From an uncultured Chthoniobacterales bacterium (lineage in GTDB: Bacteria > Verrucomicrobiota > Verrucomicrobiia > Chthoniobacterales > UBA10450): 64,000 nucleotides of DNA. How positions within the stretch are numbered: position 1 is the stretch's first letter; each line of letters opens with the position of its first letter. Positions 1 to 64,000 of the stretch are shown here, piece after piece. The stretch spans positions 1 to 64,000 of the forward strand of contig CADCTA010000107.1 of NCBI GenBank assembly GCA_902805675.1. Reading direction: 5' to 3'. Below the pieces are notes generated by a model, which saw nothing but the letters and a program-made list of their open reading frames with translations, was not told the origin of the DNA and made no database searches. The translations under genes were made by a program, and so were the position numbers.

Positions 1-373
1 TCGTTCCTTCCGCAGCGACCACGAAGTCGCAGGCTGACATGATTCCCGCCCCGCCTGCGACCGCTGCTCCGTGCACCGCGGCGATTGTGATCAAGCGCGT
101 CTGGCTGATCGCCAGCAGCGTCTTCGCGACCATGCCGCCCGACTCGTGCGCCTTGGCTGGATCGGCGACTTCGTTTAGATCCATGCCGGTGCAGAAACTC
201 GCTCCCGCGCCGCGGAAAATGATGACGCGCTGTTGATCATCGGCCGCGGCCGCTTCGATGGCGGCGACAATGTCCTTCATCAGCTCGATCGTGAGCGAGT
301 TGCGACGCTCGGGACGGTTGAGCGTCAGGATTGTCGTGTGGGTGGATTGTCTTTCGACGAGGACGACCGGCAT
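1..373 (-). CDS. Enoyl-CoA hydratase/isomerase family protein (3' part beyond the left edge)
   Basis: Translating the minus strand from the ATG at 373-371 gives MPVVLVERQSTHTTILTLNRPERR and then a crotonase-fold core, including the oxyanion-hole stretch AAVHGAAVAGGAGIMSACD, before the window ends at about residue 124. Crotonases are about 260 residues, so roughly half is visible. The enzyme hydrates an enoyl-CoA. With HMG-CoA lyase and a methylcrotonyl-CoA carboxylase-like subunit next door, methylglutaconyl-CoA hydratase (leucine breakdown) is the likely role, but the family is broad and substrate is inferred from context only. Its start lies 22 bp from that of the divergent lyase gene, so the two genes must share a very short control region. 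Confidence 0.85.
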   Translation of the reverse strand, partial: MPVVLVERQSTHTTILTLNRPERRNSLTIELMKDIVAAIEAAAADDQQRVIIFRGAGASFCTGMDLNEVADPAKAHESGGMVAKTLLAISQTRLITIAAVHGAAVAGGAGIMSACDFVVAAEGT

Positions 374-395
374 GGGTAGGTTGTTCGTCAGGAAC

Positions 396-1256
396 ATGGA
401 ATCCGTCAAGCTCATCGAATGTCCACGCGACGCCTGGCAGGGGCTGCCGGCGCAGATTCCCACCGAGCGAAAAGTCGAATACCTGCGCGCGCTGATCGAT
501 GCGGGGTTCCGCCACATTGACGCAGTCAGCTTCGTTTCGCCGAAGGCAGTGCCGCAGATGGCGGACAGCGAACAGGTGCTCGCGCAGCTCGGTCGTGTCG
601 ATGGTGCGGAGATCATCGGCATCGTGGTGAACGAGAAAGGCGCAGAGCGCGCGATCGGCACAGGAGCTGTGACGACTCTCGGGTTCCCCTACTCCATTTC
701 GGAGACGTTCCTGCGGAGGAACCAGAACCAGTCGCCGGAAGAGAATCGCGCTGTGCTGAAGAGCATGACGCAGCGCGCTAAAGGTGCCGGTTTATCGGTA
801 GTCGCTTACATCTCGATGGCTTTCGGAAATCCGTATGGCGATACGTGGAGCGACGAAGCCGTCGCACAGGCGGTGCGGATCATCTCGAATCTCGGCGTAG
901 ACGCGATCTCGCTCGCCGACACCGTAGGAACAGCCGAGCCGAAGATGATTCATCGCGTCGTAAGCGCGGTCGTGTCCGATCGGGTTGGCTGCGAGATCGG
1001 CGTGCATATGCACAGCACGCGAGCGGGCGCGCCTGCGAAGGTGCTCGCCGCTTACGATGCGGGTTGCCGCCGGTTCGATGCGGCCATCGGTGGGCTCGGC
1101 GGATGCCCGTTCGCGCAGGATGATCTGATTGGGAACATACCGACTGAGGAGGTGCTGAGCGCCTTGGAGCAGCGCGGCGTCGAGTTGCCGGTCCAGCGGG
1201 CACTCACATCGGTCATGCACATGAACCAGGGAATCGCCGGCGAGTTCGCCGGGTAG
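396..1256 (+). CDS. Hydroxymethylglutaryl-CoA lyase
   Basis: HMGL-like TIM-barrel enzyme of 286 residues that splits 3-hydroxy-3-methylglutaryl-CoA into acetyl-CoA and acetoacetate, the last step of leucine breakdown. Visible marks are the N-terminal ECPRDAWQG (the family's PRDG-type catalytic Arg-Asp), the metal-binding HMHST, and the signature GGLGGCPFAQDD with the catalytic Cys near the C-terminus. I chose the ATG at 396; an in-frame ATG at 372 would overlap the divergent hydratase start, and the longer reading frame further upstream is antisense to that gene. The family also contains close relatives acting on other acyl-CoAs, but the Cys-loop signature favours HMG-CoA lyase. Confidence 0.88.
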   Translation: MESVKLIECPRDAWQGLPAQIPTERKVEYLRALIDAGFRHIDAVSFVSPKAVPQMADSEQVLAQLGRVDGAEIIGIVVNEKGAERAIGTGAVTTLGFPYSISETFLRRNQNQSPEENRAVLKSMTQRAKGAGLSVVAYISMAFGNPYGDTWSDEAVAQAVRIISNLGVDAISLADTVGTAEPKMIHRVVSAVVSDRVGCEIGVHMHSTRAGAPAKVLAAYDAGCRRFDAAIGGLGGCPFAQDDLIGNIPTEEVLSALEQRGVELPVQRALTSVMHMNQGIAGEFAG

Positions 1257-1359
1257 GGACGCCGCGCTGCGGCGTCCGAGACGCGTGGCTCACGCTAGGG
1301 AACGTGTAAGTCGATTCGGCTGGCGAGGCGCTCCGGACATCGCAGCGCGATGTCCCTAC
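1253..1359. repeat. Palindromic intergenic element with GTAGGGAC/GTCCCTAC ends
   Basis: This 107-bp element fills the gap between the convergent lyase and carboxylase genes. It starts with GTAGGGAC and ends with the inverse GTCCCTAC. It holds two strong 9-bp hairpins with 3-nt loops: GGACGCCGC/GCGGCGTCC at 1257-1277 and GGACATCGC/GCGATGTCC at 1335-1355. An element with the same ends occurs at 50886-50976. It may act as a transcription stop between the two genes; there is no T-run. Confidence 0.75.
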
Positions 1360-1361
1360 CA

Positions 1362-2993
1362 TCAGACCTGCACGACGCCGGTGTGGAAGCGGGCCTTCGG
1401 TGTTGGGCGGGAGACGTATTGCAGCAGGCGCACGAGAACGTCGCGTGTCTCATGTGGCTGAATAACTGCGTCCACCCAACCGCGCGCCGCGCCGTAGCGG
1501 ATGTCCGTTTGCTCTTCGTAGCTCTTCTTCACCGTGGCGCGGAGCTCCTCGAGCTCTTCCGGGGTGGACTTCTTGTCGCCGCGATCACGCGCACGTGCGA
1601 GCACGCTGAAGACGGTGTCCGATGCCTGCGCGGCACCCATGACGGCGTAGCGTGAGTGCGGCCATGCTAGGATGAAGCGTGGATCGTAGGCCTTACCGCA
1701 GAGCGCGTAGTTACCCGCTCCGAATGATCCACCGACCACAACGGTGATTTTTGGCACGGTCGAGTTGCTGACCGCGTTCACGAGCTTGGCACCGCTGCGG
1801 ATGATGCCGCTTTGCTCGGCATCGCGACCCACCATGAAGCCGGTCACGTCCTGGAAGAAGATGATCGGAATGCCGGTTTGGTTGCAGTCGAAGATGAAGC
1901 GCGCCGCTTTGTCGGCACTGTCGGCGTAGATCACGCCGCCCATCTGAATCCCTGCCTTCTTGGTGCGGGCCTGCAGCCGCTGGCTCGCGACGATACCCAC
2001 GCTCCGTCCGCCGATGCGCGCGTAGGCGGTGACGAGTGTCTTGCCGTAGTCGGCTTTGTATTCGTCCAGCGAATCCGCATCGATGATCGAGGCGAGCAGG
2101 TCGCGTGCGTCGTACGGCTTATGGCCTTCGACGCTGATGATGTCGTAGACGGCGTCGGCGGGTTTCGCCGCCGCCGGGATGCTGCCGTTTGTGCCAGACT
2201 CCTTGGCCGCTTCTGCTTCCGGGAAGTGTCCGACTAACGAGCGGATGCGCTTGATGCAAGCGACGTCGTCTTTCTCGTGGAAGTCGACCGTGCCACTGAT
2301 CTCAGCGTGCATCGTGGCGCCGCCCAGTTCTTCCTGTTCGACGACCTCGCCGATGGCGGCTTTGACGAGTGACGGACCGGCGAGATAGAGGCCGCTGCCT
2401 TCCGTCATGAGGATCTTGTCGCAGAGGACCGGCAGATAGGCGCCACCGGCTACGCAGTTGCCCATGATCGCGGCGATTTGCGGGATGCCGGCTGCGGAGA
2501 TGACGGAGTTGTTGCGAAAGATCCGGCCGAAATCGTCTTCGTCGGGAAAAATCTCGTCCTGCATGGGCAGGAACACGCCCGCAGAATCGACCAGATAGAT
2601 GATCGGCAGCGCGGACTCGAAAGCCATGCGTTGTGCGCGGATCAGCTTCTTCGCCGTCTGTGGAAAGAACGCGCCGGCTTTCACGCTCGCGTCGTTCGCT
2701 ACGATCATGCACGGCACGCCGTGCACGTTGCCGATACCTGCGACGGTGCCGGCGGCGGCGATGTTCCCCCACTGGGGATACATTTTGTAGGCCGCCCAGA
2801 GCCCCACCTCGAAGAATGGCGTGCCTTCGTCGAGCAGCAGCGCAATCCGCTCGCGCGCCGGGAGACGTCCGAGCTTTCGCTGCCGTTCGAGGCCGGATTT
2901 GCCGCCGCCTTCGCGGAGGACAGCCTCTTCCTTGGCGATTGCCGCGCAGCGATCGCGCAATGTTTCAGTACCAGCAGCAGGAAGTCGGGACAT
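1362..2993 (-). CDS. Acyl-CoA carboxylase carboxyltransferase (beta) subunit, methylcrotonyl-CoA type
   Basis: The 543-residue protein has the two crotonase-like halves of the biotin-dependent carboxyltransferase family. It moves the carboxyl group from carboxybiotin to an acyl-CoA. The segment VDSAGVFLPMQDEIFPDEDDF closely follows the methylcrotonyl-CoA carboxylase beta pattern (VDSGGA.LP.Q.EVFPDRDHF) rather than that of propionyl-CoA carboxylase; the second half has GGSFGAGNYALCGKAYDP, also MCC-like. A biotin carboxylase/BCCP partner is required but does not lie in the window. Together with the hydratase and lyase it would complete leucine catabolism from methylcrotonyl-CoA. The substrate is inferred from motif and context. 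Confidence 0.88.
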   Translation of the reverse strand: MSRLPAAGTETLRDRCAAIAKEEAVLREGGGKSGLERQRKLGRLPARERIALLLDEGTPFFEVGLWAAYKMYPQWGNIAAAGTVAGIGNVHGVPCMIVANDASVKAGAFFPQTAKKLIRAQRMAFESALPIIYLVDSAGVFLPMQDEIFPDEDDFGRIFRNNSVISAAGIPQIAAIMGNCVAGGAYLPVLCDKILMTEGSGLYLAGPSLVKAAIGEVVEQEELGGATMHAEISGTVDFHEKDDVACIKRIRSLVGHFPEAEAAKESGTNGSIPAAAKPADAVYDIISVEGHKPYDARDLLASIIDADSLDEYKADYGKTLVTAYARIGGRSVGIVASQRLQARTKKAGIQMGGVIYADSADKAARFIFDCNQTGIPIIFFQDVTGFMVGRDAEQSGIIRSGAKLVNAVSNSTVPKITVVVGGSFGAGNYALCGKAYDPRFILAWPHSRYAVMGAAQASDTVFSVLARARDRGDKKSTPEELEELRATVKKSYEEQTDIRYGAARGWVDAVIQPHETRDVLVRLLQYVSRPTPKARFHTGVVQV

Positions 2994-3057
2994 GGCGAGA
3001 GACGGTTAAGCTGCCGACGCGCGCGAAGCAAGCGCGCGCAGTGGGGACCGAGGGCGC

Positions 3058-3360
3058 TTAGTACGCGTCCGAGTCCGACTGGTAGCCAGAGTCGCCGCGG
3101 ATCGAGCGGAGGCGATTGCGGCTGCCGCGCTCGGACGTGGGGCTATTGATCCGCTCGAGAGCGATGCGGACGAACAACGGGATCGCGGCGAGCACGCCGA
3201 CGGAGACGAGCGCGATGGCTGTCGCCTGCCGCACCGGGTGCTTGATCTTGTCGGCCACCAGCATTCCTAATCCGAGCCCGAAAGCGGTGCGTGTCAGCAC
3301 CAGCAAACTGTCCAACGGAATCTGCTCAGCGGTTTTAGGAATGGATAACCCGGGCGACAT
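3058..3360 (-). CDS. Small membrane protein of unknown function
   Basis: I do not recognise a family in these 100 residues. Two hydrophobic stretches (about residues 18-36 and 46-66, the second AIALVSVGVLAAIPLFVRIA) suggest two membrane spans, followed by an Arg/Ser-rich polar tail ending GDSGYQSDSDAY. It starts 88 bp from the divergent manC start and lies upstream of the carboxylase gene on the same strand. No paralogue or operon partner gives a role. Confidence 0.55.
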   Translation of the reverse strand: MSPGLSIPKTAEQIPLDSLLVLTRTAFGLGLGMLVADKIKHPVRQATAIALVSVGVLAAIPLFVRIALERINSPTSERGSRNRLRSIRGDSGYQSDSDAY

Positions 3361-3448
3361 CGCATAGTTGTATACGTGCCGTTTCGGAAAAAGAAACGGG
3401 AAATTCGCAACCCGCGCGAACGACTGCGGGCGTTCGTTTTACGTTGCA

Positions 3449-4525
3449 ATGCCGCAATCTATTTATGCCCTCATCCTGGCCGGCGGAAGCGGTGAACGCT
3501 TCTGGCCGCTCAGCCGCAAAACCCGCCCCAAGCAACTGCTACGGCTCGTCTCGGAGCGCACGCTACTGGAGGAAACCGTGCTGCGGCTCGATGGGCTCGT
3601 CCCGCGCGAGCGCATCCTCATTCTGACGAACGTGGAGCAGGAAGCCTCCGTGCGTGAGCTGCTTCCGGATTTTCCAGCGGCTAATATCGTGGCCGAGCCC
3701 GCGAAGCGCGACACCGCCGCGGCTGTGGCGCTGGGCGCCGGCTGGGTCGCGGCCCGCGATCACATGGCGACGATGGTCGTGCTGCCGGCCGATCACGTGA
3801 TCAAGGATACGGCTGCGTTTCAGAAAACGTTGCTCGCTGCGGCGTTCGCAGCACAGGAGACCGGCGCGCTCGTCACCATCGGGATCAAGCCAACGTGGGC
3901 GTCGCCTGGGTTCGGCTACATCGAGCAGGGCCCGCCTGTTCAGTTCCGCACCTCGACGGAGCTGGGCGTGGCCGTGCACCGGGCCGAGCGGTTCCGCGAG
4001 AAGCCGAACACCGAGCTCGCGGAGTCTTTCATCCGCGCGGGCAACTTTAAGTGGAACGCCGGCATGTTCGTCTGGGCCGTGCCGACGGTGCTGAGCGAAT
4101 TCAACCGCCACACTCCCGAGCTGGCGCATTTCATCTCGCAGGTGTCGATGCCGAACCAATTCGAGCACGCGCTGCGCGACCGGTTTGCCGAGCTGCCGAA
4201 GATCTCGTTCGACTATGCGATCATGGAGAAAGCCGATCGCGTGCTGGTCGTCGAGGCAGCCTTCGATTGGGACGACGTCGGTAGCTGGCAAGCGGTCGCC
4301 TCGTATTTCAAAAACGACGAGCACTCGAACGCGACGAACTGTGACTTCACTGCGATCGACTCTTCGAACAACATCGTGTTCGACCAGGGCGGCATAAAGA
4401 TCGCGCTGCTCGGTGTGCACAACCTGATCGTGGTCCGAACTGGCGACGCGCTGCTGGTCTGCCATCGACATCAGGCAGAGAAGATCAAGAATCTGGTCGC
4501 CACCCTGCCGCGCGAGCTGCAATGA
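3449..4525 (+). CDS. manC: Mannose-1-phosphate guanylyltransferase
   Basis: It makes GDP-mannose from mannose-1-phosphate and GTP in the cytoplasm for polysaccharides and glycoconjugates. The nucleotidyltransferase signature LILAGGSGERFWPLSR plus KTRPKQL lies at residues 8-29, and FKWNAGMFVW appears in the middle. At 358 residues it is the short form without the isomerase/cupin half. I chose the ATG at 3449 because the longer reading frame upstream is arginine-rich and breaks the usual distance to the signature. Its stop overlaps the next start (ATGA), so it is translationally coupled to ruvX although the functions are unrelated. Confidence 0.9.
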   Translation: MPQSIYALILAGGSGERFWPLSRKTRPKQLLRLVSERTLLEETVLRLDGLVPRERILILTNVEQEASVRELLPDFPAANIVAEPAKRDTAAAVALGAGWVAARDHMATMVVLPADHVIKDTAAFQKTLLAAAFAAQETGALVTIGIKPTWASPGFGYIEQGPPVQFRTSTELGVAVHRAERFREKPNTELAESFIRAGNFKWNAGMFVWAVPTVLSEFNRHTPELAHFISQVSMPNQFEHALRDRFAELPKISFDYAIMEKADRVLVVEAAFDWDDVGSWQAVASYFKNDEHSNATNCDFTAIDSSNNIVFDQGGIKIALLGVHNLIVVRTGDALLVCHRHQAEKIKNLVATLPRELQ

Positions 4526-4998
4526 GCGGCTTCGCGTTGATGAAGCGGGTCCTCGGGGTCGATTTCGGCCAGGCCCGCATCGGCCTCGCGATCTCCGATG
4601 AGCTCGGCATGCTGGCGCACCCGCTGGAAACGGTGACCGCCAATCCGCTCGATGCTGCCACGAAGCGGATCGCGCAACTCGCACGGGAGCGGGACGTGGA
4701 GTCGGTGATCGTTGGGCTACCACGGCACATGAGCGGCGTCGCCGGTGCAGCGGCGGCAGAAGTGGAGGCATTTGCCGCGAAGTTGCGCCCGCTGCTCCGC
4801 TGCCCGGTGGTGATGTGGGATGAGCGGCTTACGACGACAGCGGCACATCGTGCGCTCCGGGATGCGGGAAAGAAGACCCGCTCAACGCGTGGTGTTGTCG
4901 ATCAGGTCGCGGCGCAGATGATTCTGCAAGGCTACCTCGACAGCCGACAGGCTTCGAGCGGTGGCGCTCCGCTGTTTGGCGACATTCCGCAGGAGTAG
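4522..4998 (+). CDS. ruvX: Putative pre-16S rRNA nuclease / Holliday junction resolvase YqgF
   Basis: RNase H-fold protein of 158 residues with the family start GVDFGQARIGLAISD (catalytic Asp at residue 14), the middle SVIVGLPRHMSG, and the late acidic stretch VMWDERLTTTAAHRALRD. Family members process the 5' end of pre-16S rRNA; a resolvase role was proposed earlier. The ATG at 4522 overlaps the manC stop; an in-frame ATG at 4540 would give a length nearer the usual 140 residues. truA follows directly with no gap, so the three genes form one transcript. Confidence 0.88.
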   Translation: MSGFALMKRVLGVDFGQARIGLAISDELGMLAHPLETVTANPLDAATKRIAQLARERDVESVIVGLPRHMSGVAGAAAAEVEAFAAKLRPLLRCPVVMWDERLTTTAAHRALRDAGKKTRSTRGVVDQVAAQMILQGYLDSRQASSGGAPLFGDIPQE

Positions 4999-5748
4999 AT
5001 GTCCAGGCGGCTAAAGCTGATCGTCTCCTACGACGGCAGCCCTTTCGCCGGCTGGCAGAGCCAATCGAACGGTCACGCGGTCCAGGACCACCTGGAGCGG
5101 GCCTTCGCCGCCGTCTCTGGAGTGGCTGTCCGTGTGCACGGAGCTGGGAGAACGGACGCTGGAGTTCATGCGGTCGGCCAGGCAGCACATGTTGATTTGC
5201 CAGAGCCGAAGCTACCGCCGGATCGCTGGCCCGCGGCTCTCAACGCCTCCCTTCCGCCGACAATCCGCGTGGTTCGTGCCCGCTTCGTCGGCCCGGCGTT
5301 CCACGCCCGCTACTCGGCTCGCGGCAAGATCTACCACTACCGAATCTGGAATGCCCGTGTGCTGTCGCCGCTGGAAACCGGACGTGCCATGCACGTTCCG
5401 GCTGAATTAGACCTCGCCGCCATGCGGGCTGCGGCGGCAGCATTCGTCGGCACCCATGATTTCGCTGCATTCTCAGCGAATCGCGGCCAGCCGGAGTCCA
5501 GCACCGTCCGGACGATCGAGTATGTGCGGTTACGGAAGTTGGGAAGCGTGATCACGGTGCGGTTCTCGGGCGGCGGCTTCCTCTACAAGATGGTCCGCAT
5601 CATGGTCGCTGCGCTGGTGCGCGTCGGATTAGGCAAGATGTCGCCCGCCGACATTTCGCACCGGCTGAACGCTCCGGCGGAGGGACGCCAGCAGCCGCGC
5701 TTCGTCGCACCGGCTGAAGGATTATTTCTACTCCGCGTCCGGTACTAA
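4999..5748 (+). CDS. truA: tRNA pseudouridine(38-40) synthase
   Basis: It isomerises uridines 38-40 in the anticodon arm of tRNA. The 249 residues start with LKLIVSYDGSPFAGWQ, carry the catalytic Asp53 in GAGRTDAGVHAVGQ, and end with the FLYKMVRIMV segment of the second domain. Length is normal for the family. The ATG follows the ruvX stop with zero spacing, so translation is coupled. No SD sequence of its own is visible. Confidence 0.93.
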   Translation: MSRRLKLIVSYDGSPFAGWQSQSNGHAVQDHLERAFAAVSGVAVRVHGAGRTDAGVHAVGQAAHVDLPEPKLPPDRWPAALNASLPPTIRVVRARFVGPAFHARYSARGKIYHYRIWNARVLSPLETGRAMHVPAELDLAAMRAAAAAFVGTHDFAAFSANRGQPESSTVRTIEYVRLRKLGSVITVRFSGGGFLYKMVRIMVAALVRVGLGKMSPADISHRLNAPAEGRQQPRFVAPAEGLFLLRVRY

Positions 5749-5809
5749 GATTGCTTTGTTTTGATGCGGAATTCGCCGATGGCAGGGGACCTGCTTTCTG
5801 GTAATTATA

Positions 5810-8800
5810 ATGACGCACAGCGACGAGCCAAACAGAGCTCCTGCCCCCGTAAGAAAGGGGCCCTTCGCGTTTTTACGTAAAAGTGCGTCGTGGTTGTTCA
5901 GCCAGAAGCATTTCCACGTAAAGCTGCTCTCTGGAACGGCCGCGGGCGTCATCGTCATCATTTTCCTCGCCGGCATCTTCCTGCTCGTCACTTACCGTAA
6001 CCACCACCAGGAGGCATTACGGAACCACACCATCGAAGTGATGCGGCTCAGTAGCGTGCTTGAGAACGATATCGCCGCCTTGGAAACCGGGCATCGCGGA
6101 TTTCTTCTCACCGGAAACGCCAGCTACACGGACGTCTTCCAACGCCGCCGCGACGCGATCCGCGACCGCATCGACGCCCTGACTGGCCTCATCCTGGAGA
6201 GTTCCCAGCAGCGCAAACGGGTGATGAAGATGCAGAGCGTGGTCGACAAATGGCTGACCACCGTCGCGATCCCGGAAATGACGGCTCGCCAGGCGAAGGC
6301 CGGCGCCCCTCCTGGAGCCGCGCCCGCTGCGGCGCTCGGCAGCTCGATTCTTGACCAAGCGCGCGAAATCCTCCGCGCGATGCAGAACGACGAGCAGATT
6401 GTTCTCAATGAGCGCATGCGCGACCAAGAGTGGGCCGCGCAATCAACACAGATCCTCAGCTTCCTCCCGAAACTGGAGCGCTCCGTCGTAGAGATGGAGA
6501 AAGAGAAGCGCGGTTACCTGCTCACCGGCGACGCCAGCTTCGTGGAGGCATACAAGCGCGCCACGGCTGCCTTCTATAATTATCAAGGCTACCTCTCGAT
6601 CCTCGTCGCCAACTCCCCCGAACAGTCCGCGCTTCTCACAGAAATCCGCGGAGATCTCGAGCGCTGGATTACCACCTCAGCTGTCCCAGGCATCGAAGCC
6701 AAGCGCGCCGGCCGCGACGAAGCCGCCTTCGCCACTACCGCCAATGGCGAGGCGTTAATGAGCGAGATCCGCCAGAAGATCGGCCGCTTCCAAACGAACG
6801 AGCTCGGCCTTTACGAGAGCCGCTCCGCCACCGCGAGCCGCCAGCGCATCATCAAGACCACCGCGCTGTCAGTTCTCTGCCTTTTCGCCGTCGGCCTGCT
6901 CATCGTGTCGAACAGCTACAGCTTCGTCCTCGTTCGTCGCCAGCTTGCGAAGCTGGATGGCGTGGAGACGCGCATCAAATCCATCATCGAGAACATTCTC
7001 GACGGCATGATCACCGTCGACGCGCAGGGAGTCATCTGCTCGATGAACCCGTCGGCTGAGAAGATGTTCGGTTGCATCAACAATGAGATGGTGGGCCACA
7101 ACTTTACCAAGCTGGTGCCGAAAACGTTCGGGCCGGAGCCGGAGCTGAAGCAGATCGCGATCGCCTGGGAAGATCTCGCCCGCAGCACGGGCAGCACGAC
7201 GATGGCCGTCGGTCGCACCCGCCGGCACGCTACCTTCCCGATCGAGATTTCGCTTAGCGAGATGCTGGTCGACGGCCAGAAGCTTTATGTCGCGATGGTT
7301 CGCGACGTCACGGAGCGGAAGCGCTTCGAGCAGCAGATCGACAAGGAGAAGGAAAGCCTCGCGGTCACTCTCCGGTCCATCGGCGACGGCGTGATCACCA
7401 CCGACGTCCAAGGCAAGATCATCATGATCAACAATGCGGCTGAAGGCCTGACAGGATGGCCATCCGCTGAAGCGATCGGTCAGCCGCTCAAGGCCGTCTT
7501 CAACGTCGCCATTGATCTCGCCGCCCAGGCGAAGGCGCAGCGCAGTGGCTACCGCAACGAAGCGCAGTCCATCCTCCTCACGCTGCCGGAGAACGCCACG
7601 CTCGTCGGCCGCGACGGCAGCGAGCACGTGATCGAGCAGGTCGCCTCCCCGATTCGCGACAGCAAAAACGAAGTCGCCGGTGTCGTGCTCGTCTTCCGCG
7701 ACATCACCGAACGTCAGCGCAATGAAGCCGAACGCCGCAAGGCCGAGACTCTGGAACAGCTCGGCCTGCTGGCCGGCGGCATTGCGCACGATTTCAACAA
7801 CCTGCTCACCGCCATCATCGGCAACATCTCACTCGCCTCGCTGCTCCTGCCGCCGAATGACGAGATGGGGACGCGCTTGAACGATGCGAAGAACGCCTCG
7901 ATGCGCGCACGTGATCTCGCCCAGCAGCTCCTCACCTTCGCTCGCGGCGGCGCTCCGATTAAAAAGACAGCTTCTATCGGCCGTCTCATCCAGGACACCG
8001 TCAGCTTCTCACTCCGCGGCACACACAGCCGGAGCGAATTCACATTCGGCGCCGATCTCTGGGCGGCCGAGATCGATCCGGGCCAGATCAGCCAGGTCGT
8101 CGCCAACCTCGTCGTCAACGCCGATCAGGCGATGCCGAATGGCGGCACGCTACGCGTCACCTGCGACAACTTCATCTACAACTCCAACACCGCGCCCGCG
8201 ATTCCGGACCTCGCACCGGGCGATTACATCCGCGTGAAGATTCGCGACGAAGGCGTCGGCATTCCGGATAGCTACATGAAGCGGATCTTTGACCCGTATT
8301 TCACGACCAAGGAAAAGGGTACCGGCCTCGGCCTCGCGACCACCTACTCGATCATCAAGAACCACAACGGCCTCATCACCGTCGAGTCAGAGCTGCATCG
8401 TGGGTCCACCTTCACCATCTACCTACCGGCGGCGCGTCACATCGAGTTGCCGGTGGAGGCGCCACTCACGATCAACCCTGTGGTCGCGGGAACCGGCAGC
8501 GTGCTGATCGTAGACGACGAGGAAGCAATCCGTGCGCTCGTGGAATACACGCTCAGCCATCTCGGCTACCAGGTCAGTGAGGCGGAGACAGCACTCGACG
8601 GTGTGAACCTCTACCGCGAGCGACTCGAAGCCGGCCAGCGTTTCGACCTCGTCATCCTCGACCTGACGCTGCCCGGCGGCATGGGCGGCAAGGAAGCACT
8701 GAAACGCCTGATCGAGATCGATCCGACCGTCAACGCCATCGTCTCCAGCGGCTACGCCATGGACGCGACGATGAGCCGCTACCAGGACTTCGGGTTCCGC

Positions 8801-8926
8801 GGCGTCATCGCCAAGCCTTACGAAGCCGCCGAGCTCGGCAAGATCGTCCACGAAGTCATCGAGTCCGCGCACATCAACATTGCGTCGGAATTCGAAGGCG
8901 GTCGCCTCGCCTCTCGCGTGGCGTAA
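5810..8926 (+). CDS. Hybrid sensor histidine kinase with two CHASE3 domains, two PAS domains and a receiver
   Basis: Membrane sensor of 1038 residues. Order: TM1 at about 36-62; a first CHASE3 motif ALETGHRGFLLTG near 90; a second, EKEKRGYLLTGDASF, near 226; TM2 near 345-373; PAS1 from about 386; PAS2 from about 518; H-box GGIAHDFNNLL (His near 659); N-box NLVVNADQAM; ATP-lid GTGLGLATTYSI; and a C-terminal receiver from about 897 with the acceptor Asp in VILDLTLPGG near 951. The signal is unknown and no separate response regulator adjoins it, so phosphotransfer probably continues to an unlinked partner. A TATAAT hexamer (5806-5811) overlaps the ATG, so either the real start is further downstream or the hexamer is chance. 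Confidence 0.9.
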   Translation: MTHSDEPNRAPAPVRKGPFAFLRKSASWLFSQKHFHVKLLSGTAAGVIVIIFLAGIFLLVTYRNHHQEALRNHTIEVMRLSSVLENDIAALETGHRGFLLTGNASYTDVFQRRRDAIRDRIDALTGLILESSQQRKRVMKMQSVVDKWLTTVAIPEMTARQAKAGAPPGAAPAAALGSSILDQAREILRAMQNDEQIVLNERMRDQEWAAQSTQILSFLPKLERSVVEMEKEKRGYLLTGDASFVEAYKRATAAFYNYQGYLSILVANSPEQSALLTEIRGDLERWITTSAVPGIEAKRAGRDEAAFATTANGEALMSEIRQKIGRFQTNELGLYESRSATASRQRIIKTTALSVLCLFAVGLLIVSNSYSFVLVRRQLAKLDGVETRIKSIIENILDGMITVDAQGVICSMNPSAEKMFGCINNEMVGHNFTKLVPKTFGPEPELKQIAIAWEDLARSTGSTTMAVGRTRRHATFPIEISLSEMLVDGQKLYVAMVRDVTERKRFEQQIDKEKESLAVTLRSIGDGVITTDVQGKIIMINNAAEGLTGWPSAEAIGQPLKAVFNVAIDLAAQAKAQRSGYRNEAQSILLTLPENATLVGRDGSEHVIEQVASPIRDSKNEVAGVVLVFRDITERQRNEAERRKAETLEQLGLLAGGIAHDFNNLLTAIIGNISLASLLLPPNDEMGTRLNDAKNASMRARDLAQQLLTFARGGAPIKKTASIGRLIQDTVSFSLRGTHSRSEFTFGADLWAAEIDPGQISQVVANLVVNADQAMPNGGTLRVTCDNFIYNSNTAPAIPDLAPGDYIRVKIRDEGVGIPDSYMKRIFDPYFTTKEKGTGLGLATTYSIIKNHNGLITVESELHRGSTFTIYLPAARHIELPVEAPLTINPVVAGTGSVLIVDDEEAIRALVEYTLSHLGYQVSEAETALDGVNLYRERLEAGQRFDLVILDLTLPGGMGGKEALKRLIEIDPTVNAIVSSGYAMDATMSRYQDFGFRGVIAKPYEAAELGKIVHEVIESAHINIASEFEGGRLASRVA

Positions 8927-8965
8927 CTAGAGCGGTTCGCAAAGGAACTTTCCGGCTGAGTAGGC

Positions 8966-9058
8966 TGTCATTCCGACCGGAGCGCAGCGGAGTGGAGGAA
9001 TCCCGTCGCCCCACCAGCAATACGGCGACGGGATTCCTCGACTGCGCTCGGAATGACA
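8966..9058. repeat. Long imperfect inverted repeat between convergent genes
   Basis: TGTCATTCCGA at 8966-8976 pairs with the end of GCTCGGAATGACA (to 9058). The inner arms GAGGAATCCCGTCGCC and GGCGACGGGATTCCTC pair perfectly around a 13-nt loop. The hairpin sits between the stops of the hybrid kinase and cysNC and could stop transcription from both sides, though it lacks a T-run. The composition resembles dispersed REP-like elements; no second copy with these arms was seen in the window. Confidence 0.7.
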
Positions 9059-9112
9059 CGCTTGTTAAGCGGCAGGTTCTTTCGGCAGACGCTATAGAGT
9101 AGCCGCCAGCAA

Positions 9113-10984
9113 CTACACCTCGTCCGAGCGCAAGCGCGGCAACAGCTGCTCGAGGATCACGGCCACAGATTCATCCACCGTCTGCTGTGCTGTACGCACG
9201 CTGATGTCCGGGTCTTCCGGCGCTTCATACGGCGCGTCGATCCCGGTGAATTCACGGATCTCGCCCGCGCGCGCTTTCCTGTAGAGCTGCTTCGGATCGC
9301 GTTGCTCGCAGACCTGCAGCGGCGCATCCACGAACACCTCCACAAACTCCGCGTTAGCCTCCAGCGCGATCTCCCGCGCCCGCTGGCGATCGTTTCGATA
9401 CGGCGAGATGAACGCAGTGATCGCCACTGTCCCCGCGTCCGCCATCAGCTTGGCCACTTCGCTGACGCGCCGAATATTCTCGACCCGATCCTCCGGCGAG
9501 AAGCCGAGGTTTGAATTCAACCCGTGCCGCACGTTGTCGCCGTCGAGCACGTAGGTGTGCAGGCCGCGCGCGAAGAGCTCGGCCTCGAGCGCTTGAGCGA
9601 TCGTCGACTTCCCCGCCCCGGACAAACCGGTCAGCCACACGACCGCGCCGCGATGTCCGTTCTGGCGAGTTCGTCGTTGCGCAGTGACCTTCCCTTCCGT
9701 CCAGGAGATGTTCTTACTCTTAACTTCTGTGCGGCTGGTGTACTCGCCGCCAAAAACGATGCCCCCGCCGCAGATGCGCCCGTCATCAATCACCACGAAG
9801 CGCCCGAGGCTCGGCACGCGATCGTGATTGTCGAACACGAGCGGCGTGCGCGTTTGCAACGTCACGCGCCCGACCTCGTTGCGCGCAACCTGCTCGATCT
9901 CCCCTCTCGCGATCGCAAGCGTGGATGAATCCATTATCTGCTCGACCGCGGAGAGCTGGCATTTCACCTCCTGCGTCGCCAGGCGCAACGCGTACTGCCG
10001 CTCCTTGCGGAAGGGCGCTTCCGCCAGCCAGAAGATGTCGGCGTGGAAGCGATTCGCCTGGATCGGCGTCTCCGTCAGGTGCGAAGCGACGTAGCCGCGC
10101 TCGACGAATATCTGCTCGCGCAAAGTGATGCCGACGGAGTCGCCTGCGACTGCTTCGGACGGGGGATCCGCGCTCCACGCTTCGATCGTTGCGACGGCGG
10201 CCGCCCGATTTGCCGGTGAGAACACGAGTTCATCCCCTACCCGCAGCGTGCCGCTTTCAATGCGCCCTGCGATGATCCGCCGCTCGTCGAAGCGATAAAC
10301 ATCCTGCACACAGAGCCGCAACGGCTGACCGGTTGGCGCCGTCACCACTGCGAGATCATCAAGTGCTTCGAGGAGCGTGGGGCCGCTGTACCAATCCTGC
10401 GCCGGCTGACCGCGAGTCGCGACGTTCACGCCCGCGCGACCTGCCGCTGGGATAAAGCGGACTGCCTCTAACCCGAGGGACGCGAGGAATGTCTTGTACT
10501 CCCGCTCGATGTCGCGGAACAGCTGCTCGGCGTATCCCGCGGTATCCATCTTGTTCACCACGACGACGATCTGCCGGATGCCGAGCAGGCTAAGCAGATA
10601 GGCGTGACGGCGGCTTTGCTCGCGCACACCTTCGTTCGCTGCGATGACGAGCACAGCCGCGTCGGCACTCGCGGCGCCCGTGATCATGTTCTTCAGGAAC
10701 TCCTTGTGACCCGGTGCATCGATAATGACGTAGCGCCGCTTGTCGGTTCGAAACGGAATCTGCGTCGTATCGATCGTGATGTTTTGCGCCTGCTCCTCGA
10801 GCAGCGCGTCGAGCAGGAACGCGTACTCGAACTCCATCCCTTCGGCTGCGCACGCCTGCTGGATAGCAGCGACTTTACCTTCCGGCAGCGAGCCCGTGTC
10901 ATGGAGAATCCTGCCGATCAGCGTCGACTTTCCGTGATCGACATGTCCGACGAACACGACCTTGAGCCGCTGCTCGTCGCTCAC
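9113..10984 (-). CDS. cysNC: Bifunctional sulfate adenylyltransferase subunit 1 / adenylylsulfate kinase
   Basis: Fusion protein of 623 residues. The N-terminal EF-Tu-like GTPase ([10 protein letters not shown] at 12-21, [12 protein letters not shown]) drives APS synthesis with CysD. The C-terminal APS kinase (P-loop GLSGAGKST near 455, followed by [12 protein letters not shown]) phosphorylates APS to PAPS. It overlaps cysD by ATGA, the usual order. No sulfite-forming or sulfite-reducing genes (cysH, cysI, cysJ) are nearby, so PAPS could serve assimilation encoded elsewhere or sulfation. The SGAGKS loop is intact, so the kinase half should be active. Confidence 0.94.
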
Positions 10985-11796
10985 ATGAATCCCTTCGCCC
11001 GGAGCTTTTGCATGGCGTTGCGCTCGTGGTGATCCTGCGCGCGGCCCGCGCGCTCACTCGTGCGCGTCGCATCGAGTTCGCAGATAATTTCTTCGATCGT
11101 CGCGGCGCTACTCGAGATAGGCTTCGTGATCGGCTTGCAGCCTAACGAGCGAAAACGCTCGCCGTTGCGAGCGAAGTACATTTGCGGGATCGGGATCTTC
11201 TCGCGTTGAATGTACCGCCACACGTCGGCTTCGGTCCACTCGAGCAGGGGTTGCACGCGCACGTGTTCTCCCGCCGCTGTCGTGCTGGCGAACTGGCCCC
11301 AGAACTCCGGCGGCTGATCCTTGTAGCTCCACTCGAACTGGGCATTGCGCGGCGAGAAATAGCGCTCCTTCGCGCGCGTCGGATCTTCATCGCGGCGGAT
11401 GCCCGTGATCAGCGCGTCCCACTTGTACTGCGCGAGCGCCTGCTGCAGCGCCACGGTTTTCAGCTCGTGCGTGACGGTGACCGGGTCGTGCGTTTCGTAG
11501 CCAATCCCACGTCCCCTCGCCTCTTCGTTGATCTTAACGATCAGGTTGAGCTTGTAGTGCTTCGTCGCCCAATCGCGGAACTCGAGCATCTCGGGGAACT
11601 CGTAGGTCGTGTCGATATGCAATAGCGGATATGGGATCTTGCCGAAGAACGACTTGAGCGAGAGCCAGATCAGGACGTTCGAGTCCTTCCCCATCGACCA
11701 CGGCATCGCGATGTTTTTGAAGACGCGATACGCCTCGCGAATGATGTAGATGCTTTGGCTCTCGAGGTAATCGAGATGAGTGCGGGGCGTGGCCAT
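10981..11796 (-). CDS. cysD: Sulfate adenylyltransferase subunit 2
   Basis: PP-loop ATP pyrophosphatase-type subunit of 271 residues that adenylates sulfate to APS in complex with CysN. Visible marks are the PP-loop SMGKDS at residues 34-39, [13 protein letters not shown] just after, and the C-terminal [11 protein letters not shown] segment typical of CysD. Length is close to the usual 300. Its stop overlaps the cysNC start by 4 bp (ATGA). A 118-bp gap separates it from the divergent nuoB start and must contain its promoter. Confidence 0.94.
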
Positions 11797-11914
11797 TCGC
11801 GAGACGAAGCCGCTCTATAGCCTCGCGCTTCTGGCTCTGCAAACCATGCCACTTGCCCTCACGCGCCGGGGCATTCGCGGTTGTCCGGAGCGCGCCGTCG
11901 CGCTACTCTCGCGC

Positions 11915-12451
11915 ATGCCAGAAACGGTCCCAGCTGCCTACGATTCCAAGATCGAGGGTAACGTCATCATCACGCAGATCGATGCTGCGATGAACTGGAT
12001 GCGCAAGAACTCACTCTGGCCGATGCCGATGGGTCTGGCCTGCTGCGCGATTGAGCTGATGGCAACAGGCGCATCGCGATTCGATATCTCCCGCTTCGGC
12101 GCCGAAGTGATGCGCTTCTCGCCCCGGCAGTGCGATGTGATGATTGTCGCCGGCACCGTCACCTACAAGATGGCTCTCGCGGTGAAACGGATCTACGAGC
12201 AGATGCCCGAGCCCAAGTGGGTCATCGCCATGGGTGCATGCGCCTCCACCGGCGGCATGTATCGCTCGTATTCGACGCTGCAAGGCATCGACCAGCTGCT
12301 CCCCGTCGACGTTTATGTTTCCGGTTGCCCGCCGCGGCCGGAAGCGTTGCTCGAAGGCTTAATGAAGCTGCAGGAGAAAATCTCCGGTGAGAAATCGTTC
12401 ACGGCGCAGAAGCGCGAGCTGATCAAGAACCTCGACGGAGTGATGGCGTGA
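11915..12451 (+). CDS. nuoB: NADH-quinone oxidoreductase subunit B
   Basis: Complex I subunit holding iron-sulfur cluster N2. All four ligands are present: Cys43 and Cys44 in [11 protein letters not shown], Cys109 in [10 protein letters not shown] and Cys138 in [11 protein letters not shown]. The 178-residue product starts at the ATG at 11915; earlier in-frame starts add an arginine-rich segment that NuoB does not have. nuoC overlaps its stop. Only B and C are here; A, D-N are not in the window, and a purine gene converges on the pair. Confidence 0.93.
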
Positions 12452-13029
12452 CCGGTCAGGAACTCGTCGCTTCGCTCGGGAAAATCTGCGCGGCCAAAAT
12501 CGCGGATAAAACCGAGTTCCGCGGCGAGACGACTTTCACCCTCGAGCGCGAACACGTGCGCGACGTCGCCAGATTCTGTCGCGACGAACTTGGCTTCGAC
12601 TACCTGCTCGATATCTCGAGTGTCGACAACTACGGCGAAGAGCCGCGGTTCCAAGTGGCCTACCTGCTGTATTCATTGAGCATGAACGTGCATGTGCGGC
12701 TGAAGGTGCAGACGCCGGAAGACGATCCCACGGTCGACACCGTGTCGGATATCTGGCCGGCGGCTGATTGGCACGAGCGTGAGATCTACGACATGATGGG
12801 GATCCGGTTCAACAACCACCCCGATCTGCGCCGCATCCTGATGTGGGAAGGCTATCCTTACTTCCCGCTGCGAAAGGAGTTCCCGGTCGAGGGTCTGCCG
12901 AGCAACATGCCGGACGTAGCGTTCACGTCAGCAGCTCCGCTCGAAGGCGGACCATTTGTGACGGTGCCGAGCACCAAGACAGTGAAAGACCGCGAGCCGC
13001 GCGCCCGGCGGCCCGCAGACAGCGATTAG
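12448..13029 (+). CDS. nuoC: NADH-quinone oxidoreductase subunit C
   Basis: The 30-kDa-type hydrophilic subunit of complex I, 193 residues. It shows DLYPSA-like family blocks: [34 protein letters not shown] and the terminal [22 protein letters not shown]. Translation starts at a GTG (12448) that overlaps the nuoB TGA as GTGA. The last 35 or so residues form a charged tail. Its stop overlaps that of the convergent nucleoside phosphorylase gene (TTAG). Confidence 0.9.
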
Positions 13030-13805
13030 GCGTTCCGGAACGCTGCCCCAAGCAGCCGCGCGAGGTCACCTGCGGCCGCCTTACCGGTTGTGAGCACTTC
13101 CTCGTGGCTGAGGTGCTGATCGCTCACTCCCGCGGCCCAGTTCGTCAGGCAGGAGAATCCGGCGACTTCCAGGCCGAGCGCGCGCGCCTGAATTGCTTCC
13201 AGTACTGTCGACATCCCAATCGCGTCCGCGCCGAGGTGCCGCAGCATGCGCACCTCGGCGGGAGTCTCGTACTGCGGGCCTAACAACCCGGCGTACACTC
13301 CCTCGTGTAACGGAATTCCGAGTGCGTTCCCGGCCTCTGCCAACTGCGTGCGCCACTCTCGCGAGTAAGTCGCCGTCATATCGATGAAGGCGGGCGCGCC
13401 CAGCAACGGTGTGGTGCCCGTGAGATTCAGGTGATCGCTGATCATCATCCAGGAGCCGGGTGCGTATGCCGGGTTCGTGGTGCCCGCCGCGTTCGTGAGG
13501 ATGACGCGCTTCACTCCGCACTCAGCAAGAATCCGAATGCCAGCAGTCGCAGCGTGTGCTGAATGGCCTTCGTAAAGGTGCACACGACCTTGGGCAAAGA
13601 TGGCTTTTGTTCCACCGATCCAGCCGAGACCAAACTGGCCGCCGTGACCCGGCACACGTGGTGGCGGCAGTTCAGGGAACTCCGAATACGGCACGCGCTC
13701 GCCAGATCCAACCTCCTCCGCCAGCGAGCCAAGCCCTGAGCCCAGCACAATGGCGAGGTCCGCGCCCCAGCTCTGCAAGCGCGCGCGCGGGTCCGCTTTG
13801 CTCAC
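13026..13805 (-). CDS. Purine-nucleoside phosphorylase (trimeric, inosine/guanosine type)
   Basis: It cleaves purine nucleosides with phosphate in purine salvage. The 259 residues show IVLGSGLGSLAEE at the start, VPGHGGQFGLG, QGRVHLYEGHS, LTNAAGTTNP and GPQYETPAEVRMLRHLGAD with the GMSTVLE loop, all of the high-mass trimeric PNP class. I chose the GTG at 13805, five bases after the stop of the upstream HD gene; the long upstream extension in the same frame lies antisense to nothing useful and is inside that HD gene. It is last in the phoH-HD-PNP operon. Confidence 0.87.
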   Translation of the reverse strand: MSKADPRARLQSWGADLAIVLGSGLGSLAEEVGSGERVPYSEFPELPPPRVPGHGGQFGLGWIGGTKAIFAQGRVHLYEGHSAHAATAGIRILAECGVKRVILTNAAGTTNPAYAPGSWMMISDHLNLTGTTPLLGAPAFIDMTATYSREWRTQLAEAGNALGIPLHEGVYAGLLGPQYETPAEVRMLRHLGADAIGMSTVLEAIQARALGLEVAGFSCLTNWAAGVSDQHLSHEEVLTTGKAAAGDLARLLGAAFRNA

Positions 13806-13810
13806 TGCGT

Positions 13811-15451
13811 CTACGCGGCCGAGACCGGCGGGGCGGTTTCGGGCTTTCTGGTCACGGCCATCACGTCCGGGCGCATGCTCGGGTCGCGCGTGCCGACAGT
13901 CTTTGTGTCGTGTTTCGGATACGCGATGCGGGTGTGCAGCATCGTCATCAACGTGAATCGGAACCGCTCCGCGATCGTGTTCAGCTCGGCGAGCGTGAGG
14001 TCGCATTCGTCGAGCTGCTTGTCGGCGACACGCTGCGCGATCAGGTCGGTGACGAGCTGTTCGATCTTCTGCGGGGTCGGTTTCTCGAGACTGCGGGAGG
14101 CGCTCTCGACCATGTCCGCGAGGCTGATAATGGCGCTCTCTTTCGTCTGCGGCTTCGGCCCGGCGTAACGGAAGCTCTCCTCCTTCACTTCCGGCACGTC
14201 CTCCTCGCGCATGTTCATGATCTTGCCGCCCGCGCGTGCGTCTTCCTGCTGCTGAAGCGCGCGCTTGTAGAAGTAGTAGACCAGGGACGTGCCGTGGTGC
14301 TCCTGGATGATGTCGATGATGCGCCTGTTTAGGTCGTGCTTCAGCGCGAGATCGACGCCTTCCTTTACGTGCGCGAGAATGATGAGCGCGCTCATCGAGG
14401 GCGCGAGATCATCGTGCGGGTTGCGCTCGTAGTTCATGTTCTCGGTGAAGTAGTCCGGCTTCACCAGCTTGCCGACGTCGTGGAAATAGGCGCAGACGCG
14501 ACAGAGCGTTCCGTTGGCACCGATCGATTCCGCGGCGGCTTCCGCGAGGTTGGCAACCACGAGGCTGTGATGATAAGTCCCCGGCGCTTCGATCGTCATC
14601 CGGCGGAGCAATGGGTGGTTCAGATCGGACAGCTCCAGCCAGGAAATGTCCGTCGTGATGCGGAAGGGGTGCTCGATCATCGGCAGAATGCCGCCAACGA
14701 TCGTCGCGGTTAGGATTCCATTTCCGAAGGCGAGGGCGCTCTGCACCGCGAGCAGGCGCCAGTCGTTATCTCCCGGCGTGAACAAGTCGATCGGCCCGAT
14801 CAGGCCGAAGGCGAGCGACAGCACCCACACCGTGAGGCCGACGCCGAAACCGGCCCGGATTAAGCGGCTGCGCTTCCGCACCTGCAGCGTGAGATACACT
14901 GCGACGAAGCCGCTGATCACGGCCATGGCGAGCAGCGGCCCGTCGAAGTCGCCGAAGAGAAGCCGCGTCCAGAGGCCGATGAAGATCGCGGCATACAGGC
15001 CATGGTTCCGGCCGAGCAGCACGCTGAGCACTAGTGGGGCGAATGCGTACGGCGCGACGACAGCCGCGCTCGTTGGAGTGAGAAAAGCGATCGTGCCGCT
15101 TGCGGCAACCGCGAGAACGGCCTTGGTCGCGGCGAGCTGGACGAAGATGACGCCGAACACCAGCAGCACGCGTGAACTACGGACGAACGTGCGCGGCTGG
15201 TTGATCCAAAGCTGAATCACCGCGGCGCCGAAGAACAGCAGTGCGACGACGAAATTCTTCGTCGGCTCCGGCTGGTCCCCCGAAAAGATCAGCGCAGCCA
15301 ATCCCGCGACGAACGCGGCAAAGATCAGCACCTTCACATACTTCGCGTACTCGAGCTGCTGCGCCATCTCGTTAGGCAGGTGGCGCCGCCGCGTCTTGCC
15401 CGAGGCGAGCCCGCGCTTGATGAGCTGATTCCGCTTAAGGAACTCGAACAT
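13811..15451 (-). CDS. Membrane HD-domain phosphohydrolase, PgpH/7TM-HD type (short form)
   Basis: Protein of 546 residues with a hydrophobic N-terminal half (several spans from about residue 35 to 270) and a cytoplasmic HD domain: TYHHSLVVANLAEAAAESIG near 290, CAYFHDVGKLVKPDYF, then HHGTSLVYYFYKRAL. This matches the catalytic part of PgpH-type c-di-AMP phosphodiesterases. The long extracellular 7TMR-HDED domain that usually follows TM1 is missing; only a short Arg/Lys-rich head precedes TM1. It lies 6 bp after phoH, the neighbourhood where PgpH-type genes are often found; ybeY, common here, is absent. The substrate is inferred from family. Confidence 0.85.
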   Translation of the reverse strand: MFEFLKRNQLIKRGLASGKTRRRHLPNEMAQQLEYAKYVKVLIFAAFVAGLAALIFSGDQPEPTKNFVVALLFFGAAVIQLWINQPRTFVRSSRVLLVFGVIFVQLAATKAVLAVAASGTIAFLTPTSAAVVAPYAFAPLVLSVLLGRNHGLYAAIFIGLWTRLLFGDFDGPLLAMAVISGFVAVYLTLQVRKRSRLIRAGFGVGLTVWVLSLAFGLIGPIDLFTPGDNDWRLLAVQSALAFGNGILTATIVGGILPMIEHPFRITTDISWLELSDLNHPLLRRMTIEAPGTYHHSLVVANLAEAAAESIGANGTLCRVCAYFHDVGKLVKPDYFTENMNYERNPHDDLAPSMSALIILAHVKEGVDLALKHDLNRRIIDIIQEHHGTSLVYYFYKRALQQQEDARAGGKIMNMREEDVPEVKEESFRYAGPKPQTKESAIISLADMVESASRSLEKPTPQKIEQLVTDLIAQRVADKQLDECDLTLAELNTIAERFRFTLMTMLHTRIAYPKHDTKTVGTRDPSMRPDVMAVTRKPETAPPVSAA

Positions 15452-15457
15452 GCAACA

Positions 15458-16444
15458 CTACTTGCGCCCGCCGCCGCCGGCCACGTTCGCGGGGGAACGA
15501 TGCTGCTGGTAGGCGTTGATGATCGCGCGCACCAGTTCGTGGCGCACGACGTCGCGTTCGTTGAAGTAAACCATCGAGATTCCGGGCACCGTCTTGAGCG
15601 CCTGGAGGGCCTCCACCAGACCGGAGCGCTTGTTGGAAGGCAAGTCGATTTGCGTGACGTCGCCGGTGACTACGAGCTTTGAGTTCTGCCCGATGCGAGT
15701 AAGCAGCATGAACATCTGCTCGGTCGTGGTGTTCTGCGCCTCATCGAGAATGACTGCGGCGTTCGCGAGCGTGCGGCCGCGCATGTAAGCGAGCGGCGCG
15801 ACTTCGATGGTCTGGCGCGCGACGAGCCGCTCGATTTCTTCCGGTTCGAGCATGTCGCGCAGCGAGTCGTAAAGCGGGCGCAGGTAAGGCGTGATCTTCT
15901 CCTGCAGATCGCCCGGGAGAAAGCCGAGCGCCTCACCGGCCTCAACCGCCGGTCGCGTCAGCACGATTCGGCTTACTTGCTCCTTCTTCAGCGCAGCAAC
16001 TGCCATGGCTACGGCGAGATACGTCTTACCCGTCCCGGCGGGTCCGATTCCGAATACGACGTCGTGCTTCTGGATTGCCTCGACGTAGTTCCGCTGGCCC
16101 TGCGTGCGTGTGACGATGGCCGGTTTACGCGTCGACGTGGCAATCTTCACGTCGACCGCGTCACTGAGATTGTCGGAGCGCGATTCGGTCACGGAGTTGA
16201 GCGCGTAGCTGAATTCATGTTTGTGAATGTCGACGCCTTTCTGGCGCGCCTGCTCCAGCTGCTCGAAGACGCGCTGCGCACGCTCGATCTGCTCGACCTC
16301 GCCTTCGAGCTTCACCCACCCTTCGCGTGTCGTCACTCGGACGCCTAAGGCGTCCTCGAGCGTCTTGAGCAGCTTAAGATCGTTCGCGTAGAGCGTCTGC
16401 AATGCGCGGGCGCTCTCAAACTGCAGGGTGCGTGATTCAGGCAT
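15458..16444 (-). CDS. phoH: PhoH family ATPase
   Basis: RNA-linked P-loop ATPase of 328 residues. A short N-terminal KH-like segment is followed by Walker A GIGPAGTGKTYLA near 130, TRPAVEAGEALGFLPGDL, and Walker B VILDEAQNTT with the VTGDVTQIDLP sensor block. PhoH proteins are tied to rRNA maturation and RNA metabolism. It heads the operon with the PgpH-like and PNP genes (6- and 5-bp gaps). Confidence 0.92.
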   Translation of the reverse strand: MPESRTLQFESARALQTLYANDLKLLKTLEDALGVRVTTREGWVKLEGEVEQIERAQRVFEQLEQARQKGVDIHKHEFSYALNSVTESRSDNLSDAVDVKIATSTRKPAIVTRTQGQRNYVEAIQKHDVVFGIGPAGTGKTYLAVAMAVAALKKEQVSRIVLTRPAVEAGEALGFLPGDLQEKITPYLRPLYDSLRDMLEPEEIERLVARQTIEVAPLAYMRGRTLANAAVILDEAQNTTTEQMFMLLTRIGQNSKLVVTGDVTQIDLPSNKRSGLVEALQALKTVPGISMVYFNERDVVRHELVRAIINAYQQHRSPANVAGGGGRK

Positions 16445-16529
16445 CAGTGGCGCACCGGTACAGCGCGCATTTCCCTGCTGTCTGGATCGTCAGTCGATGA
16501 CCGGACGCGGGCCGATCTGTGCATCGCAG

Positions 16530-16967
16530 TTAGCGGAAACCGTAGACGAGCGCCCAATGCGTGCGTTCTTCCGGCGACTGCTCGACGCTGACGATGATGT
16601 AATACGTGCCGGTCGCTCCCGGAATCACGCGCGCCGCCGCGAACTGCCCTTTTTGCCAGCTATCCGGCTGCTCGACCAGTTTGCCCTCGCCATCGTAGAC
16701 GTGGACGGAAATCGAGGCCTTCTCGACATCGGTGCCGAGCCAAAACCAGTATTCGTTGCCTTTAAAGAGCTGCTGACGCACCGCCTTCTTCTCGCCTGCG
16801 GCCAGGTCACCGCCCCAGAAATCCTCGCGAACCTGAAAGCCTTCCTTCACGTACGGCTCGGCGGCCTGAAGCGCGAAGGACTGAGCATCGTCAACCGAAG
16901 CGAACGAAACCGGCGCGCTGGCCGCCATCACTGCGGTGAGAACCACCGCGCACCAAATGCGTTTCAT
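16530..16967 (-). CDS. Exported protein of unknown function
   Basis: It has a clear signal peptide (MKRIWCAVVLTAVMAASAPVS, cut near ASFA). The mature part of about 120 residues looks like a small beta-sandwich: KGNEYWFWLGTDVEKASISVHVYDGEG, then GATGTYYIIVSVEQ, resembling pre-peptidase-type domains, though I cannot assign one. I use the second in-frame ATG (16967) because it places the signal peptide at the start; the first is at 16979. It follows the next gene upstream by 10-22 bp, so they are probably co-transcribed. Confidence 0.65.
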   Translation of the reverse strand: MKRIWCAVVLTAVMAASAPVSFASVDDAQSFALQAAEPYVKEGFQVREDFWGGDLAAGEKKAVRQQLFKGNEYWFWLGTDVEKASISVHVYDGEGKLVEQPDSWQKGQFAAARVIPGATGTYYIIVSVEQSPEERTHWALVYGFR

Positions 16968-16989
16968 AATCGCGTCCATGTAAACCCTG

Positions 16990-17796
16990 CTATTGACCTT
17001 TCGTCACGATCGACTGGTCCAGCCGTGTCGTAATCTCGTTTATCTTCTTCACTGAGTCCGCGGTGATCGGTGTGCCGCCGACATCAATCAGCGGACGGAC
17101 CTCGACAAGCGCGGTCTGAATCTCCTGCAACAGCTTCGAATTGAATTCCGGCATGCCCGAGAGCCGCTCCTGGAAGTAGGCGAGCAACTCCGGCTGATTA
17201 AGCAGCTCGGCGCCATCTGGCGAGAACTGCCGATTTACTACAGAGGTGAGAACTTCTGTGCCGCGCAGCCAACCGCCGAGGCTGACGAGGTGCGAGAGCT
17301 TCTCGTCCTGCATCTCGTTCATCGCCTGCTGCACGCTGTTCTGCGTCCGATCCAGCTCCTGGCGAACGCCGGACCAGTTTTTCTTGTCCGCCGCTTCCGT
17401 GATCGCCTTTGCATGCGGCGTGATCGAGTTGCCGACCCCAATACCACGAGCGAGCCCGAGCACGCGCTGGCCGATGTCCTTCACAGCCGGCGCGTCCTGC
17501 GCCTGCACGGCGATGAAACCATCCGCGATGACCGTGCCGAGCATCAGCGCGATGCGCGGACGCTCCTTGAAATTGCTCGCCTTCTCGTTCCGGACGAACT
17601 CTTTCCAATTCACCGGGCCCAGCTTGTTCAGTGCGCCGAAGACTTCATTCGGCAGCGGCACGACGACGTCGTCGACTTTGGTCGACAGCTTGCCGACGTC
17701 GATGCGCTGCGGCGGCGCGTCTGCGGCGCTCGCGGAAAATGTGAGCGCCAGCGAAACGGCGCAGCTCAATCTGATTAAATTAGCGAAAGGGATCAT
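16990..17796 (-). CDS. Exported protein of unknown function
   Basis: I do not recognise the family. The 268-residue product starts with a signal peptide (FANLIRLSCAVSLALTFSASAADA). The rest is mainly helical and polar, with repeated Leu/Ile heptads and no Cys pairs. It likely acts in the periplasm. It is upstream of another exported protein on the same strand and divergent from the heptose operon, separated by about 170 bp. Confidence 0.65.
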   Translation of the reverse strand: MIPFANLIRLSCAVSLALTFSASAADAPPQRIDVGKLSTKVDDVVVPLPNEVFGALNKLGPVNWKEFVRNEKASNFKERPRIALMLGTVIADGFIAVQAQDAPAVKDIGQRVLGLARGIGVGNSITPHAKAITEAADKKNWSGVRQELDRTQNSVQQAMNEMQDEKLSHLVSLGGWLRGTEVLTSVVNRQFSPDGAELLNQPELLAYFQERLSGMPEFNSKLLQEIQTALVEVRPLIDVGGTPITADSVKKINEITTRLDQSIVTKGQ

Positions 17797-17969
17797 CCGT
17801 GGCTTCGACTGTTGATTTGGCGTTCTATTCAGGATTTAAGGGTTAGATTCTAAACAGAACTCCCTCGGGCACAAACGTCCGCCACCATTTTGACACCCCT
17901 GAATCGCATTAACCCCACGAGGTGGCGGCATCACCGGACGTTTCTTCGGCGGCCCAAGGCGACGAATCC

Positions 17970-18977
17970 ATGACGCCTGCTCGGCTTGAACGCATCCTCG
18001 GCCAGGCCTCTTCGAAGCGCGTGCTGGTCATCGGGGACCTGATGCTCGACGAGTTCGTCTGGGGAAAGGTCGGCCGCATTTCGCCTGAGGCACCTGTGCC
18101 GGTGGTGGAAGTCACGGGCGAGAGCTTCTATCCGGGCGGCGCGGCGAACGTTGCCCGTAACCTGCGCGATTTTGTCCAATCAGCTGCCGTGGTCGGATTG
18201 ATCGGCGAGGACCGCGGCGGACGTCAGCTGCGCCAATTGCTCGACGATGGCGGGATCGATACTGCCCAAATTATCGAAGACCCATCTTACCAGACGATCG
18301 TGAAGACCCGCATCATTGCGCGGCAACAGCAGGTCGTCCGAGTTGATCGCGAGCAGATTCGGCCGCCGAGTTCCGACCAGGTGCAGCGCGTTGTCGGAGC
18401 AATTGGCGAAGTGCTCTCGGACTTCGACGCGGTGATCTTCGAAGACTACGGGAAAGGGTTTCTCGATGCCGCGCTCGTGCAAGAGGTGTCCCGTGCGGCA
18501 GCTGAGCGCGGTAAAGTCGTGACCGCAGATCCGAACCCACGGCACCCGATCGCCTGGCGCAACATCACGGCCGTGAAGCCGAATCGCAGTGAGGCGTTTC
18601 TGGCCGCGGGCATTCCGCTCGAAGATCCCGCAGATGATCCAGTCGCCGACGCTGCTTTGCTAAAGGTGGGCGCGACACTCAGGGAGAAATGGGATTCCAA
18701 ATACCTGCTCATCACTCTGGGTGAACAAGGCATGATGCTCTTCGACGGCGGCGAATCGCATCACATACCGACGAAGGCGCGTCAGGTGTTCGACGTCTCC
18801 GGCGCGGGGGATACCGCGATCGCGCTATTCACCCTCGCGCTCTGTTGCGAAGCATCAGCGCTCGAAGCAGCGGAGATCGCGAATCACGCCAGCGCCGTCG
18901 TCGTTGGCAAGCTCGGCACGGCAACGGTGTCGCGCGATGAACTGATCGACAGCTTCCGCGAAGATGGAAGCTCGTAG
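17970..18977 (+). CDS. rfaE1: D-glycero-beta-D-manno-heptose-7-phosphate kinase
   Basis: PfkB-family sugar kinase of 335 residues matching the N-terminal half of HldE: VLVIGDLMLDEFVWGKVGRISPEAPVPV, FYPGGAANVARNL (56-64) and the catalytic DVSGAGDTAIALFTL near 275. It phosphorylates heptose-7-phosphate at C1 for the LPS inner core. The C-terminal adenylyltransferase half of HldE is absent. I chose the ATG at 17970; a GTG at 17922 would add 16 residues. It overlaps gmhB by 14 bp and heads the rfaE1-gmhB-kdsB-pyrG operon. Confidence 0.9.
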   Translation: MTPARLERILGQASSKRVLVIGDLMLDEFVWGKVGRISPEAPVPVVEVTGESFYPGGAANVARNLRDFVQSAAVVGLIGEDRGGRQLRQLLDDGGIDTAQIIEDPSYQTIVKTRIIARQQQVVRVDREQIRPPSSDQVQRVVGAIGEVLSDFDAVIFEDYGKGFLDAALVQEVSRAAAERGKVVTADPNPRHPIAWRNITAVKPNRSEAFLAAGIPLEDPADDPVADAALLKVGATLREKWDSKYLLITLGEQGMMLFDGGESHHIPTKARQVFDVSGAGDTAIALFTLALCCEASALEAAEIANHASAVVVGKLGTATVSRDELIDSFREDGSS

Positions 18978-19509
18978 TGGCACACACCCCGCCGTGTTTC
19001 TCGATCGCGACGGCACCATCATGCACGACGTGATGTATTGCAGCGATCCAGCTAAGGTCCGTCTGTTTAACGACACGCGCGACGCGCTGGGGCGGCTGAA
19101 GCAGGCCGGGTTCAAGGTGTTCGTGATCACGAACCAAAGCGGCATTGGTCGTGGGTATTTCACGGAGGCGGATTACCGCGCGGTCGAGCAAGAGGTGAAT
19201 AGCCAAATTGGCACCGAATTAATCGATGCGACGTATTTCTGCGCAGATGCTCCTGATGCGGCATCTGCGCGGCGTAAGCCAGCGCCGGGCATGGTTTTCG
19301 AGGCGCAGCGCGATCACGACCTGGATCTATCGCGTTCGTTTTTCGTGGGCGACAAACGCATCGACGCGCAATGCGGGCGTAACGCTGGCGTGCGCACCAT
19401 CCTGGTAGAGAGCGGGTGTGAGACACACGCCGACGTCGACCATGGTGCGGACTGGAAGGCGCGCGATCTCACTGCAGCGGCCGAGATCATCTTGCGTCAT
19501 GCGAGTTAA
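18964..19509 (+). CDS. gmhB: D-glycero-beta-D-manno-heptose 1,7-bisphosphate 7-phosphatase (HAD family)
   Basis: HAD phosphatase of 181 residues acting directly after the kinase upstream. AVFLDRDGTIMHD holds the nucleophile Asp14 and acid Asp16; FVITNQSGIGRG and ARRKPAPGMV plus FFVGDKRIDAQCGRNAGV complete the HAD motifs. GmhB enzymes usually bind zinc with a Cys/His cluster just before the RKP motif. Here that loop reads YFCADAPDAASARRKP and keeps only one Cys, so zinc binding is probably lost. Confidence 0.88.
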   Translation: MEARSGTHPAVFLDRDGTIMHDVMYCSDPAKVRLFNDTRDALGRLKQAGFKVFVITNQSGIGRGYFTEADYRAVEQEVNSQIGTELIDATYFCADAPDAASARRKPAPGMVFEAQRDHDLDLSRSFFVGDKRIDAQCGRNAGVRTILVESGCETHADVDHGADWKARDLTAAAEIILRHAS

Positions 19510-20257
19510 AGCAGCCGGAGTGATCCCGGCGCGGTGGGGTTCCACGCGGTTTCCCGGAAAGCCACTCCACTCCATCGCCGGAACACCACTGCTGCAGCGC
19601 GTGTGGGAGCGTTGCCTGCGGGCGAAGGCGTTGGAGACGGTAATTGTCGCCACGGACGACATGCGGATCGCGGAAGCGGCCTTTGCGTGGGGTGCGGAGG
19701 TCGCACTCACATCGAAGCGGCATCGTAGCGGCACCGACCGCATCGCAGAGGTCGCAGCCAAGGCGCCACAGTTCACGCATCTGCTGAACATCCAGGGCGA
19801 CGAGCCGCTCACCGACCCGAAGGTACTCGACAAGATGGTCTGCGAATTCGAGCGCGACCGGAGTTTGGAGATGATCACCGCAGCACACCGCTTTGAGGAC
19901 GCCGCGGATGTGGCTTCGCCGCATCAGGTGAAAGTCGTCCTCGGTGCGGACAAGAAGGCGCTCTATTTCTCCCGCAGCGCGATCCCATTCGCCCGCGACG
20001 GGACGGCGAAATTCGCCCACCTGCGGCATCAAGGCATCTACGGCTACACGCGCGATCTGCTGATGCGTTTCGTGGCGTGGAAACCAACGCCTTTGGAGCG
20101 CGCGGAGTCGCTCGAGCAATTGCGCGCGCTGGAGAATGGAGTAAGAATTCACGTGCTCGTCACAAACACAGGATCACCCGGCATCGACACGCCAGAAGAT
20201 GCCGCCGCGCTCGAGCAGATGCTCGTTCGTGCCGCACGCAAGGAGCGCCGGGCATGA
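19499..20257 (+). CDS. kdsB: 3-deoxy-manno-octulosonate cytidylyltransferase
   Basis: It activates Kdo with CTP to CMP-Kdo for lipid A-core assembly. The 252 residues start with the signature GVIPARWGSTRFPGKPL, then RSGTDRIAEV and LNIQGDEPLTDP, and later HQGIYGYTRDLLMRF, all typical. I chose the ATG at 19499, which overlaps the end of gmhB by 11 bp. Its stop overlaps the pyrG start (ATGA), so CMP-Kdo synthesis and its CTP supply are coupled. Confidence 0.93.
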   Translation: MRVKAAGVIPARWGSTRFPGKPLHSIAGTPLLQRVWERCLRAKALETVIVATDDMRIAEAAFAWGAEVALTSKRHRSGTDRIAEVAAKAPQFTHLLNIQGDEPLTDPKVLDKMVCEFERDRSLEMITAAHRFEDAADVASPHQVKVVLGADKKALYFSRSAIPFARDGTAKFAHLRHQGIYGYTRDLLMRFVAWKPTPLERAESLEQLRALENGVRIHVLVTNTGSPGIDTPEDAAALEQMLVRAARKERRA

Positions 20258-21852
20258 GATACATTTTCGTCACCGGCGGCGTCGTTAGCTCGTTAGGCAA
20301 GGGGCTCGCCGCGGCGGCTCTCGGCACGTTGCTTGAGCTACGCGGGCTGCGCGTCGTGTTCCAGAAGTTTGATCCCTACCTGAACGTCGATCCCGGGACG
20401 ATGAACCCGTTCCAGCACGGCGAAGTGTACGTGCTGAACGACGGAGCCGAGACGGATCTCGACCTCGGCCACTACGAGCGATTCACGAATTGCGTTCTCT
20501 CGCGGAACAACAATCTCACCAGCGGCCAGGTCTACGAGCGCGTCATCATGAAGGAGCGTCGCGGCGATTACCTCGGCAAGACCGTGCAGGTCATTCCGCA
20601 TGTCACGGACGAGATCAAGAACCGCATCCGCGAGATTTCCGACGAATCGAAATACGACATCGTCATCACGGAAATCGGCGGAACAACCGGCGACATCGAG
20701 GGGCTGCCATTTCTCGAGGCCATCCGTCAGTTCATCCTCGAAGTGGGGCCGCAGAACGTGGTCAACATTCACGTTACGCTCGTGCCGTTCATCAAGGCGG
20801 CTGGCGAACTGAAGACCAAGCCGACCCAGCAGAGCATCGCAAAGCTGCGCGAGATCGGTATTCAGCCACAGGTGCTGATGTGCCGGACCGAGTTGCCGCT
20901 CGACGCTGAGACCCGGCAGAAGTTGTCCATGTTCTGCAACGTCACGCCACAGGCGGTGATAGAGGCTCGCGACGTCCAGAACACGATCTACGAAGTACCG
21001 CTGCTGCTGCACGACGAGCGCATGGACGAGCAGGTGTGCCAGTTATTGCACCTGGAGACCCCAGCGCCGGATCTGACGAACTGGCGCAAGTTCGTCAACC
21101 GCATCGTCAGCCCGAAAAAGCAGGTCAAGATCGCGGTGGTCGGCAAATACATCGACCTGCAGGACGCCTACAAGAGCATCTACGAATCGCTCACCCATGC
21201 GGCCGCGAGTCAGGACTGCGGCATCGATCTCAAGCTGATCGACGCCGAGACTCTGCAGGACGGCGTCGACGGGCACCTGAAGGACGTAGCCGGCGTGCTA
21301 ATCCCGGGTGGTTTCGGAGAACGCGGCGTGGAGGGTAAAATCAACGCCGCCAGGTTCGCGCGCGAAAACAACGTGCCGTATCTCGGCCTCTGCCTTGGCA
21401 TGCAGGTCGCCACGATCGAGTTCGCGCGCAACGTGGTCGGTCTCGCGAACGCGAACAGCACCGAATTCGACAGGGACGCCACCGACCCCGTCATCTCGCT
21501 CTTGGAAGAACAGCGCGACGTGGTGAACAAAGGCGCGAGCATGCGTCTCGGCACCTGGCCGACAAAGATTGAGCAGGGCTCAAAAGCCGAGAGCGTCTAC
21601 GGCAGCAACGAAGCACTCGAGCGGCATCGTCACCGCTACGAGTTCAACATGAAGTATCGCGATCGGATGCGGGAGAAGGGCTTTACAATCTCAGGCACTT
21701 CACCCGATGGCGCGCTCGCAGAGCTGATCGAACTGCGCGATCACCCGTATTTCCTCGCCTGCCAGTACCACCCTGAATTCCAAAGCAAGCCCAACAAGCC
21801 GCACCCGCTCTTCAAAGGCTTCGTCCAGGCCTGTCTCGCGCACCAAAGCTGA
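20254..21852 (+). CDS. pyrG: CTP synthase
   Basis: It aminates UTP to CTP with glutamine. The 532 residues comprise the synthetase domain (MRYIFVTGGVVSSLGKGLAA at the start, ITEIGGTTGDIEGLPFLEA) and the glutamine amidotransferase domain (LIPGGFGERG, GLCLGMQ with Cys380, and CQYHPEFQSKP near the end). Length is standard. The start at 20254 overlaps the kdsB stop by 4 bp; the longer frame upstream is a kdsB shadow. pyrG next to Kdo genes is a known arrangement in Gram-negative bacteria. Confidence 0.96.
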   Translation: MRYIFVTGGVVSSLGKGLAAAALGTLLELRGLRVVFQKFDPYLNVDPGTMNPFQHGEVYVLNDGAETDLDLGHYERFTNCVLSRNNNLTSGQVYERVIMKERRGDYLGKTVQVIPHVTDEIKNRIREISDESKYDIVITEIGGTTGDIEGLPFLEAIRQFILEVGPQNVVNIHVTLVPFIKAAGELKTKPTQQSIAKLREIGIQPQVLMCRTELPLDAETRQKLSMFCNVTPQAVIEARDVQNTIYEVPLLLHDERMDEQVCQLLHLETPAPDLTNWRKFVNRIVSPKKQVKIAVVGKYIDLQDAYKSIYESLTHAAASQDCGIDLKLIDAETLQDGVDGHLKDVAGVLIPGGFGERGVEGKINAARFARENNVPYLGLCLGMQVATIEFARNVVGLANANSTEFDRDATDPVISLLEEQRDVVNKGASMRLGTWPTKIEQGSKAESVYGSNEALERHRHRYEFNMKYRDRMREKGFTISGTSPDGALAELIELRDHPYFLACQYHPEFQSKPNKPHPLFKGFVQACLAHQS

Positions 21853-21955
21853 CCGCCGCGGCGCCGGTTGCAGGAACGGTGTCATCCTGAGCCGCGCAGA
21901 CGGCGAAGGACCTCACGCAGGCGCTGCAGTTCCGGGTCTACCCTGAGTCAGCCAA

Positions 21956-21976
21956 GGAGGAGGGATGCCCTCCTCC
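21956..21976. terminator. GC-rich hairpin between convergent pyrG and tsaC
   Basis: GGAGGAGGG and CCCTCCTCC form a perfect 9-bp stem with a 3-nt loop, 103 bp after the pyrG stop and 9 bp before the tsaC stop. There is no T-run on either side, so it could be a stop or pause for both operons or simply an mRNA 3'-end stabiliser. The preceding 21877-21925 resembles half of a dispersed repeat (TCATCCTGAGC...GAAGGACCTCAC type). Confidence 0.4.
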
Positions 21977-21984
21977 AGAGCCGA

Positions 21985-22971
21985 CTAGCGAGCAGCGGCG
22001 CGCCTCAATCGATCGTTGATCGCAGTTCCGAGACCGGTGTCCGGCACCTCTTCGGCGACAATCAGTTCGAGACCGGCTGCGTCGAGTTCGCGTAGCGACC
22101 GAAACAGATTGGCCGCTGCCTCGCGCATGTCTCCCGTGCGACTTAAAACACGCACTGCAGCAAAGCCGGGAGGCGCTTCATTCGTCCAGCTGAGTGCTCC
22201 CGCGCGGACACCTTGTTGCAACACGAACGAGCGGATGTCAGGCGTCAGCACCAGACGGGTCTGCGGTGCATAATGAGACTCAAGCTGACCTGGTGCTTCC
22301 GGTCGCGCGCTGGCCGCGCCGACGGTGACTTCCGCAAACTTCGCGAGCTGCTCGGAGGTCACAGGCCCGTGGCGAAGAAGGACTAGGCGCTCGCCACGGA
22401 CAGCTACGATCGACGACTCGATGCCATGCGCTGTCGCACCGCCGTCGATGATCAGCGGTATCCGCTCCCCAAGTTCCGCCTGCACATGTGCCGCCGCGGT
22501 CGGACTGATCCTGCCGAAGCGGTTTGCGCTGGGCGCGGCTAAAGGGTTTCCGAACGCTGTCACGACTTCGCGAAACACCGGGTGAGCACTAAGCCGCACC
22601 GCAACTGTCTCGAGCCCGGACGTTACGACATCGGGCACAATCGGTCGGCGTGGGAGAACGAGCGTCAGCGGACCGGGCCAGAATTGCTCCGTTAGTCTCT
22701 GCACCAACTCACGAGATCCATCTGGCATGTCCGCGATGCGCGCCAGCCAACTCCCATCCGGCAAGTGGACAATCAGCGGATCAAAGCGCGGCCGTTCCTT
22801 GGCCGCGAAAATCTTGAGAGCTGCTTCGGCATTCAGCGCGTCGGCGGCGAGTCCGTAAACCGTCTCAGTGGGCAGCGCGACAACGGCTCCCTCTCGAAGG
22901 AGCTTCACGGCCTCGGTGACGGCCGTCGCACGTTCCTGCGGCGCGAGCGCAGCGAGGACGCGCGCCCTCAA
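21985..22971 (-). CDS. tsaC: L-threonylcarbamoyladenylate synthase (Sua5/TsaC, long form)
   Basis: It makes threonylcarbamoyl-AMP for t6A37 in tRNA. The YrdC-type domain shows GAVVALPTETVYGLAADAL, AKERPRFDPLIVHL and APSANRFGRISPT. After PGQLESHYAPQTRLVL a Sua5 domain follows, ending in GLGTAINDRLRRAA, so this is the roughly 330-residue Sua5 type. I place the start at the TTG at 22971, which overlaps the purK stop (TTGA), because no ATG lies before the core and longer frames are inside purK. It is the last gene of purE-purK-tsaC. Confidence 0.87.
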   Translation of the reverse strand: MRARVLAALAPQERATAVTEAVKLLREGAVVALPTETVYGLAADALNAEAALKIFAAKERPRFDPLIVHLPDGSWLARIADMPDGSRELVQRLTEQFWPGPLTLVLPRRPIVPDVVTSGLETVAVRLSAHPVFREVVTAFGNPLAAPSANRFGRISPTAAAHVQAELGERIPLIIDGGATAHGIESSIVAVRGERLVLLRHGPVTSEQLAKFAEVTVGAASARPEAPGQLESHYAPQTRLVLTPDIRSFVLQQGVRAGALSWTNEAPPGFAAVRVLSRTGDMREAAANLFRSLRELDAAGLELIVAEEVPDTGLGTAINDRLRRAAAR

Positions 22972-24110
22972 TGTGAAGGTGTGAGAGCGGAGCGAGCGTG
23001 GGTCACACGCGCGATCGCCTCGTCTGGATTGGCGCCGAAGGCAGTCAGATGGCCCATCTTCCGCCGCGGCCGCGGCTCGCTCTTCCCATAGAGGTGAAGG
23101 TGAACCCCCTCGCCCGCCAGTGCCCGAGCCCAATCCGGAACGCCGCGCTGCCATACATCGCCGAGCAGGTTTGCCATGGCAGCCGGGCGCAGGATGTCGG
23201 TCGCGCCGAGCGGGAGTCCGCAGACCGCACGCACCTGCTGCTCGAATTGACTCGTCACGCACGCCTCGATCGTCCAGTGCCCCGAGTTGTGCGGCCTTGG
23301 CGCTAGTTCATTGACGATCAACTGGCCGTCGCGTTTCAGAAACATCTCAACCGCAAGCAGACCGACGAGGCCCACCTTCTCCGCAATGGCGCGTGCGAGC
23401 TGCGCCGCTTCGTGCTCGACTCCGTCCGCAACGCGCGCCGGCACCACCGTGATGTCGAGGATGTGATTGCGATGAATGTTTTCGCAAAGCGGGAACGTTG
23501 CCATTGTCCCATCTGCAGTCCGCGCCACGATCACCGACACCTCCTTGTCGAAGTCGATAGCGCCCTCGAGGATCAATTCGTCCGCGGAGCTCGCGCTCCA
23601 AATCTCATCGAAATCATCGCGCGCGGTGATCGTCTGCTGGCCTTTGCCGTCATAGCCGAAAGCTGCCGTCTTCAGGATCGCAGGACGGCCGATCTGATCG
23701 ATCGCGCTGGCGAGCTCGCGTGCGTTCCGCACCGCGCGAAACGGCGCGACCGGAATGTCGGCGCCAGCCAGAAAATTCTTCTCCCGCAGGCGATTCTGCG
23801 CGATGTGCAGGATCGATCCCGCCGGGCGCACCTCACAGTCTTCAGTGCACCAGGCGACGGTCTGCGCGGGGATATTTTCAAATTCGAACGTGATGACATC
23901 CACATCACGCGCGAAGCGTCGCACCGCGGCTTCGTTGTTGTAGTCCGCGATGCGCGTCAGGTCAGCGAATTGTCCCGCAGGGCTCTCTTCTTCGGGCGTG
24001 AAGATTTGCACCCGGTAGCCCATGCGACGCGCAGCGATCGCGAACATCCGGCCGAGCTGGCCGCCGCCCATCACACCGATCGTGGAACCGGGAGGATACG
24101 TGCGCGTCAT
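22968..24110 (-). CDS. purK: 5-(carboxyamino)imidazole ribonucleotide synthase
   Basis: ATP-grasp enzyme of 380 residues that carboxylates AIR in purine synthesis. It starts with the nucleotide loop [23 protein letters not shown], then [14 protein letters not shown] and the metal-binding [19 protein letters not shown]. It overlaps purE (ATGA) and is followed by tsaC on its own stop. Product hands N5-CAIR to PurE. Confidence 0.94.
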
Positions 24111-24607
24111 TCGAGCTGCTGCGCCAGGACAGCATCAGTCTGCTGCCGGCGGAATGCTTCTACCTTCGCGCGAACATCAGCGTCATTCAGGCCGATGATG
24201 CTCGCGGCGAGCAAGCCCGCGTTCTTCGCTCCCGCCACACCAATCGCCAGCGTTCCGACTGCGACGCCGGCGGGCATCTGCACGATTGAAAGCAGCGAAT
24301 CCATTCCGCTCAGCGCCTTTGACTGTACCGGCACGCCCAGCACTGGCAGCCACGTCTGCGCTGCAATCATCCCCGGCAAGTGCGCCGCGCCCCCTGCCCC
24401 AGCGATGATGACTCTGATGCCGCGCGCGGCGGCGTCGCGCGCAAACTGCGCCATCAGATCCGGCGTGCGATGAGCGGAGACAATTCGATGTTCGCTTGCC
24501 ACTCCGAGCTGCTCCAGCATCTCAACAGCGTGACGCATCGTCTCCCAATCCGACGCACTCCCCATGACAACGGCGACGAGCGAAGGAACTGGCTGATCGT
24601 CGGGCAT
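24107..24607 (-). CDS. purE: 5-(carboxyamino)imidazole ribonucleotide mutase
   Basis: It converts N5-CAIR to CAIR. The 166 residues show [12 protein letters not shown], the active-site [26 protein letters not shown] and [22 protein letters not shown], diagnostic of class I PurE. I chose the ATG at 24607; a start at 24643 would extend towards the divergent aroK. A 66-bp region up to aroK must hold promoters for both directions. Confidence 0.95.
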
Positions 24608-24673
24608 GGCGCTGATGATGTCCGCGTGCTCCGGCCATTGCAACTCTCCGCCACGACCAGCAAGTTGATCGGC

Positions 24674-25207
24674 GTGACGGAACGCGGCGAATCCATCGTG
24701 CTGATCGGGTTTATGGGAAGCGGCAAATCGTCTGCGGGCGCGCTGCTCGAGCAGCTGACTGGATTACCACGGCGCGACACGGACGAGCTGATTGCCTCCA
24801 GCGCGGGAATGCCAATCACCGCGATCTTCGACAAGTATGGCGAGGAAGAATTCCGCAGACGTGAGACGCAGATTGTCGCCGCATTGCCTAACGAGGCGTC
24901 GATTATTGTGACTGGTGGCGGAGTGGTACTGCGCGACGAGAATATCGCCACGCTGCGACGGCTAGGAACGATCGTGAACTTGACGGCGGACGAAGAGACG
25001 CTGTTCCAGCGCGTGGCGCGGCGGGAAACCCGGCCCCTGCTGAGAAGCGACGATCCGCGGCGTACTCTGTCAGAACTCCTCGGCGCGCGAACACGGCTCT
25101 ACACTGCCGCGGCTGACTTCGAGATAGACACTGCCTCCCTCACGCGCGACGAGGTGGCGCAGGCGATTCTCAGTCGGTTAAATTCGAGCAACGCGTATGT
25201 CCGCTAG
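24674..25207 (+). CDS. aroK: Shikimate kinase
   Basis: It phosphorylates shikimate on the route to chorismate. The 177 residues have the P-loop [11 protein letters not shown] (12-22), the shikimate-binding RRDTDELI (33-40), GGGVVL and the lid arginine in RRETRPLL. I chose a GTG at 24674; a TTG at 24665 is also in frame, and neither has a clear SD. Its end overlaps queG by 11 bp. Confidence 0.88.
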
Positions 25208-26372
25208 GATTACAGCTCCAAGCCCGCCGCTCGCGCTCGACGACAAGACGTCGTTGGGTTCCGTCCGCCCTCACGAAAAGCTGAAGGCAGAGATCGTGCA
25301 GCGCGCGACGGAGCTTGGGTTTGCATCCTGCCGCGTCGCGCGTGCCGAAACCCCACGCCACGCCTACGAGTTCCGCGAGTGGCTGCGCGATGGCGCCGCC
25401 GGCACGATGGAGTGGCTGCATCGCGGCGAGGAAAAGCGCTGCGACCCTGCGCTTGTGCTTCCTGGCGCGCGCTCCGTGATCGTCGTCGCGATGAACTATT
25501 GGCAAGGCACGAGGGAAGCCGAGCCTGGTACAACAAGGGGGCGAATCGCGCGATACGCCTGGGGCGACGATTACCACGACCTCATGCTCGAAAGGCTCCG
25601 CAGCCTCGACGCTTTGCTCATCGAACACGGCGGCACACAGAAGTGCTATGTCGACACCGGCCCGATCCTCGAACGCAACTTCGCGGCCGAGGCGGGTGTC
25701 GGCTGGCAGGGCAAAAGCACGATGCTGCTCGACCCGAAGCTCGGGACGTGGTTCTTCCTCGGTGAGATCCTCACCACACTCGATCTCGCGCCGGATGCGC
25801 CGCAGCCGGCGCGCTGTGGGAGTTGCACCAGGTGTATAACGGCGTGTCCGACCGGCGCGATTACCGATGCGCACCGGCTCGATGCGCGTCGATGCATCTC
25901 CTATCTCACCATCGAGCTGAAAGGCTCCATTCCACTCGAATTCCGTCCCTTGATCGGCGATCGGATTTATGGCTGCGATACATGCCTCGACGTTTGCCCT
26001 TGGAATCGCTTCGCCTCTGTATCGCGCGAAGCTGCTTTTGCAGCCCGCGAGCCTGCGAGGAGTATGCAGCTGCGGGATTACCTCGCGCTTTCGGAGGAAG
26101 AATTTCGCACGCTGTTTCATAGGTCGCCAATCAAGCGCATCAAACGTCGCGGGTTGCTGCGCAATGTCTGCGTCGCTCTGGGGAATGTCGGCACCGGCGA
26201 GGATCTTGCCGCGTTGGAACGTGCCGCCTTAGATCCCGAGCCGCTCATCGCCGAACACGCCGCTTGGGCTCTGAGCCGCGTTCGCTCCCGGCTTCGCGGA
26301 TCTCGCGATCCCGCCGCTGCGAGCGCGGGTGAATTGCCCTCGTTAGGCGCGGTGACTACGGCAGTTGCTTGA
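25197..26372 (+). CDS. queG: Epoxyqueuosine reductase
   Basis: Cobalamin- and 4Fe-4S-dependent enzyme that completes queuosine in tRNA. Two ferredoxin-like clusters are clear: CGSCTRCITACPTGAI and YGCDTCLDVCPWNRF. The DTGPILERNFAAEAGVGWQGKSTM block is typical of QueG. Beyond about residue 320 a HEAT-like helical segment follows (LLRNVCVALGNVG). The 391-residue length is normal to slightly long. The first ATG at 25197 adds about 30 residues of unconserved lead. Confidence 0.94.
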   Translation: MSARITAPSPPLALDDKTSLGSVRPHEKLKAEIVQRATELGFASCRVARAETPRHAYEFREWLRDGAAGTMEWLHRGEEKRCDPALVLPGARSVIVVAMNYWQGTREAEPGTTRGRIARYAWGDDYHDLMLERLRSLDALLIEHGGTQKCYVDTGPILERNFAAEAGVGWQGKSTMLLDPKLGTWFFLGEILTTLDLAPDAPQPARCGSCTRCITACPTGAITDAHRLDARRCISYLTIELKGSIPLEFRPLIGDRIYGCDTCLDVCPWNRFASVSREAAFAAREPARSMQLRDYLALSEEEFRTLFHRSPIKRIKRRGLLRNVCVALGNVGTGEDLAALERAALDPEPLIAEHAAWALSRVRSRLRGSRDPAAASAGELPSLGAVTTAVA

Positions 26373-26499
26373 AGCGAGATGAACAACGCAGATCGACGGA
26401 CGGCGCTCGATTCCGCAGGGCAGTGACGCCTTTTGGCACTTCTGCCGGCGGCCGAAAGTGTTCGATCAAAGTGTTACTGCAACTTTGCGCGTCCGGCGT

Positions 26500-26526
26500 T
26501 TGACAGACACGCAACTCGTGTAAATA
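26500..26526 (+). promoter_or_regulatory. Putative upstream 16S promoter P1
   Basis: A consensus -35 TTGACA (26500-26505) is followed, after 15-16 bp, by an AT-rich TAAATAT (26521-26527) as the -10. It lies 128 bp after the queG stop and about 690 bp before the 16S gene. The -10 is not perfect. Nothing else is recognised in the 26373-26499 gap. Confidence 0.5.
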
Positions 26527-26564
26527 TAGGGCTCCGCTGAAACGCGCAGGTTGCACCACCGAAA

Positions 26565-26584
26565 ATCTTCAAAAAGTTGAAGAT
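26565..26584. promoter_or_regulatory. Palindromic operator-like site A upstream of 16S promoter P2
   Basis: Perfect palindrome of arms ATCTTCAA and TTGAAGAT around AAAG. It ends exactly 6 bp before the P2 -35. An identical 20-bp site precedes P3 at the same distance. The protein that may bind is unknown. Confidence 0.7.
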
Positions 26585-26590
26585 GTAGTG

Positions 26591-26618
26591 TTGACCACTG
26601 AGGGAGGCACACTATGTT
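26591..26618 (+). promoter_or_regulatory. Putative 16S promoter P2
   Basis: TTGACC (26591-26596), a 16-bp spacer and TATGTT (26613-26618). It lies in copy A of the tandem module. Confidence 0.6.
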
Positions 26619-26697
26619 GTTCGTCCCGCGACACAGCGGACCTGCTAATAAGCGGGTTGTTCTCCCTGGCTCGTGACGAGCCGGCGGTCAGCAAAGA

Positions 26698-26717
26698 ATC
26701 TTCAAAAAGTTGAAGAT
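26698..26717. promoter_or_regulatory. Palindromic operator-like site B upstream of 16S promoter P3
   Basis: Identical in sequence to site A and again 6 bp from the -35 hexamer. The offset between sites is 133 bp. Confidence 0.7.
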
Positions 26718-26723
26718 TGTTGG

Positions 26724-26751
26724 TTGACGGCCTTGCGAGACGCGCTAAGAT
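26724..26751 (+). promoter_or_regulatory. Putative 16S promoter P3
   Basis: TTGACG (26724-26729), a 16-bp spacer and TAAGAT (26746-26751). It is the promoter nearest the gene, about 440 bp upstream of the mature 16S end. Confidence 0.6.
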
Positions 26752-26877
26752 GCTCGTCCCGCACCACGGGATCCGACAGCAAGTCGGATGTTCTTCCCTT
26801 CTGGCTCACTGGCGAGCCGATCGTTTGAAAACTTCAACGGTTGGTTTGTACATGTGCGGAAGATGGAGCGGAACGGT

Positions 26878-26889
26878 TGATCTTTGACA
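26878..26889 (+). promoter_or_regulatory. boxA-like antitermination site in the 16S leader
   Basis: TGATCTTTGACA resembles the rrn boxA (TGCTCTTTAACA), the NusB/S10-binding RNA site, and sits in the leader 309 bp before the 16S gene, as boxA does in other rRNA leaders. Confidence 0.6.
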
Positions 26890-26963
26890 GTGCAATTCTG
26901 GATTTCGTCACACGACACAAGACGAACGAAATCAGAAGGTGGAAGTAGATAGTCAGCGAAGAT

Positions 26964-26974
26964 TGAATTGTGCG
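26964..26974 (+). other. 5' arm of the putative 16S processing stem
   Basis: TGAATTGTGCG pairs without mismatch with CGCACAATTCA at 28929-28939, on the other side of the 16S gene and just before the terminator. Such stems are cut by RNase III when 16S is released from its precursor. Confidence 0.5.
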
Positions 26975-27197
26975 TTATACGTCGAGTTTCTTTGACACTA
27001 AAACTTTGCCGGTCTCACGATCGGTAATTTAATTTGAAAAAGATCGGACGAACACCGCGAAGCGAACGTGGAACTGCAGCAATAGCTGCGGCGACAGTAG
27101 CTGAGCGGTTTAGAATGGTCAGATTCACGTCGGTGCTTTAGCGAGCACTGACACAAACTTTGTCCGGAGGTGAGCAATCACCCACCGGCTCCAAATT

Positions 27198-28767
<1,570 letters not shown>

Positions 28768-28928
28768 ATTCAATCACCTTCCCTGCCCGATGAGCTTCGG
28801 CTCTGAGGAAAAGGAATCAGTGGTTTGAATAGGTCGACGGCTAACCCTTCGCTCTTTCGAGAGCGATGACATGCCGTGAAGACCTCGACAACGAAAGAAG
28901 TCGAGGCCGAAGAGACACGAAACGGTAG

Positions 28929-28939
28929 CGCACAATTCA
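28929..28939 (+). other. 3' arm of the putative 16S processing stem
   Basis: CGCACAATTCA, complementary to 26964-26974. A second local hairpin, CCTCGAC/GTCGAGG, lies at 28883-28906. Confidence 0.5.
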
Positions 28940-28965
28940 GTTTTCGTTTATTTGCTGACAAGTTT

Positions 28966-29002
28966 AAAAAATGCCGGACGGCTGATGCTGTCCGGCATTT
29001 TT
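28966..29002 (+). terminator. Intrinsic terminator after the 16S gene
   Basis: ATGCCGGAC (28971-28979) pairs with GTCCGGCAT (28990-28998), with a T-run to 29002. The preceding A-run extends the stem and makes it usable from the opposite side as well, where the KTSC operon converges. It ends the 16S transcript before any 23S. The following 29003-29270 holds no gene I can support. Confidence 0.85.
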
Positions 29003-29270
29003 GTTGTACCGATCGCTCAACGCTCCGGACGTCGCGGTTAGCAGGCGCCAAACGCCCCGGGCCTACTTGCCTGCCCGCAAGTCGCCACCGGAGTTTGCAG
29101 AAGATGCCCACGCACCTCTACCGATGCGCGAGTCGCGCTGCTGCATCCCCGAGATTTGATCTTCCATCATGCCAGCTCGCGCCGCTCCATTTCTCGCGCA
29201 CCTGAAGCGGCGGCGCGCGAGACGCCGTGCGCGATGCGGCTCGCGCCGAGCACCACAAAATTCAGTGGAC

Positions 29271-29561
29271 TTACTGCTCGTCTTCATCCGTCTGGTTCGT
29301 TGCACCTCGACCGGGCGCCGTTCCAGCGGGCGATCGTGCCGCCCCCGGCGACGATCGCGCGGATCGCGCGCGCGTGGCGCTCCGCTTCGCCTCCTGCTGT
29401 TGCTTCACCGTCGGCGGCGGTGCGGGACGCGGATGTTTGGCACGGTAAAACATGGTGCAAAGTCCCAGGACGAACGCCCCGATTACACACGCTGCTGCAC
29501 GCTTTTCTTCGGGCGTGAGCACGAATACTTGTCGCCGCGACAGCTTTCGGCCGCTGCTCAT
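29271..29561 (-). CDS. Small single-span membrane protein of unknown function
   Basis: The 96 residues begin with a basic head, then LTPEEKRAAACVIGAFVLGLC as a probable membrane span, then a Pro/Arg-rich tail with an acidic end (NQTDEDEQ). The head resembles the N-terminal segment of some ComEA-type proteins, but no helix-hairpin-helix domain follows. It starts in a 4-bp ATGA overlap with the KTSC gene, which is the best sign it is translated. Confidence 0.5.
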   Translation of the reverse strand: MSSGRKLSRRQVFVLTPEEKRAAACVIGAFVLGLCTMFYRAKHPRPAPPPTVKQQQEAKRSATRARSARSSPGAARSPAGTAPGRGATNQTDEDEQ

Positions 29562-29962
29562 CGTTTCCGCCGAGGTCGCACAAAGACCGACTTGTATTTT
29601 CCCTTTACGAACCGGTTGTAGAATCCGGCTTTAGATTCCGCGGCCAGCAGATCGCGATGAACCGCCGCCGGCACGTCGAAGTACCGGTAGGTCCCACCGC
29701 GCTTAAACTCTACTTCCAACGCGCGCAGGCGCCTGCTGTAGCCGACAGCCGCCAGCGCACGTGACTCCACTGGCTGTCGCCGTATGCGAGAAACGATTCC
29801 AGCTGGACTGCCCGGCTCTGCGGCCGCGCCCGGAGGAACCAGCGTAAACACCAGCAGCGCGGCTACGATCACCGCAATAACCAACCGGCGCGGTCCACGA
29901 GCAACGCAGCCGGACGCGGAGACAAGCGCAGCGTTGCATGTAGGCGATGTTCCTGGGTGCAA
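29558..29962 (-). CDS. KTSC domain protein with N-terminal membrane or signal segment
   Basis: The C-terminal 70 residues carry a KTSC domain (ESRALAAVGYSRRLRALEVEF, then GGTYRYFDVPAAVHRDLL and GFYNRFVKGKYKS), a small domain of unknown biochemistry often paired with nucleic-acid proteins. An Ala/Val-rich hydrophobic stretch precedes it (IAVIVAALLVFTLVPPGAAA), probably a signal peptide. The frame opens at a TTG (29962); the real start may be a few codons later. Confidence 0.65.
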   Translation of the reverse strand: MHPGTSPTCNAALVSASGCVARGPRRLVIAVIVAALLVFTLVPPGAAAEPGSPAGIVSRIRRQPVESRALAAVGYSRRLRALEVEFKRGGTYRYFDVPAAVHRDLLAAESKAGFYNRFVKGKYKSVFVRPRRKR

Positions 29963-30110
29963 GGTGCAGTGCCTTCCACTGGTGTACTACGGAAACGGCG
30001 AGCCGAAGTTCGCGAAAACCTTTCGCGGGTGAACATCGCGCCGCGGGTGAATTGACGTGCCCGGAGCGTTTGCAATCTCGGAGCGGCAACCTAGAGTCGA
30101 CGTTCACTGC

Positions 30111-30183
30111 GGGGGCATAGCTCAGTTGGTAGAGCGCCAGCTTTGCAAGCTGGATGTCAGGGGTTCGAACCCCCTTGCCTCCA
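30111..30183 (+). tRNA. tRNA-Ala (UGC)
   Basis: Full cloverleaf: acceptor GGGGGCA/TGCCTCC with one G-U, D arm GCTC..GAGC, anticodon loop TTTGCAA in stem CCAGC/GCTGG, and T arm AGGGG-TTCGAAC-CCCCT. The discriminator is A; 3' CCA is not encoded beyond the acceptor end. Confidence 0.95.
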
Positions 30184-30367
30184 TATCGCGACCCGGCCTC
30201 CCCGTTCGGCTCGCCAGTCGCAGGGTGTCGTTCGGGTCCCGCGCGGACGGCGCGGCTACCGAGCACCAGCGGCTACCATTGCGCGCAGTCGCAAAATCCT
30301 AGAAAACCACCTTGCGCCTCCCCCACTCCGAATCCAAAATCCCTGTCTGCGCATTGTCGCGCACCGC

Positions 30368-30441
30368 GGGCCTGTAGCTCAGTTGGTTAGAGCATGCGCT
30401 TGATAAGCGCAGGGTCACTGGTTCGAGCCCAGTCAGGCCCA
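30368..30441 (+). tRNA. tRNA-Ile (GAU)
   Basis: Acceptor GGGCCTG/CAGGCCC, D arm GCTC..GAGC, anticodon loop TTGATAA in stem TGCGC/GCGCA, and T arm ACTGG-TTCGAGC-CCAGT. CCA is not encoded. It lies 184 bp after tRNA-Ala and 6 bp before the convergent Mut7-C stop. Confidence 0.95.
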
Positions 30442-30447
30442 TTGTTT

Positions 30448-31224
30448 TTAACTGCCGAGCGGCGGTTCCAAGGTTGACGCAGCGTAGATCCGCGCGATCC
30501 GCGCTTCCAGCCTGGCAAAGTGCGACCCCGGCCAATAGACGTGACTGCATCCGGCGCAGCGCCGGAAATCGGCGTAAAAGATCTTTGTGAGTGGCTCGAG
30601 CCGCGAGTTGACTGCGTCCTTCTCCACGTGCTCCAGCAAACCGTTGCAACGTAGACAGCGCGTAAACGGCTGAATCGCGGATGCGAGATCAAAACGACGG
30701 ATCACCTCGACGGTCTGCTCTTCGGGAACGTCTGATCGAGGGCAGTAGCCATCACGGATCGCGCTTCGCATCAACAACCGACGGTCGCGCGTCAGCAGCG
30801 CACGGTCTTCTTCGGACGCGATACGCACGAGCAAAAGATCATCGGCATCGTTCGTGTATGCCGTGTCGATGCCGAGGAGGCGCAGATCCCGAGCTAGCTT
30901 GCCGAGATGCCCGTCCAGGACGAAGCGCCGCAGGTCCCGACGCTGGAGTCGCTGCGCCGGATGAAAATGCAGCGGCACTGAGACCGGGTAAGCGTCAACT
31001 GCAGCCTGGTGCGTGAGCTGGAACTCGAACCCACTCGGCACGTGATCGCACAAGATGAGGTCCACCTCGGGATGCGGCACTCCGCATGATTCGATCACGT
31101 CTTTGACCGAAGTTTTTTCGCCGAGCAGCCGAACAACCTCCGCGCCGAGGCTGGCCTTCTTCAGAAAGAACGCGAGATCGCCGTGAAATCGAAGGCTGAC
31201 GGCAAACTCACTGCTCGGCCTCAC
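30448..31224 (-). CDS. Mut7-C RNase-domain protein with N-terminal ubiquitin-like domain
   Basis: About 258 residues. The first 90 or so look like the Mut7-C-associated ubiquitin/ThiS-like domain (SLRFHGDLAFFLKK...VKDVIESCGVPHPEVDLIL). The PIN-like Mut7-C domain follows (RFVLDGHLGKLARDLRLLGID, ALLTRDRRLL) and ends in a zinc ribbon with two CxxC pairs (CLRCNG, CAGCSH). RNase activity is proposed for the family. It overlaps the upstream GNAT gene by 4 bp. Confidence 0.87.
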   Translation of the reverse strand: MRPSSEFAVSLRFHGDLAFFLKKASLGAEVVRLLGEKTSVKDVIESCGVPHPEVDLILCDHVPSGFEFQLTHQAAVDAYPVSVPLHFHPAQRLQRRDLRRFVLDGHLGKLARDLRLLGIDTAYTNDADDLLLVRIASEEDRALLTRDRRLLMRSAIRDGYCPRSDVPEEQTVEVIRRFDLASAIQPFTRCLRCNGLLEHVEKDAVNSRLEPLTKIFYADFRRCAGCSHVYWPGSHFARLEARIARIYAASTLEPPLGS

Positions 31225-31685
31225 CCTTTCAGCAAGCCGCGATAGAAACCGGGCACCGAGTCAGGGATTTCCACCACGTTGAGGTCGCGCCGATAGAACG
31301 CCGCCGAACCCGCTGCCCCGATGATTGCGTAGCCATACCCCTGCCCTGCCATGTCGCGCAGAGTCGCGAGCAACATTGCCCGACCGACACCGCGACGTCT
31401 CTGTCCTTCAGCAACCCCGATCGGGCCGAAGAACCCTCGGGTGGTCGCGTCGTAGCAAGCAAACCCGGCGACCTGGTTGTCGGCGACGGCGACGAAGCAG
31501 GAGATCGGAAGACGCGCGAAGGCCGCCTCCGACTCGCTCGCCCACATCTCGCCGAAGTGTTGGCTGATCCACGTGCGCACGATCCCCTTCTCCGCTGCGA
31601 ACGCGCGTCGCACCGTGAACTCCGCCGCGCCAGCGTCATTGATCGTATCGCCCGGCAACCCGTAGAGTCGCACCAGTAAATCCAT
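31221..31685 (-). CDS. GNAT family N-acetyltransferase
   Basis: The 154 residues show a GNAT core with VAGFACYDATTRGFFGPIGV and the acetyl-CoA loop QRRRGVGRAMLLATL, followed by the family's late aromatic stretch (AAFYRRDLNVVEIP). The substrate cannot be told. It is 4 bp downstream of an exported protein gene and overlaps the Mut7-C start by ATGA. Confidence 0.82.
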   Translation of the reverse strand: MDLLVRLYGLPGDTINDAGAAEFTVRRAFAAEKGIVRTWISQHFGEMWASESEAAFARLPISCFVAVADNQVAGFACYDATTRGFFGPIGVAEGQRRRGVGRAMLLATLRDMAGQGYGYAIIGAAGSAAFYRRDLNVVEIPDSVPGFYRGLLKG

Positions 31686-31689
31686 AGCC

Positions 31690-32400
31690 CTACCGTTTCG
31701 CGGTCACGTCCACCTCGAACGCGTATTCCAGCCACGTGCCGGCTGGACGTGCGCGCTGCCGCCCGACGGCGCCCCGCGGTTCATCTTCGCCCCAGTAAAG
31801 ATCGATCTGCAACGGGTGCACACCGCCACCCGTATCGCAGACGAACCACTCCGTGCTTCCCATCTCCGCATCCAATGCCGGCGACTTGATCGTGATGGTA
31901 TCGTGCTGACGAAGGAAGCTGTTGCGTCCTGAGATGGCACACGAGCGGCGCGGCTCGAGCACCTCTCCACGCCGGCCGAGCGGCACCTTCGCGTATGCAT
32001 AACTCCCGTCCCCCACCCAGCGGATGTAGTTTAGACCATCCACCGGTGAGACAAGGCGGCCGAAACCCTCCTTCTTCACCGCCGCTAGAAAGTCGCGCGG
32101 GTATGTCCGCCCTTTCAAGCCCGGTGCGGTCGTCGGCTCGGCGTCGAACCCGCGTTCGGCCGTGAAACCCGATTCCTTCGGCGTGTAGTAGACCGTGCAG
32201 AAAAACATGCCCGGATAGAGTACTCCGTTCGGAGTCTCGCGCGGCGTTGCCTCTTCCATGCGCCTGCGCAATTCCGCCAGCCGCTCCTTGCGATACGCGC
32301 GCAGCTGATCGTCCGACATACTGTCGGTCGCACGCTCCGGCAGCTCCGCGCGTGCAACGCCGCTCACGATGATAGCGGCAAGCACCGCACAGCAGCGCAC
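31690..32400 (-). CDS. Exported protein of unknown function, coupled to namZ
   Basis: A GTG at 32400, 2 bp after the NamZ stop, gives a signal peptide (RCCAVLAAIIVSGVARA) and a mature part of about 215 residues. This includes the regularly spaced aromatic segments VLYPGMFFCTVYYTPKESGF and WVGDGSYAYAKVPLG. No family is recognised. The coupling suggests a cell-wall link. A much longer frame on the same strand exists only because it reads through NamZ. Confidence 0.6.
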   Translation of the reverse strand: MRCCAVLAAIIVSGVARAELPERATDSMSDDQLRAYRKERLAELRRRMEEATPRETPNGVLYPGMFFCTVYYTPKESGFTAERGFDAEPTTAPGLKGRTYPRDFLAAVKKEGFGRLVSPVDGLNYIRWVGDGSYAYAKVPLGRRGEVLEPRRSCAISGRNSFLRQHDTITIKSPALDAEMGSTEWFVCDTGGGVHPLQIDLYWGEDEPRGAVGRQRARPAGTWLEYAFEVDVTAKR

Positions 32401-32402
32401 CG

Positions 32403-33491
32403 TCAGTCCGGAAAGAAGTCCGCCACCGGTCCTCCGAGTAGCACCTCGATCGGCAGGCGGTGATACTCGTATTCGTACGGCGGCGGCTTCCATTGGAAGT
32501 AGTTCGGATAGCGCGCGCGGATGTGACGTATAATCGTGAGGCCGGTTTCGAACGGGAGGAACACCGCGCGATCGGTGACGTGCAGCTGAGCGCCGCCGCA
32601 TAGATCGCGGGCGAACTTGTGGAAGGTCGGCTGGAAGTAGTTCTCGCGGAAGTAAACACCAGGCAATCCCGTGGCGTTGAGTTCGCGCGCGAGCTCTTCG
32701 GCATCGATGAACGACGCGCCGAAGATCTCGAAGGGCCGCGTGGTCCCCCGCCCTTCCGAGATGTTCGTGCCTTCGAGCAAACACATGCCCGCGTAAACAG
32801 CCGCCGTCGCGAGCGTCGGCATGTTCGGCGATGGCATCACCCACGGCAGTCCGGTATCGTCGAGCCACATCGCGCGATGCCAGTCACGCATCGGCAGCAC
32901 CGTCAGCTCGCAGCCTGGAAACGCCTCCTCCCGAAACTGTCGCGCCAATTCACCGATCGTGCGCGCGTGTCGCACGGGCAGCGGATGCAAGCCCACGAAC
33001 GAGCGATACGCTGGATTCAGCACGGGCCCCTCCGTCGTGACGCCGTTGATTGGATTCGGCCGCTCGCAGACGACGACGTGCACGCCGGCGCGCTCACAGG
33101 CTTTCATCACCAGATAGAGCGTCCAGATGAACGTGTAGTACCGCGTGCCGATGTCTTGCAGATCAACCAGCAGGACGTCGAGACCGCTCAGCATCTCCGC
33201 CGGCGGCTCCCGATGTTCGCCGTACAAGCTGTAAATCGGAATCCCGAGCCGCGGATGCTCGTAACCCTGCCACTCGATCATGTTGTCCTGCGTCTGGCCG
33301 AGAAAGCCATGCTGCGGGCCGAAGAACGCGGCCAGCTTGAACAGGTCACCATTCCACCGCTCGAGCACACGCGAGCTGTGCACCAGCGTGCGCGACACGG
33401 ACGCTGGGTGAAGCAAAGCGCCGACCCGGGCGCCGCGCAGCTTCGCCGGCCAGAGTTCCCCCAAATGATCGATCGGCAGCTCAACCTTCAT
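32403..33491 (-). CDS. DUF1343 exo-beta-N-acetylmuramidase (NamZ-like)
   Basis: DUF1343/NamZ enzymes cut N-acetylmuramic acid from the non-reducing end of peptidoglycan fragments. The 362 residues show FFGPQHGFLGQTQDNM, IPIYSLYGEHREPPAEML, LLVDLQDIGTRYYTFIWT, CERPNPING and PSPNMPTLATAAVYAGMCLLEGTN. There is no signal peptide. The C-terminal about 35 residues typical of the family after the LPIEVLLG segment are missing, and the protein stops at GPVADFFPD. VanZ lies upstream. Confidence 0.85.
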   Translation of the reverse strand: MKVELPIDHLGELWPAKLRGARVGALLHPASVSRTLVHSSRVLERWNGDLFKLAAFFGPQHGFLGQTQDNMIEWQGYEHPRLGIPIYSLYGEHREPPAEMLSGLDVLLVDLQDIGTRYYTFIWTLYLVMKACERAGVHVVVCERPNPINGVTTEGPVLNPAYRSFVGLHPLPVRHARTIGELARQFREEAFPGCELTVLPMRDWHRAMWLDDTGLPWVMPSPNMPTLATAAVYAGMCLLEGTNISEGRGTTRPFEIFGASFIDAEELARELNATGLPGVYFRENYFQPTFHKFARDLCGGAQLHVTDRAVFLPFETGLTIIRHIRARYPNYFQWKPPPYEYEYHRLPIEVLLGGPVADFFPD

Positions 33492-33503
33492 AGCGCGAGC
33501 GAA

Positions 33504-33968
33504 TCATGCCTGCCGTTCGACGGGCGCGCCAACCGCACCTCGGCCGCGCCGCGACAGCCATCTGTAAATCAGAACCCCGAGCGCCGCGCCCGACGCGTCA
33601 ATCAACACGTCGCGCGGCGAACCCGTGCGCGAAGCCACAAACGACTGGTGGTATTCGTCCAGCGCGGCGTAACTCGCGGCAACCGCGAGCGCGATAACAC
33701 CATTGCGCCACAGAAACACGCGCGTCCGAGCATGAAGCGCTCGCGCGAGCAGGAAAGCGAGAATCCCGTACTCCGTCACGTGCGCTGCTTTGCGCACCGC
33801 AAACTGCACCGCGCCGATCGCCTCGGGAGAAATATCGGGAACGAGCCAGCGCAGAAATGGTCCAATGAAGCGCGACGTATGCTGGGCCGACATCAGGTCG
33901 GTGGAGGCAATGAAAATCAGCAGCATCCACCCGAGCACCGGCAGCCAATATCTGAGGAAAGTCCGCAC
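33504..33968 (-). CDS. VanZ-like membrane protein
   Basis: About 154 residues with four hydrophobic spans. Family blocks are LPVLGWMLLIFIASTDLMSAQ near the start, VRKAAHVTEYGILAFLLARAL (the HxxEY pattern), and YAALDEYHQSFVASRTGSPRDVLIDASGA. VanZ-like proteins confer low-level resistance to glycopeptide-type antibiotics in some hosts; here the role is unknown. It sits 12 bp upstream of namZ. Confidence 0.85.
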   Translation of the reverse strand: MRTFLRYWLPVLGWMLLIFIASTDLMSAQHTSRFIGPFLRWLVPDISPEAIGAVQFAVRKAAHVTEYGILAFLLARALHARTRVFLWRNGVIALAVAASYAALDEYHQSFVASRTGSPRDVLIDASGAALGVLIYRWLSRRGRGAVGAPVERQA

Positions 33969-34045
33969 GTAGCTCGGTTCGCCCGCGCGTAGTCTAATGT
34001 GGCAGGCGCACGCGACAAACCGTTTCGCGGCGAAGCACTAGACAC

Positions 34046-34726
34046 ATGAAATTCACCTACTACGGCCACGCTTGTTTCTCCGTCGTCGCGGGCGGCAAGA
34101 CGCTCCTGTTCGATCCGTTCATCACGCCAAATCCCCTCGCCTCCGGAATCGACATCACGCAAATCGAGGCCGACTTCATCCTCGTCTCGCATGGACATGC
34201 GGATCACGTCGCCGATGTGGTGGAGGTCGCTGGACGCACCGGCGCCACGATCATTTCGCCCTTTGAAGTTGGCGCCTGGTTCGAGAAGAAGGGCCTCAAG
34301 AACGTGCAGGCGATGAACCACGGCGGCGCAGCGGAGACGCAGTTCGGCCGCGTGAAACTAACCTCCGCGATCCACAGCAGTTCGATGCCGGACGGGAGCT
34401 ACGGCGGTAATCCGTGCGGTTTCGTCATCGAAACGGAGGACGGCAACTTCTACTACTCGGGCGATACCGCGCTCACGCTCGACATGAAATTAATCGCCGA
34501 GGAAACACAGCTCCGCTTCGCCGTTCTGCCGATCGGCGACTTCTACACCATGGGAATCGATGACGCGCTGCGCGCCGCTGAGTTTGCCGGCGCGACGAAG
34601 ATCGTCGGCGTGCATTACGACACCTTTCCGCCGATCAAGCTCGATCGCGAAGCCGCACTACGCGCCGCCAGCTCGGCCGGCAAAGCACTGCTGCTGCCGC
34701 AAATTGGCGAAACGATCGACGTTTAA
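34046..34726 (+). CDS. Metal-dependent hydrolase, beta-lactamase fold (UPF0173 type)
   Basis: The 226 residues start MKFTYYGHACF; the zinc-binding SHGHADHV places His49, His51, Asp53 and His54. Then comes AIHSSSMPDG and YYSGDTAL, and it ends with PKIGETIDV-like LPQIGETIDV, all as in UPF0173. The substrate is unknown. It diverges from vanZ by 77 bp. Confidence 0.88.
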   Translation: MKFTYYGHACFSVVAGGKTLLFDPFITPNPLASGIDITQIEADFILVSHGHADHVADVVEVAGRTGATIISPFEVGAWFEKKGLKNVQAMNHGGAAETQFGRVKLTSAIHSSSMPDGSYGGNPCGFVIETEDGNFYYSGDTALTLDMKLIAEETQLRFAVLPIGDFYTMGIDDALRAAEFAGATKIVGVHYDTFPPIKLDREAALRAASSAGKALLLPQIGETIDV

Positions 34727-34743
34727 CGGCGTACCACTAACGC

Positions 34744-34932
34744 TCAGAAGCCGGGCGACCGGCCGTTCCTGTCATGCGTCGGAGTCTGCGGGATGCGACT
34801 AGCCGGATTCGGCGTGGTCGCTATAGCCAGTGCGGCTGAATCCCTCTCCTGCACCACCAGGTCGTTGTCGCCGGCGCACCCGGCAAATGCACAGCAGGCT
34901 AACAACGCGGTGGCGCAGAGAAATTTGCTCAT
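34744..34932 (-). CDS. Small putative lipoprotein
   Basis: The ATG at 34932 opens a 62-residue product with a typical lipoprotein signal (FLCATALLACCAFAGC, lipobox AFAGC) and a short polar tail without known domain. An upstream ATG in the same frame (35013) would put 27 residues before the signal. It runs between two convergent and divergent neighbours and stands alone. Confidence 0.5.
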   Translation of the reverse strand: MSKFLCATALLACCAFAGCAGDNDLVVQERDSAALAIATTPNPASRIPQTPTHDRNGRSPGF

Positions 34933-35043
34933 GCCCAATGGTGAAGCAGTGCCGCCGGTTTGGCAATGCGACGCGTGTTGGATGGAACCGCGCACGAGCA
35001 CAGCGGTCGACAAGCGAGATGATGTGCGCCAGCGTGCGCGCAG

Positions 35044-35640
35044 ATGGGTACTCTAACGGAACGAGCGCTGCCGATCCTGCACGAGTGGGTGCACGCCGAA
35101 AGCCTGCGGAAGCATTGCTACGCGGTGTCGGATTCGATGCGCCACTTCGCGCAGCAGAACGGCGGCGATGTTGATTTATGGGAAGCCGTCGGCTTGCTGC
35201 ACGACATGGATTACGAGCGCTATCCGAACCCGGAGCAAAGCGCGAGCGATGGGCACCCCGTCGTCGGCGCGACGTGGCTGCGTGAGCAAGGCTGGAGCGA
35301 AGAAGTGTGCCGGGCGATTCTGTCCCACGCGGATTACTCCGGCGTCACCCGCGAAACTCCGCTGGAGCGCACGCTCTACGCCGTCGACGAGCTGAGCGGC
35401 TTCGTCACTGCGGTGGCACGCGTACGGCCGAGCAAGAGTATCCACGAAGTCGACGTGGCTTCCGTTAAGAAGAAGATGAAAGACAAAGCGTTCGCGCGCG
35501 CGGTGAATCGGGAAGACATCACGCGCGGCGCCGCGGAGTTGCAGATGCCGCTCGACGAGCTGATCGCCGGCGTAATCGAGGCGCTCAAGGCAGATGCCGA
35601 GCGCCTTGGCTTAGCCGGCACGGGAGCCGTGCCGTTGTAG
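35044..35640 (+). CDS. HD domain phosphohydrolase
   Basis: Cytoplasmic HD-domain protein of 198 residues: ESLRKHCYAVSDSM, AVGLLHDMDYERYPNP (HD), GHPVVGATWL, ILSHADYS, then LYAVDELSGFVTAVARVRPSK. Relatives hydrolyse phosphate esters of nucleotides; the substrate is unknown. Its final 7 bp overlap the start of an inverted-repeat element. Confidence 0.87.
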   Translation: MGTLTERALPILHEWVHAESLRKHCYAVSDSMRHFAQQNGGDVDLWEAVGLLHDMDYERYPNPEQSASDGHPVVGATWLREQGWSEEVCRAILSHADYSGVTRETPLERTLYAVDELSGFVTAVARVRPSKSIHEVDVASVKKKMKDKAFARAVNREDITRGAAELQMPLDELIAGVIEALKADAERLGLAGTGAVPL

Positions 35641-35716
35641 GGCCGCTATCCTCAGCCGAAGACGCAGGGCGTGGTAAGCTCGCAAAATTTGCGCTGAGGA
35701 CAGCGCCCGCTACAAC
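35634..35716. repeat. Palindromic intergenic element with GTTGTAG/CTACAAC ends
   Basis: It starts in the last codons of the HD gene (GTTGTAG) and ends with CTACAAC (35710-35716). Inner arms TCCTCAGC (35649) and GCTGAGGA (35693) pair, and the palindrome GCAAA-A-TTTGC sits inside at 35682-35692. Size and layout recall the elements at 1253 and 50886, but the terminal bases differ. Confidence 0.65.
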
Positions 35717-35732
35717 GCCGACTGACGTCTTG

Positions 35733-36035
35733 TCAGGCGGGCACCAGCTCCGGCATCCCGACCGAGATCTCCTCTTCTACCTCGTCTTCGATCGTCTGCA
35801 GTGGCGCGAAGCGATCCGCGCGAAAGCCGCGCTCGATGCCGTGCGCATTCAGCGGACCAGTGATCTCGATCAGGTAGACAGCAGTCTCGCCTTCCTCACC
35901 AGTGAGACCAATGCCTGGCACGATGTCGCGAATCGTGTAGGTGACGCCTTCCTTGGGCAGCTCCGAGTAAAGCTCCTCGATCCCGAGCGGAAATTTTCCG
36001 TCGACGCAGACGACTTTCTGATTCGGAAGAAACAT
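35733..36035 (-). CDS. Conserved protein of unknown function, about 100 residues
   Basis: The ATG at 36035 opens MFLPNQKVVCVDGKFPLGIE, then YSELPKEGVTYTIRDIVPGIGL, AVYLIEITGPL, HGIERGFRADRFAPL. The pattern matches small beta-rich hypothetical proteins seen in phages and bacteria (start MF.PGQ.VVCID), function unknown. The frame can be extended by 19 arginine-rich residues, which I do not accept. Confidence 0.65.
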   Translation of the reverse strand: MFLPNQKVVCVDGKFPLGIEELYSELPKEGVTYTIRDIVPGIGLTGEEGETAVYLIEITGPLNAHGIERGFRADRFAPLQTIEDEVEEEISVGMPELVPA

Positions 36036-36113
36036 TGCGCGGCGAATATAGCATCGCCGCGGTGCCGCGTTCAATGCTCGGCGTATCGGCATCGGGAATT
36101 CGTCAGCGTGCCT

Positions 36114-36422
36114 TCACTCGAACTGCCAGTTTCGCTTCCCTTTCTCGCGCAGCTTAAACCTGCCGCCGGCGCGGCGACGGATCCCGTCGAACACGAAGTC
36201 GCACCCGTCGGCTTTGGTTTGGTAGACCACGCGCAGCAGCTGGCCAAGCTTGCCAGCTGGAAATCCGTTGACTGCGAACCACGCGAGATACTCGGCCGGC
36301 AAGTCATAGATCGGCACGCCTTTTGGCGGGTAGTTCTTCGGGCCGAACATGCCGAACGGCATGTGATAACGAGCGATCTGCTCGAGCTCCGCCGCCGCGG
36401 CTGCTTCAGTCTCGCGGTCCAT
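36114..36422 (-). CDS. DUF3820 family protein
   Basis: The 102 residues contain the DUF3820 pattern YHMPFGMF...IYDLPAEYLAWFAVNGFPAGKLGQLLRVVYQTKADG. This small family includes quorum-regulated and phage-linked members; function is unclear. It is followed by another small unknown on the same strand, with a gap of about 80 bp. The 36423-36616 stretch to the next gene holds nothing I recognise. Confidence 0.75.
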   Translation of the reverse strand: MDRETEAAAAAELEQIARYHMPFGMFGPKNYPPKGVPIYDLPAEYLAWFAVNGFPAGKLGQLLRVVYQTKADGCDFVFDGIRRRAGGRFKLREKGKRNWQFE

Positions 36423-36616
36423 GATCGCCGATGCCGCGCACGGCAGTCGTCACTGGAGGAAGTACCGCATTTACGCTCACAGGGTCTAACGTCGCCGACT
36501 TCAGAGCAAGCCAAAGCGGCAACACGCGCGAGCTGTCGCTCGTCGCGCTTTTTCGCTGCATTCGAGAAGCCGAAGCGGCTTGCAAAGGCTGCGCGCGACG
36601 GAATGGTTGGCGGGCA

Positions 36617-38581
36617 ATGGCGCGGACCTTAGGCGAGAAGATTGAACAGGCGGTAAGCACTCGGCGATTGCTCGAGTCCGCCGGGCAGAACATCGCGCTG
36701 CTGCTGGAGGGCGCGACCTCGCCGCTTTACGCGCAGGTCGTGTCGGAGCTGGTGGAGGGGGATGCGTGGGATGAGCTCAACGACCGCTTCTACAAGACGC
36801 TCGCGTTCGGCACTGGCGGATTGCGCGGGCGCACCATCGGCAAGGTGGTGACGACGGCGGAACGCGGCACGCCCGATGCGCTCGGCCGGCCGGAGTTCCC
36901 GTGCGTCGGCACGAACGCGATGAATTTCTACAACATCAGTCGCGCGACGCAGGGACTGGTGGCGTACCTGCACGCGTGGTTCGCGAATGAGCGGATCACG
37001 GGCAGACCCAGGATCGTGATCGCGCACGACACGCGGCATTTTTCGAAGGAGTTCACTCAGCTGGCCGCACAGGTGGCAGCGGAGAATGGTTGCGACGCTT
37101 ACGTCTTCCATGGGCCGCGCTCCACGCCGGAGCTGTCGTTTGCCGTGCGTCAGCTACGCGCGAGCGCCGGGATCGTGATCACGGCGAGCCACAACCCGCC
37201 CCACGACAACGGCTACAAAGTTTACTTCAACGACGGGGCACAGGTGGTCGAGCCGCATGCTGGCGGGATCATCAGCAAGGTGAACCTGGTGCAGAGCGAG
37301 AACTACGAGACGCTCAGCGGCGACGGCGCTGGTGAGGTGATCACGCTCGGGCCAGAGATTGATGAGGAATACATGCGGCGACTGGAGACGCTCGTGCTCG
37401 ATCGCGATGTCGTGCGCGCGGCAGCGGCGCTGCGGATCGTCTTTACGCCGATTCACGGGACCGGCGGCATCATCATCAAGCCGATGCTTGAGCGGCTCGG
37501 CTTTGGATTCTTGACGGTTGCGGAGCAGGACGAGTTCGACGGCCGCTTCCCGACGGTGAAGTCGCCCAATCCGGAGAACGCCGAGGCGTTGAAGCTGGGC
37601 GTCGAGCTGGCGGTGAAGGAGAATGCGGACGTCGTCATCGCGACGGATCCGGACTGCGATCGCATGGGAGTGGCCGTGCGTACGGCGCGCGGCGAAATGA
37701 AGCTGCTGACCGGAAACCAGATTGGCTCGCTCATGGCGTGGTATCGCGCGCGCACGTTGTTTGCGCAGGGCGTGCTGACCGCGGAGAACGCTTTGCGCGG
37801 TGTGATCATCAAGACGTTCGTGACGACGGATCTGCAGAAGGCGATTGCGGAGCATTTTGGACTCCGCTGCGTGGAGACACTGACCGGGTTCAAATACATC
37901 GGCGCGAAGCTCGGCAAATATGAGCGAACGCTGCCGGAGGAGATTCGCGCGCAGTATCGCGATCTGCCCGAAGACGAAACTCGCCGGCTGCGACTGGAGC
38001 AGTCGTCGCTTTACATTTTTGGCGGCGAGGAAAGCTACGGCTACAGCGGCGGCGATTTCGTGCGCGACAAGGATGGGAATGGCGCGGTCATCATGTTTTG
38101 CGAAGTGGCTGCCTACGCGCGCTCTCGCGGGCTGACGCTCGACGCGCTGCTCGACGAGATCTACGCGACGTTTGGCTACTTCGAGGAGAAGAACGGCGCA
38201 CTCACTTATGAAGGCGCGGAAGGCGCGGCGAAGATCCGGCGCTTGCTGGAGTCGTATGTCACCGCAGCGCCGACGGAGATGCTCGGCTCGCCGGTCACGG
38301 CGGTGAAGGATTTCGAAAAGGAGACGTTCCAGGATGTCGAAGGCGACACGATCCCGAAAGAGAAGATGTTGATCTTCGAACTGGAAGATCGCACGCGCAT
38401 CGCCGTGCGTGGCTCGGGCACGGAGCCGAAGATCAAGTATTACCTGTTTGCGCAGCGCCGCGCGGAAAACGGCAAGCTCTCCGAAGCAGAACTCGCAGGC
38501 GCGAAGATCGAGGTCGCCACGCATCTGGATTCACTCTGGAGTTGGCTGCAGCAGGATGCTTCTGCGCGGCTCGGTGCGTAA
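36617..38581 (+). CDS. Phosphoglucomutase/phosphomannomutase family protein
   Basis: Alpha-D-phosphohexomutase of 654 residues, longer than the usual 570-600. It shows FGTGGLRGRTIG near 70, the active-site serine 191 in VITASHNPPHDNGYKVYFNDG, the metal loop ATDPDCDRMGVAV, and the sugar-binding FGGEESYGYSGGDFVRDKDGNG. The phosphate-binding RGSGTEPKIKYY lies near the end. The order of motifs fits PgcA-like phosphoglucomutases. I start at the ATG at 36617; the frame upstream lies antisense to the DUF3820 gene. Confidence 0.9.
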   Translation: MARTLGEKIEQAVSTRRLLESAGQNIALLLEGATSPLYAQVVSELVEGDAWDELNDRFYKTLAFGTGGLRGRTIGKVVTTAERGTPDALGRPEFPCVGTNAMNFYNISRATQGLVAYLHAWFANERITGRPRIVIAHDTRHFSKEFTQLAAQVAAENGCDAYVFHGPRSTPELSFAVRQLRASAGIVITASHNPPHDNGYKVYFNDGAQVVEPHAGGIISKVNLVQSENYETLSGDGAGEVITLGPEIDEEYMRRLETLVLDRDVVRAAAALRIVFTPIHGTGGIIIKPMLERLGFGFLTVAEQDEFDGRFPTVKSPNPENAEALKLGVELAVKENADVVIATDPDCDRMGVAVRTARGEMKLLTGNQIGSLMAWYRARTLFAQGVLTAENALRGVIIKTFVTTDLQKAIAEHFGLRCVETLTGFKYIGAKLGKYERTLPEEIRAQYRDLPEDETRRLRLEQSSLYIFGGEESYGYSGGDFVRDKDGNGAVIMFCEVAAYARSRGLTLDALLDEIYATFGYFEEKNGALTYEGAEGAAKIRRLLESYVTAAPTEMLGSPVTAVKDFEKETFQDVEGDTIPKEKMLIFELEDRTRIAVRGSGTEPKIKYYLFAQRRAENGKLSEAELAGAKIEVATHLDSLWSWLQQDASARLGA

Positions 38582-38590
38582 GTTGCATTT

Positions 38591-40324
38591 GTGAACTGGG
38601 GTAAACGAGCGCTGCGGCTGTGGCCGTGGCTCGCCGCGGTCGCGACGGGCGCGATGTATCGCGCCTGTTTCGCGCCGTTCGATCAGGCATGGTTCTGCTG
38701 GATCGCGCTCACGCCTTTGATGTGCGCCGTCTGGTTCTCAGGTGCCGATGCGAAGCGTCGCCGCCTGCGCGACGTCATGCTCGGCTATGTGGCCGGGCTG
38801 ACTTATTTCTGGTCGGTCTTCTCGTGGCTGACGACCGTTACGGTGCCCGGGTGGTTTCTGGTCGGCGTCTACATGGCGTTCTACTTCGCCTTCTGGGCAT
38901 GGCTGTGCGGCGTGCTGCGACCAACGCGGAATCGCACGCTGCTCCACAGCCAGCCGGCACGCGCCCCCCAAGCTGCGACGCAGAAGCGCGAGCCCGAGAA
39001 GAGGATCAGCGAGGGCAACTGGAACCCCACCCCGCCGCCGGAAGAATCGGCACTCGCCGACTCGCCATGGCTCAGCTCGATGCACAACCTGCGGCTCGCC
39101 TTCCTGCTCGCGAGCGCCTGGGTCGCGCTGGAATTCGTCCGCTCAGTTCTGTTCTCCGGCTGGGGCTGGAACATGCTCGGGACGGCATTGCACGCGCAGT
39201 GGGCGCTCATCCAGATCGCAGAGATCACAGGTGTGGCCGGCCTCTCCTTCCTGGTCGCGTTCTGCAACGTCATGGCGGTGGCGATGGTGTGCCGCTTCGC
39301 GCTCGAGGCGCAGGTGAAGAGAATGCGTACGCACTTCGATCTGACGCTCACGATGGTGGCGCTGGTCGGCGTGGCGGCGTTCGGGATGCACGCGATCCAG
39401 ATTAAGGATGAAGCGAAAAACATCCGCGTGGCGGCGGTCCAGCCAAACGTCCCCCGCGAGCAGAAGTTTAACCAGGAGTTCGCCGAGCTGACCTTCGAGC
39501 AGTTTTCCCGGCTGAGCCGCTCCGCTATGCAGCCGTACGCGCCGGACCTGCTTATTTGGCCGGAGAGCTCGATGCCGGATCCGGTGCTGGAGGGAACGGC
39601 CAGCTATCAGTTCGTAAAGGAGTTCGCACAGGCGACCAAGGTCGACCTGTTGTTAGGCATTATCGACCAGGAGGAAGATGCTGCCTATAACGCCGCTTTG
39701 CTCGTGACGGAAGGCGGCACGCGCGAGCAGCGCTATCGGAAGATGCATCTCGTGCCGTTCGGCGAGTATGTGCCGGGCCGGCACTTCATTCCTGGCCTGG
39801 CGCGGATTGTGGGAGATCAGGTGCCGGACGATTTCGGATTCGGCAGGGAGCACACCGTCTTTAAGATGACGGATAAGGAAGTGCAGCTCGCGCCCTTGAT
39901 CTGCTTCGAGGATACGATCGGCGAGCTGACGCGGCAATTCGTGCTCGGCGGCGCGAACCTGCTCGCCAACGTGACGAACGACGGCTGGTTCCTCAGGTCC
40001 TCCGGTTCGCAACAGCATCTCGCGAATGCAGTCTTCCGCTGCGTGGAAACGCGGCTGCCGATGGTGCGGTCGGCGAATACCGGCGTCACCTGCTTCATCA
40101 ACGAATACGGACGCGTGACGCGAAAGCTCGTCGATGCGGACGGCCTGCAGTGGACGGAGGGCGTGCTCACAGACATCGTGCGTGTCCCAATCAACCCGCG
40201 CCGCACCTTCTACGTCGAGCACGGCGAGCTCTTCGCCAAAGCCTGTGTGGGCGTGACGCTGCTTGCCCTGCTGGTCATCGTGCCATTGACGCTGCGCCAG
40301 TCTCGGCGGCAAACTGGGGCGTAA
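38591..40324 (+). CDS. lnt: Apolipoprotein N-acyltransferase
   Basis: Inner-membrane enzyme that adds the third acyl chain to lipoproteins. The N-terminal half has several spans; about residues 115-155 form a polar Pro/Glu-rich loop not usual for Lnt. The periplasmic nitrilase-like domain shows the catalytic Glu325 in LIWPESSMPD, MHLVPFGEY, and Cys438 in LICFEDTIGEL with NVTNDGWFLRSSGSQQH. A final span follows. Start is a GTG (38591), 9 bp after the mutase stop. It overlaps the next gene as TAATG. Confidence 0.93.
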   Translation: MNWGKRALRLWPWLAAVATGAMYRACFAPFDQAWFCWIALTPLMCAVWFSGADAKRRRLRDVMLGYVAGLTYFWSVFSWLTTVTVPGWFLVGVYMAFYFAFWAWLCGVLRPTRNRTLLHSQPARAPQAATQKREPEKRISEGNWNPTPPPEESALADSPWLSSMHNLRLAFLLASAWVALEFVRSVLFSGWGWNMLGTALHAQWALIQIAEITGVAGLSFLVAFCNVMAVAMVCRFALEAQVKRMRTHFDLTLTMVALVGVAAFGMHAIQIKDEAKNIRVAAVQPNVPREQKFNQEFAELTFEQFSRLSRSAMQPYAPDLLIWPESSMPDPVLEGTASYQFVKEFAQATKVDLLLGIIDQEEDAAYNAALLVTEGGTREQRYRKMHLVPFGEYVPGRHFIPGLARIVGDQVPDDFGFGREHTVFKMTDKEVQLAPLICFEDTIGELTRQFVLGGANLLANVTNDGWFLRSSGSQQHLANAVFRCVETRLPMVRSANTGVTCFINEYGRVTRKLVDADGLQWTEGVLTDIVRVPINPRRTFYVEHGELFAKACVGVTLLALLVIVPLTLRQSRRQTGA

Positions 40325-41466
40325 TGTCTCCACCGCTGAACCGCGCCCGCGTCGCGCTCGCCGCGCTGCTGTTTGGAGCGTGTCTCGCCCCGTTCGCCGA
40401 CCACGCGCAGGCCTACGGTCCTCCAGGCCATCAGATTGTCGGCGCGATCGCGGATGAACGGCTCGCGAATACGCCGACAGGTAACAAGATCCGCGCATTG
40501 CTCGAAGGCTATGCGCTCCAGAAGGCTGCAACGATTCCCGACGAGATCAAGGGCTGGGACAAGAAGGGCGTGGATGATCCGACAATCTTTCGATATCGAT
40601 CACGCCCGCGTCTCGACGGCGAGCTGGCCGATTTCTGGCGCGCCAATCAGCCGACCTACGACATGGCCTCGGAGGCGCCGTCGCACCATTGGTTTCATTA
40701 CACGGACGTGCCCGTCACGGGCGGCCAACGCTACGCCGACGGGAAAATCGGCCGCTCGCGCTGGGACGTTGTGCAGCTCATCAGCTATTGCGTGCGCGTG
40801 CTGCAAGGCGCAGAGCCGGAGGAGAATCCCCGCAAAATCACCAAAGCGGTCGCTGTCATTCTGCTCGCGCACATGGTGGGCGATATTCACCAGCCACTGC
40901 ACGTCGGCGCGGAGTTTTTCGACGAGCAAGGCCGCGCCGTCGATCCGGAGAAGGTGCAGCCGGCGTACGATCACCACGGCGGGAATACAATCACTTTTCG
41001 ATTCTCGCCGGCCGCGGCCGAGCGGACTGGGCAGAAGCAGGCGAAGTTTCATGGCTTCTGGGACAATCAGGTCGTCGCATTGAACCTCCCGCGCGTGCCG
41101 AAAGAGACACCGAAAGAGGAACGCCGCGCGATCATGGATGAAGCGCGCAAGAAGCTCGTCGCGGAAATGGTGAGCAATGAGCCGAAAGCCTGGCGTGCAC
41201 CGGGCAATCTCGGGCCGACCCAGTATGCCGAGTTCTGGGCAAACGAGATTCTGCCACAGGCCATCGAGGCGCACGCGCGGCTCGAGTTCCGGGGCGTTAA
41301 ACCGAAGCTGGACGCGAAGGGGCGCACGCTGGCGGTCGGTGTAGCGGAAGACAAAGCGCAGGCAGGCAGCACGCCGTATCACGAATGGGCCGCGGGCGTG
41401 ACACGCGACAATCTGCACAAGGCCGGCTGGCGGCTCGCGGACCTGCTCGAAAAGGCGCTGAAATGA
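40324..41466 (+). CDS. S1/P1-type nuclease, exported
   Basis: 380 residues with a signal peptide (ALAALLFGACLAPFADHAQA). The mature zinc site follows: YGPPGHQIVG at the N-terminus, APSHHWFHYTDVPV, LAHMVGDIHQPLHVGAEFFDE..GRAVD, HHGGNTITF and HGFWDNQVV. These match the trinuclear zinc nucleases that degrade single-stranded nucleic acids. In known enzymes the first mature residue is Trp and binds zinc by its main chain; here it is Tyr. The ATG shares its A with the lnt TAA. It likely acts in the periplasm. Confidence 0.88.
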   Translation: MSPPLNRARVALAALLFGACLAPFADHAQAYGPPGHQIVGAIADERLANTPTGNKIRALLEGYALQKAATIPDEIKGWDKKGVDDPTIFRYRSRPRLDGELADFWRANQPTYDMASEAPSHHWFHYTDVPVTGGQRYADGKIGRSRWDVVQLISYCVRVLQGAEPEENPRKITKAVAVILLAHMVGDIHQPLHVGAEFFDEQGRAVDPEKVQPAYDHHGGNTITFRFSPAAAERTGQKQAKFHGFWDNQVVALNLPRVPKETPKEERRAIMDEARKKLVAEMVSNEPKAWRAPGNLGPTQYAEFWANEILPQAIEAHARLEFRGVKPKLDAKGRTLAVGVAEDKAQAGSTPYHEWAAGVTRDNLHKAGWRLADLLEKALK

Positions 41467-41561
41467 ACCGGCGCGTTGCCGCGGTGTCCGTGGCTCGCCG
41501 CTCCCCTGCTTCCCGCCGGGCGAACACCGCCGTCACACCGGCCGCAGCGTTTAGGCGGTGA

Positions 41562-42554
41562 TCATTGCGATGCAGTAGTCGCTTCGGCCGATCGGTCCTT
41601 CACGTCGTCCCTGAAGCCGAACCGCTCGCGTACGAAGTAAAGCGGGCGCTGCTTCACCTCGCCGTAAATGCGTCCGACGTACTCGCCGATGATGCCTAAC
41701 GAGATCAACTGCACGCCGCCCATGAAGAGAATCGCGACGAAGATCGACGCCCAGCCGCGCTCCCAGTTGGTCGGATCGAAGAAGACGCGAATGACCACCG
41801 CGTAGCCAATTCCGAGCAGCGCGAGAAACATGACGAAGAAGCCGCTCCAGACTGCCAGACGCAGCGGCGCTAACGAAAAGGAGAAAACCGCATCCGAGGC
41901 AAAGCGAAGCATCTTCGCCACGGGATACTTGCTCTCGCCAGCGTAGCGCGCCGCGCGGCGATACGGCACCGCGACTTGACGAAAACCCACCCAGCTCACC
42001 ATTCCGCGCAGGAAACGGTCGCGCTCCGGCATGCGCAGCAGCGCCTCTACCACAGCGCGATCCATCAAGCGGAAGTCGCCGGTGTCGACCGGGTGCTGCA
42101 CGCGCGACAGCCGATTCATCCAGCGATAGAACGTGCGAGCTGTCCAGAGCTTCACGCGCGTCTCGCCGGCTCGTTCGCTGCGCTGTCCATACGCGACCTG
42201 ATAGCCTTCCCGCCAACGCGCCACCATCGCCTCGATCGTTTCGGGCGGGTCCTGCAAATCGGCGTCGATGATGACGACCGCGTCCCCCGCTGCATTCTCG
42301 ACCCCGGCGGTCGTCGCAACCTGGTGGCCGAAGTTGCGCGACAATCTAAGGCCGCGTACCCGCTGATCGGAAACGCTTAGCTCATGCAACAGCGTCGCCG
42401 TTTCGTCGTGGCTGCCGTCGTCGACGTAGATGAACTCGAAACGCACGTCGTCGAGCCGCAATGCGAGTTCGCTCAGGCGCCGGTGCGTCTCGCGGATCAC
42501 AGCCGCCTCGTTGAAGCAGGGCACGACAATGGAGATGAGCGGCGGCTGATTCAA
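41562..42554 (-). CDS. Family 2 glycosyltransferase with two C-terminal membrane spans
   Basis: About 330 residues. The start MNQPPLISIVVPCFNE-like TTG-begun GT-A domain has VVIIDADLQDPPE (DxD-type) and the QRSERAGETRVK loop, and SLAPLRLAVWSGFFVMFLALLG plus AILFMGGVQLISLGIIGEYVG form two spans, as in GtrB/DPM1-type polyprenyl-phosphate glycosyltransferases. The TTG at 42554 overlaps the stop of the PIG-V-like gene (TTGA) and has AAGGG 11 nt before it; a GTG at 42563 is the alternative. It probably loads a lipid carrier used by its neighbour. Confidence 0.85.
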   Translation of the reverse strand: MNQPPLISIVVPCFNEAAVIRETHRRLSELALRLDDVRFEFIYVDDGSHDETATLLHELSVSDQRVRGLRLSRNFGHQVATTAGVENAAGDAVVIIDADLQDPPETIEAMVARWREGYQVAYGQRSERAGETRVKLWTARTFYRWMNRLSRVQHPVDTGDFRLMDRAVVEALLRMPERDRFLRGMVSWVGFRQVAVPYRRAARYAGESKYPVAKMLRFASDAVFSFSLAPLRLAVWSGFFVMFLALLGIGYAVVIRVFFDPTNWERGWASIFVAILFMGGVQLISLGIIGEYVGRIYGEVKQRPLYFVRERFGFRDDVKDRSAEATTASQ

Positions 42555-43696
42555 AACGCCCACGTCCCTTGCGCGAAGCGGGTGACGAAAATCGCGAGAG
42601 AAAGCAGCGACCACACCGTCACCAGCGTGTAGAACCATGCGCGCTTCGTCGCCACTTCCGCGAAGAGGATGAAGATGGGGAAGAGCGGCAGCGTATAGCG
42701 CGGCACGCTGAGCACAAAAGAGGTGCTGCAAATGAGCAGCCAATTGAGCGTCATCCAGAGTGCGTAGGAAGGTCGCAGCCGCAGCCAGCACCACACGGTG
42801 CAGACGAACCCAAGCACGATATAGAAGAACTCGTGGAAGCCTTCCGCGAGGTTCACGCCGAAGACGCGGAGCCACACGTCCCTCACGCCGACCCACGGCG
42901 GCTCCAGCTTCTTAAACCAATGCTGCTCCATGATCTTCGAGAAGGCGAAGAGATCCCCGGTCAGGCGGTAGTTGAGCAGCAGGTATGCGGCGAAGCCGAA
43001 GACTCCGATGCCGATGCAGAGCCATCGCCAATCGATCCGCCGCGTTGCCCGCCAGCGGTCGAGCACCTCGACAGCCAGCACCGGCATGAGGAGCAGTCCG
43101 TTTACACGGGTGAAGCAAGCGAACGCGGCCAGCACTCCCGCGAGGAGCCAGCGATCAGACCGCGCGGCCAGCACGCACCCGAGAGTGAGCGCGATGAACA
43201 AGCTCTCGGTATAGCTGATGTGCAGGAAGTAGCTGGTCGGGAAAATGAAAAGGAACCAGACGGCGTTTCGCGCCACGGCGGCTGGGAAATCGAGCGCCGT
43301 TAGGCGTTGCAAGAGCAGTCCGGCAGCGAGCGAGGCAATACCGGAAACGAGAAACGCCCCGCCCAGCGTATCGCGGGTAATGAGCGATGCGATCCGCGTG
43401 AGCAGAGGATAGAGCGGGTAAAAGACGAGCGAGACATGTCCCTCCTGGCCAGGCGGCACATAGCCCTGCCGCGCGAGCCGAAGGTAATGCACCGCATCCC
43501 AGCGGCTCCACATTTCGTGCCAGCTCGGCTCCTGATCGAAGAGCGTCTGCACGCTGACGACAGCGAACCCGAGGACGACCGCCTTGATGATGAGGATCAT
43601 CAGCACGATCGACCAATCGATCTCGCGCAACTGCTGCTTCCACCATGCGGACGTGGTGAAAAGAGGTCGCGGTTTAGCTGCGAGGTCGGCTGACAT
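42551..43696 (-). CDS. PIG-V-like membrane mannosyltransferase
   Basis: Around 10 hydrophobic spans in 381 residues. After the first span comes the GT-C motif SRWDAVHYLRLARQGY with FYPLYPLLTRIASL, and SYFLHISYTESLFIALTLG later, as in PIG-V-type dolichol-P-mannose-dependent enzymes. I chose the ATG at 43696 and reject 33 upstream residues that are Cys/Ser-rich. The next gene makes a polyprenyl-phosphate sugar donor, so the two may act in one pathway to glycosylate protein or polysaccharide. Confidence 0.82.
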   Translation of the reverse strand: MSADLAAKPRPLFTTSAWWKQQLREIDWSIVLMILIIKAVVLGFAVVSVQTLFDQEPSWHEMWSRWDAVHYLRLARQGYVPPGQEGHVSLVFYPLYPLLTRIASLITRDTLGGAFLVSGIASLAAGLLLQRLTALDFPAAVARNAVWFLFIFPTSYFLHISYTESLFIALTLGCVLAARSDRWLLAGVLAAFACFTRVNGLLLMPVLAVEVLDRWRATRRIDWRWLCIGIGVFGFAAYLLLNYRLTGDLFAFSKIMEQHWFKKLEPPWVGVRDVWLRVFGVNLAEGFHEFFYIVLGFVCTVWCWLRLRPSYALWMTLNWLLICSTSFVLSVPRYTLPLFPIFILFAEVATKRAWFYTLVTVWSLLSLAIFVTRFAQGTWAF

Positions 43697-43860
43697 GCTG
43701 CGGCGGCAGCAACAACTACCGGACGGGCTGCCCGCCGTCGAGTGCCGCGGCGCTCGCGAAGGTACCGGGGTCGATACGCTCGCGACGCCGCTCATCGCCC
43801 GCCAGAACCGCTCATCACTTTCCGGCGTCGGATTGGCGACCGCGGACGCACGATGGAGGC

Positions 43861-45609
43861 ATGAAGAAGCCGATCTTGCGCAATTTCGTCATCGCGGCCG
43901 CGCTCCTGCTCGTGCTCGGCGCTCTCTACCTGACGTTCACCGGAAGCTGGCACAGCCTCGCAGGCCGGAAGCCGGTAATCCTCGAACTCGATCTCGAACA
44001 GCCGATCGTCGAAACGCCGAATTCGCTGATGGCAAGTCTCGGCGTGTCTGAGTCCCTCACCCTGCGCAGTGCGGTCGAGACACTGGAACGCGCGTCTCGC
44101 GACCGGCAGGTCAAAGTGCTCGTCGCGCGCATCAACACCGGCGTCGGAGGGTTGGCGCGCAACCAGGAGCTACGCGATGCCGTGATTCGGTTCCGCGCAT
44201 CGGGCAAGAAGGCGATCGCGTTTGCGGAGACGTTCGGTGAGGTCGCAGCCTCGAACGGCGGGTATTACCTCGCGACCGCGTTTGACGAGATCTACCTGCA
44301 ACCGACCGGCGATCTTGGGCTGACCGGTCTGCGCGCCGAGAGCCAGTTCGTCCGCGGCACCTTCGACAAGCTTGGCGTGACGCCGCGCGGCGGTCATCGC
44401 CACGAATACAAGAACGCCCTCAACGCCTACACGGAGACGCAGCTGACACCGGCGCACCGCGAGTCGCTCGAATCACTGCTTGGCTCGCAATTTTCGCAGA
44501 TGGTCCGCGGCATCTCGGAGCGGCGGCGCATTCCCGAGGAACAGCTGCGCGCGCTGATCAATGAGGGGCCGTATCTCGCGAAGGAGGCGCTCCAGGCGGG
44601 CTTCGTAGATGGGCTTCTCTATCGCGACCAGATCTACGCAAAGGCCCGCGAGCTCGCCGGCGAAGGTGCGGAGCTCCTCTATCTCCAGAAGTATCGCAAA
44701 CGCGAAGGCGGCGGGTTCGATAACGGCGCGCACGTGGCGGTGATCACGGGCAGCGGTGCGGTGCAGCGTGGCGAGAGCGAGTTCAACTTCATGTTGAACG
44801 ACAACATCATGGGCTCCGATACGGTGACGGCTGCGTTCCGCGCCGCGGCGGATGACGGCCGCGTGAAAGCGATCATCTTCCGGGTCGATTGCCCCGGCGG
44901 ATCGGTGGTCGCTTCAGACGCGATCCTTCGCGAAGCGGGCCGCGCGCGGAAGAAAGGCAAGCCGGTCATCGTGACGATGGGCAATCTCGGCGCATCCGGC
45001 GGCTACTACGTTGCGCTCGACGCCGATCGCGTGCTCGCGCAGCCCGGCACCATCACCGGCTCAATCGGCGTGGTCCGAGTGAAACTCTTGACGCGCGAGC
45101 TCTGGAGTAAACTCGGCATCACCTACGGCGAGGTGGAGACAGCGCGGAACGCCTCGATGTGGAGCGGCCTCGCCGATTACTCGCCGGACCAGCAGGCGAA
45201 ATTCGACGGCTGGCTCGATCATGTTTACGCCGACTTCACCGCCAAAGTGGCTGCCGCGCGGCGTTTGCCGCTCGAGCGCGTGCAGGAGATCGCCAAAGGC
45301 CGCGTCTGGACGGGTGAACAGGCGCTCGAGCTTGGGCTAATCGACGAAGTCGGCGGCTGGCATGCGAGCATCGCGGCCGCGCGCGAGGCGGCCGGGTTGA
45401 AGCCGGACGCGCCGGTTAAGCTGGTCGATTTCCCGAAGAAGAAATCGCCCCTCGAGCGTCTGCTCCACAAGCCGAAGAACAGCGATCACGCCACCATCCT
45501 GGCGCAGGTGGCGGAGGCGATCCGTCCTGCCGTTAGCCTCGCGAAACAACTCGGCATCTACGGCGACACGCCGGGAGTCGTCGAGATGCCGGCACTGGAA
45601 ATCGACTGA
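43861..45609 (+). CDS. sppA: Signal peptide peptidase SppA (67K type)
   Basis: 582 residues. One N-terminal span (FVIAAALLLVLGALYLTFTG) is followed by two protease-fold repeats. In the first repeat Lys184 of HRHEYKNALNA is the general base; in the second Ser379 of MGNLGASGGYYVALDADR is the nucleophile, with GTITGSIGVV after it. The enzyme cuts leftover signal peptides in the membrane. It heads an operon that continues through the response regulator at 50001; the next gene starts 23 bp later. Confidence 0.93.
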   Translation: MKKPILRNFVIAAALLLVLGALYLTFTGSWHSLAGRKPVILELDLEQPIVETPNSLMASLGVSESLTLRSAVETLERASRDRQVKVLVARINTGVGGLARNQELRDAVIRFRASGKKAIAFAETFGEVAASNGGYYLATAFDEIYLQPTGDLGLTGLRAESQFVRGTFDKLGVTPRGGHRHEYKNALNAYTETQLTPAHRESLESLLGSQFSQMVRGISERRRIPEEQLRALINEGPYLAKEALQAGFVDGLLYRDQIYAKARELAGEGAELLYLQKYRKREGGGFDNGAHVAVITGSGAVQRGESEFNFMLNDNIMGSDTVTAAFRAAADDGRVKAIIFRVDCPGGSVVASDAILREAGRARKKGKPVIVTMGNLGASGGYYVALDADRVLAQPGTITGSIGVVRVKLLTRELWSKLGITYGEVETARNASMWSGLADYSPDQQAKFDGWLDHVYADFTAKVAAARRLPLERVQEIAKGRVWTGEQALELGLIDEVGGWHASIAAAREAAGLKPDAPVKLVDFPKKKSPLERLLHKPKNSDHATILAQVAEAIRPAVSLAKQLGIYGDTPGVVEMPALEID

Positions 45610-45632
45610 TCAAACCCACCACCCACACCCTC

Positions 45633-46073
45633 ATGAACACAACTCACGCAGGTTACGCATCGTTTGGCCGCCGCTTCGCCGCACTGTTGCTGGACGCGAT
45701 CTTCCTTACTCTCGTCACGCTGCTGCTTCTGCTGGCGGTTTACGGCACCGATTACTTTACCTCGCCCGATATCGCGGGCGGCCCAGGTGCGTTCCTTATC
45801 AACTGGGTGTTGCCCGCTGCGATCACCATCGGCTGTTGGCTGACGCTCGCCGCCACTCCCGGCAAGCTCGCCGTCGGCATCAAAGTCGTGAACGCGGAGA
45901 CCGGCGAACGGCTCACGTTTGCGCAGGCTGCGCTCCGCTACATCGGCTACATCGTCTCGTTCGTCCCGCTACTCGCCGGCTACTTCTGGATGCTCGGCAA
46001 TCCTCGAAAGCAGACGTGGCACGACCTGCTCGCAAAATCCGTTGTGATCCACCGCACGACTCCCGCGTCATGA
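45633..46073 (+). CDS. RDD family membrane protein
   Basis: 146 residues with three spans. The R-D-D pattern is seen as GRRFAALLLDAIFLTLVTLL, then TLAATPGKLAVGIKVVNAETGERL, and the end RKQTWHDLLAKSVVIHR. RDD proteins are linked to Na+/H+ balance and other transport roles. It is coupled by ATGA overlap to the ABC ATPase. Confidence 0.88.
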   Translation: MNTTHAGYASFGRRFAALLLDAIFLTLVTLLLLLAVYGTDYFTSPDIAGGPGAFLINWVLPAAITIGCWLTLAATPGKLAVGIKVVNAETGERLTFAQAALRYIGYIVSFVPLLAGYFWMLGNPRKQTWHDLLAKSVVIHRTTPAS

Positions 46074-46996
46074 ACTCGCCTGTTGTCGAAGTCGATGCGG
46101 TCTCCAAGACTTACACCAGCGTCCGCGCTGTTGATGAAGTGAGCTTCACAGTGAACCGCGGCGAGATTTTCGCCTTCCTCGGACCGAACGGCGCCGGGAA
46201 GACGACCACCATCCGGATGCTGATCGGGCTGATGCCGCCAGATCGCGGGACAGTCCGTTACCAGCTGCGCGAAGATCACACCGCTGCGAGACATGAGGAG
46301 ATCGGCTACCTCCCCGAAGAGCGCGGGCTCTATCCCAAGATGCCGATCATGCGGACGCTGGTGTTCCTCGCCGGGTTGCGCGGCATGTCGGCAGCTGACG
46401 CTGCAAACTCAGCCTCGGCATGGCTGAAGCGCCTCGGCCTCGGCGATCGCCAGGATCAAAAACTGAACACGCTTTCGAAGGGCAACCAGCAGAAGGTGCA
46501 GTTCATCTCGGCCATTCTGCATAAGCCGCAGTTCGTCGTGCTGGATGAGCCGTTCACCGGACTCGATCCGCTGAACCAGGAGCTGTTCATTGAGCTGATC
46601 GAAGAGCTGCGCGCCAGCGGCATGACGATTCTGCTGAGCGGGCATCAGATGGCGCTGATCGAGCGACTTGCCGATCGCGTCCTCATCCTGCATCGCGGTC
46701 GCGAGTTGCTCTCCGGCACGATGCGAGACATCCGCCGCAAAGTTGGTGCGCAGCAAAAGCTCACCTGCCGATTCGAGACGGAGCCGTCGGCGCATGAATT
46801 GGCGACGCTCGGCGCCTGGGCGCGCGGTGCCGATGGTGAGATCGAATGGACGCTGCGCGACGATAGCCTGCCGTCGGCGCTCCAGCATCTCGCGGCCCGG
46901 ATGACGCCTGTGTCGCTCCGCACGGAAGAACCGAGCCTCCACTCTATCTATCTACAAGCCATTCGTGGCGCGGAGGAACATGCACAATCCATCTAA
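46070..46996 (+). CDS. ABC transporter ATP-binding protein, NatA type
   Basis: 308 residues: Walker A GPNGAGKTTTIRML at 38-51, signature LSKGNQQKVQF at 135-145, Walker B VVLDEPFTGLDP at 156-167, H-loop LSGHQMALIERLADRV. A C-terminal regulatory domain of about 90 residues follows, as in NatA-type exporters. It lies directly before the permease, overlapping it by 17 bp. Confidence 0.92.
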   Translation: MNSPVVEVDAVSKTYTSVRAVDEVSFTVNRGEIFAFLGPNGAGKTTTIRMLIGLMPPDRGTVRYQLREDHTAARHEEIGYLPEERGLYPKMPIMRTLVFLAGLRGMSAADAANSASAWLKRLGLGDRQDQKLNTLSKGNQQKVQFISAILHKPQFVVLDEPFTGLDPLNQELFIELIEELRASGMTILLSGHQMALIERLADRVLILHRGRELLSGTMRDIRRKVGAQQKLTCRFETEPSAHELATLGAWARGADGEIEWTLRDDSLPSALQHLAARMTPVSLRTEEPSLHSIYLQAIRGAEEHAQSI

Positions 46997-48176
46997 CGTC
47001 CTGCGAATCGCCACCTGGGAGTTCCGCCGCTTTTTCCGGCTGCGCGACCTCGCGATCCTGACGCTTTCGCTGCTCGGCAGCGTCGCAGTCGGAGGCATCA
47101 CGGCAGGATACGTTCGCGCAGCCAGTTCCAAGCCGGTCCGCGTCGCCGTGATTCATCACGACCTCCTGTCAGTCGCGACAGCGGCGGCAAGCCGCGTCCA
47201 ACTACAAAGCGAGACGCGTGATCGCGCAGATGCATTGCGGCAGGAGATCGGCCGCAAGCAACTGGATGGGCTTCTCATCATCCACTCCGCGCGCGATGCC
47301 GAGCTGCTGGTCCGCAAGTCGCCGCCATGGCGAGCGGAGCTGGAGCAAGCCGTCACAGCAGCGCGGCGGCAGATGAGATTAAGCGACGCCGGCCTCTCTG
47401 AAGCCGACGTCCACTACATCAACGAACCGCTGCCGCTACGCGTGTCCATCCACGAGTCCGGCAGCCCAAGCTCGGTCGCCGAGCGCTACGCCGCGCTGCT
47501 CTTCATCGGTTTCCTGTTCCTCGGGCTGGTGCTCTCGTTTTCGTTTCACTTCGAGGCGATTACTGGCGAGAAGCAGGCCCGCGTGACGGAGGTGATACTC
47601 TCGGCAATTCACCCGCACGATTGGATGGACGGTAAAATCGCAGGCATCACCGCAACGGGTCTCGCGACGGTGCTCTGCTACGCCGCGTTAGCCGCGATCA
47701 GCGCGATCGGCGTCCGTGCGGCTGGCGTCCCATTACCGATGGTTGGTGGTGCCATGAATCCCGGCCGCATCGTGATGTTTCTCACCCTCGCCATCCTCGC
47801 GCTCGTGATGTGGAATTGCTTCTTCGCCGCGATTGCAGCCATGATCAACGAGCCGACTTCCTCTTCGCGTGGCACACTCATGAGCTTTCCCATCACCGTC
47901 TGGCTCATTGCAGTCCCTGTGCTCGGCAATCCGGACACGACCGTCTCGAAGATCATGAGTTACATACCGCTGACGTCGTATGTGGTTCTACCCGTCCGCC
48001 TCGTCATGTCCGAGGTGGCGTGGTGGGAATTCCCGCTCGCGGTCACGCTGCTGCTCGCCGCCATCTGGGTTTTGCGTCGGCTGGCCGGCCAGATCTTTTC
48101 GGCCGGAATGATGATGACCGGCAAGCAACTCACCCCGAGTGATGCGTGGCGCTGGTTGCGCGGTGCGACAGCGTGA
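46980..48176 (+). CDS. ABC-2 type permease, NatB-like
   Basis: 398 residues. TM1 (LAILTLSLLGSVAVGGITAGYV) and a large extracytoplasmic domain precede a cluster of five to six spans (FIGFLFLGLVLSFSF, IMFLTLAILALVMWNCFFAAIAAM and later). The cytoplasmic loop GEKQARVTEVILSAIHPHDWMDGKIAG fits NatB. I chose the ATG at 46980 with GGAGG 3 nt upstream over a GTG at 46965. It ends in GTGA overlap with the kinase. Confidence 0.9.
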   Translation: MHNPSNVLRIATWEFRRFFRLRDLAILTLSLLGSVAVGGITAGYVRAASSKPVRVAVIHHDLLSVATAAASRVQLQSETRDRADALRQEIGRKQLDGLLIIHSARDAELLVRKSPPWRAELEQAVTAARRQMRLSDAGLSEADVHYINEPLPLRVSIHESGSPSSVAERYAALLFIGFLFLGLVLSFSFHFEAITGEKQARVTEVILSAIHPHDWMDGKIAGITATGLATVLCYAALAAISAIGVRAAGVPLPMVGGAMNPGRIVMFLTLAILALVMWNCFFAAIAAMINEPTSSSRGTLMSFPITVWLIAVPVLGNPDTTVSKIMSYIPLTSYVVLPVRLVMSEVAWWEFPLAVTLLLAAIWVLRRLAGQIFSAGMMMTGKQLTPSDAWRWLRGATA

Positions 48177-49282
48177 CAGGCCTTGTATTTCCACACGCCG
48201 CGCCTGCCGAGTCGCTCTCGGTTTGGAAAGCTGGGCGCGCTTACTGGGCCTGCCAGATCGGGGGTTGGTCGACCATCTTCGCGCTGAATCTCCTCGGCAC
48301 GATGACGATCACGCGCTTCCGATGGCAATACGTTTTCATCACCTTCGCGATCAGTGGGATCGGGCTCGCTCTTACGCATATCGTGCGCGCGAAAAGCCGC
48401 GCCGCGCACTGGCTGGATCTGCCTCCATGGCAGCTCCTCGGGAGGGTCGCGCTCGCCATCATGACGATGGCGGTCGCGAGTTCCGCTTCGGTGTGGGTGC
48501 TCGACTACGTCACCGATCGCGTTTTTGAAAAAGACCCGGTGGTGGACCAGGTGGAGGCGCAGCTCAACTCGCAGTTTGCAGCTCACGTCGTGATGCACGC
48601 AAACATCATCGCGCTCTACAGCACCTGGTGCGCGCTTTACTACGGCATCCATTTTCTACAACGGAAACAGCACTCCGAAGCTGAACGATGGAAGCTGCAA
48701 GCCGCGCTGTCCGCAGCCGAGCTCGCCGCGCTGAAGGCGCAGCTCAATCCGCATTTTCTTTTCAACGCGCTGAATGGCCTGCGCGCCCTCATCATCGAAG
48801 ACGCACCGCGGGCACAACATGTCGTCACCCGACTCGCGAGTATTCTGCGCTACTCGTTGCAGGCGAACATGCGTGAGACTGTGCCGCTCGGAGACGAACT
48901 GCGGACCGTCGATGATTACCTCGAGCTCGAGAGCATCCGCTTTGAAGATCGGTTGCGAGTGGTCCGCAATATTGCGCCCGAGACATTCGGCGCCTCCGTG
49001 CCGCCCATGGTCGTCCAGACGCTGGTCGAGAACGCAATCAAGTACGGCGTCTCACGTCATCCCGAGGTGGGCGAGGTGCGGCTGTCGGCGCAGCCGAGCG
49101 GCGACAGCGTTGAGATCAGGGTCGAGAACACCGGTAAGCTGGGAGGCACCGGCGACGGAACCGGCGTCGGCCTGCGCAACGCCGCCGAGCGGATCCATCG
49201 GCTGTGGGGCGAGCGCGCATCGCTGCGCCTGACGGAAGACCCGGCTGGCCACGTGGTCGCGACGTTGCGGGTGCCGCGATGA
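48173..49282 (+). CDS. LytS/YehU-type membrane sensor histidine kinase
   Basis: 369 residues. Four hydrophobic spans occupy the first 165, then a short coiled coil leads to the PF06580 domain with the acceptor His194 in LKAQLNPHFLFNALNGLRALI. ATP-binding motifs are TLVENAIKYGVS and GTGVGLRNAAERIHRLWG. The GTG at 48173 overlaps the permease TGA. It should phosphorylate the LytTR regulator made from the next gene. Confidence 0.9.
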   Translation: MTGLVFPHAAPAESLSVWKAGRAYWACQIGGWSTIFALNLLGTMTITRFRWQYVFITFAISGIGLALTHIVRAKSRAAHWLDLPPWQLLGRVALAIMTMAVASSASVWVLDYVTDRVFEKDPVVDQVEAQLNSQFAAHVVMHANIIALYSTWCALYYGIHFLQRKQHSEAERWKLQAALSAAELAALKAQLNPHFLFNALNGLRALIIEDAPRAQHVVTRLASILRYSLQANMRETVPLGDELRTVDDYLELESIRFEDRLRVVRNIAPETFGASVPPMVVQTLVENAIKYGVSRHPEVGEVRLSAQPSGDSVEIRVENTGKLGGTGDGTGVGLRNAAERIHRLWGERASLRLTEDPAGHVVATLRVPR

Positions 49283-50001
49283 ATGCGCTCCTCGTTGATG
49301 ACGAACGGCTCGCGCGCACTGAGCTGCGCCGCCTGCTCAAAGCGCATCCTGAGGTCGAGATCATCGGCGAAGCCGCCAACGCCAACGAGGCGGAACGCCG
49401 CATCCGCGACACGCATCCCGATCTCCTGTTTCTCGACATTCAGATGCCGGGGCGAAACGGCTTCGAGCTGCTCGCCAGTCTTGAGAAGCCGCCGCGCGTC
49501 ATCTTCACCACTGCATACGACGAATACGCCTTTCGCGCGTTCGAGTTCAGCGCAGTCGATTACCTGCTCAAGCCGATCGAGGCACCGCGGCTCGCGCATG
49601 CGTTGCAGCGTCTGCAGGAATCCGCCGCGGAAGCACCGTCACGCGCACCGGATACCACGCGCCGGCTCGGCGAAGACGACCAGGTTCTGCTGCGCGATGG
49701 CGACAATTGCTGGTTCGTGAAGATGCGCGACATCCGGCTCTTTGAATCGGAGGGCAACTACACGCGCGTCTTCTTCGCGGATAATCGGCCGCTGCTCCCC
49801 CGCTCGCTCAACACCCTTGAGGAGCGCCTCGACCCGCACATCTTTTTTCGCGCGAATCGCCAGCACATCATCAACCTGCGATGCGTGGAAAAGATCGAGC
49901 CATGGTTCAGCGGCGGCTTGCTGGTGCAGCTAAGCGGAGGCGCGAAGATCGAGATGTCGCGCCGCCAGGGCCAGCGCTTTCGCGAGCTGATGAGCCTGTG
50001 A
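49279..50001 (+). CDS. LytTR-type DNA-binding response regulator
   Basis: 240 residues. A receiver domain with acceptor Asp53 in LLFLDIQMPGRNG and Lys in YLLKPIEAPR precedes a LytTR domain from about residue 145 (DIRLFESEGNYTRVFFADN, RSLNTLEERLDPHIFFRANRQHIINL). ATGA overlap with the kinase. It probably controls this operon and/or envelope genes. Binding sites are not identifiable here. Confidence 0.93.
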   Translation: MNALLVDDERLARTELRRLLKAHPEVEIIGEAANANEAERRIRDTHPDLLFLDIQMPGRNGFELLASLEKPPRVIFTTAYDEYAFRAFEFSAVDYLLKPIEAPRLAHALQRLQESAAEAPSRAPDTTRRLGEDDQVLLRDGDNCWFVKMRDIRLFESEGNYTRVFFADNRPLLPRSLNTLEERLDPHIFFRANRQHIINLRCVEKIEPWFSGGLLVQLSGGAKIEMSRRQGQRFRELMSL

Positions 50002-50157
50002 CGGGCAGATGCGGTCGGAGTTCCTGTGCCGATAGCGGTCGACGCAACGTCGCGCCGCGCCCGACTGCGGCCTACGCACCTGAAGTGGCAGCACGTTCGA
50101 GGGTCCTGAAACGGCGGGCGGTGTCGACGTAGCGCCGCAGAACCTTTATGCTACGCG

Positions 50158-50889
50158 ATGGACATGCGGCGGACTCTTGGGCGCGCAACGATCATCTGCG
50201 CAGCCGTGCTTGCGCTCGGCTCCGCTCCGTCAGCGGACGCCGCGGAGGCAAGCGCCGAGGCGCTGAAGCAACAGGTGCTCGAGCATGCGCGCACGGTTGC
50301 CGTCGATGATTACACCTTCACCCGTACTGCGCGCACGGAGCAGATCGAAGGAGACAAGAAGACCGAGCGTGTGGTCGTCGAGCGCTTCGATCCCGCGCAT
50401 CCGCAACGCTGGACGCTGATGTCGGTCGATGGTCGGCCGCCGGATGCCGAAGAGCTAAAGAAGCTGGCGAAAGACGGACCGAAACGCCGCACCGCTCACT
50501 ACGGGCGCATCTCCGCCTACTTCGGCGCTCCAGCCTCCGCCACTACCGATGCGCGCGGACGGACGGTCTTCCATTTCAACACGTTGCCGCTTGAGACGGT
50601 GATCGTGACCGGCGTGGATATCTCCCCGAATTCTCGATGTGAAGCGATTGTCGATACCACGGGACCGGTGCCATTCGTCGAGGAGGTGCGCTTCACGTTG
50701 ACGAAGCCGCTGCGCATCAAAGTCGTGGCAAAGCTCGAGAAGTTCGAAGCCACGAGTCGCTACCGCATGATGCCGAACGGCAAGCCTGTTCCGATCGAGC
50801 ACGTCTCGAACGCGTACGGTTCGCTGCTTGGAAAGCAGGGACGCGTGCGGTCCGTTTTGACGTACTCAGACCACCGGCCCGCCAGGTAG
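50158..50889 (+). CDS. Exported protein of unknown function
   Basis: 243 residues with a signal peptide (TIICAAVLALGSAPSADAAEA). The mature part looks beta-rich with alternating charged strands (YTFTRTARTEQIEGDKKTER, VEEVRFTLTKPLRIKVVAKL) and no motif I recognise. Two starts, 50158 and 50164, fit equally. It stands between the two-component operon and a palindromic element. Confidence 0.65.
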   Translation: MDMRRTLGRATIICAAVLALGSAPSADAAEASAEALKQQVLEHARTVAVDDYTFTRTARTEQIEGDKKTERVVVERFDPAHPQRWTLMSVDGRPPDAEELKKLAKDGPKRRTAHYGRISAYFGAPASATTDARGRTVFHFNTLPLETVIVTGVDISPNSRCEAIVDTTGPVPFVEEVRFTLTKPLRIKVVAKLEKFEATSRYRMMPNGKPVPIEHVSNAYGSLLGKQGRVRSVLTYSDHRPAR

Positions 50890-50976
50890 GGACACGGCGC
50901 GGCGTCCGAGCGGTGTGGCGCCGGATGTCTCTCGCGCGGACCACGCCTCTCGGACGGCGCCGCGCGGCGTCCCTAC
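50886..50976. repeat. Palindromic intergenic element with GTAGGGAC/GTCCCTAC ends
   Basis: It starts in the last codons of the exported-protein gene and fills the gap to the convergent dioxygenase. Ends GTAGGGAC (50886-50893) and GTCCCTAC (50969-50976) match those of the element at 1253-1359. The interior is built of GGCGCGGCGTCCGAG/CTCTCGGACGGCGCCGC-type paired arms. Confidence 0.7.
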
Positions 50977-50981
50977 CCTGC

Positions 50982-51935
50982 TCACAGATGCGCCGGCGCC
51001 GTGAGCTTCGGCACGGCCGCCTCGATCGCGGCTCGGTCGGCCTCCAGCCAAGGCGGCAGCACGAGTGTCTCGCCGAGATGCGCAGGATCTTCGTCCACGG
51101 CAAATCCGGGACCGTCGGTAGCGAGTTCGAACAATACGCCGCCCGGCTCGCGGAAGTAGACGGACTTGAACCAGAAGCGATCGATCACACCAGTCGGATG
51201 CGCTCCCGCGGACGCGACGCTTTGCCGCACCTCCGCCTCGTGCGCATCGTCATCCACGCGCCACGCGATGTGATGAATGCTGCCGGTGCCCCACGCGCCG
51301 CGTCGCGCGGCAGGCAGCTCGCGCACGTCGACATACTGGCCCGAAGTCCCCTCGCCCAGCCCGTAGCGCAGCCAGCCGTTTTCAGTGCCGATGTGGCGGA
51401 AACCCATCGCGCTTTCGAGAAACGTCGTCGTCTGATCCAGCTTCGCCTCGCTCATCCGGGCGGATTCCAAGCCGCGAATCTGTTGCTCGACCGGCACCGG
51501 GCTGCTCTCCCACGGCGTGAACGGTCGGCCTAACGAGCTCGCGCTTTCCACGAGCGCAACGCGCAAACCATGCGGGTCCATCATCGGCAGGACGTGCTCG
51601 CCGAAACGCACCTCCGCGTTCCCAACCCTGACGCCATAACGCTGCAACCGGCCGGCCCAAAACCCCAGACTTCCCGGCGGGACGGCGAGCGAGACTTCCG
51701 TGCTGAGCCCATGCCCATCGCGGCTCGGCGCCAGCTGTGCCCAGGGGAAGAACGTCAGGTCGCTGCCTGGGTGGCCTTCCGCGTCGGCGTAGAACAGGTG
51801 ATACGTACCCGGATCATCCTGGTTCACGCTCTTCTTCACCAGCCGCATGCCGAGGACGCCGGCATAGAAATCGAGATTCTCCTGCGCGGGCCCGGAGATA
51901 GCGGTGACGTGATGTAGTCCACGGATTGGCTGCAT
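50982..51935 (-). CDS. Ring-cleaving extradiol dioxygenase, MhqO-type glyoxalase fold
   Basis: 317 residues with two paired beta-alpha-beta modules. Metal ligands are expected in GLHHVTAISGP near the start, SIHHIAWRVDDD in the second half and EPGGVLFELATDGPGF near the end. The arrangement is that of MhqO-type dioxygenases, which act on hydroquinone-like compounds; the actual substrate here is unknown. The nearby cupin and FMN reductase genes do not define a pathway. Confidence 0.86.
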   Translation of the reverse strand: MQPIRGLHHVTAISGPAQENLDFYAGVLGMRLVKKSVNQDDPGTYHLFYADAEGHPGSDLTFFPWAQLAPSRDGHGLSTEVSLAVPPGSLGFWAGRLQRYGVRVGNAEVRFGEHVLPMMDPHGLRVALVESASSLGRPFTPWESSPVPVEQQIRGLESARMSEAKLDQTTTFLESAMGFRHIGTENGWLRYGLGEGTSGQYVDVRELPAARRGAWGTGSIHHIAWRVDDDAHEAEVRQSVASAGAHPTGVIDRFWFKSVYFREPGGVLFELATDGPGFAVDEDPAHLGETLVLPPWLEADRAAIEAAVPKLTAPAHL

Positions 51936-52024
51936 GGCTTCTGGTTACCCGACGTCGCGAGGATCGTCGACTCATTCGCGCAGGCCATTGCCACCGGCAG
52001 CGCGCACCGCGTAAGATCGCAGGA

Positions 52025-52480
52025 ATGAACGCAAGCCAGCCTCCCGTCTTCGCAGACCTGACGAACGGTCGCGTGCTGCACGCGTTCGGCGAAGAGATCA
52101 TGATCCATCTCGACAGCGAGAGCACCGGCGGAACGCTCAATCTCTGGACCGAACTGACCCCGCCGGGTGGCGGCCCGCCTCCGCATTATCACGAACACGA
52201 AGACGAATGGTTCGTCGTGCAGGAAGGGAACGTCGAGTTCTTCAGCGACGGCAACTGGAAGGCATTCGCGCCAGGTGCGGTCCTGTTCATGCCGCGCAAT
52301 CATGTGCACGGATTCCGGAACGCAGGCCAGACGACGAGTCGCATGCTACTGACAACCGTCCCCGGCGGGTTCGACAGATACTTGACCCGGTGCGCCGAGG
52401 AGTTCGCGAAGCGCGGCGAGCCAGGCATGGACCACATCATCGCTATCAGCGCCGAGCACGGCATCCACTTCGCGACATGA
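52025..52480 (+). CDS. Cupin domain protein
   Basis: A single cupin of 151 residues: PPGGGPPPHYHEHEDEWFVV for motif 1 (His-His-Glu metal set) and LFMPRNHVHGFRN for motif 2 (third His). Binding or enzyme function is unknown. The ATG at 52025 has AGGA 0-4 nt upstream. It overlaps the phosphatase gene (ATGA). Confidence 0.83.
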   Translation: MNASQPPVFADLTNGRVLHAFGEEIMIHLDSESTGGTLNLWTELTPPGGGPPPHYHEHEDEWFVVQEGNVEFFSDGNWKAFAPGAVLFMPRNHVHGFRNAGQTTSRMLLTTVPGGFDRYLTRCAEEFAKRGEPGMDHIIAISAEHGIHFAT

Positions 52481-52962
52481 TCTTGCGCTTTGTCGCCACC
52501 GTCGGTGCGCTAGCGATAGCCGCGCAATTCGCAGCGGCCGAGCCGACGATTTTCCTGGCGCGCCACGCGGAAAAGGCGGAGGCGGCTGCTGATCCGAAGA
52601 ACCCGGAGCTTTCAGCTGCCGGTCGCGCGCGTGCCGAGTCGCTCGCGCGCATGCTGAAAGACGCCGGGGCTGTTGCGATTTTTGCGACTGAATTCACCCG
52701 CACGCAGCAGACCGCCGAGGAGGTGCGTCGCGCCACGGGCGCGGCGATCACGATCGTGCCGGCAAAAGAGACGGCGGCGCTACTCGAAAAACTAAAAGCT
52801 GTGCAAGGGAATGCCGTCGTCATCGGGCATTCGAACACCCTGCCTGAGATCCTCAAAGCCCTCGGCGTGGAGAAACCGGTGACCATCGCGGACGATGAGT
52901 ACGACAACCTCTTCATCTGGAATCGAAACTCCCCGCGCGACGTGGTGCGGCTTCGCCACTGA
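52477..52962 (+). CDS. Histidine phosphatase family protein, probably exported
   Basis: 161 residues with a signal-like start (ILRFVATVGALAIAAQFAAA), then FLARHAEKAE with the RHG-type His, LSAAGRARAESLARML, and EFTRTQQTAEEV; the second catalytic His is in VIGHSNTLPEIL. It is a SixA/phosphoglycerate-mutase-like branch-2 phosphatase placed outside the cytoplasm. The substrate is unknown. Confidence 0.83.
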   Translation: MILRFVATVGALAIAAQFAAAEPTIFLARHAEKAEAAADPKNPELSAAGRARAESLARMLKDAGAVAIFATEFTRTQQTAEEVRRATGAAITIVPAKETAALLEKLKAVQGNAVVIGHSNTLPEILKALGVEKPVTIADDEYDNLFIWNRNSPRDVVRLRH

Positions 52963-52966
52963 CGCT

Positions 52967-53812
52967 ATGCAGTTCACAGTGGTCCCGGCGCACGAGCTGC
53001 CGCTCGGAGAGCAGGCGCTCGTCGCGAACAAAGCCTTCGCCGGCTACGTCGGCGGATGGACTGACCTTGATGCCGCCACCCTGGCGCGCTTCCTCACGCT
53101 GCAAGGCGCGGATTTGTTCTACAGCCGCTTCGTTCGCATGGACGGAGAGCTGGTCGGCTTCGGTTATATCACTCGCACGGGCAATATCCTGCGGCTGTCC
53201 GGCATGGGCATCATTCCGGAAGCGCGCGGCACGGGCGCGGCTCGCGCGTTGCTCGAGCAGATATTTGCCGAAGCCGAAGAGCGCGGGGACGAAGCGATGA
53301 TGCTCGAGGTCATCGAGCAAAACCCGCGCGCGCATGCTCTTTATCGCCGGCACAGATTTCGCGAGGTGGGGCGGCTGACGGGCTGGCGAGGAAACAGCGG
53401 CGCGACGGATCTGGAACAGGCTCGCGTCCGCGGTGAGGAGGTGTCGATTCTCGAAGCGCTGCGGATTCCGGCCGCAGCCGACTACCCGGAAATTCCGTGG
53501 CAGATTTCACGGCACGCACTCGCGAAAGTGCCGGTCGGGCGCGCGTTTCGCACAGAGAATGTCTGCCTTGTCATCGGCGACCCCGAAGCGACCCCGGTGC
53601 GTATTCATGCCGCGATCATGGTGGATCTGCCGCATGCTCTTGCGTGGCAGGAGTTGTGCGGTGTGCTGGCCGGAGTGATGGCCGAATTCCCAAACCGCGA
53701 TTTCTTTGCACCTGCAATTTTCCCGGAAGAGTTCGGGACCCACCTCTTCGAGCCCCTCGGGTTCAAGGTGGAACCGATCAGCCAGTTTCTGATGCGGCGC
53801 GATCTGGCGTGA
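52967..53812 (+). CDS. GNAT N-acetyltransferase with extra C-terminal domain
   Basis: 281 residues. The N-terminal 150 form a GNAT fold (LSGMGIIPEARGTGAARALLEQI, acetyl-CoA loop, and RAHALYRRHRFREVGR). The remaining 125 residues do not match the motif but keep a second alpha/beta pattern (AAIMVDLPHALAWQELCGVL). The substrate is unknown. It starts 4 bp after the phosphatase stop, so cupin, phosphatase and GNAT form one transcript. Confidence 0.83.
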   Translation: MQFTVVPAHELPLGEQALVANKAFAGYVGGWTDLDAATLARFLTLQGADLFYSRFVRMDGELVGFGYITRTGNILRLSGMGIIPEARGTGAARALLEQIFAEAEERGDEAMMLEVIEQNPRAHALYRRHRFREVGRLTGWRGNSGATDLEQARVRGEEVSILEALRIPAAADYPEIPWQISRHALAKVPVGRAFRTENVCLVIGDPEATPVRIHAAIMVDLPHALAWQELCGVLAGVMAEFPNRDFFAPAIFPEEFGTHLFEPLGFKVEPISQFLMRRDLA

Positions 53813-53818
53813 CAGTCG

Positions 53819-54346
53819 TCAGCCGCGCAGAGCGCGCGTGAAGCGGATCAGGTCCGCGGCGAGTTGCTCGACGCGCGCGGCGATCTGCGGGTCCGTGAGC
53901 TCGTCGCCGTCGAACGCCTTGCCCGTCGCATAGACGAAGCGCGGGATGATCACCGACCGGAAGTCGAGCATGAGGCTGTTCGCGAACGACATCACCGACA
54001 TGTAGCTGCTCATCCCGCCGGCCGCGCAGAGGAAGCCGACCACCTTCTCCTCCCAGCCTTTGCCGGTCAGCTCGATCATATTCTTGGCTGCGGCAGAGAC
54101 GTCGTAATTGTAAACGGGCGACGCGAGGAGAATGCCATCAGCCCAGCGGATCTTCTCGTTTAACTGCTTCGCGCCGGGCGAGACGTAGCATTCGTCCGCA
54201 TCACACAGCGGCACGTCGAGCTCCGCGATGTCGAGCCAGTCGCATGGCACATTCGCTTTCTGCAGATGCTTGAACGCTTCGCGGCCCAGCCGGCGGCTAT
54301 TGCTGTCGGGATTTCCGCTCGTGCTGATGACAAGATGATTCGGCAT
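53819..54346 (-). CDS. NADPH-dependent FMN reductase-like flavoprotein
   Basis: 175 residues of flavodoxin-like fold: VISTSGNPDSNSRRLG binds the FMN phosphate, LLASPVYNYDVSAAAKNMIELTG contacts the flavin and CAAGGMSSYMSVMSF follows. Such enzymes reduce flavins or quinones. The direction opposes the GNAT gene, and the stops are 6 bp apart. Confidence 0.83.
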   Translation of the reverse strand: MPNHLVISTSGNPDSNSRRLGREAFKHLQKANVPCDWLDIAELDVPLCDADECYVSPGAKQLNEKIRWADGILLASPVYNYDVSAAAKNMIELTGKGWEEKVVGFLCAAGGMSSYMSVMSFANSLMLDFRSVIIPRFVYATGKAFDGDELTDPQIAARVEQLAADLIRFTRALRG

Positions 54347-54406
54347 TGGTACGGCGGCAGCTTATCGGATTGCGTGACGCTGCCAAGCGGTGCCTCATAC
54401 GCGCAG

Positions 54407-54436
54407 TTGACATCGTTAGGCAAACGTCCGTAGAAT
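54407..54436 (+). promoter_or_regulatory. Putative ku promoter with near-leaderless start
   Basis: TTGACA (54407-54412), an 18-bp spacer and TAGAAT (54431-54436). A start site about 7 nt later would lie within about 6 nt of the ku ATG at 54449. No SD is visible. Confidence 0.6.
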
Positions 54437-54448
54437 CCACTCCCGCGT

Positions 54449-55336
54449 ATGCGTGCAATCTGGAAAGGCAGCATCAGCTTCGGGCTGGTGTACATCCCCA
54501 TCGCGGTCTACCCGGCCACCCGCGAAGAGAAGATCAGCTTCCGTCAGCTGCGGAAAACGGATCTCAGCCCGATCAAATACAAGAAGGTCGCGGAGGCGGA
54601 TGCGAAGGAAGTCCCCGCTGCCGAGATCGTGAAAGGCTACGAGTACGAGCGCGGCCACTTCGTCATCATGAACGAAGAGGACTTCGCAAAGGTGAAGATC
54701 GAATCCACCCACTCGATAGACATCACCGATTTCGTCGATATCGGGCAGGTGGATCCGAAGTTTTTCTACAAGCCGTACTTCCTCGAGCCGCAGAAAGGTG
54801 GCGAGAAAGCGTACTCGCTTCTGCACAAGGCCCTCAGCGGCACCGGCAAGATCGGCATCGCCAAAGTGGTGATCAGCAACAAGGAGCATCTCGCCTCGGT
54901 GAAGCCGGACGGCTTGTTCCTCGTGCTGGAGCTGATGCATTTCGCCACGGAGATCCTGAAGCCTGACGAGCTGAACAACGGCGCGAACGGCGCAATCAAC
55001 GACCGCGAGCTGAAGATGGCGCAGACGTTGATCGAGAGCATGTCGGCGCCGTGGGAGCCGGAGAAGTACAAGGACGAATACCGCGACGCGGTGCTCGAGC
55101 TCATCGAGCAGAAGGCGCAGAACAAAGAGATCGCGGGCAAGGCGCCTGCGGCTCCGCGCAGCACGAACGTCGTGGACTTGGTGAAGGTGCTGCAGGAAAG
55201 CCTGGCGCGGAACCAGTCGTTGAAACCGAAGCGCGCGAGCACGAAACCGGCGCGTGCCACAAACGGCAACGGCAATGGGAACGGCCGCTCGACCGCGACT
55301 CTGGTGAAGCAAAAGCGCCAGCGCGTCGCCGCTTAA
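54449..55336 (+). CDS. ku: Ku-type DNA end-binding protein
   Basis: Non-homologous end-joining protein that binds double-strand ends as a homodimer. The 295 residues start RAIWKGSISFGLVYIPIAVY, a Ku landmark, and YKPYFLEPQKGGEKAYSLL, GKIGIAKVVI and LRFATEI-like LMHFATEILKP follow. The C-terminal 70 residues are a Lys/Arg/Asn-rich tail, as in many bacterial Ku proteins. LigD, its usual partner, is not in the window. The stop (TAA) overlaps that of DUF72 in TTAA. Confidence 0.95.
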   Translation: MRAIWKGSISFGLVYIPIAVYPATREEKISFRQLRKTDLSPIKYKKVAEADAKEVPAAEIVKGYEYERGHFVIMNEEDFAKVKIESTHSIDITDFVDIGQVDPKFFYKPYFLEPQKGGEKAYSLLHKALSGTGKIGIAKVVISNKEHLASVKPDGLFLVLELMHFATEILKPDELNNGANGAINDRELKMAQTLIESMSAPWEPEKYKDEYRDAVLELIEQKAQNKEIAGKAPAAPRSTNVVDLVKVLQESLARNQSLKPKRASTKPARATNGNGNGNGRSTATLVKQKRQRVAA

Positions 55337-56079
55337 GCCAGCGCAGCGCGCTCGGGCGCGGGACCGTCTTCGTGCGGCAGCGCGAACAAGCCGAGCATCT
55401 GCATCGCGAGCTTTGGTCCGATGCCACTGTCCTCGTGCTTGAAGTAGACGAACGCGTCTGACCAGCCGCTTGCCTTCTGGCGGATCGCTTCCGTCCACCG
55501 GGCGACATCCGCGTCGTGATAGTCTTCGCGGCGCAAACGCAGGTAGCCGTAATCTGCTGTTGCAATGACTGGCGTGGTCAGCTTCTCGCTGTCGGCAATG
55601 CAGAGCGCCATGTTCTTGCTCTTGAGCAGCTCGAAGACCTCGTCGTCGAACCAGGAGTCGTGTCGAAACTCGAATGCGGCGCGCATTCCCGCGGGAAAGT
55701 CGCTGAGGAACTCGCTGAGCAGGGCGGCGTCCTTTTTCAATCCGGGCGGCAATTGAAACAACACCGCGCCCAGCTTCTTCTCGAGATCGCACACCACCTG
55801 ATGAAAGAAGCGCAGTGTGTCGCCGCAGTTCCGCAGCTTCGCAAAGTGCGTCACCTTCTGCGGCGCTTTCAGGCTGAACTTGAAAGTTTCCGGCGTCGCC
55901 TTGCACCAGCCATCAATCGTCTTAGCGCTCGGAATGCGGTGGAAGGTGTAGTTGATCTCCGTGCTCGAGAAACGCTCCGCGTAGTACGGCAGCATCTTCG
56001 CGGCAGAGAGATCGGCCGGGTAGAAGGTCCCCTTCCATTCGGCGTATTGAAATCCTGATGTTCCGATCCAGAGGTTCAC
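55333..56079 (-). CDS. DUF72 family protein
   Basis: TIM-barrel protein of 248 residues: WIGTSGFQYAEWKGTFYP at the start, FSSTEINYTFHRIPS, FKFSLKAPQKVTHF, LGAVLFQLPPGLKKD, AFEFRHDSWFD and YLRLRREDYHD. The family (YecE-like) has no firm function, though links to DNA repair neighbourhoods are common. It converges on ku. Confidence 0.88.
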   Translation of the reverse strand: MNLWIGTSGFQYAEWKGTFYPADLSAAKMLPYYAERFSSTEINYTFHRIPSAKTIDGWCKATPETFKFSLKAPQKVTHFAKLRNCGDTLRFFHQVVCDLEKKLGAVLFQLPPGLKKDAALLSEFLSDFPAGMRAAFEFRHDSWFDDEVFELLKSKNMALCIADSEKLTTPVIATADYGYLRLRREDYHDADVARWTEAIRQKASGWSDAFVYFKHEDSGIGPKLAMQMLGLFALPHEDGPAPERAALA

Positions 56080-56121
56080 GATTGATTTTGCCGCGACGGC
56101 TGGCGATCGCGTGATCGTTGC

Positions 56122-56658
56122 CTATCGGCCGGAATCCGGCAAGTCCGCTGAGCTGCGCCGCGCCCAGAATACACGCCGCTGCGCGTGTGCGTGGTCCCGC
56201 CTGCGTGTCTTCAGTCGGTCAACAAGTGCACGCTCGAGCACAGCGAACTTCGCGTCCGGGTTTGGAGCGGCAAGTAGCTCGCCGCGGCCCCCCAGATCGC
56301 GTCCAGCTGCACTACTTCGCGGCGCAACTCATCAGCCGGCAGCCCGAGCACCGCTGCTGCGCCGCCGGTTTGAAATGCACGCCGATCATGGAGGCGCCAG
56401 GAAGCGCATCGACCACGATGTACTGCGAGTGAGCTAGGGACGGCCATGCGTGCTGGAATGCCGAGTCGCAGCGCGCCTCACGCGGGCGAGCAACCGCCGC
56501 CGCTCGTCCTGCAGATTGATGATCAGCTCGAAGGTGCCGTCCCGCAGCACATGTTCGCGCCGATGCGGCACATCAAGCTCTTCGTAAAACCAGAACCAAG
56601 CCGCGTAAACGGCGAGCGGCTCGCCGGGCACATACTGCCGGAAGAGCATCGCGCGCAA
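56122..56658 (-). pseudogene. Decayed AraC-family regulator (DUF6597-type sensor part only)
   Basis: The reading frame starts LFRQYVPGEPLAVYAAWFWF and HRREHVLRDGTFELIINLQD, then breaks. The next piece is SQYIVVDALPGASMIGVHFK in another frame, then GGAAAVLGLPADELRREVVQ after a shift near 56371, then GELLAAPNPDAKFAVLERAL after another near 56290. The stop at 56122-56124 comes before any helix-turn-helix. The pieces are in the right order for one DUF6597/AraC protein, so at least three frameshifts and loss of the DNA-binding end make it non-functional. Confidence 0.75.
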
Positions 56659-56734
56659 TCATCCCAGACGAGCAGGATTTCACCACTTGGAAATTTCTGC
56701 CGGCGCCTCCGACCGAGCCGCGGCAATGCTGCCG

Positions 56735-57727
56735 CTAGCTGTTCTTGCCGCCGCGCGAGTATACCGCACCGACGATCGCCGCGAGCACCAATGCGCCCGC
56801 TGCCGCGATGATGCCAGTCTCGAGCATCGTCCGTGGCGGCACACTGAAGACGCCGTGAACGCCAGTGAGCGCGGGCTCCTGCACATAGCGGCCGCGCGTC
56901 GGGCGCGCGATCGCGTCGAAGTTGTTCGCGAGTTCATGCAGTTCCTGCCGCATCCGCTCACCGCGCAACGGAATGCCGTGCCCAGTCGCGACGACTTCGG
57001 GATTCAGCGAGGCCAGATGTTTGACTGACTCGCGCGCCGCGTTCCAGTCCGGAGTGAAGTAGGCTGGCGGGCCATTAAGTTCCGGCACCTGATTCATGAC
57101 CGCGAGAGCCGATTCCTGGCGCGTGGTGACGAAAGCATCGCCTGCGATCAAGGCGCGATCCCGCTCGCGGAAGAACGCGACGTGCCCAGGCGCGTGGCCC
57201 GGCGTGTGGAACCAGCGCCACTCCGGAAGACCCGGTACCGTGCCGTCGTTCGGCAGCGGTTTGATGAACTGCGCGAGATCGATCGGCCGCTTCGGGTACA
57301 ACATTGATGACCAAGCCATCGCGCCACCGCCCACCGTCGGATCCGGTGGCGGATAACTCGAGCGCCCGGTGAGATACGGCATCTCGAGAGGATGCGCGAA
57401 AACATCGACGCCCCAATGCCGCGCCAGCGTGCGGACTGCGCCGATGTGATCGAAATGCCCATGCGTGAGCAGGATGTTCCGCGGCCGTGCGTCGGGCCCA
57501 AAGCGTTTTGCGACCTCTCGCAGGATCGGGCCGGCCGAACCGGCGAGGCCAGTGTCGACGAGCGTCCAGTCACTGCCGCCTGGATCGCCGATGAAGAAGA
57601 CATTCACCATCACCTGACGCAGGCTGGCAATGTCGGGCGCGGCTTCGTGAAGGTTGCCGACGCGTGGCGCGACTTCGAATCGGCCCGGGCGGTGAAAAGT
57701 GATCGGAGTAGTGGAATTGCGGTGCAT
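56735..57727 (-). CDS. MBL-fold hydrolase with C-terminal membrane anchor
   Basis: 330 residues. The metallo-beta-lactamase fold shows LVDTGLAGSAGPILRE, the zinc motif LLTHGHFDHIGAVR, FHTPGHAPGHVAF, and ATGHGIPLRG; the last 25 residues form one span (TGIIAAAGALVLAAIVGAVYS). I use the ATG at 57727 rather than the longer frame. It likely works at the membrane; the substrate is unknown. No lactonase or glyoxalase hallmark beyond the fold. Confidence 0.85.
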   Translation of the reverse strand: MHRNSTTPITFHRPGRFEVAPRVGNLHEAAPDIASLRQVMVNVFFIGDPGGSDWTLVDTGLAGSAGPILREVAKRFGPDARPRNILLTHGHFDHIGAVRTLARHWGVDVFAHPLEMPYLTGRSSYPPPDPTVGGGAMAWSSMLYPKRPIDLAQFIKPLPNDGTVPGLPEWRWFHTPGHAPGHVAFFRERDRALIAGDAFVTTRQESALAVMNQVPELNGPPAYFTPDWNAARESVKHLASLNPEVVATGHGIPLRGERMRQELHELANNFDAIARPTRGRYVQEPALTGVHGVFSVPPRTMLETGIIAAAGALVLAAIVGAVYSRGGKNS

Positions 57728-57824
57728 GAAAACGAGGCGCGACGCTGCTGTGTAAGCGCCGTGCTTTATCTCATCGCACCGCGAGCCGGTTTGGCGTGTC
57801 AGAATGTGCCCGCGCGGCCGATCT

Positions 57825-58865
57825 CTACCAGGTGAACAACACTGCGGCGCCGCGGTTTTCATCATCCGAGCCGAGGAGCATGCCGCCATCGGCGCCGGGC
57901 ACCAGCTCGAGCGCCTCGATTTTGCGCGTGGTCGTTGTGAAGAGGCGACTCGGCGTTAGCGCCGGAACGAGCTGGAGGCTGTCGCCCGCGGTGTGGAGAG
58001 ATCCTGCAACGTATACGGCACCGGCGAAGGGACCGTCGTCACCGGGATCGGATGCGGATGCGGCGATGATCGTTCCATTCGTGAGCAACCGCAGATCCGA
58101 AACGTGGCGGGTGTGAGCCGTGGGCCAGGGTGCGCGCACTTCGAGCGGCTGCGGTTCACCAAACGTGAGCGTCGCCAGGTCGACGGCCGAACAGAAGATC
58201 ACTCCAGCTGCATCTTTGTCTCCGCGTTCAGCCCAACACGCAACAGTCGCGGCGCCGACATGCTGCACGTCAAAGCTCTCGAATTGCCGTTCCTCCGCGG
58301 CGTTTGGCACGCCGAGCGGGGCTGAATCGGCGGTGATCTCTGAAGTGCTGACGTCGAAAGTGAATCGGTAGAGTGCACCTTTGCTGGTGAGCGCCAGAAA
58401 GGCTGACGTGTGTCCCGGGATTCTGCAGATCGCTTCGAGATCGACCGGGAGAGGTTCCGACTTCCACGTCAGCGGCCGGACTTCGATTTGGCCGCGGGCG
58501 TCGCGCTGAATGTGGCTGAGTCGCCGCTGCCCGGGTTGCTTGTTGTCGTGCACGGCGAGGAAGCCGGCGCCTCCTCCAGCATTGCCGGTCCACGCGAGCC
58601 CGCTGATGCCTTCGGTAATGCTCTCGCCGACCAGCTTCCACTCGGGACGAGTCTCCTTTTCGCCGCGTTCAGTGCGCGGTTGCTTCAGGAGCGTCCACGC
58701 GAGCAACAGCACCACGGACGCCGCTAAAATAAAGATCTGAAAAACGGCGGCACGCTTGCCCGCGCCGGCAGCGTACCGCCGCATCGCCAAGGCGAGCACG
58801 ATGCAGATCGCAAGTGCACCAGCGAGGCTCCCAACCAGCCACTGATCAGCCACGTGCGGCATCAA
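57825..58865 (-). CDS. Membrane-anchored protein of unknown function, possible beta-propeller
   Basis: 346 residues. Two spans at the start (WLVGSLAGALAICIVLALAM, VFQIFILAASVVLLLAWTLL) are followed by about 270 residues with repeated strand patterns and acidic turns (GISGLAWTGNAGGGAGFLAV, LEAICRIPGHTSAFLALTSK, IEALELVPGADGGMLLGSDD), as in phytase- or esterase-like propellers. No catalytic motif is certain. It lies 97 bp upstream of the MBL gene, same strand. Confidence 0.65.
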   Translation of the reverse strand: MMPHVADQWLVGSLAGALAICIVLALAMRRYAAGAGKRAAVFQIFILAASVVLLLAWTLLKQPRTERGEKETRPEWKLVGESITEGISGLAWTGNAGGGAGFLAVHDNKQPGQRRLSHIQRDARGQIEVRPLTWKSEPLPVDLEAICRIPGHTSAFLALTSKGALYRFTFDVSTSEITADSAPLGVPNAAEERQFESFDVQHVGAATVACWAERGDKDAAGVIFCSAVDLATLTFGEPQPLEVRAPWPTAHTRHVSDLRLLTNGTIIAASASDPGDDGPFAGAVYVAGSLHTAGDSLQLVPALTPSRLFTTTTRKIEALELVPGADGGMLLGSDDENRGAAVLFTW

Positions 58866-58928
58866 TCTCCATCCCGTGATGTCTCGCGATGAGCCGCGTA
58901 TTTTCGCCGCTGACCTCGCAGCGCTGCC

Positions 58929-59351
58929 CTACTTCGTCCGCCCCTCATCGAACTCGATCAGGTCGAAGTAGGTGCGGATATCGTCGCGCCCCTCGCCTCC
59001 TGATTCCTTCAGCACGTGGAGGAAGCGGGCGCGTTTCACCGCTGAGTCGGGATACCGTGAAACCATCGCATGGTTCCACTCCTCGATCTCTTCGGGTGAA
59101 TGCTTCACTGCGTGCTCTTCGATCCAACTGAGGATCGCGGCGTCGTCGTCGAGCCGGTTCGCCGCCGCCTCGAATTCGTCGGGATCAATCTTGAGGAACG
59201 CCAGCAGATGCTTGTCGAAGCCGACGGACTTGTAGTTGTAGCCGTCAAGCAACCCCTTGCGGTGGAGCTTCGCCTTGTCGATCAGACGCGGGAGATGCAC
59301 ATACCCGCCGAGTTTCTCGTAGGGACTTCGCGGAACCTGCTTTTTGCGCAT
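58929..59351 (-). CDS. DUF5069 family protein
   Basis: 140 residues: PRSPYEKLGGYVHLPRLIDK, GYNYKSVGFDKHLLAFLKID, ILSWIEEHAVKHSPEEIEEW and RTYFDLIEFDEGR match DUF5069 proteins, of unknown function and typical of Verrucomicrobiota and Planctomycetota. I chose the ATG at 59351; the long upstream part of the frame lies in the bactofilin gene. It begins 13 bp after that gene's stop. Confidence 0.8.
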   Translation of the reverse strand: MRKKQVPRSPYEKLGGYVHLPRLIDKAKLHRKGLLDGYNYKSVGFDKHLLAFLKIDPDEFEAAANRLDDDAAILSWIEEHAVKHSPEEIEEWNHAMVSRYPDSAVKRARFLHVLKESGGEGRDDIRTYFDLIEFDEGRTK

Positions 59352-59364
59352 CCAGCCCGGAGGC

Positions 59365-60243
59365 TTACGTGGCGGGAAGCGGCGGGACAATGCCCGGCAG
59401 CATCCCATCGTCCGTGCGACTCGATGCCGCCGCGGCTGGTGCCGGCTGCTGCTGCGGCAAAAGTTCGGCTTGCTTGAGGCCGCTGCTGCCAATCACGAGC
59501 TGACCGGAGAACACGCCGCCTTTTTCGACGCTGATGGATTTCGCCGTGACGTCGCCGTCGAGAGAGGCGTTGCGATGAATCACAACGACTGTCTCGGCAA
59601 CGACCTCACCGGTCATGTGACCGCGAATCTCGATGCTCTTGACGCGGACACGGCGGAAAAACTGCACCTCCGCTTTGCGTTCCACGAGCAGGTGATCCGC
59701 AGTGACGCGGCCCGGAATCTTGCCGCTGTAGTTGACCGTCGCGGTGCCGGCGCAGTGGAGATTGCCGCGCACCTTCCCCTCGATCAGCGCCGAGCGGCAC
59801 ATGACGCTGCTGCTGCTGAGATCACCCTTCGAGGTAACATGCACCTCGCCGTGCGTGCGGATGGCCCGGCTAAATGGCGTGTTGATCTTGTAATCGCGGA
59901 GATCGAGATGCGCGCTGCATTTCGGGCAATTCGTCGAGCTAGCGGCAGAATTAACCTCGGTCTTTGCCTTGCAGTCGAAGCACTCGACGACAGAGTTGCG
60001 CGGCTTGCTCCACAGCCCGTCGAACTTCCGGAGCAGCGACGCTCCCTCCTCGGCGAGAGACGGCCCGGAATTCTGGTCGCGCACCTGCTGCTGCGCCGCC
60101 TTCACCTCCGCCTTGGGCGCGGAAGGTGAGAAGGCGCCGCCGCACTGCCGGCACATCGTGCTCTTGGCGGCAGCATACTCCATCTGCTTAAAGCCGCAGT
60201 GTGGACACTCCACACTGAGCTTAGCAGGACCGGTCTTAGCCAC
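59365..60243 (-). CDS. Bactofilin-type protein with two N-terminal zinc ribbons
   Basis: 292 residues. A first zinc ribbon (VECPHCGF...MCRQCGGAF) and a second (VECFDCKAK...NCPKCSAHL) precede a bactofilin-type beta-helix of repeated 10-12-residue strands (SALIEGKVRGNLHCAGTATV, IPGRVTADHLLVERKAEVQF, IRGHMTGEVVAETVVV). An Ala/Pro-rich tail follows. Bactofilins form cytoskeletal filaments. The doubled ribbon is not usual and could bind a partner or nucleic acid. It follows another bactofilin gene by 30 bp. Confidence 0.82.
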   Translation of the reverse strand: MAKTGPAKLSVECPHCGFKQMEYAAAKSTMCRQCGGAFSPSAPKAEVKAAQQQVRDQNSGPSLAEEGASLLRKFDGLWSKPRNSVVECFDCKAKTEVNSAASSTNCPKCSAHLDLRDYKINTPFSRAIRTHGEVHVTSKGDLSSSSVMCRSALIEGKVRGNLHCAGTATVNYSGKIPGRVTADHLLVERKAEVQFFRRVRVKSIEIRGHMTGEVVAETVVVIHRNASLDGDVTAKSISVEKGGVFSGQLVIGSSGLKQAELLPQQQPAPAAAASSRTDDGMLPGIVPPLPAT

Positions 60244-60273
60244 TGGTCGCGCGGGGGGCGAAGGTGGCGGTGA

Positions 60274-60690
60274 TTAGCGGCCGAAAGCGGCTTTAGCGGG
60301 AGCGGCTGGAGCGTCGTCGCGGACGATCTCAGGACGCGAATTGGCGCCGCCGACCTTGGCGCCGCTGGTGGTGACTTCGGACTTGCCGATGAAGGTGGCG
60401 CCTTCCTCGATGACGAGGCGGGCTGCCTTCAGGTCACCTTGGAGTGTGCAGCGCGACTTCAGTTCGCAGCGCTCGCCGACGGTGATGTTGCCCTGCACTT
60501 TGCCGAACACGGTGATCGACTTGGTCTTGATTTCGCCGCGGATGTCCGCGTTTTCGCCGATCGTCAAGACACCGTCAGAGTTGATTTCGCCTTCGACTTT
60601 GCCGTCGATGAGGAGCTCTTTTTGGAACTTGATCGAGCCTTTGATTTCAACGTCGCTCGAGAGGATGTCTTTGCCAGAATGGTCAGCCAT
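60274..60690 (-). CDS. Bactofilin (polymer-forming cytoskeletal protein)
   Basis: About 138 residues: KDILSSDVEIKGSIKFQKEL, DGKVEGEINSDGVLTIGENA, KSITVFGKVQGNITVGERCE and CTLQGDLKAARLVIEEGATF form the right-handed beta-helix. I chose the ATG at 60690. A GTG at 60837 would add 49 residues, but the promoter at 60843-60871 would place it at the start of transcription. Confidence 0.85.
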   Translation of the reverse strand: MADHSGKDILSSDVEIKGSIKFQKELLIDGKVEGEINSDGVLTIGENADIRGEIKTKSITVFGKVQGNITVGERCELKSRCTLQGDLKAARLVIEEGATFIGKSEVTTSGAKVGGANSRPEIVRDDAPAAPAKAAFGR

Positions 60691-60842
60691 AGGATTTTTT
60701 TGATCGGTGTTTGGTGGTGATGTTCGCGAAGGCTCCTCGCGGGGTGCGAGGCCTCCGTTTGTGTCATCGTTGCCCGCGCTTAACGATCCTTCTCCGATCG
60801 ACGACAGGGGCTTTTGCGGGATGAACTTCTTTAACACGCGGC

Positions 60843-60871
60843 ATTATTGTGAGCGCATCTCTCGTTGTCAA
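60843..60871 (-). promoter_or_regulatory. Putative promoter of the bactofilin operon
   Basis: On the minus strand TTGACA (60871-60866), a 17-bp spacer and AATAAT (60848-60843). Transcription should start near 60836, leaving a leader of about 145 nt to the ATG at 60690. Confidence 0.7.
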
Positions 60872-60984
60872 CGGCTTCCGGGGTGAGATCGAGGATTTTT
60901 GTGGGTTTTCTGAAGAAGGCGCACTAGACTTTTTGCCCGCTCCGAGCGGTTCATCCCGCACCTCCGCAGGCGACATCAGAGCGG

Positions 60985-61057
<73 letters not shown>

Positions 61058-61114
61058 GTTTACGAGGGAAGAGTAGACACCCGAACCGCATGTTCTACTG
61101 TTTTCCTACCCGAT

Positions 61115-62230
61115 TTGGCGCCCACGCGGCCAAAAAAGGCGGCGTCTCTGTGGAAGAAAACGAGTGTGCCTGGACTGCGCGTCTACAAACCGACGGGCCA
61201 GTATTACGCCTACTTCAAGGCGAACGGCAAGCCCGTCAGCAAACGATTGGAAACGACCGTTCGCTCAATTGCCGTGCAACGAGTGCGTGATCAGAAGGCC
61301 CTGCACCGCGGTTCTCAGCAAACCGCCGCGACGAAAAAGATTCTGACGTTCGGCGACGCGTTGGCGGAATACCGCCACATCGTCGAGACCGCCGTCGACA
61401 AGAAGGGCTCCTCGAAAGACTACCGCGAGCAGACGATCGTGGCACTGATCCGTTCCTGGCCGGGTTTGCTGGAAACGGACACGCGGAAGATCACGGAACA
61501 CGATTGCCGCGAATGGTCGAAATCCTTCTCCGCTGCGTATAGCGCAAGTAGGTACAACAACACGTTAGGGACGCTGCGCGGCGTTCTCCAGATCGCCATC
61601 GATCAGGGCTACTTCACGCGCAACGCGGCGATGAACATGCCAAAGATGCGGATCGTGGACAAGCCTCTGACGCTACCAGCATCGGACAAGTTTCAAGAGT
61701 TCGTCCGAGCGATTCGAAGCGGAGGTGGTCGCTTCTCCGACGAGGCCGCCGATCCCGCGGAGTTCCTCTCATACAGCGGCTGTCGGAAGGAAGAAGCGGC
61801 ACGCGCGACGTGGGGCCACGTAAATTTCGGCAAGAATGAGCTGACAATTCTTGGCGACCCGGTGACCGGCACAAAAAACTGGAGCTATCGGACTATCCCG
61901 ATGGTCGCGCCGCTGCGAAAGCTTTTGCTGCGCATGAAGGCCAAGCTGCTCGAGTCACCGAAAGCGGCCGAACCGATCTGTCGGGTACGAGAATGTCAGA
62001 AGTCCATGGACCGGGCGGCGCAGGAAGTAGAGATCACGCGCATGACGCATCATAACTTGCGGGACCTTTTCGCGACGGAGTGCATCGAGGCTGGTGTGCC
62101 AGTTCCGACCGTTGCGTTGTGGCTCGGCCACCGTGACGGAGGCGCGCTGTGCATGAAAAAATACGTCACTCCGCGCATCGGCGCCGGGCATGACGCCGCC
62201 GCACGCGTGAGCTTCGGGCAAGAAAAGTAG
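61115..62230 (+). CDS. Tyrosine-type site-specific recombinase (phage-like integrase)
   Basis: 371 residues with an N-terminal arm and core-binding part, then a catalytic domain: Arg224 in SGCRKEEAARATW, His313 and Arg316 in THHNLRDLFATECI, His339 in LWLGHRDGGAL and the nucleophile Tyr350 in MKKYVTP. All five expected catalytic residues are present, so it may be active. The frame begins with a TTG at 61115; a GTG at 61166 is an alternative. It lies 57 bp from the 5' end of the tRNA, on the opposite strand. Confidence 0.88.
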   Translation: MAPTRPKKAASLWKKTSVPGLRVYKPTGQYYAYFKANGKPVSKRLETTVRSIAVQRVRDQKALHRGSQQTAATKKILTFGDALAEYRHIVETAVDKKGSSKDYREQTIVALIRSWPGLLETDTRKITEHDCREWSKSFSAAYSASRYNNTLGTLRGVLQIAIDQGYFTRNAAMNMPKMRIVDKPLTLPASDKFQEFVRAIRSGGGRFSDEAADPAEFLSYSGCRKEEAARATWGHVNFGKNELTILGDPVTGTKNWSYRTIPMVAPLRKLLLRMKAKLLESPKAAEPICRVRECQKSMDRAAQEVEITRMTHHNLRDLFATECIEAGVPVPTVALWLGHRDGGALCMKKYVTPRIGAGHDAAARVSFGQEK

Positions 62231-62284
62231 GGCCGTGAGCAAGTTCAGGTTGGATTCCGAGCCGCTCGTCCTCATAGACTGGCG

Positions 62285-62668
62285 GTGCGCCCGATTTCGG
62301 TCATCCGCCCCCGCGCGACTTACACCGTCGCGGAAGTGGCGTGCATGCTCGATCAGAGCCCCGCGACGGTTCGAAGACTGATCGATCGCCGGCACCTCGC
62401 GCGAGCACCGGGAGTGGCAGCCGTGCGTATTCCGCACGGCAGCCTCGAAGCCTTTATATCAACGGGTGCTGCCGCACCCATTAATCTGCTGCGGGAATTG
62501 AAAGAGAACGGCCCGTGTTTAGTGCTGGATGTCGAATCAATTGCCCAGCTTTACAACGTTCACGTCCAGACCGTCTACAGAATGGTCGGGCGCGGCTCTT
62601 TGCCCACCGTGAAGTGGCTTTGGTGCCGCAGAATTTTTGAAGTCGGAGATCACTCGGATTTGGGGTAG
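62285..62668 (+). CDS. Tandem helix-turn-helix protein, excisionase-like
   Basis: 127 residues, GTG start. Two winged-helix HTH_17/MerR-like units are visible: TYTVAEVACMLDQSPATVRR with LIDRRHLARAPG, and LDVESIAQLYNVHVQTVYRM with VGRGSLPTVKW. Single-domain relatives steer integrase excision or select DNA sites. It sits 54 bp after the integrase, same strand. Confidence 0.65.
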   Translation: MRPISVIRPRATYTVAEVACMLDQSPATVRRLIDRRHLARAPGVAAVRIPHGSLEAFISTGAAAPINLLRELKENGPCLVLDVESIAQLYNVHVQTVYRMVGRGSLPTVKWLWCRRIFEVGDHSDLG

Positions 62669-63169
62669 TGCTCCCAGCACCGCGGCGGATCCGACCGCAT
62701 ATGGCGCAGGAGTTCCGGGCAACCCTTCGGCAGCGGCTGGATGGGTTCGGCGCGACTCCGATGGCCAAGCACGTTCGTCGGGCGCGAGCCAGACCTTTTA
62801 CTGGCACCCGCCAAGCGGCTAACGGCGCTAGCCATCGCCGACATCGTTGTTTGCGTGCGCGGCTGATCCCACGCACATCTGCCGAGCGCTCGGCCTTCGG
62901 TCACGAGAGCTGGTGTCCGGCCAGCCGGTGAAATCACGCTCGGTATCTCGCGGGCATGTTCCCGCAATCCAGTCTCAAGGCAGATCATCGAACTTCCACC
63001 GCTGCGGTGGCGGCACGTCAGCAGACGCTCGATCTGCTGCGCTCTCACCACGCGCACTTCCTCTGGCTTCCGTTGATGATCGATACCGCATTGAATCATT
63101 TTCCGGCGGCGAAAGCGCTGCAGGAGATTACAGGTTCCCGCCATTTCTACGAACGGTGCAAGGAGGCGA
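62669..63169. other. Region without a recognisable gene
   Basis: About 500 bp between the excisionase-like gene and the nitrilase remnant. Open frames occur on both strands, but none shows a known domain or a good start. The + strand frame at 62956 runs on into a shifted reading of the nitrilase and includes TLDLLRSHHAHFLWLPLMID, which looks protein-like but is not assignable. Confidence 0.5.
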
Positions 63170-63664
63170 ATGAGCGCTCGCGCTATCCGCATGGGGTTGG
63201 AATCAGTCGCGACCCCGAGCGGGCGCGTGGGCGGGTTGATTTGCTGGGAACATTGGATGCCGCTGGCGCGTCAGGCTTTGCACAATGCAGGAGAAGACAT
63301 CCACGTGGCGGTGTGGCCGACGGGGCACGAGATGCACCAGATCGCGAGTCGGCACTATGCGTTCGAACCGAGGTGTTTTGTCCTGGCGGCAGGGCTCGTG
63401 ATGCGCGTCAAAGATTTGCCGCCGGGATTGCACGCGAGCACTGAGGTAGCTGAAAATCCTGACGCTTTCCTGCTCCGCGGCCGCAGCGCGATTATCGGGC
63501 CCGACGGCAAATACGTCGTCGAGCCGGTCTATGACGAAGAGACGATGGTCACCGCGGAGCTGGATCTAAACGCCGTCGATCAGGAGAAGATGACGCTCGA
63601 CGTCTCCGGCCACTACAGCCGCCCCGACGTGTTCACGTTCGGAGTCGGCAAAGGCAGCATCTGA
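63170..63664 (+). pseudogene. Nitrilase C-terminal fragment
   Basis: 164 residues: [20 protein letters not shown] has the catalytic Cys at residue 25 of the frame, then [33 protein letters not shown] and [17 protein letters not shown]. In complete nitrilases this Cys is near residue 160, with the catalytic Glu and Lys before it. That half is missing and is not found in other frames upstream, so the gene is truncated. Confidence 0.75.
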
Positions 63665-64000
63665 GCCCACGTCGCCGACGGGCGAAAACACAGGAACAAC
63701 GCGGCCGTTGGAGCTCGAACCGCCGAGCAGGCTCGCGACTTTCTCACGGAGACCGCGGCCGCGTACTCGATGAGCCGATCGGCGCCGCACGCTGAACGAT
63801 TCATGTTCGATCTCCCGCAAGGTGACACGAATGAGCCTGACCACACCACGATCGCGGGCGCGATGGCCCGACAGGCCGGTGGGAAAATCAAAGACGCCAT
63901 TGTCGGCTAGAAGGCCCATCGTCGCCGACCTGCCGTCGTATCACAGGAAGGCAGCCACGCGGCGTTCGGCGGGCATATTTGCGGCTCTGATCGCTAACGC
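63665..64000. other. Region without a supported gene
   Basis: 336 bp to the window edge. In the frame of the nitrilase, a stretch after the stop (63766-63910) reads MSRSAPHAERFMFDLPQGDT and ends at TAG. It could be the end of another broken gene; no start or family is seen. Confidence 0.4.

Follow-up and report, generated by a model that had tools for sequence, protein, structure and literature searches.

Two promoter modules upstream of the 16S rRNA gene

The 16S rRNA gene of an uncultured Chthoniobacterales bacterium is preceded by two identical inverted repeats, each just upstream of a putative promoter, which raises the question of what such a repeat does at an rRNA promoter. The locus was studied in a window of 64,000 nucleotides (contig CADCTA010000107.1 of assembly GCA_902805675.1). 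Judged from the sequences compared here, these palindromes are probably the local version of an order-wide mirror-image repeat, and would represent an unusual docking site for RNA polymerase rather than the mark of one regulator. The features of the region are as follows.

26500..26527, + strand: P1, putative promoter TTGACA-16-AAATAT, read from the sequence, with a weak -10 and counterparts in genus-mates
26565..26584, + strand: inverted repeat 1, ATCTTCAA-AAAG-TTGAAGAT, in the UP-element position of P2
26591..26618, + strand: P2, putative promoter; TTGACC (-35) at 26591-26596, 16-bp spacer, TATGTT (-10) at 26613-26618
26626..26682, + strand: P2 leader; hairpins 1 to 3 predicted, TGTTCTCC separating hairpins 2 and 3
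26698..26717, + strand: inverted repeat 2, ATCTTCAA-AAAG-TTGAAGAT, in the UP-element position of P3
26724..26751, + strand: P3, putative promoter; TTGACG (-35) at 26724-26729, 16-bp spacer, TAAGAT (-10) at 26746-26751
26758..26818, + strand: P3 leader; hairpin 1 at 26758-26770, hairpin 2 at 26772-26788, TGTTCTTC at 26789-26796, hairpin 3 at 26803-26818 (parts defined from the family alignment and folds)
26879..26890, + strand: boxA-like GATCTTTGACAG, part of the 16S leader and conserved in almost every leader of the family
27198..28757, + strand: 16S rRNA gene (Rfam RF00177, 1518 bits)

As the first-pass annotation had described, the two repeats start 133 bp apart, each stands 6 bp before a TTGAC-type -35 that is followed after 16 bp by a -10, and both leaders fold into hairpins. 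What had been called a perfect 20-bp palindrome is in fact a pair of perfect 8-bp arms around an asymmetric 4-nt centre, AAAG; the arms of the second repeat reach 9 bp when the flanking A/T is included. The copies of the 133-bp module are identical in 96 of 139 aligned columns, and an assembly artefact (a duplicated contig end) was rejected on this low identity. Of the two promoters, P3 resembles those of relatives more than P2 does, and only this genome has both, so that P2 seems to be a tandem copy specific to this lineage. Tandem duplication of the module of promoter plus leader gave P2 and P3 and accounts for the two identical repeats.

By itself such an inverted repeat is unremarkable, because 30 with perfect 8-bp arms (loops 0-8) were present in the whole window. 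Its preservation and its place are less ordinary. A run of at least 20 identical columns arose in 239 of 20,000 column shuffles of the module alignment (p ~0.01, 1.2%), and this rarity indicates that the repeat has been preserved better than the remainder of the module. Shuffling the 40-bp stretch that precedes each -35 did not produce an equal of the observed repeat in 400 trials. The exact repeat had no third site in the 3.5-Mb genome; with up to three mismatches allowed, one further site with two mismatches was found, and others with three. As a background, 464 kb of the same genome was scanned and contained TTGACN-16-TAnnnT at just 6 sites; an A+T-rich upstream region was present at the two rRNA sites and at none of the others. 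This control is therefore uninformative on repeats at other strong promoters. The repeat was also considered as an intrinsic terminator, which was rejected on its A+T-rich stem (predicted -6.1 kcal/mol) and the absence of a T-run after the right arm.

A candidate UP-type element

If transcription is assumed to start 7-8 nt after the -10, each repeat would span about -61 to -42, and its A-rich centre would lie near -51. On the same assumed start site, the window repeats and the A+T profile of the family agree with an UP element, which is A+T-rich DNA at about -60 to -40 beside the -35 of a strong sigma70-type promoter. According to PMC7822876, rrnB P1 of E. coli has its UP element at -60 to -40, and the alpha-CTDs of RNA polymerase are placed there at -54 to -48, where the A/T minor groove is narrow. 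In the 22 promoters of the family outside the genus, the A+T content had maxima at -31 to -25, -20 to -15 and -10 to -3 before TTGAC, steps of about 10-11 bp as for the helically phased A-tracts of UP elements. Moreover, inverted repeats of an imperfect kind make up the UP elements of the rrn P1 promoters in E. coli (GAAAATTA-TTT-TAAATTTC; AAAAAT-GC-ATTTTT), singly non-significant against shuffles (p 0.09-0.20).

The position, to which the upstream repeat excess described below is confined, the helical A+T steps and the imperfect repeats of E. coli together suggest that the repeat is a palindromic version of the UP element to which the alpha-CTDs bind at strong 16S promoters. This is the best explanation that we can offer, and we hold it tentatively. 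The UP-type element would in this order be built as an inverted repeat, with the alpha-CTDs as its presumed ligand, at promoters that are taken to be active and whose transcription it would raise. The right arm stands at a fixed distance from the -35 within the genus and is the half that other genera share; the left arm mirrors it, with letters that differ by lineage. The occurrence of different arms in one genome, described below, fits a ligand that reads A/T shape rather than a fixed sequence. The alpha-CTDs are arranged head-to-tail at rrnB P1 (PMC7822876), so mirror symmetry is not demanded by their binding, and the retention of exact symmetry is left unexplained by the UP-type reading alone.

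Symmetry recurs across the order with differing arms

The sample of the order comprised 213 genomes, about three quarters of them without a 16S match, and yielded 86 promoters, or 75 after near-duplicates and P1-type sites were dropped, from eight families, several of which have few members. Most of these promoters read TTGAC-16-TAnnnT, and the 16-bp spacing and TAnnnT of P2 are the same in nearly all listed promoters. At this position many had inverted repeats whose sequences are quite different, for instance GAAAAT-CAA-ATTTTC, GAAAGT-GGAA-ACTTTC, CGGAAA-CTCAAAT-TTTCCG, TTGAAA-GAAA-TTTCAA, TTTTGGAA-TTTTT-TTCCAAAA and GGCTTTTT-N11-AAAAAGCC. Arms were 5-9 bp and loops 2 to 14 long, and in other families several different arm sequences occurred within a single genome. 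It is symmetry and position that recur across the order, not one sequence.

The mean repeat score of the 75 promoters, from lists curated by eye for TTGAC and with scores designed after examples had been seen, was 12.60. Shuffles scored 8.67, column permutation 8.78 and chimeras 10.20 (sd 0.30). As the chimeras join left and right promoter halves from different genomes and thereby retain the A/T bias that UP elements show by position, composition does not account for all of the symmetry. The excess over chimeras had a z of 7.9 overall, 6.0 without the own genus, 5.4 for the other families together (3.7 in f4, 2.8 in f6) and 5.4 when chimeras were made within families. In the own family outside the genus it was non-significant in this wider test (z 0.9), and a first inverted-repeat test (8-bp arms, loops of at most 10, own family and 23S) had given no clear excess outside the genus. 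With A+T-matched segments of the same loci as control z was 7.3, and G-C pairs were in excess over chimeras (z 3.7). On the upstream side, the positional profile showed a strong excess in a single region, with centres between -20 and -11 before TTGAC (z 9.5, 8.6); three leader peaks were also present.

Between orthologous promoters, in examples whose choice and orthology were picked by eye, the arms differ in a compensatory manner: CAGGC/GCCTG versus CAGGA/TCCTG (G055 -603, G161 -577), GAAAAT/ATTTTC versus GAAAGT/ACTTTC (G048 -379, G055 -380) and, at 23S promoters, GCAAAA/TTTTGC versus CGAAAA/TTTTCG (G070, G023). Symmetry beyond positional composition and compensatory changes, the two properties of a structure-coded element, were thus both found. 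Symmetry was highest in the downstream promoters of arrays (mean 15.17 versus 9.88 in chimeras, z 8.9; 6.6 without the own genus) and lower in first or only promoters (11.39 versus 10.40, z 2.7), with p 0.03 when paired within 14 genomes, in a split that is exploratory and confounded with family. Four or five tandem rRNA promoter modules were seen before the 16S gene at four loci (L092, L094, L101 and L120; families f4 and f6).

Both the symmetry above positional A/T bias, with its excess of G-C pairs, and the stronger repeats downstream in arrays, which an UP element does not predict, count against the UP-type reading. A possible but doubtful proposal is that the rRNA promoters of the order carry a cis-element recognised not by its letters but by its mirror symmetry, be it as RNA hairpin, as DNA structure or through a dimer that reads shape; its arms would change freely but together, and it would be concentrated in tandem arrays.

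Among the forms that such an element could take, an RNA hairpin is suggested by the much stronger symmetry of downstream promoters: a repeat transcribed from the upstream promoter would fold in the RNA and affect pausing, processing or read-through. The transcript of P2 would include the second repeat, loop length is free, and GAAA is the commonest loop (4 of the repeats scored). However, mismatches in the stems showed no preference for G-T over A-C (3 each), the predicted folding of the + strand (-6.28 kcal/mol) did not differ significantly from that of the - strand (-5.45 kcal/mol, p 0.16), and the stems are A+T-rich and weak, as the energy of the window repeat given above illustrates. Repeats were also present at single promoters for which no upstream promoter was recognised (G035, G212). 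With the confounding of the first/downstream split added to this, the hairpin is unlikely.

A DNA-level reader of symmetry and A+T-rich shape, either a low-specificity dimer acting in a Fis-like manner or an extruded hairpin or cruciform that sets rRNA transcription, accords with the absence of a significant strand preference. It also accords with symmetry combined with free sequence, with the G-C pair excess and the within-family chimera result, and with the compensatory pairs between orthologues; the rRNA promoters of B. subtilis are described as sensitive to supercoiling in an excerpt of PMC7824091. The wide range of loop lengths does not favour it. Furthermore, 5-9 bp is a short arm length for a stable cruciform, and the sites of Fis in E. 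coli lie further upstream than the centre found here at about -51, which makes this form rather unlikely as well.

Conservation within the genus and the family

The family was sampled with 83 genomes, 24 of which had a 16S match and 19 a DNA match to the promoter region. In the two genus-mates with a readable promoter the repeat was retained as a single copy, AATCTTCAA-AAG-TTGAAGATT in G001 and AATCTTCA-AAAAA-TGAAGATT in G006. In both, TGAAGAT stands 6 bp before TTGAC and a P1-like site lies upstream (TTGACG-16-AAAGAT in G001, TTGACG-16-AAAAGT in G006). The arms ATCTTCA/TGAAGAT were unchanged in four copies from three species (G000, G001 and G006), whose 16-bp promoter spacers are 53-62% identical. 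Arms unchanged beside a diverged spacer are probably constrained within the genus.

The search of relatives for the arms, proposed in the first-pass annotation, succeeded in these genus-mates and failed elsewhere in the family: the repeat sequence was absent from the 22 other 16S promoters (genus excluded) and from 6 23S promoters. The right half alone, AAAAAGTTGAAGATTTTGYGTTGAC, was found in G012, of another genus, and in an upstream promoter of G071. When 84,980 species were scanned for the repeat with TTGAC after it, there were 9 scattered matches, none of them verrucomicrobial as judged by title.

The unchanged arms, together with the identity of both window copies, would suit an operator of one sequence-specific dimeric rRNA regulator, at least in the genus. 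The gap between ATCTTCA and TGAAGAT, however, is 5 or 6 bp within the genus, so the fixed half-site spacing expected of the operator of a dimeric regulator was not found there; the sequence is absent outside the genus and has no further exact site in the genome. As single genomes of other families use several different arms, one sequence-specific regulator is improbable. Of the earlier interpretation, the promoter-like character, the UP-element position and the non-random symmetry stand; the single group-wide dimeric regulator is not supported.

Mutation rather than selection might likewise have produced the symmetry, if template switching during replication copied arm onto arm in a rough A/T-rich inverted repeat. 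Hairpins are reported to arise and to be maintained by template switching (in an excerpt of PMC8794818), which is also reported to homogenise the arms of inverted repeats (in an excerpt of PMC8604942). The left arm does look like a mirror of the better conserved right arm, and positional composition alone lifts the scores, from 8.67 in shuffles to 10.20 in chimeras. Yet the arms remained unchanged across three species while their flanks diverged, and repeats stand at one position in many families, which renders this origin improbable. A reading of the palindrome as just the UP element of one genus, symmetric by chance, is weakened by the repeats with other arms in other families and by the chimera test.

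The leader and the organisation of the rRNA genes

At the start of the transcript (window 26755-26820) a leader common to the family was found. It consists of two hairpins whose stems differ, then TGTTCTTC, which is nearly invariant, and GGCTC..GAGCC as the third hairpin. Only the third was recovered by RNAalifold from a simple alignment of family leaders; the first two were seen by eye and in single folds. No Rfam family matched the leader when the window was scanned at gathering thresholds. The 23S leaders of relatives start with a similar hairpin and GGTTCT.

Further downstream, the boxA-like GATCTTTGACAG, which we take to resemble E. coli boxA, is followed after 108 bp by the similar TCTTTGACACTAAAACTTTG (26989-27008), with a likeness of 75% over 20 nt; GGTTCTTTGAYAT precedes the 23S rRNA gene in relatives. 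Genes for tRNA-Ala and tRNA-Ile were observed 1.35 kb downstream of the 16S gene (window 28757-30441). No 23S gene was present in the window or the assembly. In the relatives that have both genes (G011, G012, G018, G023 and G070), 16S and 23S were located on different contigs. This suggests that the rRNA genes are unlinked, a known phenomenon according to an excerpt of PMC7825169, where it is cited.

Comparison with known rRNA promoters

UP elements and tandem rRNA promoters are already known. The open-licence literature searched, as far as its excerpts go, describes neither an inverted-repeat architecture at the rRNA promoters of this group nor their promoter build. The recurring arrangement of these promoters leads to a directly testable model of that build, in which an inverted repeat is followed by TTGAC, 16 bp and TAnnnT and, in this family, by two hairpins, TGTTCTTC and a third hairpin. 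It also raises the general question of whether symmetry, which is seen, if weakly, even in the UP elements of E. coli, has a function. If symmetry itself is read, this would be a new way to mark rRNA promoters.

The Fis sites upstream of E. coli rrn P1 resemble the repeat in being symmetric and loosely specified, with an A+T-rich core, at rRNA promoters. They are several and lie further upstream, whereas here a single site centred at about -51 adjoins the -35. A likeness is also seen to the UP element of E. coli rrn P1, an imperfect repeat that likewise lies just upstream of the -35 of an rRNA promoter, A+T-rich and with phased A-tracts. In the candidate UP elements of the order studied here, the symmetry is often exact and extends to G-C pairs, and each promoter has a sequence of its own. 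Finally, the presence of two or more promoters before the 16S gene recalls the tandem P1 and P2 of the E. coli rrn operons, but the arrays in other families of this order extend to four or five modules (G048, G055, G139 and G161), most of which have a repeat at the same place.

Follow-up and report, generated by a model that had tools for sequence, protein, structure and literature searches.

Bactofilins are widespread, and little is settled about the way in which they reach their clients. They polymerize without nucleotides, a conserved C-terminal phenylalanine is tied to their polymerization, and an N-terminal membrane-targeting peptide is common, although not universal, among them. Among described systems, the closest precedent for the adaptor role considered below would be, by analogy, BacC of Rhodomicrobium vannielii, which is reported to bear an extra domain, to lack both the N-terminal peptide and the conserved phenylalanine, and to form filaments only with BacA (PMC10259793). 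In Myxococcus xanthus, the BacNOP proteins are described as several co-assembling bactofilins that serve chromosome partition together with PadC and ParABS (PMC5703909), and in Caulobacter ZitP is reported as an instance of a bacterial zinc finger whose binding partner is a polar scaffold, PopZ (PMC5182065).

The locus reported here lies within a window of 64,000 nucleotides, that is, the whole stretch of DNA that was analysed, and its nearest named relatives are Chthoniobacterales, Spartobacteria and Candidatus Udaeobacter, all of the phylum Verrucomicrobiota. It comprises three successive minus-strand genes, coding for a plain bactofilin, a two-ribbon bactofilin and a DUF5069 protein, with gaps of 30 and 13 bases between them (Table 1). 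The earlier note had described this succession, with two CxxC-CxxC ribbons ahead of the beta-helix of the second bactofilin, and Pfam confirms every element of it on the minus strand, the ribbon protein scoring 74.5 bits against a curated cut-off of 27.9 for Bactofilin (PF04519). The range that it gave, 59365-60690, covers the ribbon gene, but leaves DUF5069 outside and falls short of the likely beginning of the plain gene. On sequence grounds, the most likely start of the latter is not the internal ATG (60690) but the GTG at 60837, where 48 of 48 family relatives have a start codon and then L[KR][KR]F (hence M-L-[KR]-[KR]-F), a count that leaves out ORFs below 150 residues and the fragments in loci L079, L080 and L083. 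One further bactofilin match of the source genome is found on contig C58. Upstream of the pair, a tRNA-Met gene (60983-61057) sits beside a phage-type integrase (61115-62230, PF00589), a possible integration site for mobile elements. At the opposite end, the ribbon protein terminates in PLPAT (59368-59382); P289, A290 and T291 hardly vary across 46 family rows, and this ending may represent a short binding motif.

Table 1. Features of the bactofilin locus. Residues of the ribbon protein are numbered from the alanine that directly follows the start codon.
Feature	Position	Strand	Remarks
Plain bactofilin, 187 aa	60274..60837	-	PF04519 95.8 bits; N-terminus MLKKFIPQKP, membrane-targeting-like
Zinc-ribbon bactofilin, 292 aa	59365..60243	-	PF04519 74.5 bits, in two stretches; start GTG 60243
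Ribbon 1, residues 12-33	60142..60207	-	CxxC-x14-CxxC; Q19 and R31 invariant, E21 nearly so (46 family rows)
Inter-ribbon linker part, residues 43-67	60040..60114	-	Probably flexible; pLDDT <50 (42-69 in ribbons-only model)
Ribbon 2, residues 87-108	59917..59982	-	CxxC-x14-CxxC; beta-helix directly after
Extra N-terminal beta-helix part, residues 111-149	59794..59910	-	Exceeds length of solved bactofilins
Canonical bactofilin beta-helix, residues 150-251	59488..59793	-	6rib Z 13.8; F244 at the place of Thermus F105
DUF5069 protein	58929..59351 (likely start)	-	PF16798 136.2 bits; 13 bases downstream of ribbon gene

Like BacC, the ribbon protein of the window is a bactofilin with an adjoined extra domain and without an N-terminal membrane peptide, encoded beside a plain bactofilin. 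Unlike it, BacC carries a cadherin-like domain located C-terminal to the bactofilin domain and is described in one species. The conserved phenylalanine, missing in BacC, is present in the window protein (F244), and is replaced in 35 of the 37 ribbon relatives beyond the order. The M. xanthus BacNOP proteins differ from the window protein in that no zinc ribbons are mentioned for them in the accessible text of PMC5703909. With ZitP the window protein shares a small N-terminal ribbon of four cysteines, which in ZitP connects to the polar scaffold, and the region of ribbon 1 matches it weakly in fold (Z 3.0 over 43 residues, rmsd 4.8); unlike the window protein, ZitP is described as a transmembrane protein with a DUF3426 domain and no bactofilin domain (PMC5182065). 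Finally, the solved bactofilins of Thermus thermophilus and Caulobacter (6rib, 6ria and 2n3d) display the same beta-helix, but have no ribbons and about 40 residues less of helix.

The conservation of the ribbons was assessed on 110 related loci, 50 from the family (L035-L084) and 60 further ones, 20 of them drawn at the level of the order and 40 at that of the phylum. A ribbon protein is present in 106 of the 110, a proportion to be read with two selection biases in mind, since the family loci were collected with six search peptides of which two include ribbon cysteines, and the further loci were picked mostly from better whole-protein matches. The four exceptions are L080, whose ribbon contains masked bases, L083 and L084, which are truncated at the end of a contig (ribbon 1 of L084 still shows its two CxxC), and L170, where a plain bactofilin stands with no ribbon partner detected. 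Together with the window locus, these loci yield 220 bactofilin ORFs, 107 of which carry the CxxC-x14-CxxC pattern, 78 twice and 29 once, and the starts of the two CxxC lie 18 residues apart in 185 of 185 ribbons, the window protein included, when measured without any imposed spacing. The locus counts and this constant spacing rule out chance CxxC pairs, and the conservation of the ribbon cysteines in homologs, on which the earlier note had made its case depend, is thus borne out. Besides its cysteines, ribbon 1 has near-invariant Q, E and R residues, and ribbon 2 of the two-ribbon proteins shows S-T ahead of its second knuckle. The ribbon adjacent to the helix exists in one-ribbon and two-ribbon proteins alike, and in 68 diverse rows, reaching down to 18% identity with the window protein, its four cysteines and one glycine are the invariant positions; these rows were selected for carrying the motif, so that the locus count is the fairer test. 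In one family (L136 and L138), the linker between ribbons reaches a length of about 200 residues or beyond. By their pattern these elements are zinc ribbons, and they would be expected to bind zinc, although the window protein exceeds no curated zinc-ribbon cut-off in Pfam (Zn_Tnp_IS91, 20.1 against 26.3; DZR, 16.3 against 27.3) or, likewise, in NCBIfam. In the one-ribbon proteins from outside the class (L150-L173), an N-terminal motif resembling [DS]G[FYL]xx[VIL][RQK]A lies some 55 residues before the ribbon, at the place of the missing ribbon 1, in 16 of 22 proteins by pattern and in several more by eye; it might constitute a second docking peptide.

A plain bactofilin precedes the ribbon gene on the same strand, with ORF ends within 400 bases, in all 106 loci that have a ribbon protein. 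Whole-protein searches return a match in 57 of 61 family genomes and 98 of 117 order genomes, tallies that take in every kind of match, plain bactofilins among them; in the order-level search, one family (f13) gave no match in any of its 17 listed members. In the combined search for ribbon and bactofilin that had been proposed for this architecture, a profile match including a ribbon was obtained in 69 of 240 sampled genomes of the Verrucomicrobiota. All 69 fall among the 93 genomes with any bactofilin match, and 86 genomes hold a bactofilin over the cut-off. Two genomes of the same order with 0.9 million bases each (G067 and G076) keep a bactofilin, with no match that includes a ribbon. The sampling for the ribbon form covered two phyla. 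In the second, to which a Proteiniphilum genome belongs, the profile finds a match in 127 of 198 genomes; among the matches listed, however, all begin at model position 33 or beyond, past the ribbon, and the best E-value among them is 3e-15, against 5e-22 for the weakest ribbon-including match of the home phylum. The ribbon form is a paralogue found across the phylum, in much of the Verrucomicrobiota. An oddity local to the source genome is ruled out by the family, order and phylum matches, and spread by plasmids or viruses was likewise rejected, with no match in plasmid records and no confirmed relative in viral contigs. The claim that the design is not common among described bactofilins holds for the literature, in that no ribbon bactofilin is described, and no paper with both terms found, in titles or abstract openings of open-licence articles (subscription journals and preprints lie outside this scope); the design is, however, not peculiar to the source genome.

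The helices of 69 ribbon and 67 plain proteins separate cleanly in a tree (support 0.997, no misplaced tip), which is unrooted and built from short, diverged sequences. The two groups also differ at their N-termini. The start of the plain proteins of the family, with its L[KR][KR]F, resembles the published membrane-targeting consensus MFSKKKK (PMC12448750), and under a looser pattern a membrane-like start is present in none of 47 ribbon proteins of the family. Under the same pattern it is seen in 7 of 20 plain proteins from the rest of the order, 11 of 16 from the wider class and 0 of 24 from outside the class, and, on the ribbon side, in 4 of 16 proteins of the wider class. The N-terminal difference is thus not universal, and neither would be a division of labour between plain and ribbon proteins. 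Outside the family, some ribbon proteins themselves bear a membrane-like N-terminus ahead of ribbon 1, among them those of L135-L138, by pattern, and those of L122 and L146, by eye. The third difference concerns the polymerization residue. The phenylalanine at the position of Thermus F105, with which F244 of the window protein aligns, is kept in 103 of 105 plain proteins (two ribbon-protein fragments, from L080 and L083, being excluded), and in 10 of 11 ribbon proteins of the family, 12 of 20 of the order and 2 of 37 beyond the order; judging from these alignments, it is mostly lost in ribbon proteins outside the order.

The predicted structure of the ribbon protein (mean pLDDT 80.5, pTM 0.60), which contains no metal, consists of two ribbon-like parts and a beta-helix spanning residues 111-252 approximately. 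The solved bactofilins align only within residues 148-258 of this model, 6rib with Z 13.8, rmsd 1.8 and 30% identity over 98 aligned residues, 2n3d with Z 12.8 and 6ria with Z 11.3, so that some 40 extra helix residues separate ribbon 2 from the canonical part. Equally high scores come from unrelated beta-helix proteins, such as the Tapirin domain 6n2b with Z 14.9, and therefore the identity of the protein as a bactofilin, by profile and by fold, rests on sequence and fold together. The ribbons modelled by themselves fold weakly (mean pLDDT 67.1, pTM 0.32), and their fold matches are weak and generic, the best at Z 4.0, with Parkin domains and ribosomal S27e (3.9) near Z 4; in Foldseek, no match at E 0.001 or better appears among those listed. 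Within the matches listed, a specific fold relative of the ribbons was rejected, all of them being weak and generic for zinc ribbons.

Our assessment leans, by a modest amount, towards the two genes forming a two-component bactofilin cytoskeleton, in which the ribbon paralogue is an adaptor that joins a membrane-bound plain filament and presents its ribbons to a partner. This view draws on the conserved ribbons with their single spacing, the constant plain neighbour, the separation of the paralogues, their unlike N-termini, the longer predicted helix with its confidently modelled ribbon 2, the changed polymerization residue and the precedents of BacC and ZitP. The plain bactofilin would bind the inner membrane through its M-L-K-K-F N-terminus and polymerize, and the ribbon paralogue, which in the family of the window lacks the membrane peptide, would enter the plain filament through its beta-helix, either laterally or end to end. 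Ribbon 2 would then rigidly cap the longer helix on its N-terminal side, and a client protein would dock on ribbon 1, borne by a flexible linker, the machineries of wall building or of chromosome partition being the likeliest kinds of client. The suggestion of the earlier note that the ribbons link the filament to DNA, RNA or a membrane partner fits this anatomy as regards a partner in general, but in the family the ribbons are unlikely to provide a membrane link, because the membrane-type N-terminus sits on the plain partner and not on the ribbon form. Several observations count against the adaptor role: some genomes have a bactofilin without the ribbon form (86 against 69 of 240); the ribbon protein of the window may polymerize by itself, because it has F244; under the looser pattern, plain proteins are without a membrane-like start in 13 of 20 cases in the order, 5 of 16 in the class and all 24 outside it, and some ribbon proteins of the class possess one (4 of 16); the ribbon counts are affected by the selection biases described above; no curated zinc-ribbon cut-off is passed and the model is without metal; and, by analogy, the M. 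xanthus paralogues BacM and BacNOP can work independently (PMC5703909).

The gene neighbourhoods bear on the nature of the client. We clustered 7717 ORFs from about 6 kb around the pairs, passing over opposite-strand, shadow-like clusters by eye and identifying some of the remainder, with family models run on one to four members per cluster. A DUF5069 gene occurs no more than 6 kb away in 46 of 50 family loci, against 3 of 60 further ones, which all belong to the same order, and this scarcity outside the family rules it out as part of a core system. A gene for a membrane-protein-like product also recurs in the family (L043:3202-4803 and 36 other loci, 37 of 50 in all), preceding the pair in many relatives; the L043 member has no Pfam match. 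Among the 36 further loci inside the class, a pyridine nucleotide oxidoreductase is encoded upstream in 17 and a uvrA-like gene downstream in 7, all of one genus. In the 24 loci outside the class, argC is found upstream in 9, and downstream there is a murC-like ligase gene in 11, with murC as best match yet below its cut-off in the three members examined, and parB in 7 others. These neighbourhoods outside the class favour a link to wall synthesis or chromosome partition.

The seven parB genes follow the ribbon gene directly and on the same strand in seven different families (7 of the 60 further loci), with 4-36 bases between the ORFs in five loci and overlapping ORFs in two. They were found by clustering, with family models run on four, and HTH_ParB is present at that place in all seven genomes, being the only such match in six. 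It is this arrangement that could suggest nucleic acid, or a protein of the nucleoid, as the target of the ribbons, so that the pair would tie the chromosome, via ParB or directly, to a membrane-bound filament. The weak likeness of the ribbons to ribosomal zinc ribbons (S27e, Z 3.9; L37Ae, E 0.079) points the same way, as does the reported positioning of ParABS by BacNOP in M. xanthus (PMC5703909). Nevertheless, we regard this explanation as unlikely: the HTH_ParB match of the source genome is on another contig (C54), no parB cluster occurs within about 6 kb in any of the 50 family loci, and other far loci have the murC-like ligase gene (11) or the uvrA-like gene (7) next to the pair. Moreover, the adjacency has a counterpart in M. 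xanthus, where parAB adjoins bacM, yet BacM acts in cell shape, in the same account (PMC5703909), and zinc ribbons bind proteins too, ZitP being an example (PMC5182065). A broader version of the idea would give the Verrucomicrobiota a two-part cytoskeleton of their own, whose membrane-bound and zinc-ribbon bactofilins would jointly tether ParB to the envelope and, with it, the origin of replication. The adjacency to parB outside the class would then be a trace of the ancestral function, and the second ribbon would have been added later or in particular lineages. This version strikes us as distinctly improbable.

We give similarly little credence to zinc sites that are purely structural, with ribbon 2 capping the end of the helix and limiting or stopping filament growth, so that the ribbon protein would be a cap or length regulator and not a docking adaptor. 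In the model, residues 81-120 form a block of pLDDT 92-97 that takes in ribbon 2 and its junction with the helix, which would be compatible with a capping geometry; a ribbon directly before the helix in both kinds of ribbon protein and the loss of the polymerization phenylalanine in most distant relatives are also consistent with a terminating role. Such a role, however, leaves unexplained a first ribbon placed on a poorly ordered linker and provided with conserved Q19, E21 and R31, as well as the linkers of about 200 residues or longer in L136 and L138. It is very unlikely that an old duplication left two unconnected paralogues next to each other with separate jobs, an idea for which the separate action of the M. 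xanthus paralogues (PMC5703909) could be invoked. Order and strand are kept in 106 of 106 loci across the phylum, which, with the 30 bases between the window genes, points to a selected operon.

Under the adaptor role that we favour, a conserved bactofilin with its own docking-type module, encoded beside a plain partner, would offer a ready system for the study of mixed filaments and of client recruitment, in a phylum, the Verrucomicrobiota, whose cell biology is little known.
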